DNA of 40,068 nt from Burkholderiales bacterium (GTDB lineage: Bacteria > Pseudomonadota > Gammaproteobacteria > Burkholderiales > JAHFRG01). Every line of letters starts with the position of its first letter. Within the stretch, counting starts at the first letter, position 1. Below the pieces are notes generated by a model. That model saw nothing but the letters and a program-made list of their open reading frames with translations, had not been told where the DNA came from and did no database searches. The DNA is taken from contig DASZZH010000010.1 in NCBI GenBank assembly GCA_035543335.1, positions 1 through 40,068 of the forward strand, given 5' to 3'. Both the position numbers and the translations under genes were made by a program. Shown piece by piece: positions 1 to 40,068 of the stretch.

Positions 1-1
1 A

Positions 2-376
2 CATTTATCAAAATCGGGCTTTATCAATGGCAGCTACACTTATGCCGCAGGCGCGGCAACCGTTAATAATACCCCCTCAAATCCGTACAGTGCTTTCGTC
101 GATCTGCGTTACGACAGCATCTATGGCGATCCCGGTGCGGCCGGCTATGCAACACAACCAAAAAAGCATAACCTCAAGTCTGGAAACCAGATTCCAGTAG
201 AAATTTTGTCCGAGGTGGACAGAAAAGTTGATGACGGCGATCCTTTCCGTGGCGCCTTCATGTTTGCCGCACAAGGCACGGCCGCCGTCGCCAACTGCTC
301 CGTAGGCGGAACCCCGAATCTTTGGAAGACGACCGGGGCCACCAGCGTGGATTGTGCTGGAACCAGTATCTTCTAG
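2..376 (+). CDS. Prepilin-like protein, C-terminal part (5' end outside window)
   Basis: The open frame enters from the left edge and ends at TAG 374-376, giving about 124 residues with no start in view. It has the look of the globular C-terminal half of a type IV prepilin or pseudopilin: a segment reading VDRKVDDGDPFRGAFMFAA resembles the 'IDxKIDDGxPxxGxV' stretch common in betaproteobacterial prepilin-like proteins, followed by two cysteines (in ANCSVGG and SVDCAGT) that could form the usual C-terminal disulfide loop. The N-terminal cleavage/methylation helix that would settle it lies outside the window. Family assignment is inference from these short motifs only; it could be another secreted or surface protein. 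Confidence 0.5.
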   Translation, partial: HLSKSGFINGSYTYAAGAATVNNTPSNPYSAFVDLRYDSIYGDPGAAGYATQPKKHNLKSGNQIPVEILSEVDRKVDDGDPFRGAFMFAAQGTAAVANCSVGGTPNLWKTTGATSVDCAGTSIF

Positions 377-399
377 CAAAAGAATTCCTTAAGGATATT

Positions 400-421
400 A
401 AAAAAACCCGCATCGGGCGGG
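400..421 (-). terminator. Possible intrinsic terminator
   Basis: CCCGC (407-411) pairs with GCGGG (417-421) around a 5-nt loop. Read on the minus strand the hairpin is followed by seven T residues (complement of the A-run at 400-406). On the plus strand, where the prepilin-like gene ends at 376, there is no T-tract, so the functional direction is unclear; the minus strand has no recognisable gene upstream. Confidence 0.3.
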
Positions 422-481
422 CTGTTGCGTCAATCAATCACCCTGCATCAACTTGATCTCCGCCGCTGAGCCAAGAATTGA

Positions 482-712
482 ACGGCTGCTTTGGGTCGAT
501 ATCCGACCATTGCAGAGGACAACCCGGTGCAAAGCGGCTTTCGGACAATCGTGTCTCTGAAAGCACCGTATATTGAGCGGGACGGCGCAAAATACCAGTT
601 GAGCCCGGGCATGCAGGTCAGCGCTGAAATCAATTTGGGCAGCCGCACCATACTGGAGTATTTGCTCTTGCCCGTTCAAAAAACCCTGCACGAGGCGGGA
701 CGCGAGCGCTAA
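482..712 (+). pseudogene. C-terminal fragment of a HlyD-family type I secretion adaptor
   Basis: About 76 codons that match the extreme C-terminus of HlyD-family periplasmic adaptors of type I secretion systems: the beta-barrel/membrane-proximal end with YQLSPGMQVSAEI and then ILEYLLLPVQKTLHEAG, ending at TAA 710-712. The rest of the adaptor (transmembrane helix, coiled coil, lipoyl domain) is absent; the frame is closed by TGA at 479-481 just upstream. A TTG at 491 could open the frame but has no convincing ribosome-binding site. I read it as a truncated remnant, left when neighbouring DNA was rearranged. The family match is by eye from the conserved C-terminal motif. Confidence 0.6.
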
Positions 713-756
713 TTCGCAAATTAAGATGAGACCGTATGTTGCAATGGCCGTATTTA

Positions 757-785
757 AAGACGGCTTTCAGGCCGTTTAATTCTTG
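757..785 (+). terminator. Probable intrinsic terminator after the HlyD fragment
   Basis: ACGGC (760-764) and GCCGT (771-775) form a short stem with flanking A/T pairs, followed by a T-rich stretch (TTTAATTCTTGTT). It lies 45 nt after the stop of the HlyD fragment and would have ended that transcript. Confidence 0.4.
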
Positions 786-880
786 TTAAGAAGAGATAAA
801 AAAAGCAGAGGCCTGTCCTTGAGGGATATTGCGAGCAGCAGAACATGGGATTACAGTATCAACTGCAAAAGGAGGAAGAT

Positions 881-1132
881 ATGAAAATCTTATGTCAAGT
901 CGTGTTCTGGCTGGGAATTGTTTCCATCCCGCTGGCGTGGTTGATGTGGTATTTCGGTGCGAATCTTGAAATGGGAAGGCAGGTCATGGGCAATATCGCT
1001 GACCCCGCGCTGAAAGCGGCCATAATGGAAGCTCACGCGGAACGGTGGGGAATCTTTGTAGGACTTTGGCCGGTAACTCTTCTGGTGTTGAGCAGCATCC
1101 TCGAAAAGAAATGCCCGGGGAACAAGGGATAA
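881..1132 (+). CDS. Small two-helix membrane protein, unknown function (cassette gene)
   Basis: 83 residues. The start at ATG 881 is chosen because a strong Shine-Dalgarno (AAAGGAGG, 868-875) precedes it; an in-frame ATG at 845 lacks one. Two hydrophobic segments are visible, roughly residues 5-27 (VVFWLGIVSIPLAWLMWYF) and 60-75 (WGIFVGLWPVTLLVL), separated by a polar, probably helical stretch with MEAHAERWG. No family was recognised. An attC-like site follows 74 nt after the stop in the orientation expected for a gene cassette, so this is likely the cargo of an integron cassette, a class in which small membrane proteins of unknown function are common. Its left cassette boundary was not found. 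Confidence 0.6.
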   Translation: MKILCQVVFWLGIVSIPLAWLMWYFGANLEMGRQVMGNIADPALKAAIMEAHAERWGIFVGLWPVTLLVLSSILEKKCPGNKG

Positions 1133-1206
1133 GAAGAAACACGGTCGAACGGCGCATTCAAACAAGGACGTCGGGCATCGTTGTGGCAGTTCTGCGGCGA
1201 CAATTT

Positions 1207-1294
1207 GCCTAACGTCGAGGTCGAGCGGACGCTGGTAACTGACGACGATGCTAGGCGACAGCGTCGGCGGCGCCGCTCATCGCAGTCGTTAGGC
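1207..1294 (+). other. attC-like integron recombination site
   Basis: Begins with GCCTAAC (1207-1213; matches the R'' consensus RYYYAAC) and ends with GTTAGGC (1288-1294; matches R' GTTRRRY), the two being exact reverse complements. Inside them GAGCGG and CCGCTC pair as the L boxes, and ACGCTG / CAGCGT extend the stem, with unequal spacers as in known attC sites. The order of the boxes puts the 881-1132 gene upstream as cargo and the next cassette downstream. No integrase gene is in the window. Confidence 0.75.
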
Positions 1295-1362
1295 GGCATC
1301 ACGCCCCCGATACAAAACACAACGAAGGGATCGGGGTCAGGTGACGACAGACAAGAGGGTTG

Positions 1363-1401
1363 GTACAATCCTTATTAGATTGTACAAAGTTGTAAATAAG
1401 G
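1363..1401 (+). promoter_or_regulatory. Nested inverted repeats upstream of cassette genes (operator candidate)
   Basis: GTACAATC (1363-1370) and GATTGTAC (1378-1385) are an exact 8-bp inverted repeat. A second pair, CCTTATT (1370-1376) and AATAAGG (1395-1401), interlocks with it, so two alternative hairpins are possible. The array ends right at the ribosome-binding site of the first small ORF. It could be a repressor site or a translation-control structure; function is inference. Confidence 0.35.
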
Positions 1402-1409
1402 GGGGTTCT

Positions 1410-1466
1410 GTGGCTCAAAGCACGACTATTGATTACGTCGCCGAGAAAAACCCCGTTCGCTCATGA
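1410..1466 (+). CDS. 18-residue leader-type ORF
   Basis: GTG at 1410, preceded by AAGGGGGG (1398-1405), opens an 18-codon frame ending at TGA 1464-1466. The stop overlaps the ATG of the next gene (ATGA at 1463-1466). It is too short for family recognition. It may be a leader peptide that couples translation into the next gene, or the shortened start of a once longer gene; the good ribosome-binding site and the ATGA overlap are the only support. Confidence 0.35.
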   Translation: MAQSTTIDYVAEKNPVRS

Positions 1467-1921
1467 ACATCGACGCCCGAGCGATTCATCAGGAGTTCCG
1501 TGAGACAGACCTAGTCTCCGACACGCCACTATATCTGTACCAGCGGTTGCGCCGCTTGCCGGCAGTACAGTATCTCGCGACTGCGATGGGCGGTGACCAA
1601 CTCGTCGCTGAATACCACCAGCACGTGACGACGAAAAATCGCACTGCAGCCGATGTGGCAGCTGCGTACGTCTGCTTGGTGATCTTAACTCAAGATCCGC
1701 GGGAAGCTGCTTCGCTGTTACGCTTGCTTGATCTGACCAGCTTGGACTGGGCAGCTGCGACACGAGACCTGTATCTTGCGAAGATGCCAGCGGGACAGGT
1801 TCATCAAATCACCGTCAGGAACCTTAAGGTTCCCACCGTGCGCCTGGGCACGGATGCATCCATCAGTTCCGGAAGCACGGGAATACCCAGGCCCAAAGTT
1901 CAACCAAAAGCTAATCTATGA
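1463..1921 (+). CDS. Hypothetical protein in gene cassette
   Basis: 152 residues. The N-terminal 110 residues are alpha-rich in appearance (LYLYQRLRRLPAVQYLATAM, DVAAAYVCLVILTQDP, AASLLRLLDLTSLDW), soluble and without a signal peptide; the C-terminal 40 residues are low-complexity and basic/polar. The start is fixed by the ATGA overlap with the 18-codon ORF upstream, and its own stop overlaps the ATG of the next gene (ATGA 1918-1921). No family recognised. The helical repeat-like layout and the coupled DUF6941-like partner suggest the two products act together, but that is inference from gene overlap. Confidence 0.6.
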   Translation: MNIDARAIHQEFRETDLVSDTPLYLYQRLRRLPAVQYLATAMGGDQLVAEYHQHVTTKNRTAADVAAAYVCLVILTQDPREAASLLRLLDLTSLDWAAATRDLYLAKMPAGQVHQITVRNLKVPTVRLGTDASISSGSTGIPRPKVQPKANL

Positions 1922-2349
1922 TCACCTGCAAGCTTCTTCTCTGCTCACAGGGGGTGGTTCGCGACGCAGACCAAGGCGGCATCTATGTCTTCAACATTCT
2001 GGAGAGCGTGGAATCGGTAGACTTTCCCTTCTTCATGCAAAAGATGGACGTCTTTGCGCTCTTTGAAAGGCTCCGTGATGAACCGGCGCAACACGAAGTC
2101 CGATTTCAGCTGTCGATTGGCGAGACGGAGCTCCTCAACAGCTCTCTCGCTATCGACTTCCAAGGAAAGCTCCGCAACCGATCTACGCTTCACATTCTAG
2201 GGCTCGTCATCCCTAATCCAGGTGTACTCAAAGTGAGCACGCGGTTCGGAGACACTATTCTTGGGACGTACGAAGTGATCGTCGAGCAGATCACCGCACC
2301 CAGGGTCGAAGCGCGACAGGCTCCAGCAGGAACGAAGGACGACGTCTAA
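1918..2349 (+). CDS. DUF6941-like hypothetical protein in gene cassette
   Basis: 143 residues. The N-terminus (MITCKLLLCSQGVVRDADQG then IYVFNILESV) resembles the DUF6941 family as I remember it, with the following FPFFMQKMDVFALFERL segment also typical; the rest is predicted beta-strand-rich (VRFQLSIGE, LGLVIPNPGVLKVSTRF). Family function is unknown. It starts in the stop of the previous gene (ATGA) and its own stop TAA (2347-2349) sits inside the R'' box of the following attC-like site, the usual compact arrangement of cassette genes. No partner nuclease or toxin motif is visible. Confidence 0.65.
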   Translation: MITCKLLLCSQGVVRDADQGGIYVFNILESVESVDFPFFMQKMDVFALFERLRDEPAQHEVRFQLSIGETELLNSSLAIDFQGKLRNRSTLHILGLVIPNPGVLKVSTRFGDTILGTYEVIVEQITAPRVEARQAPAGTKDDV

Positions 2350-2409
2350 CAAGGCGATAAAACCGACGCCGCTGGCGGGTAAGCCAGCGCGGCTTATCGC
2401 CCATTCGGT
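2344..2409 (+). other. attC-like site with degenerate right core
   Basis: GTCTAAC (2344-2350) fits the R'' consensus and contains the stop codon of the DUF6941-like gene. GGCGATAA (2353-2360) pairs perfectly with TTATCGCC (2394-2401), and the intervening CGACGCCGC / GCGCGGC strings resemble the middle of aadA-type attC sites. The expected R' core GTTAGAC is not there; the best candidate is ATTCGGT at 2403-2409 (5 of 7 consensus positions). The site therefore seems altered or joined to unrelated DNA at its right end. Confidence 0.55.
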
Positions 2410-2428
2410 GTCGAATTTCCGATGAGGA

Positions 2429-2517
2429 TTATGTCGCCCGCAGCGACTCGACGATGTTCATGCGCGCGGCGCAGGTAGGGTTTGAGTTCTGAAATGAAAA
2501 ATAATTTGACTCTGACC
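2429..2517 (-). repeat. Mobile-element relic, left of the metal efflux operon
   Basis: This stretch shares blocks with 8340-8449 on the other side of the czc genes: ACGATGTTCATGCGCGC (2450-2466), TTTGAGTTCTG, and an end like AAAATAATTTGACTCTGAC. Read on the minus strand it encodes only a short tail (AARMNIVES...). The right end resembles the AAATAA(T/G)TCGTCTCT inverted repeat that bounds the right-hand relic. No transposase remains. Confidence 0.45.
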
Positions 2518-2538
2518 CTTTTTGCTCCCGATAGAATT

Positions 2539-5500
2539 TCAGGCTAGCGCGGTTCTCTTGTGGTTCTCATAGGCCCAAAGGTAAAGCGTTGGCAGCACCA
2601 GCAAAGTCAAAAGCGTCGCCGTGACCAAGCCGCCGATTACCACGACGGCGAGCGGTTTTTGCGTTTCAGAGCCGATAGCGGTCGATAAGGCCATCGGCAA
2701 CAAACCGAGCATCGCGAGCAAACCGGTCATCAGCACGGTGCGTAAACGTTGCATCGCCCCTTCGACCACGGCCTCGTACGTTTCTTTGCCGGCTTCGCGC
2801 AGTTGGTCGAAGTAAGCGACCATCACCACGCCATTCAGCACCGCTTGTCCAAAGAGTGCGATGAAGCCGATCGCCGCCGATACGGATAACGGGATGCCGG
2901 TAAAGAGCAGAGCGAAAACGCCACCGATCAACGCCTGTGGAATGTTACCGATGATGAGCACCGCGCTCTTGAGCGACTTGAATGCATCGAACAACAGCAA
3001 GAAGATGACCAAGACCGACATAGGAACGACCCAGGAAAGCCGTGCCATGGCACGCTCTTGATTCTCAAATTCGCCCGACCAACTGATGTGGTAACCGGCA
3101 GGCAGCTTTACCTGTTCAGAGACATTCTTCTGCATGTCAGCGACGACGCTGCCCATGTCGCGGTCTTTGATGAACACGCCGATCGCCATTACGCGCGAAC
3201 CGTTCTCCCGCGCGATATCCATTGCGCCGCTGGTCTGGCGAAAGGTGGCGACCGAGGCTAACGGTATAAACGCACCACTCGACGTGGCGACGGGAACCTC
3301 CCCCAAACGCGCGATATCACGCTCACTTTCTGGCAGGCGGACGACAACGGAGAAACGGCGCTCCCCTTCCCAGAGTTGAGTGGCCTCTTTGCCGGCGAGA
3401 GCGACCTCGATCACATCCTGCACATCGGCTATGTTGAGGCCGTAGCGCGCGGCTTGTGCGCGATCGATGTCGATCTGGAGTTGTGGAATTTGTCCTTGGC
3501 GATCGATAAAGGCGCGGGCGATACCCTCCACATCGCTGATTGCGTTGAATACGGCCTGCGCTTGCTCGCGCAAGGCCGATAAATCTTCACCAAACACTTT
3601 AATCACAATCTGGCCATCGATCTGCGAAATGTTTTCCAATACGTTGTCGCGGATCGGCTGCGAAAAGCTCGGTTTGAAGCCAGGGATCTTCACCAGCGCC
3701 GCCTCCATTTCATTCAGGATTTCACGCTTACCGACGCCGGGCCGCCATTGCGATTCCGGTTTCAATTCCACCAGCGCCTCGACCATGCTGAGCAACTTCG
3801 GGTCGGTGCCATCGTCAGGACGTCCGAGCTTGGATATCACGGTGCTTACCTCAGGCACGCTTTTTACCGCTTCACGCAGGCTGCGTGTTTGCCGCGCGGC
3901 TTCGGACAACGAAACTGATGGTTCGAGAAATAAATTGATCCAGATCGACCCTTCGTTGAGTTCCGGCAAGAATTCGGTGCCTAAGAAGGGCGCCGTAGCG
4001 ATGCTGGAGATGAGCGCAATTGCCGCGGTGCCCACGACCGCTTTGCGATGCGCAAGCGACCACTTGAGCGCGGGCTCGTAGACGCGCTTCGCGATTTGCA
4101 TCAGGCGGTTCTCACCCGCCGGCAGCCCCTTCTTCAAGAACATATGGCACAAAAGCGGTATCAGCGTGAGTGATATCAACAAGGAGGCGATCAAGGCCGA
4201 AGTGACCGAAAACGCCATCGGAAAAAAGATCCGGCCCTCGTGCCGCTGCAGCGCGAAGATCGGAATATACGCCGCGATGATGATGATCATCGAAAAGAAC
4301 ATCGGCCGTCCGACTTCCACAACGGCCTGCAGGATAGCGCGGCCGCGATTTTCATGCGTACCCGGAGGATGTTTGGACAAATTATATAGAACATACTCCA
4401 CCACAATCACCGCACCATCGACAATGATGCCGAAATCCATCGCTCCCAGCGATAGCAAATTGGCGGGCAAACCGATGAGGCTCAAACCGAGGAAAGTCCC
4501 CAACAAGGACAACGGAATGACAGCCGCGACAATCGCCGCAGCGCGAAAGTTCGCGAGAAACAGGTACATCACCACGCACACCAATAACGCACCTTCCATC
4601 AAATTGGTGAATATGGTAGTCAGTGTTTTATCAATCAACCATTGCCGGTCGTAGTAGGGTTCAACTTTGACACCCTTCGGAAGTTGCGTGCGCTCGATTT
4701 CGGCAATTTTCTGTTTGACTGCGGTGAGCACTTCCGAAGGGTTTTCACCCTTACGCATCAGCACCAGGCCGGTGATGATGTCGTCTTCGTCATCTTTGCC
4801 ATACATCCCTTGTCGTTGCAGAGAGCCAATGCGAACATCCGCTACATCCTTCACGCGTACGGCCACATTATTTTTCTCGGCGACGACAACCTCGCCAATG
4901 TCGTCGGCGGAGCGCAGCAGCCCAATGCCGCGTAATAGATAAGTTTGCCGGCCTTGCTCAACATAACCGCCGCCCACGTTGGAACTCCCGCGCTGTAAAG
5001 CTTGAAACAGCTGCTGCAAGTTGATTTTGTAATCGCGCAGCTTGGCATAGTTGGGCTGCACCTCATATTGCTTGTTGGGCCCGCCAAAGGTCACAATGTC
5101 AGCCACCCCGGGAACGGTTCGTAACTGGCGCTGCATGACCCAGTTTTGCAGGGTGCGCAAGTCCTGCGTAGAGAGATGATCGCCGCGCAAACGATAGCGA
5201 TAGATTTCGCTGATAGGGGACGACAGTGCAGCAAGATCCGGCTTTACCCCTTCTGGCAGATCGGCGGTGCGTAACCGTTCTATAACCTGCTGACGTGCGA
5301 AGTAGTCGTTCGCCTTGTCATTAAAGGTGATGATGATGAACGACAGCCCGAACTGGGTGTGAGAAAAAACACGAATCGCGTTCGGAATGCCCGAAAGCAC
5401 GATTTCGAGTGGTATCGTAACCTGCCTTTCAACCTCTTCAGCGGCACGACCTGGATAGAGCGTGATGACGGTGACCTGGGTATCAGAGAGGTCCGGAAAC

Positions 5501-5613
5501 GCTTCGACTGGTAGATTCTTGAAGGCGATCAATCCGCTGCCGATGAAGAGTAGCAGGCCCAGCAGCACGAACAGCGGTTGTTCGATTGCAAAGGCGACCA
5601 GGCGGCGAATCAT
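2539..5613 (-). CDS. czcA: Heavy-metal efflux RND pump, inner-membrane subunit (CzcA/CusA family)
   Basis: 1024 residues, full length for an HME-RND pump that moves divalent metal cations out through a tripartite complex using the proton gradient. N-terminal helix FVLLGLLLFIGSGLIAF (about 15-31) is followed by the first porter domain (VEAFPDLSDTQV). The TM4 signature MDFGIIVDGAVIVVE near residue 390-405 has the Asp and Glu typical of the DFG..DGAV class (Zn/Co/Cd/Ni pumps) rather than the AIG..DAAI form of Cu/Ag pumps. A second helix bundle closes the protein (VLMTGLLAMLGLLPMAL, LLTLLVLPTLYLW). Its ATG overlaps the end of the adaptor gene by 4 nt (ATGA). No metal-responsive regulator lies next to it. 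Exact metal is not determinable by eye. Confidence 0.93.
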   Translation of the reverse strand: MIRRLVAFAIEQPLFVLLGLLLFIGSGLIAFKNLPVEAFPDLSDTQVTVITLYPGRAAEEVERQVTIPLEIVLSGIPNAIRVFSHTQFGLSFIIITFNDKANDYFARQQVIERLRTADLPEGVKPDLAALSSPISEIYRYRLRGDHLSTQDLRTLQNWVMQRQLRTVPGVADIVTFGGPNKQYEVQPNYAKLRDYKINLQQLFQALQRGSSNVGGGYVEQGRQTYLLRGIGLLRSADDIGEVVVAEKNNVAVRVKDVADVRIGSLQRQGMYGKDDEDDIITGLVLMRKGENPSEVLTAVKQKIAEIERTQLPKGVKVEPYYDRQWLIDKTLTTIFTNLMEGALLVCVVMYLFLANFRAAAIVAAVIPLSLLGTFLGLSLIGLPANLLSLGAMDFGIIVDGAVIVVEYVLYNLSKHPPGTHENRGRAILQAVVEVGRPMFFSMIIIIAAYIPIFALQRHEGRIFFPMAFSVTSALIASLLISLTLIPLLCHMFLKKGLPAGENRLMQIAKRVYEPALKWSLAHRKAVVGTAAIALISSIATAPFLGTEFLPELNEGSIWINLFLEPSVSLSEAARQTRSLREAVKSVPEVSTVISKLGRPDDGTDPKLLSMVEALVELKPESQWRPGVGKREILNEMEAALVKIPGFKPSFSQPIRDNVLENISQIDGQIVIKVFGEDLSALREQAQAVFNAISDVEGIARAFIDRQGQIPQLQIDIDRAQAARYGLNIADVQDVIEVALAGKEATQLWEGERRFSVVVRLPESERDIARLGEVPVATSSGAFIPLASVATFRQTSGAMDIARENGSRVMAIGVFIKDRDMGSVVADMQKNVSEQVKLPAGYHISWSGEFENQERAMARLSWVVPMSVLVIFLLLFDAFKSLKSAVLIIGNIPQALIGGVFALLFTGIPLSVSAAIGFIALFGQAVLNGVVMVAYFDQLREAGKETYEAVVEGAMQRLRTVLMTGLLAMLGLLPMALSTAIGSETQKPLAVVVIGGLVTATLLTLLVLPTLYLWAYENHKRTALA

Positions 5614-6758
5614 TTGCTGCCGCCCGCCAGGAGTTGTTGCAGCAAGAGGCTGCCTTCCGTCACAACCTTCTGTCCTGTTTTAAGGCCATCACGAACGAGC
5701 ACCCAACGCGGGCCTAGTTCGTCAGCGGCAATCGGCTGACGGCGAAAGCGGCCGTCGCCTTCATCGATAAAAACGTAGCGCTTATCGCCGATGAGCAAAA
5801 CAGCATCCGCCGGGATACGTACTGCGATGGTCTGCTTTGTTTCTGAGGGAAGCGCCACTTTAGCCGTGACAAACATCTCGGCTTTCAAGCGCCGCTCGCG
5901 ATTATCGATGCTCCCGCGCATCCGTAGTGCACGAGTCGCAGGATCGATTGCATCGCTCAACCACTCAACCTTGCCGGAGAATGTTTCACCAGGTAACGCG
6001 TTCGGACGTAGCGTCAAAGCCACGCCGGGCCTCAATAACGGCAGCAACGCTTCGGGCGCATCCAATATGAACCAGAGTTTCGTTACATCGCTGACGACGA
6101 AAAGTGCAGGCGAACCGGGTTGCGATTGATCCGGGCGGACCTCCTGACCTGGATTGAGGTTGCGTTCGACGACAACGCCCGAGAGCGGAGACTTGAGCGC
6201 AAACTGCTGATCGATATTTGAGCTGCTGCCATAGAGTTTTTCGCGTGCGAGCGTGCGTTCACGCTCTGCCTTGCTTCGCGCCACGTCTGCCTCGGCCGTT
6301 TGCAAATCTTTGGTCGCGATGATGCCATTTGCATGGAGCTCGCGCATGCGCTCCAGATTTTTTTCGGCTAGCGCCAGGTCCGCTGCTGCTTTGCGCGACT
6401 CGGCTTGCGCTTGACCAAAGTCCGGTGAAGAAATCAGTGCCAGCGTCTCACCGGCTTGCACGATTTTTCCTGGCACCGCGAGTATCCGTGTTACGCGGCC
6501 CGCCACCGGCGGGAATATGCGCACGGTACGTTCTTCATTGAGGACTAGGCGTCCCGATAATCTTAATTGCACATCCGTCGTTGGTTCCGCCACCGCCGAT
6601 TTAATCACCGCGAGCTGCGGGCTGTTGGCAGCGAAGGTAATCGTTTCGCCGGTAAGGGCCGGTGGCGGTGGGGCCTGTGGTTCTTGAGTCTTGTGGCATG
6701 CACTCAATGCAACGACAAACAACAAAGTGACGTAAAAACGTCGAGTAGACAGAATCAT
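5610..6758 (-). CDS. czcB: Periplasmic adaptor of metal efflux RND system (CzcB family), lipoprotein
   Basis: 382 residues. The N-terminus is a lipoprotein signal (LLFVVALSACHK; lipobox LSAC, about residue 20), so it is probably anchored to the inner membrane by lipid. Then come a barrel-sandwich/lipoyl half (GRVTRILAVPGKIVQAGETLALI), a coiled-coil hairpin (KAAADLALAEKNLERMRELHANG), the second lipoyl half (LKSPLSGVVVERNLNPGQEV) and the beta-barrel and membrane-proximal domains. It links the CzcA pump with the CzcC channel. No His-rich N-terminal metal-binding stretch, as found in some CzcB proteins, is present. Start and stop overlap the neighbours by 4 nt on both sides, so the three genes are one translationally coupled operon. 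Confidence 0.9.
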   Translation of the reverse strand: MILSTRRFYVTLLFVVALSACHKTQEPQAPPPPALTGETITFAANSPQLAVIKSAVAEPTTDVQLRLSGRLVLNEERTVRIFPPVAGRVTRILAVPGKIVQAGETLALISSPDFGQAQAESRKAAADLALAEKNLERMRELHANGIIATKDLQTAEADVARSKAERERTLAREKLYGSSSNIDQQFALKSPLSGVVVERNLNPGQEVRPDQSQPGSPALFVVSDVTKLWFILDAPEALLPLLRPGVALTLRPNALPGETFSGKVEWLSDAIDPATRALRMRGSIDNRERRLKAEMFVTAKVALPSETKQTIAVRIPADAVLLIGDKRYVFIDEGDGRFRRQPIAADELGPRWVLVRDGLKTGQKVVTEGSLLLQQLLAGGSK

Positions 6759-8050
6759 GGCGTGTCGGTTTTCAATTCGGTTGCCGCCATCCAGGCCGCA
6801 AGCGCTTTGGCGTAATCGGCGCGCGCGTTGGCTAGGTCGAGCAATGTCGCGCGCAGTGTGCGGCGGGCATCGAGCACATCAGTCAAGGTGGCGGCGCCGT
6901 GCGCATAGGCGAATTCCACGCCGTCCGCAGCTCGCTTTGCAGCCGGAAGCACGTACTCCTGCATGCGCGTCGTGCGTTCCGCCGCGGCGCGTAAAGAGGC
7001 ATAGGTTTTAGCGAGTTCTGACTTGGCCGTGGCTAACACTTTATCGCGCGCCACGAGAGCGGCACCGTAGTCAGCTTCGGCTCTTGCGATTTCACCTTCA
7101 TAATAGTAATGAACGAAGAGCGGAATGTTGACCGACAATCCGTAGCTCACACCCGGCTCTTCGAAACGGAAACGCTCGACTTGCGCGCCCAGCGTGACAT
7201 CGCGGGTACGCAGGCTCTTCGCGAGTTCACGTGCCGCTTGCGCGGCTTCGATACGCGCTTGGGCCGCGCGTACATCGGGACGGCGACCTAGCGCATCGAA
7301 TTGTTCAGCGGACAATGGCTGTATGCCGGATATGTTGGGCCACGGATCTTCGGCGTACAAACTCTGCGCCTGCGTTTCCTGGCCGATCAACAATGCCAGC
7401 GTTTCCTGTGCACGCAAGGTGTCAGCCCGAATGGTCTCGGCGTCGCTTTGCGCACGCAACGCTTCAACCGTGAGCCGCGCTCGTTCGACTGGGGCAATAT
7501 CGCCCGCCGCCAACCGCTTATCCGCAGCGGCAAGCGCTTGCGCGTACAGCCCGGACGTTTCCAGGGCAAGCGCCGCTTTCTCCTCGGCCAGCTTCAGGTC
7601 GTAATAAGCACTGTAGAGCGCCAAGCGCAACTGACGGTGCAGGTCTGCGAGGTCATTACGCACACCCATCGCTTGCCCTTTGGCGATTTCAGTGCGCCAC
7701 CGCACCTTATCGCCGCGCTCGATCAATTGTGAAATGCTGACCGTCGTATCAACATTTGGTTTATCGTAAAATGGCCCCGAACCCACGCCACGCTGCGGGC
7801 TGATTTTGACGCTTTGCGCCGAAAGCGTCGGATTGGGATGAGCGCCAGCCACCACAACATTCGCCTCCACGGCTTCAAGTGTTTGTTGCGCGGCAGCGAG
7901 GTCGTGGTTCTTTGCCAATAACAACTTTTCAGCTTCAGCCAGGGTAAGCGCGGCGCTCGGCGAAGACTGTGCAGCAGTTAAACCGATTACACTGCATAAT
8001 AAAGCTCGGCTCAACCGGCGAACAGACAAGCAAGCGCAGAAGAGTCTCAT
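6755..8050 (-). CDS. czcC: Outer-membrane channel of metal efflux system (TolC/CzcC family)
   Basis: About 431 residues from ATG 8050 (a GTG three codons upstream at 8059 is equally possible; neither has a good ribosome-binding site). A signal peptide is followed by two OEP-type repeats: LTLAEAEKLLLAKNHDLAAAQ, the long helices with SAYYDLKLAEEKAALA, and the second repeat RPDVRAAQARIEAAQAARELAKS, ending with RATLLDLANARADYAKALAAW. This is the layout of TolC-like outer-membrane factors, which form the trimeric exit duct for the CzcBA complex. It is the first gene of the czcCBA operon; the 570 nt upstream contain repeats and relics but no recognised regulator. Confidence 0.88.
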   Translation of the reverse strand: MRLFCACLSVRRLSRALLCSVIGLTAAQSSPSAALTLAEAEKLLLAKNHDLAAAQQTLEAVEANVVVAGAHPNPTLSAQSVKISPQRGVGSGPFYDKPNVDTTVSISQLIERGDKVRWRTEIAKGQAMGVRNDLADLHRQLRLALYSAYYDLKLAEEKAALALETSGLYAQALAAADKRLAAGDIAPVERARLTVEALRAQSDAETIRADTLRAQETLALLIGQETQAQSLYAEDPWPNISGIQPLSAEQFDALGRRPDVRAAQARIEAAQAARELAKSLRTRDVTLGAQVERFRFEEPGVSYGLSVNIPLFVHYYYEGEIARAEADYGAALVARDKVLATAKSELAKTYASLRAAAERTTRMQEYVLPAAKRAADGVEFAYAHGAATLTDVLDARRTLRATLLDLANARADYAKALAAWMAATELKTDTP

Positions 8051-8255
8051 CCTAATCACACGTCACGTCGTTGTTATGTCACGAATCATAATGACCAAGC
8101 TTGCAGCATGCTGACAACCTACGCGTCAATAACTGAAATCGAGGGGATGTAAGCTGTTGCTGACGACTATGGCATATTGTAAAACATTGTTGGTAATAAC
8201 TAGGTGGTTTAGGCGTCTTATTATAACTGCAGATTGTCTAAACGCATAAAGGCTG

Positions 8256-8298
8256 GGCCACTTTTGCCAAGGGGTGCTATCGTCAGACAAAAGTGACC
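8256..8298. repeat. Imperfect inverted repeat in gene-free region
   Basis: GGCCACTTTTGCC (8256-8268) and GACAAAAGTGACC (8286-8298) pair at 11 of 13 positions around a 17-nt loop. It lies in the gene-free stretch 8060-8629, between czcC and the TIR-bounded relic. The remainder of that stretch (8060-8255) holds the unmapped czc promoter and nothing else I recognise. Confidence 0.4.
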
Positions 8299-8307
8299 TT
8301 GAGGGGT

Positions 8308-8449
8308 AGAGACGAATTATTTTTTTGTTTACTAGGCCGCTTTGGCGTATCCACGATGTTCATGCGCGCCGCGTTGATGGCGAGCAAATCAGCTTTGAGT
8401 TCTGGAACGGAGGTGGGAAATGACATTCTTCAGAAATAAGTCGTCTCTG
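8308..8449. mobile_element. 142-bp relic bounded by 15-bp inverted repeats
   Basis: AGAGACGAATTATTT (8308-8322) and AAATAAGTCGTCTCT (8435-8449) are inverted repeats with one mismatch. Between them the minus strand reads an open tail PELKADLLAINAARMNIVD... without a start. Sequence blocks are shared with 2429-2517 on the far side of the czc operon. Probably a deletion derivative of an insertion element of which only the ends and a scrap of coding sequence are left; the parent family was not identified. Confidence 0.5.
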
Positions 8450-8468
8450 ACTGTGTGCTTGACTCCGA

Positions 8469-8558
8469 CCAGTGCCCAGTTTTGCCCCGGTCGGGGAGCC
8501 AATCAGGACAATGCTGCATACTCTATCCAGTGCCCAGATTCATCCCCGTTGGCAGGGG
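8469..8558. repeat. Two spaced copies of a short hairpin repeat
   Basis: CCAGTGCCCAG occurs at 8469-8479 and again at 8527-8537, each followed within 5-6 nt by a C4/G4 hairpin (CCCC..GGGG at 8485-8496 and 8544-8558). The 58-bp period and the hairpins resemble REP-type extragenic palindromes. The pair sits downstream of the EEP phosphohydrolase gene. Confidence 0.5.
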
Positions 8559-8629
8559 AACGGCGCAGGCACTGTATTTTAATCTAAGCCCATGCACCCT
8601 CATACTTAGAACACGACGCCACTGGCAGT

Positions 8630-9403
8630 TCAGTCTGCGAACTCGAACTCCGCCACGAGTACGTGGTGGTCGGAGGTGGGCGTCGGCTTCACCGCGTGGC
8701 ACACCGGCCGCAGATGCCGGCTATAAAAAATGTGGTCAAGCACGTAAGGGCGCCGACGCCAGGTGACCTCCTCGGTCTGCACTGTGTGATAACCGGCGCC
8801 AGCAAACTGCCGCACCAGCGAGTCGTGCCTGCTGACGTTGAAATCGCCCCCGAGCAACGTGGGGCCCTCCGAGGCGCACAGCTGCTCGATGACGAGCTGG
8901 CGCTGGCCGATGTGTTCCTCGCTGCCCGACTTGAGCATGAAAAACGCCAGCAAGTGCGTATTGAATATCCGGAGCTCGCGGCCAGCGAGCGTGGTCTTTG
9001 CACCGATGAGCAGGCGGTTGGTGGGCGTTCTTTTTTCGCCGTGGAATTCGAACTCAACCGATGGCGACGGCAGGTTACGCCGCAGGGTGTCGTGCAATGG
9101 CGTCTTCGAGAAGATGGCCAGGCCGATGCCGAAGGGTAGTTCGCCGGGGTCGGCTTTCGGGTAGGAGAAAAAACCGTCGTAGCCGCCGAGCGCTGTGCGC
9201 AGCCGCGTGTAATTGGGCGGAGGGTCGGGCTGCACGTCGCCGGACCGCACCTGCTCCACTTCCTGCAGCAGCACGATGTCGGCGTCATGGCTGCGAATTT
9301 CGGCGATCGTCAGGTTGAGGTTGATGGGCGCGTGGTCGGGATAGGTATCGTCCCAACTTTGCCCGAACTGCATGTTGAACTGCAGGACTTTGAATGTGCT
9401 CAT
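8630..9403 (-). CDS. Endonuclease/exonuclease/phosphatase (EEP) family protein
   Basis: 257 residues with the full set of EEP-fold metal-dependent phosphohydrolase motifs: FNMQFG near the start (Asn ligand), LLQEVE (catalytic Glu, about residue 47), NTHLLAF (about 149), GGDFNVSRHD (Asp/Asn pair, about 188), and the C-terminal LDHIFYS and SDHHVLV (His-Asp catalytic pair). There is no signal peptide. The substrate (nucleic acid, phosphodiester lipid or other) cannot be told from sequence. It follows the second FtsX permease by 18 nt and could be the last gene of that export operon, but its ribosome-binding site is weak and a functional link is only suggested by proximity. Confidence 0.85.
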   Translation of the reverse strand: MSTFKVLQFNMQFGQSWDDTYPDHAPINLNLTIAEIRSHDADIVLLQEVEQVRSGDVQPDPPPNYTRLRTALGGYDGFFSYPKADPGELPFGIGLAIFSKTPLHDTLRRNLPSPSVEFEFHGEKRTPTNRLLIGAKTTLAGRELRIFNTHLLAFFMLKSGSEEHIGQRQLVIEQLCASEGPTLLGGDFNVSRHDSLVRQFAGAGYHTVQTEEVTWRRRPYVLDHIFYSRHLRPVCHAVKPTPTSDHHVLVAEFEFAD

Positions 9404-9421
9404 GGGGGCAGGAGGGGAGCG

Positions 9422-10588
9422 CTAAGCCGCTCTCAGCGCTTCTACAATGTTCATGCGCACGGCGCGGGCGGCGGGCAGGAAGCCGCCGGCAAAGCCCATT
9501 ACCAATGCAAACACTAGCGATTTGAAAATGATGCCGGCGTTGAGCTTGAAACCGAAAGCCAGCTCGGCGAAGGTTTGCCAGTTCATGGTGGAGATGGACA
9601 GAAACTGCATCAGCGAAGCAAAACCAAGCCCGATCATCCCGCCGATTATTCCCAGCAGCAGCGATTCCACCAGGAAGGCGCGCAGGATGTTCTGCCGGCG
9701 GAAACCCAGCGCGCGCAGCGTGCCGATTTCGGTTGTACGGTTGGCGACCGAGGTGTACATGGTAATCATCGCGCCGATGGTTGCGCCGATGGCGAAGATC
9801 ACGCTCAGCACGATGCCGAGAATGTGAATGAAGCGCGACAGCATTTCCGATTGCTCGGCGTAGAACACCGATTCACGCTTGGCTTCCACCGTCAGCCGCG
9901 GATCGCTTTCAACCGCCTGTTTGAAACTCCTGAAATTTTCCGGGTCATTGAGCTTGACGATCACCGAGGAAAACACCGGGCGGCGGAACGCCTGCATCAA
10001 TTGCTCGACATCGCCCCAGATTTCGGAATCAAAGCCGCTATTGCCGGCATCTATTACCCCGACCACGGTCCAGTCGCGCAGGCCGAAGCGCATGCTGCCG
10101 CCGATTTGGGCGCCGTTGAAGCGCTCACTGATGCTGCGCCCGGTCACGATTTCGGAAGAGCCGGGGCGGAACATGCGGCCGGCGGCGAGTTTGACCTGCG
10201 GGCGCAGCTTCAATCCGGTCGGCGACACGCCGCGCACGATGACGTTGACCGGGCTGTCGCTGCCGCGCTTGGGCATGGCGACCAGCACCACGATTTCCTT
10301 TGACGCGAGACGTTCGCCATTTTCGCCGAAAGCCGCTTCGGGGCGGGTTTCGATAATCGCCGCCGAAGGGCGATCGACGCCGCTTTGCACTTCGGTCTGC
10401 GAAGAACGGCGGATCACCACCGCGTTGTCGTATGAGCCGGTCTGCACCAGCGTGACTTTCAATCCTTCCGCGAGCATCAGCACGGTGGCGAACACGAACA
10501 CCACCAGCGCCATGCCGGTGACGGTGAGCGCAGTGGTGAGCTTGCGCGTCCACAGGTTGCGCAGCGAATAGGAATAGGGAATATGCAT
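9422..10588 (-). CDS. ABC transporter permease, MacB/FtsX type (second permease)
   Basis: 388 residues with four predicted transmembrane helices: one near the N-terminus (TTALTVTGMALVVFVFATVL, about 16-36), then a MacB-like periplasmic domain of about 220 residues, then three helices typical of the FtsX domain (IHILGIVLSVIFAIGATIGA; LLLGIIGGMIGLGFASL; SLVFALVMGFAGGFLPA). The coupling-helix region reads NRTTEIGTLRALGFRRQNI, characteristic of this superfamily. With the other permease, the ATPase and the HlyD-type adaptor it forms a DevBCA/MacAB-like exporter in which two non-identical permeases pair. The gap to the upstream permease gene is 125 nt and contains a REP-like palindrome pair. The exported substrate is unknown. 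Confidence 0.88.
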   Translation of the reverse strand: MHIPYSYSLRNLWTRKLTTALTVTGMALVVFVFATVLMLAEGLKVTLVQTGSYDNAVVIRRSSQTEVQSGVDRPSAAIIETRPEAAFGENGERLASKEIVVLVAMPKRGSDSPVNVIVRGVSPTGLKLRPQVKLAAGRMFRPGSSEIVTGRSISERFNGAQIGGSMRFGLRDWTVVGVIDAGNSGFDSEIWGDVEQLMQAFRRPVFSSVIVKLNDPENFRSFKQAVESDPRLTVEAKRESVFYAEQSEMLSRFIHILGIVLSVIFAIGATIGAMITMYTSVANRTTEIGTLRALGFRRQNILRAFLVESLLLGIIGGMIGLGFASLMQFLSISTMNWQTFAELAFGFKLNAGIIFKSLVFALVMGFAGGFLPAARAVRMNIVEALRAA

Positions 10589-10624
10589 CAGTACAAACTG
10601 TTAAATTAAGAATATCATCTATGG

Positions 10625-10680
10625 CGTTCGTGATGAGCCTGTCGAATCATGAACGCCCTTCGACAAGCTCAGGGCGAACG
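10625..10680. repeat. REP-like palindrome pair between the two permease genes
   Basis: Two adjacent palindromes: CGTTCGTGAT...ATCATGAACG (9 of 10 paired) and CGCCCT...AGGGCG with loop TCGACAAGCTC. The motif CCCTTCGACAAGCTCAGGGC is of a widespread extragenic type. A diverged relative is at 30645-30677. Confidence 0.65.
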
Positions 10681-10713
10681 GGCATTTGTAGCACTTGTTT
10701 CTGCGTGATTGCA

Positions 10714-11871
10714 TCAGCCGATGTTCCTTAACCCGTCAGCGATGGCAACACGGCTGGCGCGCCAGGTGGGGAGAATGGCCGCGACCGCGCCCACCAGAAT
10801 AGCCGCGGCAAGTTGTGCCGCCACGGTTTGCCAGGACACGTAGAAAACCTTGAACAGTGCGCCCATGGCATCGCCAAAAGCGTTGGCCACCGGAAAAGTG
10901 CAGGCGATTCCGATCGCGCCGCCTATCGCTGCAATCGCCAGCGATTCGCCGAAAATCAGCCGGGCCAGAAACGGCGGCGTGAACCCCAATGCTTTCAGCG
11001 TAGCATATTCGGCGCTGCGTTCGCGCGCGGTCATCGCCATGGTGTTGGCCATCACCGCCATGATGATGACGATAATCACGAACGAGACAATCTGAATCGC
11101 GACCAGGATCGCCTCGGTCATGGATACGAAGCTCAATTGAAATGCTTTTTCGGTCTCGGTCAGCGTTTCCGCCAGCGAGTTGTGAAAGGTCTGGTCGATT
11201 TCCTGCGACACCTCGGCGGCGAGCTCGGGATGATTGAGGCCGACGATATACACTCCGACGCTGTTGGCGCGGCGCGGCACGGTGCGCTTCAGGGTTTCGT
11301 TCAGGTAATCCCAGTGGAAGAAAAACTGCGAGGTGTCGGTTTTCTGCTCGGCGCCGTGGTAGATGCCGCGAATGGTGAAGCTCCAGTTTCCGGGGAATAT
11401 CGTGCCGCGCAGCGGCACCACGTCGCCGACTTTCCAGCCGAACTGGTCGGCGAGCTTCTTGCCGATGATTGCGCCCTTGCGGTCGAGGAGAAAGGCTTTC
11501 TTCTGGTCTTCCGCCAAAATGTATTCCGGGTAGAGGTCGAGGTAGGTAGGCGCCTCGATGGCAAACTGCGGAAAGAAATTTTTCTCGGCAATATAAACGC
11601 CGCCGAACCAGTTGGCGTGCGAAACGCCGGCCACGCCCGGAATCTTGCGGATTTTCTCCTGATAGGTAAGAGGCAGCTGAAACACCAGAGAAATGGCATT
11701 GCGGGTAATCAGGCGCGCCGACGATGTCCCTTCCGCGCCGGCATACCAGGCGTTCACCACCGTGCGCAGCAGGCCAAATGCCAGTATCGCCACCACGATG
11801 CCCAGCAGCGTCAGTCCGGTGCGCAATTTGTGGCGCAGTGTGTTACGGAGGACGAGTTTGAGCAGATACAT
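10714..11871 (-). CDS. ABC transporter permease, MacB/FtsX type (first permease)
   Basis: 385 residues. N-terminal helix LTLLGIVVAILAFGLL (about 20-35), a periplasmic MacB-like domain of about 220 residues, then three helices (AIQIVSFVIIVIIMAVMANT; SLAIAAIGGAIGIACTF; LAAAILVGAVAAILPTW). The FtsX signature RERSAEYATLKALGFTPPFL follows the second helix. It is a paralogue of the next gene (9422-10588) and would form the heterodimeric membrane part of the exporter. Its start ATG lies 9 nt beyond the edge of a hairpin element (copy 1) that now separates it from its ATPase gene. The nearest AGAGG, at about -17, comes from that element and is too far for a normal Shine-Dalgarno, so its translation start signal may have been weakened. 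Confidence 0.88.
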   Translation of the reverse strand: MYLLKLVLRNTLRHKLRTGLTLLGIVVAILAFGLLRTVVNAWYAGAEGTSSARLITRNAISLVFQLPLTYQEKIRKIPGVAGVSHANWFGGVYIAEKNFFPQFAIEAPTYLDLYPEYILAEDQKKAFLLDRKGAIIGKKLADQFGWKVGDVVPLRGTIFPGNWSFTIRGIYHGAEQKTDTSQFFFHWDYLNETLKRTVPRRANSVGVYIVGLNHPELAAEVSQEIDQTFHNSLAETLTETEKAFQLSFVSMTEAILVAIQIVSFVIIVIIMAVMANTMAMTARERSAEYATLKALGFTPPFLARLIFGESLAIAAIGGAIGIACTFPVANAFGDAMGALFKVFYVSWQTVAAQLAAAILVGAVAAILPTWRASRVAIADGLRNIG

Positions 11872-11879
11872 CAGCTTAA

Positions 11880-12373
11880 GGAACCTCTGATTAAGTCCTC
11901 CGTGGAGCGCGTTTCTGGCGCAATGCGGATGATTGCAAGGCGCGCGACGAAGGTGCCTAGCCGTAGCTTAAGCACAAGGAGCGCAACGACGCAAGCGCTG
12001 CATTTCGCCGAAACCCGGTCGGGACGGCTGCCGCGACACGGTCAGCGAAGCTGGGGTGCGGGAGCGGCAGCATGAGCGCCCCGTTTAACAGTGATTCTTG
12101 CGGCAGCTTGCGCCCCTGCCCGCACCACGCTTCGCAAGACCGAGTCCGGGGCGCCTTCTCGGGCGATCTGTTTTGTCGCTCGGCTGGCGAAGGGGGGTCA
12201 ACCATTCGCTGCGCCTCGCTTCGCGTGTGCGCTCGCGGACCGTCGCGCCTCGGAACGTGCGCAGGGGAGCGAGCGCAGCGCCGCCTCCGGGTCGCACTGC
12301 CGAGGCTCCGCCTGCGGCGGCGCTATCCCGAAAAGCCAGCGTCGCGCCCTCGTGGGACTTAATCAGAGGTTCC
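11880..12373 (+). mobile_element. Hairpin element copy 1 (494 bp, inside ABC operon)
   Basis: Bounded by terminal inverted repeats GGAACCTCTGATTAAGTCC (11880-11898) and its complement ending at 12373. The left hairpin unit has outer arms GTTTCTGGCGCAATGCGG (11911-11928) and GCTGCATTTCGCCGAAAC (11997-12014), paired except for a bulged T and two mismatches; the inner loop is GTGC...GCAC. The right end matches the second, inverted unit of copies 2 and 3 (CTGTTTTGTCGCTCGGCT and GCTGCGCCTCGCTTCGCG). About 220 extra bp in the middle and right part, including GCTGCCGC/GCGGCAGC palindromes, make it longer than the 275-bp copies. No ORF in it looks like a gene. Flanks are TTAA and CTAC, so no exact target duplication. 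Confidence 0.85.
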
Positions 12374-13061
12374 CTACCTCTGCTGCGTCCAGCACGCCTT
12401 TTTCCAGGTGACGAATGATATGCGCTTTCTCCGCGGCGTGCGGGTCGTGAGTAACCAAGATGATGGTTTTGCCGAGCTCGCGGTTGAGGCGCCCAAGCAG
12501 GTTTAATATGTCTTCCGCCGCGACGCGGTCCAAATCGCCGGTCGGCTCATCCGCCACCAGTATCGTCGGATCAGTGACCACCGCGCGCGCAATCGCCACG
12601 CGCTGCTGCTGGCCACCGGAGAGTTCCGAAGGATAATGGTACATGCGGTCGTGCAAGCCCATCATGGCCAGCGCGGTTTCCACATGCTGTTTTCTCTGCC
12701 TGCCGGAAAGCGGCGTGAGCAGGAGCGGCAGCTCGACGTTTTCGAATGCGGTGAGGACCGGGATGAGATTATAAAACTGGAACACGAAACCGACGTGGGC
12801 GGCACGCCAGTCGGCAAGTTCCGATTCGGAAAGTTTGGTGATGTCTTCGCCGTCAACGTGTATTTCGCCGGTGTCGGGCTTGTCAATTCCGGCAATGAGA
12901 TTAAGCAGCGTGCTTTTGCCGGAGCCGGAAGGGCCCATCAGTGCGAGAAATTCGCCGGCGAGGATATCGAAGCTGATGTCATTCAGGACGGGAACGACTT
13001 GTTCGCCGCGCTGGTAGGATTTGCTGACGTTTTTTATCTCGACGACGCTGGACGGGTTCAT
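12363..13061 (-). CDS. ABC transporter ATPase (LolD/MacB-type)
   Basis: 232 residues from ATG 13061 (a TTG five codons upstream is less likely). Walker [10 protein letters not shown] (about 44-52), Q-loop VFQFYNLIP, signature [14 protein letters not shown] (about 140), Walker [13 protein letters not shown] and the H-loop THDP are all present, as in ATPases that power MacB/LolCDE/DevBCA exporters. It follows the adaptor gene by about 60 nt. The last three residues and the stop (GNL*) are read from the terminal repeat of hairpin element copy 1 (CTC TGA), so the natural C-terminus has been replaced or trimmed by the insertion. All catalytic motifs are upstream of that point, and the protein should be functional. 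Confidence 0.92.
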
Positions 13062-13122
13062 GGAAGCTTCTTGCAATCCCTCTCACCCTGACCTTTTCCC
13101 TCAAGGGGGAGGGAAAGAAGTG

Positions 13123-14355
13123 TTATTTGGGTACCAGTTTCACCGCGGCGCCGTCGGCGAGTTTGTCGGAGGGATTCAACACCACCTTGTCGCCGAACTG
13201 CAGGCCCTGCTTCACTTCCAGCAGGTCGCCGATGCGGCCGCCGGTTTCCACCGCGACCTGTTTTACTCTGCCGTCGCGAATTACGAACGCGACGGTTTTG
13301 TCCTCGCGGGTGGCCAGCGCTTGAAGATTCACCACGGTGCGCGGTTTTTGCTGCTCGGGATTAAGCTCCTGGCTCAAGAAACTCACCTTGGCGCTCATTT
13401 CGGGAAGAATGCGCGGGTCGGGATCGACAAAGCGCACCTTGGTTATGACAGTGGCTTTGGAACGGTCCACCGTCGGCACGATGCGGCTCACCACGCCGCG
13501 GAAGCGCAGGTCCGGCAGCGCATCAAGCTGGATTTCAGTGGGCTGGTCGACCTGGACTTTCTGCAGATTGGATTCCGAAACATCCGCTTCCACTTCCAAC
13601 GTCGACATGTCGGCCATGGTCACCACCGCGCCCTTGGCGTCGAGCGCCGAGGAAAACGGCGTGACTACATCGCCGACGTTCGCGGTTTTGGACAAAATCA
13701 CGCCATCAAACGGCGCGCGGATCAGCGTGTACTCGACCGCGACTTGCGCCGACCGGTGCTGGGCTTCGGCCGCGCTGATTGCCGCCTTGAAGCCGCTTAA
13801 TCCCGCTGCCGCCTTGTCGAAACGCGCCTGGGCCGTATCCACACTGGACTGCGAGACGAATTTCTGCGTCAGCAACTCCCGGGCGCGGTTGAACGCGCGC
13901 TCGGCGTCGCGGTATTCCGCTTCGCCCTGTTGCAGATTGGCTTTGGCGACCCGGACCGCCGCCGCCGCGTTTTCCATGTTGGCCACCATGTCGCGGTTTT
14001 CCAGCCGGGCGATGATTTCGTCTTTCTTGACGCGGCTGCCTTCGGCGACGCCCAGCCATTCCAGTCTTCCGGTGGCCTTGGAAGCAACCGCCGCCTTGCG
14101 CTGCGCCACTACATAACCCGTGGCGTTGAGCAGCGCGAATTGCTGCGAAGGATAGGCGCTGGTGACCTGGGCCGGCTCGACTGCAATGGGCGCGGTGCTG
14201 AAATAAAAAAGTGCGATGCCGGCGGCAATCGAGACAGCAACAGCGGTCAGCAGCGCGCGCCTGATTTTATCTTTGGTTGCTATGGAGCTTGCAGGCGCAT
14301 AGCCGCGGCTGATTTTGAGCTTGGCCAGATCTTCCTCAGGCACCGCGTTTTTCAT
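13123..14355 (-). CDS. HlyD/MacA-type periplasmic adaptor of ABC exporter
   Basis: 410 residues. Single N-terminal membrane anchor (LLTAVAVSIAAGIALFYF, about 35-52) after a charged cytoplasmic tail. Then the lipoyl half-motif (VASKATGRLEWLGVAEGSRV), a coiled-coil hairpin (AAAAVRVAKANLQQGEAEYRD through STVDTAQARFDKAA-type repeats), the second lipoyl half (YTLIRAPFDGVILSKTANVGDVV) and beta-barrel plus membrane-proximal domains. It couples the ABC permeases to an outer-membrane channel; no such channel gene is adjacent, so a TolC-like protein encoded elsewhere, or CzcC, would be needed. Its ATG overlaps the stop of the NUDIX gene by 4 nt (ATGA), which places the NUDIX gene in the same transcript. 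Confidence 0.88.
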   Translation of the reverse strand: MKNAVPEEDLAKLKISRGYAPASSIATKDKIRRALLTAVAVSIAAGIALFYFSTAPIAVEPAQVTSAYPSQQFALLNATGYVVAQRKAAVASKATGRLEWLGVAEGSRVKKDEIIARLENRDMVANMENAAAAVRVAKANLQQGEAEYRDAERAFNRARELLTQKFVSQSSVDTAQARFDKAAAGLSGFKAAISAAEAQHRSAQVAVEYTLIRAPFDGVILSKTANVGDVVTPFSSALDAKGAVVTMADMSTLEVEADVSESNLQKVQVDQPTEIQLDALPDLRFRGVVSRIVPTVDRSKATVITKVRFVDPDPRILPEMSAKVSFLSQELNPEQQKPRTVVNLQALATREDKTVAFVIRDGRVKQVAVETGGRIGDLLEVKQGLQFGDKVVLNPSDKLADGAAVKLVPK

Positions 14356-14930
14356 ATTCTCTGCGAAATGGTTTCGAGTTGGGCGGTTTCGGCGCTTGGC
14401 GGCGGCAGAATGTCGCCGATATGCAGAGAGAAGGCGCCGTTGTGACAGTCTTTGAAATAAGCTTTCAGGGTTTCGCGGATGGCGCGGAAAGCCAGCTCAT
14501 CCCAGGGAACCGAGCGCTCGTCGAATAGCTGCACTTCCAGACTTTCCATCCCCGGCCGGTAGTCCAGGTCGAGAAGCCTGCCGCGAAACAGCATATAAAC
14601 CTGGTTGATATGCGGCAGGTTGTAGAGCGCGAACAGCGTGCGGATTTCCACGCGCGCGTGCGCTTCTTCCAGCGTTTCCCGAGCCGCGCCTTGCGTCACG
14701 GTTTCATGATTTTCAAGGAAACCGGCGGGCAGCGTCCACAAGCCGTGGCGCGGTTCGATGGCGCGCCGGCACATGAGAATCCGGTCCTTCCATTCGGGAA
14801 TGCAGCCCACCACTATTTTCGGATTCTGGTAGTGGATGGTGGCGCAGGCATCACAGACATAACGCGGCAAGGTGTCGCCGGGAGGAATGAGCGAGTGCAC
14901 GGGTGCCCCGCAGTTGCTGCAGTATTTCAT
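14352..14930 (-). CDS. NUDIX hydrolase with N-terminal zinc ribbon
   Basis: 192 residues. A four-cysteine zinc ribbon opens the protein (KYCSNCG at 3-8 and YVCDACA about 28-34), followed by the NUDIX domain with its box G-x5-E...RE-x2-EE visible in GFLENHETVTQGAARETLEE (about 85-104). Family members hydrolyse nucleoside diphosphate derivatives (ADP-ribose, NADH or similar); the zinc ribbon resembles that of NudC-like and related ADP-ribose/NAD hydrolases, but the substrate cannot be assigned. A TATAAT at 14949-14954 lies just upstream of the start, without a convincing -35. It overlaps the adaptor gene downstream by 4 nt. Confidence 0.85.
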   Translation of the reverse strand: MKYCSNCGAPVHSLIPPGDTLPRYVCDACATIHYQNPKIVVGCIPEWKDRILMCRRAIEPRHGLWTLPAGFLENHETVTQGAARETLEEAHARVEIRTLFALYNLPHINQVYMLFRGRLLDLDYRPGMESLEVQLFDERSVPWDELAFRAIRETLKAYFKDCHNGAFSLHIGDILPPPSAETAQLETISQRI

Positions 14931-14932
14931 GT

Positions 14933-15148
14933 TTATTCCAGATTGGACTTATTATACAGCAAGCTGCCGCGCTCCTCGCATGGAAAACCGATGCGGCGGA
15001 TTTCTCCCGCGCTCAAGCTGCCGTGTTGCACGCGTTGCAGATAATCGCCTGATGCGCAAGCAGGATTTCCTTGTCGGTTGCGGCCTGCGGCACCTGCAGG
15101 TCCGGCGGGCAAGGGCAAAACGAAGTGGTCGGTGTAGAAAGTCTTCAT
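14933..15148 (-). pseudogene. Decayed histone-deacetylase-family gene, N-terminal fragment
   Basis: The frame opens MKTFYTDHFVLPLPAG, as in bacterial class II-type histone deacetylase/acetoin-utilisation proteins. Sequence for the next ~25 residues is deleted. A neighbouring frame then reads DLQVPQAATDKEILLAHQA, and the original frame resumes with DYLQRVQHGSLSAGEIRRIGFP, both typical of the same family in the right order. After that the similarity ends and the frame runs into unrelated sequence to TAA 14933. All catalytic His/Asp residues, which lie further on, are lost. The ATG overlaps the DUF2784 stop (ATGA), showing it was once the next gene of that operon. Confidence 0.7.
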
Positions 15149-15513
15149 GGGCGCCCGGGCCTTACCCTGATAAAGGTAATAACCACGGCCAAGGCGAACA
15201 GCAGGTACGCCGCGACGAAAACCCATTCGGGAAAATCGTAGTAAAGGAGCCGGCCTGCCCAGCGTTGAATGAAACTGGATTCGCCGGCGCCGCCGCGCAA
15301 GGTGTCTTCCCAAGCCGTCAAGGGACAGACCCAACCCGCGACCGATTCTCCCGCCACAAAGAGGATTGCGGCAAGGTGCGCGCTGCGAAACCAGAAGTTG
15401 CGCACCCAGCGCCAGCTCCGCGCCGCGCCCAGCCATATCAGAAACAGCCCGCAGATTACGAACAGCACGAAACAGAAATGAACTACAAGAATAAGGTCGG
15501 CGAGCCCGGTCAC
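15145..15513 (-). CDS. DUF2784 membrane protein
   Basis: 122 residues with three or four hydrophobic segments: LADLILVVHFCFVLFVICGLFLIWLG (about 4-29), FRSAHLAAILFVAGESVAGW (about 42-61) and VFVAAYLLFALAVVITFI (about 97-114). The VHFCFVLFVI...FLIWLG opening and the CPLTAWEDTLR motif are hallmarks of the DUF2784 family, small inner-membrane proteins of unknown function. It begins 7 nt after the stop of the rhodanese gene upstream, so it is probably co-transcribed. Its stop overlaps the start of the decayed deacetylase gene. Confidence 0.82.
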   Translation of the reverse strand: MTGLADLILVVHFCFVLFVICGLFLIWLGAARSWRWVRNFWFRSAHLAAILFVAGESVAGWVCPLTAWEDTLRGGAGESSFIQRWAGRLLYYDFPEWVFVAAYLLFALAVVITFIRVRPGRP

Positions 15514-15520
15514 GGGTTTG

Positions 15521-16360
15521 TTACTTGGTAATCATCGGACGCCGCGGATCGGCGCACCACTCGCTCCACGAGCCCGGATAGAGCTTCGAACCGTGAAGGC
15601 CCGCGATTTCCATCGCCAGCACATTTTGGCACGCGGTCACGCCCGAGCCGCAGGTGTGCACCACGTTTTGCGGCGCAGTTTTGTCAAGCAATTCCAAAAA
15701 TGCCTGTCTCAACGCTTCGGGAGATTTGAAGCAGCCTTTATCGAGGTTGTTCTGGAAAAAATGATTGAGCGCGCCTGGAATATGTCCCGCCGCCGGGTCG
15801 AGCGGCTCAACGATGCCGTTGTAGCGCTCGGGACTCCTCGCGTCAACCAGAAGCATGTCGCCTTGCTTCAGATGCGTTTCGACAAAGCGTACGTCAACCC
15901 AATTGTTTTGCGGCTTGGGATCGAGCATGACCGGCTTTATGCGCGGCACTTCACTGCTTGCGGGGCGCTTTTCTGCGAGCCACTTCGGGAATCCGCCGTC
16001 GAGCACCGCGACCCGGGAATGTCCTTGCCAGCGCAGCATCCACCACAACCGCGCGGCGAACGCGCCGCCCGCGCTGTCGTAGGCCACGACTTGTTTTTCG
16101 CGGTCAATGCCGAGCTTGCCGAGTGTCTTGCAGAATTTTTCGGGCGAAGGCAGGGGATGCCTGCCATTGCTTCCGGTGGACGGCACCGAAAGGTCGGCAT
16201 CCAGATTCACGAACCGCGCCGAAGGAATGTGCGCGGCAACGTAAGCGCGGCGCCCCGCGCCGGGGTCGGCAAGGTCGTGGCGGCAATCGCAAATCACCCA
16301 GCGCGGATCATCGAGATGCTTTACGAGCAGGCTGGTCGAGACAAGTGTGGTATGGGCCAT
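15521..16360 (-). CDS. Thiosulfate/3-mercaptopyruvate sulfurtransferase (two-domain rhodanese)
   Basis: 279 residues from ATG 16360 (a TTG at 16369 also opens the frame). Two rhodanese domains: the first, inactive, with VICDCRHDLADPGAGRRAY (about 25-43) and HIPSARFVNLD; the second with LLVDARSPERY, HIPGAL and the active-site loop CGSGVTAC (about residue 235-242), where the first Cys carries the persulfide. CGSGVTA is the loop form found in mercaptopyruvate sulfurtransferases, while CRKGVTA is the form of thiosulfate-preferring enzymes, so 3-mercaptopyruvate is the likelier donor. No signal peptide is apparent. It follows the STAS-like gene directly. Confidence 0.88.
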   Translation of the reverse strand: MAHTTLVSTSLLVKHLDDPRWVICDCRHDLADPGAGRRAYVAAHIPSARFVNLDADLSVPSTGSNGRHPLPSPEKFCKTLGKLGIDREKQVVAYDSAGGAFAARLWWMLRWQGHSRVAVLDGGFPKWLAEKRPASSEVPRIKPVMLDPKPQNNWVDVRFVETHLKQGDMLLVDARSPERYNGIVEPLDPAAGHIPGALNHFFQNNLDKGCFKSPEALRQAFLELLDKTAPQNVVHTCGSGVTACQNVLAMEIAGLHGSKLYPGSWSEWCADPRRPMITK

Positions 16361-16365
16361 AGCAT

Positions 16366-16713
16366 TCAAGTGGCTTTAAGCCAGTCCTGCGCCGCGCGGT
16401 CGTCCTCAAACACTTGGATATCGGCATCCACGAACAGACGTGAGAACCAGGCGCTCCATGTCAGCCACTGATTGTCGGTGATGACCGCGATTTTTCCGAA
16501 ATCATGCTCGTGGCTGTGGGTGAAGCGGATATCCTCCCACGCCACGTCGAGCGTGTAGCGCACCATGTCGCGCAGATCAATCAGCAAGTTGACTTTTTTG
16601 CCGGAACGCAGTTTTTCCAGCACGCGCTCTTCGAATTCCCGGTAGTCGGCAAGGGTGAATTCGCCCAGAACGTTGGCGATGACCAGGTGGCCTGCATGTT
16701 GGATTGAGATCAT
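16366..16713 (-). CDS. STAS/SpoIIAA-like protein
   Basis: 115 residues, soluble, with the alternating strand-helix pattern of the SpoIIAA-like (STAS/SEC14) family: GHLVIANVLGEFTLADYREFEE, then NLLIDLRDMVRYTLDVAWEDIRF and the HEHDFGKIAVITDNQW segment that is strongly conserved in this group, ending VFEDDRAAQDWLK. Cellular role is unknown for this bacterial subgroup. The ATG overlaps the end of the long frame of the DMT permease gene (ATGA at 16710-16713), and the rhodanese start follows its stop. Confidence 0.8.
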   Translation of the reverse strand: MISIQHAGHLVIANVLGEFTLADYREFEERVLEKLRSGKKVNLLIDLRDMVRYTLDVAWEDIRFTHSHEHDFGKIAVITDNQWLTWSAWFSRLFVDADIQVFEDDRAAQDWLKAT

Positions 16714-17588
16714 CGCGGCCTCTCTTTCATATTAGGCAACAACGGCGGCTGCGGCAACGTTATTCGTCCGGCATGCCGCGCAGCGGCGCGGCCTTGATGC
16801 TGAGGATGCCGCCAGCCGCTAACGGGCAGCATTTCCCCCCACACTACCATGCCGAACAGCGAAGCAAACACCACCGTGCTGTAGGCAAGGCTGCCGGAAA
16901 CCAGAGTCTTACCCTTGCCGTAGGCGCGAGTCATGGCAAGCTGCGCCAGGGTTGCGGTCGTGCCCAACCCGAGCAAAATAAGCAGGCTTTCCCGGTTCAC
17001 GCTGTGGAAGGTGTTCAGCAGCATCCATATTCCCGCGCCGACCGTGCACAACAAGGTGAAATAAAACACCACCCGCCATTCAGGCTCGCCGATTTCTCCA
17101 AGCTGCTTGATATTGAAATAAGCGATGCCGGCAAGAAAGCCGGAAACCAGCCCGAGCAAGCCGGCGAAGAGTTGATCACGGCCGAGCGTGGGTTTGAGCA
17201 GCAGGACAACTCCGGCAAATCCCAGGATGATGGCCAGCACCAACAGCCAGTGCGCGCGCTCTTTGAGCCACAACGTGGTCAGCAGCGCAAGAAACAGCGG
17301 TGATGTGTAATTGAGCGTAACCGCCGTGGCGAGCGGCAGGGCGCTAATGGCGTAGAAGTAGAGAAGGAGTGCGACGAAACCCGAAAGGCTGCGCGCCAGA
17401 TGCATTTTCCAGTGCCGGGTGGCAAGCGGCAGCCGCTGGTGCCGGGTAATCGCGTAAATTACCGCGAGCCCGATGACGGAGCGGTAAAACACCAATTCGG
17501 CGCTGGAAAAATGTGCCGCGCCCAGTTTGACGAACACACTCATGCAGGCGAACAGCAGGCCCGCTGCCAGCATCCACAGGGATTGCAT
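16710..17588 (-). CDS. DMT-family (EamA) permease with altered C-terminus
   Basis: About 292 residues from ATG 17588. Nine or so hydrophobic helices make up two EamA repeats (LWMLAAGLLFACMSVFVKLGA; ATAVTLNYTSPLFLALLTTLWL; LLVLAIILGFAGVVLLLKP; and VVFASLFGMVVWGEML in the second repeat), typical of drug/metabolite exporters. After GEMLPVSGW the frame turns into a non-hydrophobic Arg/His/Pro-rich tail. In the neighbouring frame the expected ending GGILSIKAAPLRGMPDE followed by a stop (16760-16762) is still there, so a deletion of about nine codons with a frameshift has removed most of the tenth helix. The longer frame nevertheless ends in a neat ATGA overlap with the next gene. It may be non-functional. 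Confidence 0.8.
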   Translation of the reverse strand: MQSLWMLAAGLLFACMSVFVKLGAAHFSSAELVFYRSVIGLAVIYAITRHQRLPLATRHWKMHLARSLSGFVALLLYFYAISALPLATAVTLNYTSPLFLALLTTLWLKERAHWLLVLAIILGFAGVVLLLKPTLGRDQLFAGLLGLVSGFLAGIAYFNIKQLGEIGEPEWRVVFYFTLLCTVGAGIWMLLNTFHSVNRESLLILLGLGTTATLAQLAMTRAYGKGKTLVSGSLAYSTVVFASLFGMVVWGEMLPVSGWRHPQHQGRAAARHAGRITLPQPPLLPNMKERPR

Positions 17589-17639
17589 CAAGAAGTGTGA
17601 GGAGTGAGGAGTAAGGGGTGAGGAGAGGAATACACCATG

Positions 17640-18743
17640 CTAAATCTGGCCGGCGAGTTGCCGCCGCAGAAACTCGTGGAAGTGCTGCATGCCGTCTTCC
17701 ATAGGCGATTGGTAGGGGCCGGCATCGTTCTCGCCGGCGAGATACAACGCCTTGCGGCCTTGCGTCATGCGCCGGCAGATTTCCTCGTCTTCAACGGCGG
17801 TTTCATTGTAAGCCCGTTGCTCCACTTCGACGAATTCGCGTTCGAACAGGACGATGTCCTCAGGGTAATAGAACTCGACGACATTGGTGCAGGCTTCCGG
17901 CCCGCGCGGGTGGACGGTGCTGATGACCAGCACATGCGGATACCATTCGACCATGATGTTCGGGTAATAGGTGAACCAGATCGCGCCATGCGGCGGCTCT
18001 TCGCCGTGGCGGTATTTCAATACCTCTTGATGCCATTTTTCATACGCCGAGGTGCCGGGCTTGGCGAGTTTCTGATTAACGCCGACGACCTGGACGTTGT
18101 ACCACTCGCCGAATTCCCATTTCAGGTCGCTGGCGTCGACGAAGCTGCCGAGGCCGGGGTGATAGGGCACGACGTGGTAATCCTCAAGATAGACTTCGAT
18201 AAAGGTCTTCCAGTTGAAGGCATAATCCACGACCACCACCCGGTCGAAGCGGTAGCCGGAAAAATCAAGTTCATTCATTACGCCGAGTTTGGCGAGGTCT
18301 TGCGCCACAGCGCGGCGGCCGGCAAACAGCATGCCGTTCCAGTGCTGCAGCGCGGTTTTCGGCAAATTCAGGCAGGGCGTGGCTGGGAAATGCGGGGCGC
18401 CCAGCAATTTACCATCCAGCGCGTAGGTCCAGCGGTGCAGCGGGCAGACGATGTTCCTGGAGTTGCCGCGGCCCTTGAGCAGCACCGACTGGCGGTGGCG
18501 GCAGATGTTGCTAATCAGCCCGATGCCGTTCTCGCTGCGTACCAGCGACTTGGAGTCGTTCAACCAGTCGAGAACATGGTAATCGCCGAGGTTGGGGACC
18601 ATCAGCTGGTGGCCGATATAGCGCGGGCCGGCGTCGAACAGGAGGGCCTTTTCGGCTTCGGCAATGCGCGGATCGAAATACCAGCTGACCGGAAGCTGCG
18701 ACTCGGTCGCGGTCAAGGCCGAAACTTGAGCCAGATTAGACAT
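17640..18743 (-). CDS. Rieske non-heme iron oxygenase, alpha subunit type
   Basis: 367 residues from ATG 18743, chosen because GGGAGG lies 7 nt upstream; a further ATG at 18758 would place that site inside the gene. The [2Fe-2S] Rieske motif C-x-H-x17-C-x2-H is seen as ICRHR ... VCPLHRW (about residues 82-106). The mononuclear iron site is EVYLEDYHVVPYHPG (about 195-209), giving D-x2-H-x4-H. This is the large subunit of ring-hydroxylating or related (choline/carnitine-type) monooxygenases. No small subunit, ferredoxin or reductase gene is nearby, so the electron donor and substrate are unknown. Monocistronic on the minus strand, divergent from xseB. Confidence 0.87.
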   Translation of the reverse strand: MSNLAQVSALTATESQLPVSWYFDPRIAEAEKALLFDAGPRYIGHQLMVPNLGDYHVLDWLNDSKSLVRSENGIGLISNICRHRQSVLLKGRGNSRNIVCPLHRWTYALDGKLLGAPHFPATPCLNLPKTALQHWNGMLFAGRRAVAQDLAKLGVMNELDFSGYRFDRVVVVDYAFNWKTFIEVYLEDYHVVPYHPGLGSFVDASDLKWEFGEWYNVQVVGVNQKLAKPGTSAYEKWHQEVLKYRHGEEPPHGAIWFTYYPNIMVEWYPHVLVISTVHPRGPEACTNVVEFYYPEDIVLFEREFVEVEQRAYNETAVEDEEICRRMTQGRKALYLAGENDAGPYQSPMEDGMQHFHEFLRRQLAGQI

Positions 18744-18939
18744 GTCCACGCCTCCCATATTGGCAAAGCATAAGTATTGAAACCATTACCCCCAACGCCG
18801 GTTGCCTATAAACTGGCGCTATTCTAAGGAAAACCGGGCAAAGTGCAAGGATTTTTATCGCCCTCTTTAAAGTTTTTTCATTGACCAACGAGCGGCGAGT
18901 GCGCTATTTTTACCGTTCGCCCCCGTTACTTTCTCTTAA

Positions 18940-19214
18940 GGAACCTCTGATTAAGTCCCACGCGGTTGCGACGGCGGTTTTCCGGGATGGGATGCGCGAA
19001 GCGAGGCGCAGCCAATGGCCAGACCCCCTTGGCAAGCCGAGCGACAAAGCAGACCGCCCGGAAAGCCCCGTCCCTCCGGGTTGCGGTAAAATGCGGCGTC
19101 TGCGTCGTTGCGCTCCTCGGCCTCGTAGTTCCGGCTACGACCTTCGTCGCGCGCCTCGCATACGTCCGCATTTTGCCAGCAACGCAATTCGCGGAGGACT
19201 TAATCAGAGGTTCC
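18940..19214 (-). mobile_element. Hairpin element copy 2 (275 bp)
   Basis: Terminal inverted repeats GGAACCTCTGATTAAGTCC (18940-18958) and the complement ending GGTTCC at 19214. Unit one: arms 19080-19096 (GTTGCGGTAAAATGCGG) and 19166-19183 (CCGCATTTTGCCAGCAAC), with inner hairpin TCGTAG/CTACGA at 19123-19140. Unit two, inverted: arms 18970-18986 (GACGGCGGTTTTCCGGG) and 19057-19072 (CCCGGAAAGCCCCGTC), with inner stem GCCAA/TTGGC (19011-19033). Each outer stem has a single bulged base at the same place. It is about 95% identical to copy 3 by eye. It fills the divergent promoter region between the Rieske gene and xseB and supplies the AGAGG in front of xseB. Flanks TTAA/CTAA. Confidence 0.9.
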
Positions 19215-19217
19215 CTA

Positions 19218-19451
19218 ATGGCCAAAACCAAACCCCAGACCTTTGAAACCGCGCTCACCGAGCTGGAGAGCATCATCGCCAGCATGGAGGCGGGGCAGCT
19301 GCCGCTCGAACAGTCTTTGACCGCCTACAAGCGCGGTGCGGAGCTTCTCAAATACTGTCAGGGCGCGCTTGCTAAAGCGCAGCAGCAGGTCAAAATTCTC
19401 GAAGCCGACACGCTGAAAAATTTCTCCGGTGCCGACGATACCAACGGATGA
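19218..19451 (+). CDS. xseB: Exodeoxyribonuclease VII small subunit
   Basis: 77 residues, the usual length. The helical core FETALTELESIIASMEAGQLPLEQSLTAYKRG is the XseB signature, followed by LLKYCQGALAKAQQQVKIL. XseB binds in several copies to XseA to form exonuclease VII, which degrades single-stranded DNA in mismatch repair and crosslink processing. The Shine-Dalgarno is AGAGG at 19206-19210, seven nt upstream, and lies inside the terminal repeat of hairpin element copy 2. The ispA frame begins 23 nt before its stop, an xseB-ispA order common in proteobacteria (often followed by dxs, which is not here). Confidence 0.95.
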   Translation: MAKTKPQTFETALTELESIIASMEAGQLPLEQSLTAYKRGAELLKYCQGALAKAQQQVKILEADTLKNFSGADDTNG

Positions 19452-20334
19452 CTTTCAGGAATGGGCGCGCGACAGGCAGGCGCGCACCGAATCCGCGCTG
19501 GGGTCGCTGCTCCCCGCCGCGGATGTGGCGCCCAAGCGCCTGCACCAGGCAATGCGCTACGCGGTGCTGGGCGGCGGCAAGCGGGTTCGGCCACTGCTGG
19601 CTTTCGCTGCCGGCGAGCTGGCCGGCGCCGATCCCGAGCGGGTGGTGATTGCCGCTACGGCGGTGGAACTGATCCACGCTTACTCGCTGGTGCACGATGA
19701 TCTGCCGTGCATGGACGATGATAGCTTGCGGCGCGGCAAGCCCACCTGCCATGTCGAATACGACGAAGCCACCGCGCTCCTCGTCGGCGACAGCCTGCAA
19801 AGCCTGGCGTTTCAGCTTCTTTCCGAATACCGGCTGGCTGATGACCCGGCGCGGCAACTGGAGATGCTGAAGCTGCTCGCCGCCGCCAGCGGCTCGCGCG
19901 GCATGGCCGGCGGCCAGGCGGTGGATTTGGAAAGCGTCGGCAAAGCGTTGACGCTGCCTGAACTCGAATTCATGCACATCCACAAAACCGGGGCGCTGAT
20001 TCGCGCCGCGGTGCTGCTCGGCGTCCACTGCGGCAACAGTCTCGAGCAGAAGCAGCTCAACAAACTCGACCATTTCGCCAAATGCATAGGCCTGGCTTTC
20101 CAGGTGGTGGATGACGTGCTCGATGCCGAAGCCAGCACCGCGACCCTGGGCAAGACCGCGGGCAAGGATGCCGACAGCAACAAGCCGACTTATGTGAGCA
20201 TCGTGGGCGCGGCCGCGGCGCGCGAACTCGCCAGCCAGTTGCGCGGCGATGCAATGCAGGCGCTCGAGGGTTTTGGCGTGAGTGCGAACCGTCTGCGCCA
20301 GCTGGCCGACTTTATTGTATTGCGGCAGTTCTGA
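19429..20334 (+). CDS. ispA: Farnesyl diphosphate synthase (polyprenyl synthetase)
   Basis: 301 residues. It condenses isopentenyl and dimethylallyl diphosphate to farnesyl diphosphate for quinones, undecaprenol and related lipids. The first Asp-rich motif DDLPCMDDD (about residue 89, DDxxxxD bacterial type) and the second VVDDVLD (about 228) are present, as are GGGKRVRP near residue 48-55 and GGQAVDLES for substrate binding. The start is GTG 19429, inside xseB; no in-frame ATG exists near the expected N-terminus. Ends at 20334. No dxs follows, and folE2 begins 120 nt further on with its own promoter. Confidence 0.93.
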   Translation: MPTIPTDDFQEWARDRQARTESALGSLLPAADVAPKRLHQAMRYAVLGGGKRVRPLLAFAAGELAGADPERVVIAATAVELIHAYSLVHDDLPCMDDDSLRRGKPTCHVEYDEATALLVGDSLQSLAFQLLSEYRLADDPARQLEMLKLLAAASGSRGMAGGQAVDLESVGKALTLPELEFMHIHKTGALIRAAVLLGVHCGNSLEQKQLNKLDHFAKCIGLAFQVVDDVLDAEASTATLGKTAGKDADSNKPTYVSIVGAAAARELASQLRGDAMQALEGFGVSANRLRQLADFIVLRQF

Positions 20335-20392
20335 TTTCCCGGATTGAACCCCGGCGCGGGCAGCCGGTCATAAACAGGCAATACACGAGTGG

Positions 20393-20421
20393 TTTATTCA
20401 ACGATTGGACCGCGCTATAAT
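20393..20421 (+). promoter_or_regulatory. Probable sigma-70 promoter of folE2
   Basis: A perfect -10 TATAAT at 20416-20421; 17-18 nt upstream the only -35 candidate is a weak TTTATT/TTATTC. It stands 34 nt before the folE2 start, and the ribosome-binding AAAAGG is at 20442-20447. Confidence 0.55.
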
Positions 20422-20454
20422 GCTCGAGTGAATTAAAGGCGAAAAGGATTAAAC

Positions 20455-21303
20455 ATGAACTATCCCGACCCCGTGGTTTCCGCCATAGCGGACGTGCAAA
20501 GCACGCCCGATACGCGCCATCTTTCCATCGACAAGGTGGGAATCAAGGCCATCCGCCATCCGGTGAAAGTGGCCGACAAGAGCGGGGGTGTGCAGCACAC
20601 CATCGCCACGTTCAACATGTACGTGGACCTGCCGCACAGGTTCAAGGGCACGCACATGTCGCGCTTCGTGGAGATTTTGAACAGCCACGAGCGCGAAATT
20701 TCGGTGGAATCCTTCGAGGCCATCCTGCGCGAAATGGTGGAGAAACTGGAAGCCGAAGCCGGGCATATCGAGATGAATTTTCCTTATTTCATCAACAAGG
20801 CGGCGCCGGTTTCCGGCGTGGAAAGCCTGCTTGATTACGACGTGACTTTCGTCGGTGAAATCAAAGGCGGCCAATACCGGTTTCTGATGAAGGTGGTGGT
20901 GCCGGTGACCAGCCTGTGCCCCTGCTCGAAGAAGATTTCCGAGCGCGGGGCGCACAACCAGCGCTCGCATGTGACGCTCTCCGCGCGCACCAATGACTTC
21001 GTGTGGATCGAGGAAATCGTGCGCTACGTGGAAAAGAGTGCGTCGTGCGAGCTCTACGGCCTGCTTAAGCGTCCCGACGAGAAGTACGTGACCGAACGCG
21101 CCTACGACAATCCCAAGTTCGTGGAGGACATGGTGCGCGACATCGCGTCAAAGCTCAATAAAGACAAGCGCATCGACGCTTATGTCGTCGAGTCCGAGAA
21201 CTTTGAATCCATCCACAACCACTCGGCTTACGCGCTGATTCAGCGCGACAAGAAAAAGCACAGCATGGCGGATGGGTACATCCAGACGGTCAGCGGAAAC
21301 TAA
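20455..21303 (+). CDS. folE2: GTP cyclohydrolase FolE2 (type IB)
   Basis: 282 residues, standard length. It converts GTP to 7,8-dihydroneopterin triphosphate, the first step of tetrahydrofolate (and queuosine-type) synthesis. Seen: [21 protein letters not shown] and [11 protein letters not shown] at the N-terminus, the [11 protein letters not shown] motif, and [20 protein letters not shown] with the conserved Cys (about residue 149-151) that binds the metal; HNHSAYA near the C-terminus. Unlike zinc-dependent FolE, FolE2 can work with other divalent metals and is often zinc-repressed; no Zur-like palindrome was seen here, so it may be the only cyclohydrolase. Confidence 0.95.
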
Positions 21304-21329
21304 AAGCTGATCAGTACCGTTTGATCAGC
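21298..21329 (-). terminator. Intrinsic terminator of the aspartic protease gene
   Basis: GCTGATCA (21306-21313) and TGATCAGC (21322-21329) are a perfect 8-bp inverted repeat around an 8-nt loop. On the minus strand the stem is followed by TTTTAGTTT. The protease stop codon (TGA) lies in the stem. It lies between the convergent ends of folE2 and the protease. Confidence 0.7.
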
Positions 21330-21964
21330 GTCATCTGCGTGCCTTCACGCTTCATTTCCACGCGGTTCAGGAAGCTCATTCCCAGCAGCGCTAGCGGCAG
21401 GGCATTGCCTTCGTGTACCTGCGCATCGACGTTGTTCATGGAAATGTCGCCAAGCTTCACCTCGTCCAGCTTCACCGTATAGACCGGAACAACGCCGTTG
21501 GCGGTGGAAACCAGGCCGCGCTGCCCTTTGAGGTAATTGATGCCCAGCCGCTTGGCCTCAACGCTGGAAATCGAAATCATGGTCGCGCCGGTATCGATTA
21601 GGAATTTTACCGGCGCGCCGTTGACGCTGCCTTCCGAAAAAAAGTGTCCGTTTGAGTCGGCAAACAGAGTGACGCTGGCATTTTCGGTGGCGGCAAAATT
21701 CGCAGTGATGGCCTGGCCAAGGCCCAGCACCTGCCGCTTGCCGTCGATTTCAAATTCCGCTGATTCGGAATTGGCGCTGATCAGTTTCACTCCCTCCGGA
21801 GAGGTCTGGCCGTTGCTCAAGGTGCGCGGTTTGCCGCCGTCGATGGTCACCACCACCTTGCCCGGGAAAAGCCCGACGACGTTCACATCCATGGCGGAAG
21901 CCAGGCCCGGGATGAATAGGAAAAGCAGGCAAGTCAGACTGAGGAGCCTCTGATTAAGTCCCAC
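21311..21964 (-). CDS. Retropepsin-like aspartic protease, exported; start supplied by hairpin element
   Basis: 217 residues from GTG 21964. Hydrophobic signal peptide LLSLTCLLFLFIPGLASA, mature start near MDVNVVGLFPGK. The protease domain has the catalytic FLIDTGATMISIS (about 115) and, near the end, LALLGMSFLNRVEM, the second conserved motif of the clan AA 'TIGR02281-like' single-domain periplasmic proteases. The domain works as a homodimer. There is no ATG in frame ahead of the signal peptide: the only start codon with a plausible position is GTG within the terminal repeat of hairpin element copy 3, which has evidently replaced the original 5' end. The new N-terminus would read MGLNQR before the signal. 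No ribosome-binding site is visible. Confidence 0.75.
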   Translation of the reverse strand: MGLNQRLLSLTCLLFLFIPGLASAMDVNVVGLFPGKVVVTIDGGKPRTLSNGQTSPEGVKLISANSESAEFEIDGKRQVLGLGQAITANFAATENASVTLFADSNGHFFSEGSVNGAPVKFLIDTGATMISISSVEAKRLGINYLKGQRGLVSTANGVVPVYTVKLDEVKLGDISMNNVDAQVHEGNALPLALLGMSFLNRVEMKREGTQMTLIKRY

Positions 21965-22217
21965 GCGGTTGCGACGGCGGCTTTCCGGGATGGGATGCGC
22001 GAAGCGAGGCGCAGCCAATGGCCATTCCCCTTGGCAAGCCGAGCGACAAAGCAGACCGCCCGAACAAGCCCCGTCCCTCCGGGTTGCGGTAAAATGCGGC
22101 GTCTGCGTCGTTGCGCTCCTCGGTGTCGTAGTTCCGGCTACGACCTTCGTCGCGCGCCTCGTATCCATCCGCATTTTGCCAGCAACGCAATTCGCGGAGG
22201 ACTTAATCAGAGGCTCC
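21943..22217 (-). mobile_element. Hairpin element copy 3 (275 bp)
   Basis: Same length, orientation and architecture as copy 2. Terminal repeats are GGAGCCTCTGATTAAGTCC (21943-21961) and its complement ending GGCTCC at 22217; compared with copy 2 both ends carry the matching A/T to G/C change, so they remain complementary. Unit one arms 22083-22099 and 22169-22186 (GTTGCGGTAAAATGCGG / CCGCATTTTGCCAGCAAC), inner hairpin 22126-22143. Unit two differs in several arm positions from copy 2 (CGGCTTTCCGGG / CCCGAACAAGCC). It sits in the divergent region between the aspartic protease and the amidotransferase. Flanks CTGA/TTAT. Confidence 0.9.
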
Positions 22218-22252
22218 TTATTGGCTAATTTGCTAAACATAGAAACTCCGCA

Positions 22253-22960
22253 GTGAAACCCGTTGCTATTTTCCGCCATGCGCCCAGCGAGGGGCCAGGT
22301 TATTTTGCCACATTTCTTGAAAATCACGCGATTCCCTGGAAGCTTATCAAGATCGACGTGGGCGAGGCCGTCCCGCGGCAGCCGCAGGAGTACTGCGGGC
22401 TCGTCTTCATGGGCGGGCCGATGAGCGTCAACGACGATTTGCCGTGGATTCGGCAGGTGCTCGCCCTGATTCGACACGCCGCGGGTGAAGGGATTCCGGT
22501 GCTTGGCCACTGTCTGGGCGGACAGCTCATGTCCAAAGCCCTGGGCGGGCGGGTCACCAAAAATCCGGTCAAGGAAATCGGCTGGGGTGAAGTGAAAGTG
22601 GAGGACAATCCCGCGGCCCGAGACTGGCTGGGTGATTCGCTCAAATCGTTCCTGTCGTTTCATTGGCATGGCGAAACTTTCACCCTTCCGCAACAAGCAG
22701 AGCGCATTCTTTCCAGTCCCTGGTGCGAAAACCAGGCGTTTGTGCTGGGCCAGCATCTGGGTTTGCAATGCCATGTGGAAATGACGCCGGAACTGATTAA
22801 AAGCTGGTGTGAAACCGGGGCGCGCGAAATCGCCTCGAGCCCCGGCCCCGCGGTGCAGTCGGCACAGGCCATGCAAACAGACTTGCCTACCCGCATTTCC
22901 AAACTGCACCGCGTCGCCGACCGGCTTTACCGCCGCTGGCTCAAGGGGCTTACGCCTTGA
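22253..22960 (+). CDS. Class I glutamine amidotransferase (GMP synthase-like)
   Basis: 235 residues from GTG 22253. Nucleophile motif GHCLGGQ (Cys about residue 85) and the pattern VFMGGPMSVNDD for the oxyanion region; the catalytic His is likely in LQCHVEMTPE (about 180) with the following Glu. It belongs to the stand-alone type 1 GATase group with GMP-synthase-like proteins; such proteins hydrolyse glutamine or related gamma-glutamyl amides, and the acceptor is unknown. It starts 36 nt beyond the edge of hairpin element copy 3, which must now contain or displace its promoter. Its end overlaps the convergent mgtE gene by 11 nt. Confidence 0.85.
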   Translation: MKPVAIFRHAPSEGPGYFATFLENHAIPWKLIKIDVGEAVPRQPQEYCGLVFMGGPMSVNDDLPWIRQVLALIRHAAGEGIPVLGHCLGGQLMSKALGGRVTKNPVKEIGWGEVKVEDNPAARDWLGDSLKSFLSFHWHGETFTLPQQAERILSSPWCENQAFVLGQHLGLQCHVEMTPELIKSWCETGAREIASSPGPAVQSAQAMQTDLPTRISKLHRVADRLYRRWLKGLTP

Positions 22961-24191
22961 TCAGCACAGTGGCAAGCCACAGTAACAGCCCCATGCTGGT
23001 AATGTCGGTGGCGGTAGTGAGGAAAATGCTCGACGCTGCCGCCGGATCGGCCCCCAGTTTTTTCAGGGTAATCGGCACCATGGCGCCGGAAATACCGCTG
23101 GCGACGCAGCTGCCCACCATAGCGAGAAACACCACCAAACCCAGTAAGACAGCGTGAGGATTGCTTTGCAGCACTCCGGTTATGTACATCCCGATGCCGG
23201 CGGTCAGCCCGACAAGAGTTCCGTTCAATAGCCCGAGCCAGGCTTCTTTCGTGACCTGCACTTTCTCTTGGCCCGCCTTGAGTTCACCCAGGGTCATGCC
23301 GCGCAGGGTGACTGCCAGCGCTTGGCAGCCGGTATTGCCTGATTGCCCGGCGAGCACCGGCAGGAACAGTGCCAGAATGACCAGCCGGTCCAGCGTGTCC
23401 TGGAACAGCCCGACCACCACGGCATCAAGAAACGCGGTGAGCAGGTTGAACTGCAGCCAGGGATGGCGGAACTTGAAGCTGCTCAGCCAGGGCGTGGAAA
23501 GTCGCTCCTCTTTTTCCACGCCGACCATGATGCCGGGCTGGGCGCTGATTTCAAACGCTTCGGCCAGAAACATCGCCTGTCCGCGCACCAGCCCCACCAG
23601 GTGTCCCTGTTCGTCGCACACCGGATACACCGGAAAATGGTAGTTGAGGACGAGCTTCATCGCGCCCGCCAAGGGCATCTCCGGTTTTAGGAAAAACACG
23701 TCCCTCAGCATCAGCTCTTCCAGCCGTTGTGATTTTTCGGCGAACAACAGGTCGCGCATGGTGATGATGCCAAGCAGTTTGCCGCTTTCATCCGTAACAT
23801 AGCCGTAGGTGATGAAGACGGTTTTAATCAAGTGGCGCAGTTTCTTGATGGTTTCGTTTACGGTGAGTTGCGGGCTGAATACGGCAAAAGCCGGATCCAT
23901 CAGCTTGCCGAGGCTGCCTTCGGGGTAGGCTTTGTTGCACAGCCACTGACGTGCGTATTCGGGAGGCGCGGCCTTGAGAACCTCCTCGGCCAGCCTGCTG
24001 GAAAATTCTTGGAGTAGCGACTGGGTGGTGCCCGGGTTAAGCTCGATGAGCAGCTTGGCGACGAGATCGGCAGGTTTGTTTTTTAGGAGCTTGACCGCTT
24101 CGTGCGCGGGCCGCTGCCTAATTTCCACCAGCAAGACCTTGCGCCGCTCTTCGGTCCATTCCCGGGCTGCTGCCACTTGTTGTTTGCGCAT
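22950..24191 (-). CDS. mgtE: Magnesium transporter MgtE
   Basis: 413 residues from ATG 24191, where AGGGAG precedes the start; the upstream open frame has no coding character. N-terminal helical domain (MgtE_N: LLKNKPADLVAKLLIELNP), two CBS domains (VNETIKKLRHLIK...LLGIITMRDLLF, and the second with YPVCDEQGHLVGLVRG) that sense cytosolic Mg2+, and a five-helix membrane domain with VLAGQSGNTGCQALAV and the Asp in the last helix (TTATDITSMGLLLWLA). A channel-like Mg2+ importer. It is somewhat shorter than classical MgtE (about 450) mainly at the N-terminal domain. It lies 76 nt downstream of yajQ, possibly in the same transcript. Confidence 0.9.
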   Translation of the reverse strand: MRKQQVAAAREWTEERRKVLLVEIRQRPAHEAVKLLKNKPADLVAKLLIELNPGTTQSLLQEFSSRLAEEVLKAAPPEYARQWLCNKAYPEGSLGKLMDPAFAVFSPQLTVNETIKKLRHLIKTVFITYGYVTDESGKLLGIITMRDLLFAEKSQRLEELMLRDVFFLKPEMPLAGAMKLVLNYHFPVYPVCDEQGHLVGLVRGQAMFLAEAFEISAQPGIMVGVEKEERLSTPWLSSFKFRHPWLQFNLLTAFLDAVVVGLFQDTLDRLVILALFLPVLAGQSGNTGCQALAVTLRGMTLGELKAGQEKVQVTKEAWLGLLNGTLVGLTAGIGMYITGVLQSNPHAVLLGLVVFLAMVGSCVASGISGAMVPITLKKLGADPAAASSIFLTTATDITSMGLLLWLATVLIKA

Positions 24192-24267
24192 GTTCAACTC
24201 CCTTTGAATGCATTTGGAATAACACCAGACTATTCCGGGCAATCGTAAGAGAAGTAGCAGGCGCTGT

Positions 24268-24753
24268 CTACTCCCGGAAGTTAATGAACTGCAACGGGAA
24301 GTCGGTGACAGATTTGCGCACCAGCTGGATGGCCTCTTGCAGCGCGTCTTTCTTGGCGCCGGTGACGCGCACCGCGTCGCCCTGGATGCCCGCCTGCGCC
24401 TTAAGCTTGCTGTCCTTGATAAGCTTGACGATTTTCTTGGCGAGCTCGGTCTCCACTCCGACCTTGAGGGTGAGGATCTGCTTGACCTTGCCGCCGCTGA
24501 TATTTTCAATGGAGCCTTTGCTCATGCAGCGGGTGTCGACGCCGCGCTTGGCGAGCTTGCCGTTCAGCACGTCGAGCAATTGGCCCAGCTTGAATTCATC
24601 GTCGGCGAAAGCGCTAAGAACATATTCGTTCTGTTCCACCCGGGCCTCCGAGCCCTTGAAGTCGAAACGGTTGGATATTTCGCGGTTGCACTGGTCTACC
24701 GCGTTTTTTACTTCCTGTTTGTTGACTTGGGAGACGATGTCGAATGACGGCAT
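24268..24753 (-). CDS. yajQ: YajQ-family cyclic-di-GMP/nucleotide-binding protein
   Basis: 161 residues, standard length. It starts [21 protein letters not shown] and has [13 protein letters not shown] (about 25-37), [16 protein letters not shown] and the C-terminal [17 protein letters not shown]...PLQFINFRE, all diagnostic of YajQ (DUF520). Two ferredoxin-like domains. Some members bind cyclic di-GMP and act with transcription factors; others bind nucleotides or tRNA. Its partner here is unknown. A pair of palindromic repeats lies upstream. Confidence 0.95.
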
Positions 24754-24810
24754 GATTCATTCCTTTACCCGCAATCACCGCACGGTGGACAGAAAAAACC
24801 AAAAATCTTC

Positions 24811-24893
24811 AGCCACAGAGGACACAGAGATCACAGAGAAAGAACTAACAATCCTGTCTTACTCGCTGTGCTTTTGTGTTCTCTGTGGCCAAT
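24811..24893. repeat. Palindromic CCACAGAG repeat, copy 1
   Basis: Begins AGCCACAGAGGACACAGAG and ends CTCTGTGGCCAAT, which makes an imperfect inverted repeat over 83 bp. A second copy starts 103 bp further on. It lies between yajQ and argG. This 'CACAGAG..CTCTGTG' repeat type is common in environmental bacterial genomes. Confidence 0.65.
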
Positions 24894-24913
24894 CAGCACA
24901 ACCTGCAGTCTTC

Positions 24914-24996
24914 AGCCACAGAGTTCACAGAGAGCGCGGAGAAAAACTGACAAGTTCTGCCTTACCTCTGTGTGCTCTGTGTCCTCTGTGGCCAAT
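24914..24996. repeat. Palindromic CCACAGAG repeat, copy 2
   Basis: AGCCACAGAGTTCACAGAG at the left and GTCCTCTGTGGCCAAT at the right; the same length (83 bp) and orientation as the first copy, with divergence mostly in the middle. Together the two occupy nearly all of the 269-nt gap between yajQ and argG. Confidence 0.65.
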
Positions 24997-25022
24997 GCTT
25001 TTGTCTTTAATGTTTTGGTGGT

Positions 25023-26240
25023 TCACGACTTATTTTTCAGCTTCGCGGCGATGCGCAGCCTGAGCGCATTCAACTTGATGAAGCCCGCCGCGTCCTTCTG
25101 GTTATAGGCGCCTTGGTCGTCCTCGAAGGTCGCGATTTTCGGATCGAACAGCGAATGGGTCTTGGACTGGCGGCCGGCGACGGCTACGTTGCCTTTGTAC
25201 AGCTTGACCCGCACCGTGCCGTTCACGCCGGTCTGCGAGGCGTCAATCATCTGCTGCAACAGCTGGCGCTCGGGGCTGAACCAATAACCGTTGTAAATCA
25301 GCGAGGCGTAGCGCGGCATCAGATCATCCTTAAGGTGTGCCACCTCGCGGTCGAGTGTGATGGACTCAATCGCCCGGTGCGCCTTGAGCATGATGGCGCC
25401 GCCCGGCGTTTCATAGCAGCCGCGCGATTTCATGCCGACGTAGCGGTTTTCCACTAGGTCCAGCCGCCCGATGCCATGCTTGGCGCCGGCGCGATTGAGC
25501 GCTCCCAGCGCTTCGGCGGGGGTGAGCCGCACGCCGTTGACGCCGACGATGTCGCCTTTTTCATATTCCAGCTCGAGGTATTCCGGCTGGTCCGGCGCCT
25601 TTTCCGGCGCCACCGTCCAGCGCCACATGCTTTCTTCCGGTTCCTTGGATGGATCTTCCAGTCTGCGGCCCTCGTAGGAAATATGCAGCAGGTTGGCGTC
25701 CATGCTGTAAGGCGAGCCGCCCGGCTGCTGCGCCTCGACCGGAATGCCGTGTTTTTTCGCATACGCCAGCAGTTTCTCGCGCGAGGTGAGGTCCCATTCG
25801 CGCCAGGGCGCAATCACCCGGATGTTGGGCTCGAGCGCGTAATAGCCGAGCTCGAAGCGCACTTGGTCATTGCCCTTGCCGGTAGCGCCATGCGCCACCG
25901 CATCCGCCTGGGTCTGCCGCGCGATTTCGATTTGCCATTTGGCGATCAGCGGCCGCGCGATGCTAGTGCCGAGCAGGTATTCCCCCTCGTAGCTGGCGTT
26001 CGCCCGGAACATCGGAAACACGAAATCGCGCACGAATTCCTCGCGCAGGTCAACGATGAATATTTCCCTGACCCCGAGCTGCTGCGCCTTGGCGCGCGCT
26101 GGCTTCAGCTCCCCGCCCTGGCCGATGTCGGCGGTGAAGGTCACCACCTCGCATTTATAGGTGTCCTGCAGCCATTTCAAAATGACCGAGGTGTCCAGCC
26201 CGCCGGAATAGGCGAGCACCACTTTTTTGATGTCGCTCAT
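25023..26240 (-). CDS. argG: Argininosuccinate synthase
   Basis: 405 residues from ATG 26240. It joins citrulline and aspartate with ATP, the seventh step of arginine synthesis. P-loop-like N-type ATP motif [10 protein letters not shown] (about 10-19), then [16 protein letters not shown] (about 115-130), [11 protein letters not shown] and the C-terminal [14 protein letters not shown] are diagnostic. The start is chosen for the universal [14 protein letters not shown] beginning; it overlaps the argF stop by 4 nt (ATGA). Confidence 0.97.
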
Positions 26241-27154
26241 TTGATTTTTCCTAACAGCAAATATTCCATCAAAGCCTTTTGCGTGTGCAGCCGGTTCTCC
26301 GCCTCGTCCCACACCGCGCTTTGCGGGCCGTCGATGACTTCCGCCGCCACTTCCTCGCCGCGGTGCGCGGGCAGGCAGTGCATGAACAACGCGTTGGGCT
26401 TGGCGAGCGCCATCATTTCCTCGTCCACGCGGAAATCGGCGAAGACTTTCTTGCGCTCTTTGGTTTCCCTTTCATAGCCCATGCTGGTCCAGACGTCGGT
26501 GGTAACCAAATCGGCGCCGCGCACCGCATCGTGCGGGTCGGTGAAACATTCGAGGTGCATGCTGGCGTAGCTTTCCCCGCGCCCGGGCTCGAGTTCATAT
26601 CCAGGCGGGGTGGCCACATGGAAATTGAAGTCGAACAGCTTCGCCGCCTGCAGCCAGGAGTTGCACACGTTGTTGGAATCGCCCACCCAAGCCACGGTCT
26701 TGCCGCGTATCGAGCCGCGGTGCTCAATGTAGGTAAAAATATCGGCGAGGATCTGGCAGGGGTGATATTCGTTGGTGAGCCCGTTAATCACCGGCACCCG
26801 CGAATGCCCGGCAAAGCGCTCGATGATGCTCTGATCGTAAGTGCGGATCATCACGATGTCCACCATGCGCGACAGCACCTGCGCCACGTCCTCGATCGGT
26901 TCGCCGCGCGAAAGCTGGGTGTCACGCGGGGAAAGAAACATCGCCGAGCCGCCCAGCTGGTTCATGCCCGTCTCGAAGGAGACGCGCGTGCGCGTCGAGC
27001 TTTTCTCGAAGATCATCGCCATGGTTTTACCGATAAGCGGCTGATAAAGTTCCCCGCGCGCTTGCCTGGCCTTGAGGGTGCGCGCGCGCTCGAACAGATA
27101 CTCGAACTCGTGGAGCTCGAAATCCTTGAATTGGAGAAAATGTCTGACCTGCAT
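26237..27154 (-). CDS. argF: Ornithine carbamoyltransferase
   Basis: 305 residues from ATG 27154 ([11 protein letters not shown]). It transfers the carbamoyl group to ornithine to give citrulline. Carbamoyl phosphate site [13 protein letters not shown] (about 50-62), ornithine-side motifs HPCQILAD (about 130) and DVWTSMGYE, and the catalytic [10 protein letters not shown] (about 258, with Cys) are present. It lies 10 nt after argD and overlaps argG: a compact argDFG operon. Confidence 0.97.
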
Positions 27155-27164
27155 GGGCGGTGTC

Positions 27165-28367
27165 TCAGGCGCGGGCCTGGGCCGCGGCGCCCGGTTCCAC
27201 AAATTGCCGAATGAGGCCGCTTAATATGTCGATGAGTTGCTGCGCCTCGGCTTCGCGCATGACCAGCGGCGGCAACAGCCGGATCACGTTTTCCGCAGTC
27301 ACGTTAATGAGCAAGCCTTGTTCGAGCGCCAGCTTGACGAGATCGCCGCAAGGCTGCGCGAGCTCGATGCCTATCATCAAGCCTTCGCCGCGGATTTGCA
27401 CCACGTCTTTCGCGCCCGCGAGCTTCTCCGCAAAACCATTGCGGATGAATTCGCCGAGCTTCACCGCATGCGGCATCAGGTTTTCTTCTTCAATAACCGC
27501 CAATGTGGTGAGCGCCGCGGTGCAGGCGAGTGGGCTCCCGCCGAAAGTCGAACCGTGATTGCCCGGCTTGAACACATCGGCGGCCTGGCCTGCCGCAAGA
27601 CACGCGCCAATCGGCACGCCCGAGCCCAGACCCTTGGCGAGCGTCATCACCTCCGGCGTGATTCCCGAATGCTGGTGAGCGAACCATTTGCCGGTGCGGC
27701 CGATGCCGCTTTGCACTTCGTCAAGCATCAACAGCCAGCCGTGCTCGTCGCAAACGCGGCGCAGGCCTTGGAAGTAGGCGGGCAGGGGCAGCGGCACGCG
27801 TATCCCGGCTTCGCCCTGAATCGGTTCCACCAGCACGGCGACGATGTTTTTGTTGTGGCTCGCCACTTGCGCCACCGCATCCACATCGTTGTAGGGAACG
27901 CGCGCAAAGCCGCCCATCAGCGGCTCAAACCCCGCCTGCACCCGCCGCGAGCCGGTGGCGGAGAGCGTCGCCATGGTGCGCCCGTGGAAACTTTTTTCCA
28001 TGACGATGATGGTTGGATTATCGATGCCTTTCTGGTGGCCATATAGCCGCGCCAGCTTGATCGCCGCTTCATTGGCTTCCGCCCCCGAAGTGCAGAAAAA
28101 CACCTGGTCCATATGAGCGAGGCCGGCCAGCCTTGCCGCCAATTCTTCCTGCTTTTGCACTTGGTACAGATTGGAGGTGTGAATCAGCGTATGCACCTGC
28201 TCGGCGAGCGCTTTTACCAATTTGGGGTGCGCATGGCCGAGACCGTTCACCGCGATGCCGGCGACGGCGTCGAGGTAGCGTTTGTTTTGCCCGTCCCACA
28301 ACCATACGCCTTCGCCACGGACGAAGGCGACCGGCAACCGGGTATAGGTGTTCATCAGATGCGACAT
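27165..28367 (-). CDS. argD: Acetylornithine aminotransferase
   Basis: 400 residues from ATG 28367; an in-frame ATG four codons later is an alternative. A class III PLP-dependent aminotransferase: FFCTSGAEANEAAIKLARLY (PLP phosphate), FHGRT, LMLDEVQSGIGRTG (Asp to PLP nitrogen) and TLAKGLGSGVPIGA with the Schiff-base Lys (about residue 250), then GNHGSTFGGSPLA. It converts N-acetylglutamate semialdehyde to N-acetylornithine, possibly also the succinyl-diaminopimelate analogue. First gene of argDFG. Weak ribosome-binding site; no ArgR-type box was identified in the 80 nt upstream. Confidence 0.95.
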   Translation of the reverse strand: MSHLMNTYTRLPVAFVRGEGVWLWDGQNKRYLDAVAGIAVNGLGHAHPKLVKALAEQVHTLIHTSNLYQVQKQEELAARLAGLAHMDQVFFCTSGAEANEAAIKLARLYGHQKGIDNPTIIVMEKSFHGRTMATLSATGSRRVQAGFEPLMGGFARVPYNDVDAVAQVASHNKNIVAVLVEPIQGEAGIRVPLPLPAYFQGLRRVCDEHGWLLMLDEVQSGIGRTGKWFAHQHSGITPEVMTLAKGLGSGVPIGACLAAGQAADVFKPGNHGSTFGGSPLACTAALTTLAVIEEENLMPHAVKLGEFIRNGFAEKLAGAKDVVQIRGEGLMIGIELAQPCGDLVKLALEQGLLINVTAENVIRLLPPLVMREAEAQQLIDILSGLIRQFVEPGAAAQARA

Positions 28368-28447
28368 AACGTTTACCGAAAAACAAATGCACACGGGAGC
28401 ATGCGCCGCCGTGTGCCGGGGTTTATCAAATCAATATCTTCGTTAAA

Positions 28448-30451
28448 TTATACGCTTGTTGCAAGAAAATTATTCACGCAGCCGCTCAGACTCTTTTCCT
28501 CGGCTTTGGTGAGAGTGCGCAGGGTGGGCAGATAACCGTCGAAAACAATGCCGTGCAGCTCGACCCGTTTCTGGCTGCGCAGCAAACCCACCAGGTAGTG
28601 GATGGTTTCGGTGGTAATCATCTGTCCCGGCACCAGCACCGGAATGCCGGGCGGGTAGGGGACGATCTGGTCGGCGCAGACCTTGCCGGAGAGCGCGGTA
28701 TTGACCCGGTCTTTCTCGTCCACCAGCGGCGAGAGTTCCCCGCCGCAATAGAAAGCGTCGCGCGGCAGGTACTTGAGGTGGGTGAAGCGCGGGATTTCAG
28801 GCGTCACATAAAGCCGGCGCGGCGCGCGGCCCTCGCGCGCGACGCGCATCAGAGCGTCATACAGGCGCGACACCTTGCTGCGCGTGGTGCCAATGGTAAG
28901 GAGCAGCGTCAGCGTATTAAACGTGGATTTTTCCACCTGGATGTTGAAGCGGTCGAACAGTTCGCGCTGCAAATCTTCCACGGTATAGCCGCAGCGCGAA
29001 ATGTCCACGGTGACCTTGGTGGGGTCGAGCCGGATGTTGTCCGTTTTCACTTCGTCGGGCAGCAGATCGTCGAGCTCGAGCACGCGGAACACCCCGGTGG
29101 AATTGATTTGCTCGCGCAGTTCCTTCGCCAGTCCCAGCGTTCTCGAGAGCAGCTTGTAGCCTTCCATCACCGCCTGCTTGCGCGCGATGTCGAGGCTCGC
29201 GATCATCGTGTATTGCGGACTAGTGGAGGCGTGCATGTTGAAGTTTTCGCGGAAGATGTGCTCCTTGAAATCCGGGTCGTTGACGTGAATCATCGAGGCT
29301 TGCGAAAACGCCGAGAGCACCTTGTGCGTGCTTTGCGTGGCGTAATCGGCGCCGGCTTCCAGCGCGGTGGGACGGAACTCGGGGTGAAAGCGCGCAAAGC
29401 CGTACCAGGCTTCGTCTATCACCATCTTGATGCCTTTTGCGTGCGCGGCATCGATGATGGGTTTCAAATCGTAGCGCAAGCCGTCGTAAGTGCAGCTGGT
29501 CAGCACCAGTGCTTCGGCATCGGGATGCTCCTCGATGGCTTTCAGAATGGTGCGCTTCGGCACCGGGCCGAACAGTCCGAATTTGCGGTTGACCGAGGAA
29601 TCGAGATAAACCGGATGCGCGCCGGAGAGCACCACGCCGTGGTGCACGGATTTATGGCAGTTGCGGTCGAACAAAAGCTTTTCGCCGGGAGCGATCAGCG
29701 TCTGGAAAATCACCTTGTTGGCGGTGGAGGTGCCGTTGGTGGCGAAAAACGTGCGCCGTGCGCCAAAAGCCTTGGCTGCGATTTTCTGCGCCTCCAGAAT
29801 CACGCCGGTGGGCTGCATCAACGAATCGAGCATCGGCACCGACACCGACAAATCCGCATCGAACACATGCTCGCCGGTGAATTCGTAGAAATCGCTGATC
29901 CACGGGCTGTCGCGCAAACTGTCGCCACTGGAGTGCCCCGGCGAATGCCAGGCGTCCTTGGCCATCAGCACATAGCTTTTCAACTGGTCGTAAAACGGCG
30001 TGTGCGCTTTCTCCTGAATTTGCGCATTGAGAATCCGGTACATGCCGCGGTAATCGCGCTCTTCGCGGTAAAAATAACCATCAACTGATTCCGCGAACAG
30101 CGTGCCCACCACCTGGTCTTCCTGCTCCTTGGCGATCAGGATGTAGACGTCAAGCTCGGGACGGAAGCGGGTGATTCGCTGCACCAGCTTCAGCGCCGAC
30201 ATCTGCTTGGAGCGCGAGCTGTTCTGTCCGTCATTTTTCAGGGTGTAGAGCGTGTCGTCCACCACCACTGCCTGCAGGTCGCCGTCTTCTTCAATCGCGC
30301 GCAGCGCCTCGCGCACGGTGGCGACGCCGGTGAAAGTGATGCCGAGAGGATTATCGAGCGCGCGCGCCGCGGCATTAAGGCCCTTGATGAGCTCCTTCAG
30401 GACCAGTTTTTCGTCGTTGATGACGAGGATGCGGCTTACCGGCTTGCGCAT
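28448..30451 (-). CDS. Orn/Lys/Arg decarboxylase, class I (PLP-dependent)
   Basis: 667 residues. The N-terminal ~130 residues form a receiver-like wing domain (ILVINDEKLVLKELIKGLNA; LQAVVVDDTLYTL). The PLP domain has FFATNGTSTANKVIFQTL, DRNCHKSVHHG (His stacking on PLP), VIDEAWYGFARFHP (Asp) and the Schiff-base Lys in TQSTHKVLSAFSQ; a C-terminal domain ends PPGIPVLVPGQMIT. These mark the large bacterial ornithine/lysine/arginine decarboxylases that make putrescine, cadaverine or agmatine. It is shorter than the inducible E. coli enzymes (710-755). No antiporter gene is adjacent, so a biosynthetic polyamine role fits better than acid resistance. Next to the arg operon, but 80 nt apart. Confidence 0.9.
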   Translation of the reverse strand: MRKPVSRILVINDEKLVLKELIKGLNAAARALDNPLGITFTGVATVREALRAIEEDGDLQAVVVDDTLYTLKNDGQNSSRSKQMSALKLVQRITRFRPELDVYILIAKEQEDQVVGTLFAESVDGYFYREERDYRGMYRILNAQIQEKAHTPFYDQLKSYVLMAKDAWHSPGHSSGDSLRDSPWISDFYEFTGEHVFDADLSVSVPMLDSLMQPTGVILEAQKIAAKAFGARRTFFATNGTSTANKVIFQTLIAPGEKLLFDRNCHKSVHHGVVLSGAHPVYLDSSVNRKFGLFGPVPKRTILKAIEEHPDAEALVLTSCTYDGLRYDLKPIIDAAHAKGIKMVIDEAWYGFARFHPEFRPTALEAGADYATQSTHKVLSAFSQASMIHVNDPDFKEHIFRENFNMHASTSPQYTMIASLDIARKQAVMEGYKLLSRTLGLAKELREQINSTGVFRVLELDDLLPDEVKTDNIRLDPTKVTVDISRCGYTVEDLQRELFDRFNIQVEKSTFNTLTLLLTIGTTRSKVSRLYDALMRVAREGRAPRRLYVTPEIPRFTHLKYLPRDAFYCGGELSPLVDEKDRVNTALSGKVCADQIVPYPPGIPVLVPGQMITTETIHYLVGLLRSQKRVELHGIVFDGYLPTLRTLTKAEEKSLSGCVNNFLATSV

Positions 30452-30524
30452 GACTGTTGCGGATTAAAAAAGACGCTTTATGCGCCAAATGCGTGCGCAA
30501 TGCAAGCCCCGGTTATAATGAGCC

Positions 30525-30644
30525 GTGCCAAAAACTACTTCCAACAGTTTGCCGGCGGAAATCATCATCCATGGGATCACCGTAAACTGTCAGATCTTCC
30601 GGCCCAGCGACTGGCCGGCTGAGTTATTGGCAATACATTTGGCT
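30525..30644 (+). pseudogene. Truncated DUF3579 gene
   Basis: From GTG 30525 the frame reads AEIIIHGITVNCQIFRPSDWP, which matches the N-terminal part of the DUF3579 family (xIIIxGITxDGxxFRPSDWAERL). The similarity ends about codon 32, where a palindromic repeat begins (30645), and the remaining ~60 residues of the family are missing; the frame continues through unrelated sequence to 30740. A TATAAT at 30513-30518 lies close upstream. DUF3579 genes are typically found between rpsT and the arg genes in betaproteobacteria, so the relic is at its ancestral position. Confidence 0.65.
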
Positions 30645-30677
30645 CCGTTCGCTCTTCGACGCGCTCAGAGCGAACGG
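30645..30677. repeat. REP-like palindrome
   Basis: CCGTTCGCTCT (30645-30655) and AGAGCGAACGG (30667-30677) are a perfect 11-bp inverted repeat; the loop TTCGACGCGCT type is related to the pair at 10625-10680. It interrupts the DUF3579 relic. Confidence 0.7.
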
Positions 30678-30736
30678 ACGCAAGGACTCACCACCAACAC
30701 GAAAATCCGGAATAAGCGGGTTGTGCGAAGAGGTAC

Positions 30737-31000
30737 TTAAGCCATTGCCCGGATGGCTTGTGACAGGCGGCTCTTGTGGCGGGCGACGTGGTTCTTGTGA
30801 ACGATTTTTTTGTCGGCGATGGAATCCACCACCGGCACGGCCTGCTTGAAAGCGGCTTGCGCCGCGGCCTTGTCGCCGGCAGCAATGGCTTTGCGCACAT
30901 TCTTGATGGCGGTGCGTAGCTCGGTGCGCAGTCCCGCGTTGTGCTGGCGCCGCGTCTCGGCTTGCCGGGCACGTTTCTTGGCGGATGCGATATTGGCCAT
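30737..31000 (-). CDS. rpsT: 30S ribosomal protein S20
   Basis: 87 residues, standard length. [21 protein letters not shown] at the N-terminus, [14 protein letters not shown], then [19 protein letters not shown]: the S20 signature. It binds 16S rRNA early in 30S assembly. The start at 31000 is fixed by the conserved MANIxSAKKR. Divergent from murJ with 76 nt between the start codons, a common proteobacterial arrangement. Confidence 0.97.
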
Positions 31001-31076
31001 GTAAACACCTAAAACCGTGAAAGGGCGAAATGATACGTTTGTTCGGGCTTCTTTGCAACCACCATCCGGGCCCGCT

Positions 31077-32615
31077 ATGAATTTGTTAAAGACACTCGCC
31101 ACGGTCAGTAGCATGACCCTGATCTCCCGCATCCTGGGTTTTGTCAGGGACACTGTGATCGCCCGGATTTTCGGGGCGGGATTGTTCGCCGACGCGTTCT
31201 TCGTCGCTTTCCGCATCCCCAATCTGCTGCGCCGGCTGTTTGCCGAAGGCGCGTTCTCGCAGGCTTTCGTGCCGATACTCGCCGAATACAAGAACCAGCG
31301 CGGCGAGGCCGCGACCCGGCTTCTGGTGGACCATGTCTCGGGAACACTCGCGCTCGCCTTGTTGGTGGCGACGGCGCTCGGAGTGGTGGCGGCGCCCGTC
31401 ATTGTTTACATCAGCGCGCCGGGATTTTCCGCCATGCCCGATAAATTCGCCATCACGGTGGAGCTGCTGCGCATCACCTTCCCCTATATTTTGTTTATCT
31501 CGCTGGTGTCGCTGGCCGGAGGCATCCTCAACACCTGGAGCAAGTTTTCGGTGCCGGCGTTCACCCCGGTGCTGCTTAATCTTTCGTTCATCGCCTGCGC
31601 CTTGTGGCTTGCGCCCTATGTGAACCCGCCGGTGAAAGCGCTGGCCTGGGCGGTGTTCATCGGCGGGGTGCTGCAGCTTGCATTTCAAATCCCGCATCTC
31701 GCACGCCTGGGCTTGCTGCCGCGCTTCCGGCTCAATTTCCGCGACGAAGGGGTGTGGCGTATTCTCAAGCTCATGGGGCCGGCGGTGTTCGGCGTTTCCA
31801 TCAGCCAGTTGAGCCTGCTGATCAACACCATTTTTGCTTCGTTTCTAGTGACGGGGAGCGTGTCCTGGCTGTATTACGCCGACCGGCTGATGGAATTTCC
31901 CGCCGGCATGCTGGGCGTGGCTTTGGGCACAATCCTGCTGCCCAGCCTCTCCAAACATTATGTTGACCAATCCGGCGCAGAATACACCAAGCTTCTCGAC
32001 TGGGGTCTGCGGCTTACCTTATTGCTGGCGCTGCCCGCGGCGGCGGCCCTGGCGCTGCTTGCGGTGCCGCTGATTGCCACGTTGTTTTATTATGGCGCGT
32101 TCACCGCCAACGACGTGTGGATGACGCGGCAGGCGCTCATCGCCTACAGCGTGGGGCTTTTGGGAATGATCTTTGTTAAAGTACTGGCGCCGGGTTTTTA
32201 CGCCAGGCAAAACATCAAGACGCCTGTGAAAATCGCCATCGTCACGCTCGCCGCGACGCAACTCATGAATCTGATTTTCATCTGGCATTTGAAACACGCG
32301 GGACTTGCCCTGGCGATTGCGCTGGGCGCGTGTTTGAACGCTGGGCTTCTGTATTTTTATTTGCGCCGGTCCGGCGCCTACCGGCCGCAGCCCGGCTGGG
32401 CGGCGTTCACGCTGAAAGTTTTGCTGGCGATTTATGTGATGGCGGCGGTATTGTGGCTTGCGTCCGGAACCGACGCAGCGTGGCTGGCTCAAGCCGCCGC
32501 GGGCCGGGCGGCGAAGCTCGCGTGGGTGGTTTTGCTCGGCGCAGCGTCGTACTTTGCTTCGCTGTGGGTGATGGGCTTTCGCTTAAAGGATTTCAGCAAG
32601 CGCGCGGCGGAATAG
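31077..32615 (+). CDS. murJ: Lipid II flippase MurJ
   Basis: 512 residues from ATG 31077 ([21 protein letters not shown]). Fourteen-helix MOP-superfamily protein; [36 protein letters not shown] (about 45-66) and the later [27 protein letters not shown] are characteristic. It flips lipid-linked peptidoglycan precursor to the periplasmic side and is normally essential. The later [20 protein letters not shown] motif is also conserved. Ribosome-binding site weak. Confidence 0.95.
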
Positions 32616-32665
32616 CGGTTGAACATGAGGTAGGGTAGGCTATTGGGAATTAGGCAAGGTTTTTC

Positions 32666-32887
32666 ATGCACGCCAAAAAACTGACAATCTCGATTAAGAC
32701 TTCCTCGCTCAAATTCATCGGGGAATACCTTAAGGTGCACGGCTTTAAAACCCGTTCGCAGGTCATCGAAAAAGCCATCGCCCTGCTGCGCGAACAGGAG
32801 TTGGAGTCGGATTCCCGCGAAGCCGCAGAGGAAAACGAGCCGCTTTCGGAACTTCCGGTCGCCGAACATCTTAAGGAAAAAGACTAA
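32666..32887 (+). CDS. Small ribbon-helix-helix-like protein
   Basis: 73 residues. The first 45 have the beta-alpha-alpha pattern of ribbon-helix-helix DNA-binding proteins: KKLTISIKTSSLKFIGEYLKV, HGFKTRSQVIEKAIALLREQE. The C-terminal 25 residues are very acidic (EAAEENEPLSELP), as in antitoxins whose tail binds a toxin. No toxin-like ORF is next to it: downstream is a 99-nt gap, then cysB on the other strand. It may be an orphan antitoxin or a small regulator. AAGG lies a few nt before the ATG. Confidence 0.65.
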   Translation: MHAKKLTISIKTSSLKFIGEYLKVHGFKTRSQVIEKAIALLREQELESDSREAAEENEPLSELPVAEHLKEKD

Positions 32888-32986
32888 TAAAAACACATAT
32901 TAAGTAACTTTTTCCCTATGGCCGCGCCGCAGGAGATCGAAATCTCGTCGCGCGCAATGTTGATGCGTATGACTTCGGATTTTCGT

Positions 32987-33931
32987 TCATAACTGATAAT
33001 CTGAACCCTTGGCTTCGCTCATTGCTGCTTCCACCGCCTTGCGCGTGAGCTGCGGCGCGAAGAGTTCGATGAAGTCGTAGACGTAGCCGCGCAGATACAC
33101 GCCGCGGCGGATGCCAATGCGCGTGGTGCTCGATTCAAACAAATGGCTCGCGTCAATGGCGCGCAAATTCTCGTCGCGCTCCGGATCAAACGCCATTTTC
33201 GCGAGTATTCCCACGCCCAATCCCAGCTCCACGTAGGTTTTGATCACGTCCGAGTCTATCGCGGTCAGCACCACATTGGGCGTGAGTCTTCTTGCGGCGA
33301 AAGCGCGGTTGATTTTTGAACGTCCGGTAAACGCGAAGTCGTAGGTGATGATGGGATATTTCGCCACGTTTTCGAGCGTGAGGGTGCGTTCATTCAAAAG
33401 TGGGTGTTTCGGCGGCGTAACCACGCAGCGGTTCCACTGGTAGCAGGGGAGCATCACCAGGTCTTGAAACAGTTCAATCGCTTCGGTGGCGATGGCGATG
33501 TCGGCCTCGCCCGAGACCACCTGCTGCGAAATTTGCGTCGGATTGCCCTGATGCAATGAAAGCTTTACTTTGGGGTACATCGCGGTGAATTTGCGCACCG
33601 TGGACGGCAGCGCATAACGCGCCTGGGTGTGGGTGGTGGCAATGGTGAGGCTGCCGGTCGCCTCATTGGTGAATTCCTCTCCGACGCGCTTCAAGTTATC
33701 GGTTTCCTGCAAGATGCGCTGCGCGATGGAGTAGATTACCTTGCCCGGCTGGGTCACTTCAACCAAGCGCTTGCCGTTGCGCACGAAAATCTGCACGCCG
33801 AGCTCTTCTTCCAAAAGCCGGATTTGCTTGCTGATGCCGGGCTGCGAAGTGTGCAGTTTTTCCGCCGCTTCGGAGACATTAAGGCCTTGGCGCACGACTT
33901 CGCACAAGTAGCGCAGTTGCTGCAGCTTCAT
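32987..33931 (-). CDS. cysB: LysR-type regulator CysB
   Basis: 314 residues. N-terminal winged helix MKLQQLRYLCEVVRQGLNVS then LHTSQPGISKQIRLLEEELG (recognition helix about 20-40), the CysB-specific EEFTNEATGSLTIATTHTQARY (about 84-105; Thr residues bind sulfate/acetylserine) and GLGVGILAKMAFDPERD. It activates sulfate assimilation genes when sulfur is limiting, responding to N-acetylserine. It stands divergent to tauE-cysIHDN, which is the expected target; two palindromes lie between them. Confidence 0.93.
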   Translation of the reverse strand: MKLQQLRYLCEVVRQGLNVSEAAEKLHTSQPGISKQIRLLEEELGVQIFVRNGKRLVEVTQPGKVIYSIAQRILQETDNLKRVGEEFTNEATGSLTIATTHTQARYALPSTVRKFTAMYPKVKLSLHQGNPTQISQQVVSGEADIAIATEAIELFQDLVMLPCYQWNRCVVTPPKHPLLNERTLTLENVAKYPIITYDFAFTGRSKINRAFAARRLTPNVVLTAIDSDVIKTYVELGLGVGILAKMAFDPERDENLRAIDASHLFESSTTRIGIRRGVYLRGYVYDFIELFAPQLTRKAVEAAMSEAKGSDYQL

Positions 33932-33949
33932 ACCTTGCTGCCTTTACAA

Positions 33950-33985
33950 ATAACCCTAGGTTATAACATCCTAACATAATGTTAT
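33950..33985 (+). promoter_or_regulatory. Candidate CysB binding sites
   Basis: ATAACCCTAGGTTAT (33950-33964) is a perfect palindrome with arms ATAACC/GGTTAT, and ATAAC (33963-33967) with GTTAT (33981-33985) is a second, wider one. They lie between divergent cysB and the sulfate operon, just upstream of the putative -35 of the latter, an activating position. Assignment to CysB is inference from position and dyad form. Confidence 0.45.
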
Positions 33986-33986
33986 T

Positions 33987-34014
33987 TTGAAATATATATA
34001 GAGACTGATACGAT
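33987..34014 (+). promoter_or_regulatory. Putative promoter of tauE-cysIHDN
   Basis: -35 TTGAAA (33987-33992) and -10 TACGAT (34009-34014) with a 16-nt spacer. The weak -10 fits an activator-dependent promoter; the palindromes upstream would hold the activator. Confidence 0.4.
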
Positions 34015-34068
34015 GCTTTTTCCGGCCGTTCCTGGTAACCGGCGGCAATTGCTAACAACTAGAAAACT

Positions 34069-34842
34069 ATGGATTTTTTATATACGATTTCAGGCTTTGT
34101 GGTCGGCTTCATCGTCGGGCTCACCGGTGTGGGCGGGGGCTCCTTGATGACGCCACTGCTGGTGCTGTTCTTCGGCATTGCGCCGGCTACTGCTGTCGGC
34201 ACGGATTTGCTTTATGCCGCCATCACCAAGATGGGCGGCGTCTGGGTGCACGGCCGACGCAGCAACGTGGACTGGAAAATCGTGGGACTGCTCGCCTTGG
34301 GCAGCCTGCCGGCGTCGCTGATTACGGTCTGGGCATTAAAAAGTTATGCAGTAGAGACGACACACTTTAATTCCCTGATTACCACCACCCTGGGCGTGGC
34401 GCTGATACTTACCGCGCTGGTGCTGATTTTCCGCGAGCGGCTGCAGAAATTCGTGAAGCACCATGTCGGCGAACTCTGGCACGAGCGCCATCCGCTTCCG
34501 GCCACCATCGTTACCGGTTTAGTCCTTGGAGTTTTGGTGACGATTTCTTCGGTCGGCGCGGGCGCGCTGGGCGTGGCGGCGCTGACTTTCCTCTACCCGC
34601 GGCTGCCGGCGGTGAAAATCGTCGGCACCGACATCGCCCACGCGGTGCCGTTGACGGCGGTGGCGGGGCTTGGGCACATGACATTGGGCACGGTGGATTT
34701 GATCTTGCTGGGAAGCCTGTTACTGGGTTCGCTGCCGGGAATTTATCTCGGGAGTCACATGAGCGTGAGAATTCCGGAACGGGTGTTGCGGCAGATTCTC
34801 GCCAGCATGCTGGTGCTGATCGGCGGCAAGCTGGTGTGGTGA
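34069..34842 (+). CDS. TauE/SafE-family sulfite/anion permease
   Basis: 257 residues, eight hydrophobic segments. The conserved opening GFVVGFIVGLTGVGGGSLMTPLL (about 8-30) is the TauE/SafE hallmark, repeated in the second half as VLGVLVTISSVGAGALGVAAL (about 155-175). These proteins move sulfite, sulfonates or related anions, and members in cys operons may act on sulfate. As the first gene of the sulfate operon, 30 nt before cysI, it is likely a sulfate importer or sulfite exporter for the pathway. No other sulfate transporter is in the window. Confidence 0.85.
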   Translation: MDFLYTISGFVVGFIVGLTGVGGGSLMTPLLVLFFGIAPATAVGTDLLYAAITKMGGVWVHGRRSNVDWKIVGLLALGSLPASLITVWALKSYAVETTHFNSLITTTLGVALILTALVLIFRERLQKFVKHHVGELWHERHPLPATIVTGLVLGVLVTISSVGAGALGVAALTFLYPRLPAVKIVGTDIAHAVPLTAVAGLGHMTLGTVDLILLGSLLLGSLPGIYLGSHMSVRIPERVLRQILASMLVLIGGKLVW

Positions 34843-34871
34843 AGATTTGAATCCTTTGAGGAGTCACGACG

Positions 34872-36971
34872 ATGAGCCAACTTAATAATCTGGCAAATCC
34901 GGAGGAGATTGAAAGCTACGAGCAGGCAGTCGAGAGTTTCCTGGGGCTGCAAATTGATGCTGACCGTTTCACCGCGACGCGTCTGCAAATGGGCGTGTAC
35001 GGCCAGCGCCAGGAAGGCGTCAACATGGTGCGCATCAAGATTCCCGGCGGCCGCCTGCTTTCCTCTCAGTTGAACGCCATCGCCGATATGCTGGAAAAAT
35101 ATTCACAGCACGACGTGGTGCACATCACCACGCGCCAGGACATCCAGATGCACTACGTGCCGCTGCAGCACACGCCAGCGGTACTGCGTTATCTCGCCGG
35201 TGCGGGGCTGACCACGCGCGAGGCCTGCGGCAACACCATCCGCAACGTCACCGCCTGCCCGATGGCGGGAATCTGCCCGCGCGAGCATACCGATGTGACC
35301 AAACATCTGGACGGCGCCGTGCAGCATTTCCTGCGTAATCCGCTCAACCAGCAGCTGCCGCGCAAATTCAAAATCAGCTTCTCCGGCTGCGAGGCCGATT
35401 GCGCACAAGGCATGCTGCATTGCATGGGCATTGTCGCGGTGAAGAAAGGCGACCGTTTCGGCTTCAAGGTGCTGGCGGGCGGCGGGCTTGGCCACAAGCC
35501 GCACGAAGCCATCGTGGTCGAGGAATTCATCGAAGAAAAGGATTTGCTGCACACGATGGAAGCCATCGTGACGTTGCACAACAAATATTCCGACCGCGTC
35601 AAGCGCGCCAAATCGCGCATCAAGTTTCTGGTGGACCGCTTCGGCGCGGACGGCTTCCGCGAGAAATACCGCGAGGAGCTGGCGCGCATCAAGGAAGCGC
35701 TGGCCGACCAGCCTTATCCCAAGGGCGAATGGAAAACCGGCGGTGAAGGCGAAATCTGCGGACAAGGCGCACCGCGCCACGTGGTACCGCAAAAGCAACC
35801 CGGGCTTTTCGTGCTGCCAATCAGCACGCCGATTGGGAACCTGAACGCGACGCAGTTGCGAGGGCTGGCCAAGGTGCTGCAGGAGCATGGTTTGGATGAA
35901 ATTCGCACCACCCAGGATCAGAACCTGATGGTGGTAAACGTGCCCGAAGCGAAACTGAATTCACTGCGTCAGGCGATTGCAGCGCTCGGACTGCGTGAGC
36001 CGGAGGCCGGCGACAACGTGGTGGCCTGCCCCGGCACCTCAACTTGCCGCCTGGGCATTACCTCTTCGACTTTCCTAGGCCCCAAGCTCTATAGCGCCGT
36101 CGGCGGCGATTTGCGCATCCGCGTCTCGGGCTGCCACAACGGCTGCGCCCAGCCTGAGATGGGAGATATTGGCATTTACGGCGAGGGCAGGCGCATGCAT
36201 GGCAAGCTCATTCCTCATTACCAGACATATTTCGGCGGCAATGGTCTCGCCGGCGGAGGGCTCGCGATCAAGGGACCTTCTGTTCCTGCGGCGCGCGTGC
36301 TAACGGCGCTCGAGCGGGTGCGGCTTGCTTTCGACAAGGATCATCTGCCGAAAGAAAGCTTTTTCTACTGGACGCGCCGCCGCGGCATAGAGTATTTCAA
36401 CGAGCTGCTTGCCGATTTGGTGCAGGTGCCGGAAACGGAGGTCGGATCGGTGTTGCGCGACCATGGCGATAATCAGGACTTCAAGGTGCTCCAACTGGGT
36501 GGCGGGGAATGCGCCGGCGCTACACAAATGCTGGTCGGCTCGAACTTCTTTGAGGCGGCGCATGAGCGCGGCTACCGCAATGCACTGGTGTTCCAGCGCA
36601 AGTATGGCGAGGCGGTGAAATGCGCCGAAGCGATTGCCCGCTTGATCGGGCAGGGCGTGGTGCACCTGCTGGGCGGCAACAACAAGCAGGAGAACCTTGC
36701 CGATCTCGGCGCCGAACTCGTTGGCCTGTTGTCGGACCAGCCCGAACTGGGCGAGCAACTGGCGGAGTTTGGTGCTGCGTTTGCACGCGATTCCGAGAAG
36801 TGGACGGACAAAGAACTCAACCCCTTGTTCGCTAAGCTGGATAGCTGGACGGTGGATGTCGCCGAATTGTGTGTCAGCCGCGACCGCCAGCTCGATCTTT
36901 CAGGCGCGCTGCCGACCCCGCTGGCGGCGCAGAAAGTAATTCCCACCGCGGCGCAGGCAGCCGCGGCCTGA
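34872..36971 (+). CDS. cysI: Siroheme sulfite reductase (hemoprotein), extended form
   Basis: 699 residues; usual CysI is about 550-570. It reduces sulfite to sulfide. Two ferrodoxin-like/siroheme repeat halves: N-half HITTRQDIQMHYVPL, IRNVTACPMAGICPREH, SGCEADC; C-half with the cluster ligands CPGTSTC (about 381-387) and SGCHNGCAQPE (about 415-425) giving C-x5-C...C-x3-C. After about residue 525 an additional ~170-residue helical region begins (VLQLGGGECAGATQMLV, AEAIARLIGQGVVHLLGGN, ELGEQLAEFGAAFARDSEKW) that is not part of the catalytic core. No CysJ flavoprotein is present, so ferredoxin is the likely donor. GAGGAG precedes the start; cysH follows 2 nt after the stop. Confidence 0.9.
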   Translation: MSQLNNLANPEEIESYEQAVESFLGLQIDADRFTATRLQMGVYGQRQEGVNMVRIKIPGGRLLSSQLNAIADMLEKYSQHDVVHITTRQDIQMHYVPLQHTPAVLRYLAGAGLTTREACGNTIRNVTACPMAGICPREHTDVTKHLDGAVQHFLRNPLNQQLPRKFKISFSGCEADCAQGMLHCMGIVAVKKGDRFGFKVLAGGGLGHKPHEAIVVEEFIEEKDLLHTMEAIVTLHNKYSDRVKRAKSRIKFLVDRFGADGFREKYREELARIKEALADQPYPKGEWKTGGEGEICGQGAPRHVVPQKQPGLFVLPISTPIGNLNATQLRGLAKVLQEHGLDEIRTTQDQNLMVVNVPEAKLNSLRQAIAALGLREPEAGDNVVACPGTSTCRLGITSSTFLGPKLYSAVGGDLRIRVSGCHNGCAQPEMGDIGIYGEGRRMHGKLIPHYQTYFGGNGLAGGGLAIKGPSVPAARVLTALERVRLAFDKDHLPKESFFYWTRRRGIEYFNELLADLVQVPETEVGSVLRDHGDNQDFKVLQLGGGECAGATQMLVGSNFFEAAHERGYRNALVFQRKYGEAVKCAEAIARLIGQGVVHLLGGNNKQENLADLGAELVGLLSDQPELGEQLAEFGAAFARDSEKWTDKELNPLFAKLDSWTVDVAELCVSRDRQLDLSGALPTPLAAQKVIPTAAQAAAA

Positions 36972-36973
36972 CC

Positions 36974-37705
36974 ATGATTACCCGCAACGATCCGCAGCTC
37001 TCTGTTGAAGCGAGAGCGGTTCCGGAGCGCAAAGCTGAAAGCGTAAAGGCGCTGCTCTCGAAAATCGAGAAAGACTTTGCACCGGCCACTTTCGCCAGCA
37101 GCTTTGGCGCTGAGGACATGGTGCTGCTTGATCTCATCGTGCGCTTCGCCCCCGGAATTGAAATCTTCACCCTGGATACCGGCCGTTTGCCTGAAGAGAC
37201 TTATGCGCTCATGAATAAAATCGCTGAACGCTATGGTGTGAAGGTGCGCGTGTATTTTCCGCAGGCTAAGGCGGTGGAACAATATGTGCAGCAGCACGGG
37301 CCGAACGCGTTTTATGAAAGCGTGGAACTGCGCAAGGCCTGCTGCCATATGCGCAAGGTGGAACCGCTCAAGCGCACGCTTGTTGGCAAGAAAGCCTGGG
37401 TCACCGGAATGCGCCGCGGGCAATCGGTGACGCGCGGCGTCACTCCCGAATCCGAATTCGACAAGGATCACGGGTTGCATAAATTCAATCCGCTTTACGA
37501 CTGGACCGAAAAAGAAGTGTGGGCTTATATCCGTGCCAACAACGTGCCTTACAATGCGCTGCATGACAAGGGTTACGCCAGCATCGGCTGCGCGCCTTGC
37601 ACACGCGCCATTACGCCGGGCGAGGACATCCGCGCCGGCCGCTGGTGGTGGGAGGATGCCAAAAACAAGGAATGCGGGTTGCACCGCAAAAGCGAGGCGG
37701 TATGA
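36974..37705 (+). CDS. cysH: Adenylylsulfate (APS) reductase, iron-sulfur type
   Basis: 243 residues from ATG 36974. SFGAEDMVLLDLI near the N-terminus is the PAPS-reductase family P-loop-like motif. Cysteines KACCHMRKVEPL (about 118-119) and GCAPCTR (about 203-206) form the CC...CxxC ligand set of a [4Fe-4S] cluster, marking an APS rather than PAPS reductase; the C-terminal KECGLH holds the catalytic Cys. This agrees with the absence of an APS kinase (cysC) here. Product: sulfite and AMP. It begins 2 nt after cysI and overlaps cysD by 4 nt. Confidence 0.93.
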   Translation: MITRNDPQLSVEARAVPERKAESVKALLSKIEKDFAPATFASSFGAEDMVLLDLIVRFAPGIEIFTLDTGRLPEETYALMNKIAERYGVKVRVYFPQAKAVEQYVQQHGPNAFYESVELRKACCHMRKVEPLKRTLVGKKAWVTGMRRGQSVTRGVTPESEFDKDHGLHKFNPLYDWTEKEVWAYIRANNVPYNALHDKGYASIGCAPCTRAITPGEDIRAGRWWWEDAKNKECGLHRKSEAV

Positions 37706-38655
37706 GCGGGCAGACGGCACTGCGCAAACGGAAACTTTCTGGTGCGGAAGAGCGCTTGCATCATCTCAGCCATCTTGAGGTGCTGGAAAGCGAATCCATC
37801 CACATCCTGCGCGAAGTCGCGGCGGAATGCAAAAATCCGGCGCTGCTTTTTTCCGGCGGCAAGGATTCCATCGTGCTGCTGCGCCTCGCGGAGAAAGCCT
37901 TCCGCCCCGCGCACTTCCCCTTCCCGTTGCTGCACATTGACACGGGGCACAATTTCCCCGAGGTGATTGCCTTCCGCGACCATCGCGTGGAGCAGCTGGG
38001 CGAGCGGCTGATCGTGGGCTCGGTCGAGGAATCGATGCGCATGGGACGGGTGGTGCTGAAAAGCGAAACCCAAAGCCGCAATGCCTCCCAGTCGGTGACT
38101 TTGCTCGACACCATTGCCGAGCATGGGTTTGATGCCTGCATCGGTGGCGCGCGGCGCGACGAGGAAAAAGCGCGCGCGAAAGAACGGATTTTTTCCTTCC
38201 GCGACGAATTCGGGCAATGGGATCCGAAAAACCAGCGCCCCGAGCTGTGGGATCTCTATAACACCAGGGTTCATCCCGGCGAGCATATACGGGTGTTCCC
38301 CATCAGCAACTGGACTGAGCTCGATGTGTGGCAGTACATTTTGCAGGAGCGGCTGGAAATTCCGATAATTTACCGAGCGCACCGGCGGGCGGTGATCCGC
38401 CGCGGCAGCGGCCTGCTGCCGGTCACCTACCTGGTGCAGCCGCAGCCGGGTGAGAAAACGGAAAACATCATGGTGCGCTTCCGCACCGTGGGTGACATGA
38501 CCTGCACCTGCCCGGTAGAGTCCGATGCGGTGACGGTGGAACAAATCATCGCCGAGACCGCCGCCACCCGTATCACCGAGCGCGGCGCAACGCGCATGGA
38601 TGACCAGACCTCCGAAGCCTCGATGGAGCTCAGAAAGAAAGAAGGTTATTTCTGA
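37702..38655 (+). CDS. cysD: Sulfate adenylyltransferase subunit 2
   Basis: 317 residues from ATG 37702 (overlap ATGA with cysH). It makes APS from ATP and sulfate. ATP-binding LLFSGGKDSIVLLRLAEKAF (about 48-67), HIDTGHNFPEVI, then CIGGARRDEEKARAKERIFSFRD (about 148-170) and FPISNWTELDVWQYI are diagnostic. Works as a heterodimer with CysN, whose ATG overlaps its stop (TGATG). Confidence 0.96.
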   Translation: MSGQTALRKRKLSGAEERLHHLSHLEVLESESIHILREVAAECKNPALLFSGGKDSIVLLRLAEKAFRPAHFPFPLLHIDTGHNFPEVIAFRDHRVEQLGERLIVGSVEESMRMGRVVLKSETQSRNASQSVTLLDTIAEHGFDACIGGARRDEEKARAKERIFSFRDEFGQWDPKNQRPELWDLYNTRVHPGEHIRVFPISNWTELDVWQYILQERLEIPIIYRAHRRAVIRRGSGLLPVTYLVQPQPGEKTENIMVRFRTVGDMTCTCPVESDAVTVEQIIAETAATRITERGATRMDDQTSEASMELRKKEGYF

Positions 38656-39938
38656 TGTCGGCCATCGAAAAAATCGCTTTCCCGGACATCGAGCTGTCGC
38701 GCTTCATCACCGCCGGCAGCGTGGATGACGGCAAGAGCACGCTGATCGGCCGGCTGCTCTACGATTCCAAATCCATTTTCGAAGACCAGCTCACGGCGAT
38801 TGAAAAAACCACCCGGCGCAAAGGGCTGGAAGGGGTGGATTTGTCGCTGCTCACCGACGGCCTGCAGGCCGAGCGCGAGCAGGGCATCACGATTGACGTC
38901 GCCTACCGCTATTTCGCCACGCCCAATCGCAAGTTCATTATCGCCGACACGCCCGGCCACGAGCAGTACACCCGCAACATGGTGACCGGCGCCAGCACCG
39001 CGAATCTGGCGGTGGTTCTGATTGATGCGCGCAAGGGCGTGCTTACCCAGTCGCGCCGCCACGCCTACATCGCGTCGCTGGTCGGCATTCCGCATTTGGT
39101 GGTGGCGGTGAACAAAATGGACCTGGTGGGTTATTCGCAGGACGTGTTCAACGTCATCAAGCAGGATTTTTCCGCTTTCGCCGACCGGCTCAACATTCAT
39201 GACATCCATTACATTCCGATATCGGCACTGCATGGCGACATGGTGGTGGAGCGTGGCGATAATTTGCAATGGTACGAGGGCAAGCCGATGCTGGAACTGC
39301 TGGAAACCGTCGAGATCGCCAGCGACATCAACATCCAGGACTTCCGCTTCCCGGTGCAGTGGGTGTGCCGTCCCGCCGATCCCGCCTATCAGGATTTCCG
39401 CGGCTACATGGGCCGCATCGAGTCCGGCGAAATCCGTGTCGGCGACAAGATCACAGTATTGCCCTCGGGGCTGACCTCCGCGGTGAAGGAAATCGCCACC
39501 TTAAGTGCCAAACATGAGTTGGGGTTTGCGCCGCAGTCCGTCACCCTGCAGATCGAAGATCACATCGACATTTCGCGCGGCGACATGCTGGTGAAAAGCG
39601 ACAACCTGCCGCAGACTACCAGGGAATTCGGCGCCATGCTGTGCTGGCTCTCCGAGCAGCCGTTGGATGTGCACCGCAAATATTTCGTCAAGCACACCAC
39701 CAAGACGGTGAAGGGCTTGGTTTCGCAACTGGATTACCGGGTGGACGTGAATACCCTCGAGCGGGTTGGCGGAATAACGGAACTCAGGATGAACGAAATC
39801 GGGTGTGTCAGATTAAAAGTGCAGCAGCCGCTGATGTGGGACGCGTACGACCGGAATCGCGCCACCGGCAGCTTTATCCTGATCGATGAAGCCACGCAAA
39901 ACACCGTTGCGGCGGGAATGATTATTGAGAGCCTCTAA
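38655..39938 (+). CDS. cysN: Sulfate adenylyltransferase subunit 1 (GTPase)
   Basis: 427 residues. EF-Tu-like GTPase that drives sulfate adenylylation. P-loop GSVDDGKSTLIGRLLYD (about 17-33), G2/G3 EQGITIDVAYRYF and DTPGHEQY (about 98-105), G4 NKMD (about 153). It has beta-barrel domains and no C-terminal APS kinase fusion, which fits the APS-reducing route of the operon. The last codons (GAG AGC CTC TAA) coincide with the start of the divergent hairpin-element copy 4, so the original C-terminus may have been slightly altered. Confidence 0.95.
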   Translation: MSAIEKIAFPDIELSRFITAGSVDDGKSTLIGRLLYDSKSIFEDQLTAIEKTTRRKGLEGVDLSLLTDGLQAEREQGITIDVAYRYFATPNRKFIIADTPGHEQYTRNMVTGASTANLAVVLIDARKGVLTQSRRHAYIASLVGIPHLVVAVNKMDLVGYSQDVFNVIKQDFSAFADRLNIHDIHYIPISALHGDMVVERGDNLQWYEGKPMLELLETVEIASDINIQDFRFPVQWVCRPADPAYQDFRGYMGRIESGEIRVGDKITVLPSGLTSAVKEIATLSAKHELGFAPQSVTLQIEDHIDISRGDMLVKSDNLPQTTREFGAMLCWLSEQPLDVHRKYFVKHTTKTVKGLVSQLDYRVDVNTLERVGGITELRMNEIGCVRLKVQQPLMWDAYDRNRATGSFILIDEATQNTVAAGMIIESL

Positions 39939-40068
39939 CATAATGAAACGGATTTGCGTTGCTGGCCAAAAAGCGATGAATGCGCGACGCGAGGCGTAAC
40001 TCGATGCCGGGACATCGAGTAAGCCGAGCAACAAAGCAGGCGCGCTTTTTGGCCGCAACCCTTGGGGA
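39929..40068 (+). mobile_element. Hairpin element copy 4 (divergent, cut by window end)
   Basis: Starts GAGCCTCTAACATAATGAAAC, a degenerate version of the terminal repeat (GGAGCCTCTGATTAAGTCC), overlapping the cysN stop. Unit one is complete: arms GTTGCTGGCCAAAAAGCG (39958-39975) and CGCTTTTTGGCCGCAAC (40043-40059) pair fully except for the one bulged T, and the apical hairpin ACTCGATG/CATCGAGT (39999-40020) has loop CCGGGA. The arm sequences differ from copies 2 and 3 yet remain complementary. Whether a second unit and right terminal repeat follow lies outside the window. Confidence 0.75.

Follow-up and report, generated by a model that had tools for sequence, protein, structure and literature searches.

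Short gene-free elements with a conserved two-hairpin core and ends resembling IS5-type insertion sequences in a Burkholderiales genome

The window analyzed, 40,068 nt long, is a whole contig (C10) of a Burkholderiales genome of 2.25 Mb in 41 contigs. Copies of a repeated sequence, located by the initial annotation at 11880-12373, 18940-19214 and 21943-22217 (copies 1, 2 and 3), with a partial one starting at 39929, were verified at all four sites. The terminal inverted repeat (TIR) bounding the 275-bp form, GGAACCTCTGATTAAGTCC, occurs six times in the window when up to 3 mismatches are allowed, against a chance expectation of 0.02 sites; the six occurrences form three inverted pairs, at 11880/12373, 18940/19214 and 21943/22217. 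The elements are short, feature TIRs and, as first described, contain no gene, a transposase gene included.

Copy 2, delimited by TIR search and by its flanks, is a complete 275-bp element (18940-19214) of TIR class T1. Its left TIR (18940-18958, plus strand) reads GGAACCTCTGATTAAGTCC and is preceded by TTAA, while the right one (19196-19214, minus strand) is followed by CTAA. Inside are two hairpin units in opposite orientation: unit A, at 18970-19072 on the minus strand, with an outer helix of the GACGG type, and unit B, at 19080-19183 on the plus strand, of the GTTGC/GCAAC type. Their originally proposed limits are base-exact according to R1, a covariance model built from 28 units of ten genomes, which scores them 97.6 and 90.4 bits, respectively. 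The head-to-head units are separated by a central mini-hairpin region, CCTCCGG (19073-19079), as indicated by folding. Folding also returns the plan that the units had been reported to share, composed of a 5-bp outer helix, GG/CC with one bulged base, a long helix, internal loops and an apical hairpin.

Copy 3 (21943-22217), a complete 275-bp element with TIRs GGAGCCTCTGATTAAGTCC, is 95% identical to copy 2, and R1 places its units A and B at 21973-22075 (minus strand) and 22083-22186 (plus strand). Copy 1 (11880-12373), whose TIRs are as those of copies 2 and 3, aligns as a 275-bp element enlarged to 494 bp through two module insertions. Its unit in the GTTGC-type position is located at 11911-12014 (minus strand; R1, 71 bits) and is followed by module X, of about 130 nt and two hairpins, common to other TIR classes (12026-12155, limits from the alignment); the second unit (12148-12249, plus strand; R1) is broken by the other module, at about 12230-12324. 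The fourth copy is a half element of TIR class T3, GAGCCTCTAACATAATGAAACG, at 39929-40068, truncated by the contig end at the center of the palindrome; its hairpin unit, at 39958-40059 on the minus strand, scores 91.7 bits.

A Shine-Dalgarno-like AGAGG, found 8 bases before the start codon of xseB (region 19196-19220), may come from the right TIR of copy 2; the ATPase gene at copy 1 and cysN (39938) obtain their stop codons from the TIR, as CTCTGA or CTCTAA. A separate set of direct and inverted repeats, with CCACAGAGGACACAGAG as building block, lies between two genes at 24797-25002 and is unrelated to the hairpin elements.

Further copies, sought in the genome and in its relatives, are numerous, both as TIR pairs and as R1 units. 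Genome-wide, T1 TIR sites (up to 2 mismatches) amount to 59 forward and 59 reverse, where a reversed control pattern gives 0, and R1 finds at least 122 units. Eleven contigs begin or end within hairpin units (C7, C11, C13, C14, C16, C18, C21, C27, C36, C38 and C39), indicating that the elements break the assembly and that the copy numbers given here are minimum values. In stretches taken around elements, 50 paired elements were readable; their lengths cluster at 275, 367, 494, 580, 687 and 787 bp. Two-hairpin modules of two kinds, X and Y, respectively about 130 and about 100 nt long, are present at fixed points within units and are common to several TIR classes; they were seen at L069, L078, L083 and L092, besides window positions 12026-12155, and some are in tandem. 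Two TIR-only palindromes of 48-50 bp (L068:740-787, L077:707-756) are empty between their TIRs. Single-unit forms also exist: one element (L249:598-699, C28:198497), missing unit A, has a TIR of its own.

Target sites were evaluated on the same 50 elements. A YTAR sequence flanks the left end in 28 of them and the right end in 22, while YTAR accounts for 0.34% of the 4-mers of the window. The left and right flanking 4-mers are identical in 8 elements only, indicating that many target duplications have decayed or are imperfect; elements from other genomes feature clear duplications of CTAG, CTAA, TTAG or TAA. Sites orthologous to those of the window were compared in two congeners. The copy 1 site reads TTAAGGAACCTCTGCTG in G002; copy 1 is flanked in our genome by 7-bp repeats, ACCTCTG, and the G002 sequence, being the remainder expected after a loss between these repeats, may be a deletion scar. 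At the same site G001 shows neither element nor scar, and copy 3 is also missing from its orthologous site in G001. The copy 2 site, on the other hand, is occupied there by a diverged element, and the insertion of copy 2 thus predates the species split.

The core shared by the elements consists of two diverged hairpin units of about 103 nt (96-106 nt), which face each other head to head, with a small CCNNNGG hairpin in between. A four-way plan, made of a TIR stem, unit A, the CCNNNGG mini-hairpin and unit B, is obtained for nearly every element folded. With units in this arrangement, each strand carries one sense unit and can fold into a cruciform, a four-way junction with the TIRs as its closing stem. 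A covariance model, suggested by the initial annotation as a check, could be built and reveals strong covariation: the consensus of the 28 units of R1 has 23 pairs, 21 of them with compensatory changes. When 134 distinct units are considered, 91.7% of the cells are paired, against 59.3% after shuffling, and the covariation score reaches 0.759, compared with 0.189 for shuffled and no more than 0.18 for slid controls. Loop positions are conserved up to 99%, as for GT at 28-29 and C at 74. Within the loops, non-Watson-Crick covariation links 21-81, 33-68 and 30-72, although it is confounded by the existence of two unit subfamilies.

The core is widespread. Within the order, 71 of 200 genomes contain R1 units, representing 45 of 108 genera; for the class, the figures are 98 of 369 genomes and 78 of 272 genera. 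Named genomes were analyzed by a pattern search, with matches checked by R1. Full head-to-head pairs are found in Azotobacter, Pseudomonas fluorescens, P. protegens, Aeromonas veronii, Solimonas, Nevskia and Nitrosospira, in a Mariprofundaceae MAG, and in several Acidobacteriaceae MAGs and one Phycisphaerales contig, for which, these last matches being MAGs, mis-binning is possible. One copy, flanked by two genes of the same direction, is carried by a conjugative plasmid of P. aeruginosa. No match to the core was found in the E. coli and phage collections.

A source element, with a transposase and matching TIRs, had been anticipated. Such elements are available in other genomes. An IS5-family transposase remnant follows TTAG and GGAACCACTGATTTATTCC in G038; G474 contains five near-identical 829-bp IS5-family elements with ends GGTTCTGTTGACGTTTC, G320 five 815-bp elements with ends GGGCGTGTTAACACTAAT, and G016 an 859-bp element with ends GAAGCTGTTTTAAAAAAT; a 1.34-kb element of G028, with ends CAGRCTGTTGAAATTC, scores with both the IS5_4 and IS1182 models. 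Transposases were assigned to the IS5 family through NCBIfam, two of them scoring a few bits below the curated cut-off. The TIR of hairpin elements matches the IS end of the same genome over 21 nt in G038, 18 nt in G474 and 15 nt in G320, and more weakly, at the same place, in G016; the hairpin elements of G032 match the IS of G028 over 20 nt. Scores between IS and hairpin-element TIRs range from 14 to 17, while 3,500 shuffles reach a maximum of 13. T1 scores best with the IS of G038, T2 with that of G028. The expected source was not detected in the genome under study: a search limited to the domains PF01609 and PF13586 finds no IS5-type transposase in this assembly, where multi-copy ISs may vanish at contig ends. 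The same two domains, searched in the same way, are absent from two closed genomes with many copies (G024, G044).

These data bear on the possibility that the elements are ordinary MITEs, i.e. internal deletions of several IS5-type elements, palindromic by accident, with a core devoid of any role and helices perfected by template-switch correction of quasi-palindromes. MITEs usually derive from ISs, according to a recent review (PMC10969869); the element ends do match ISs, and the deviations in the helices lack strand preference, as correction would yield. The core, however, has no similarity to the interior of the five ISs compared, nor does R1 find any unit inside them; in L444 one hairpin element adjoins an IS, but lies outside its limits. 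We accordingly reject a derivation of the elements from the matched ISs through internal deletion, even if such similarity is not a strict requirement for a MITE. More generally, one core, with loop positions conserved up to 99%, is joined to unrelated ends in several phyla, which independent deletions cannot produce. This explanation is weakened to the point of being unlikely.

The strong covariation and the conserved loops, which resemble those of Rfam families, would equally suit a structured RNA gene or mRNA element, such as a small RNA, a processing site or a regulator, carried on mobile ends, as the initial annotation had also considered. Helices of selected RNAs normally accept G·U much more readily than A·C. 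Among 2112 cells of the outer helices, 1965 hold Watson-Crick pairs, whereas G·T and A·C mismatches occupy 35 cells each, so that the excess of G-U over A-C looked for as a mark of single-strand RNA selection is absent; the equal rarity of the two suggests a structure maintained in DNA, as a cruciform, or perfected by palindrome correction. Correction without selection could also generate the equality, but correction alone cannot explain the conserved loops. The fold of the antisense strand is slightly more favorable than that of the sense strand, and a comparison of the units with Rfam 15, proposed from the start, gave no matching family at the gathering score nor at E <= 1. Elements are often found between co-directional genes, as on the P. 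aeruginosa plasmid: by a rough ORF estimate, the genes neighboring the 50 elements are tandem in 31 cases, divergent in 10 and convergent in 9, raw counts which reveal no obvious bias. With no G-U excess, one sense unit per strand and no Rfam match, an RNA gene is disfavored, and we regard it as quite unlikely; the elements may, alternatively, act through transcripts from both strands.

The ends vary much more than the core. At least four main TIR classes accompany it in this genome, T1 (GGAACCTCTGATTAAGTCC), T2 (CAGGGTGTTGAAGAACTCC), T3 (GAGCCTCTAACATAATGAAACG) and T4 (GAACCTATCTCAACAAT), with a fifth TIR, GGAACCTCTAAACAAGCCCC, present in one copy only, the one-unit element described above; at least seven more are found in other genomes (GAGCCTATTTCAGTAG, GGCGTCGAGAAACAATAAC, GGGCTCGTGAATGAATAAC, GGTCTGTTGACGTTT, GGCCTGTTAACACT, GGTGAATCGACATTC and GAAGCTGTCTTAACCC). 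When T1 and T2 elements of this genome are compared, cores are about 75% identical overall, ends 35%. A pair of Nevskia elements shares 94% identity in the core and 64% at the ends; their TIRs differ at both ends, and are still inverted repeats. Several loci (L261, L262 and L263, at the starts of C13, C14 and C18) hold T2 units without any difference over 103 nt, suggesting that T2 was recently amplified in this genome. A tree built from 70 cores requires 14 changes of TIR class, against a mean of 37 when classes are shuffled: ends are mostly inherited with the core and replaced at times. In this tree T2-ended elements nest within the T1-type, IS5-ended ones, with support of 95-100. The register between core and TIR is constant, about 30 nt, in all elements compared.

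The core might instead be an independent mobile hairpin module, inserting centrally into short palindromes, for instance solo TIR pairs, so that IS5-type ends would be mere targets. TIR-only palindromes do exist, and two-hairpin modules are inserted within units, but solo palindromes are equally explicable as internal deletions. The constant register, along with the tendency of TIR classes to follow the core tree, indicates that joining of core and ends is rare, and makes this possibility very unlikely. Still less credible is a REP/REPIN-like origin, with single-strand hairpins moved by a RAYT (Y1, HUH) transposase and TIRs acquired later: the head-to-head hairpins, bulged close to the foot, do recall the REPIN layout, but units are of about 100 nt rather than 20-40, target duplications and IS5-type TIRs mark nearly all elements, and no Y1 transposase (PF01797) is present in this genome, for which reason a RAYT origin was rejected.

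We therefore consider it probable that the repeats of the window are one family of a MITE-like, nonautonomous superfamily, defined by its core and moved in trans by IS5-type transposases. Mobilization in trans, one of the two options of the initial annotation, agrees with the YTAR sites, with the absence of elements in congeners and with the IS5-type TIR matches found elsewhere, the missing part being a source transposase in this assembly. Given IS5-type ends and insertion at YTAR, movement would most likely be catalyzed in trans by IS5-type transposases. Ends would be swapped or remodeled on both sides jointly, perhaps via arm-to-arm correction of small palindromes or via recombination, while the core persists. 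As to the function of the core, it would most likely act as DNA, a cruciform bringing the two short ends together, with the conserved internal loops probably bound by the transposase or by a host protein. A broader proposal is put forward tentatively, as a possibility which we do not hold to be the likelier outcome: that all these elements form a single ancient class of DNA satellites, spanning Pseudomonadota, Acidobacteriota and possibly Planctomycetota, whose cruciform core is a cis-acting device, probably recognized by a conserved cellular or transposase factor, letting the element adopt the ends of a resident IS5-type transposon.

MITEs are usually seen as dead offshoots of one transposon, recognized by their ends; here inheritance concerns the interior, while the ends can change, and the core is present in roughly one quarter to one third of the sampled genomes. 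If this is true, a non-coding DNA fold is a possible unit of selection of a mobile element, and the family offers a natural system for studying cruciform function in transposition. It would also account for many unexplained repeats and contig breaks, and the model could annotate such elements across thousands of genomes.

No earlier description of the family was found in the literature searched; ISfinder and subscription papers, outside its scope, may hold one. Two candidates were compared and rejected. The integron attC site has RYYYAAC...GTTRRRY ends, while units run GTTGC...GCAAC or GACGG...CCGTC, in the opposite order; the Aeromonas pAC3 MITE has a core of 75 bp. Among the P. fluorescens intergenic repeats R0, R2, R178 and R200 (Silby 2009, PMC2718517), R0 and R2, proposed as MITEs for their IS-matching ends, are too short (89 and 110 bp) to hold two units. 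R178, a 101-bp repeat common to all three strains, is as long as a single unit and could, by length alone, be a unit of this family; compared by description, R178 or R200 may partly overlap with it.

REP, BIME and REPIN sequences are, like the hairpin elements, intergenic, high-copy pairs of inverted imperfect hairpins, but their 20-40-nt units, GTAG/CGTC tags, lack of TIRs and target duplications, and movement by RAYT are not shared by the hairpin elements. The IS5 family (NCBIfam IS5_3, IS5_4) features similar TIRs of 15-21 nt and 3-4-bp YTAR or TAA duplications; it has a transposase gene and no hairpin core, while the reverse is true for the hairpin elements. Closest are the IS-derived bacterial MITEs, such as QMITE2, MITEAba12 and the Correia elements, described in the 2024 review of prokaryotic MITEs (PMC10969869), a term search of which reveals no core-defined family: they too are small, gene-free, intergenic and mobilizable in trans, with TIRs and target duplications. 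Known MITE families, however, are defined by their TIRs and come from one IS, while the hairpin elements combine one structured core, found in several phyla, with the ends of several IS groups.
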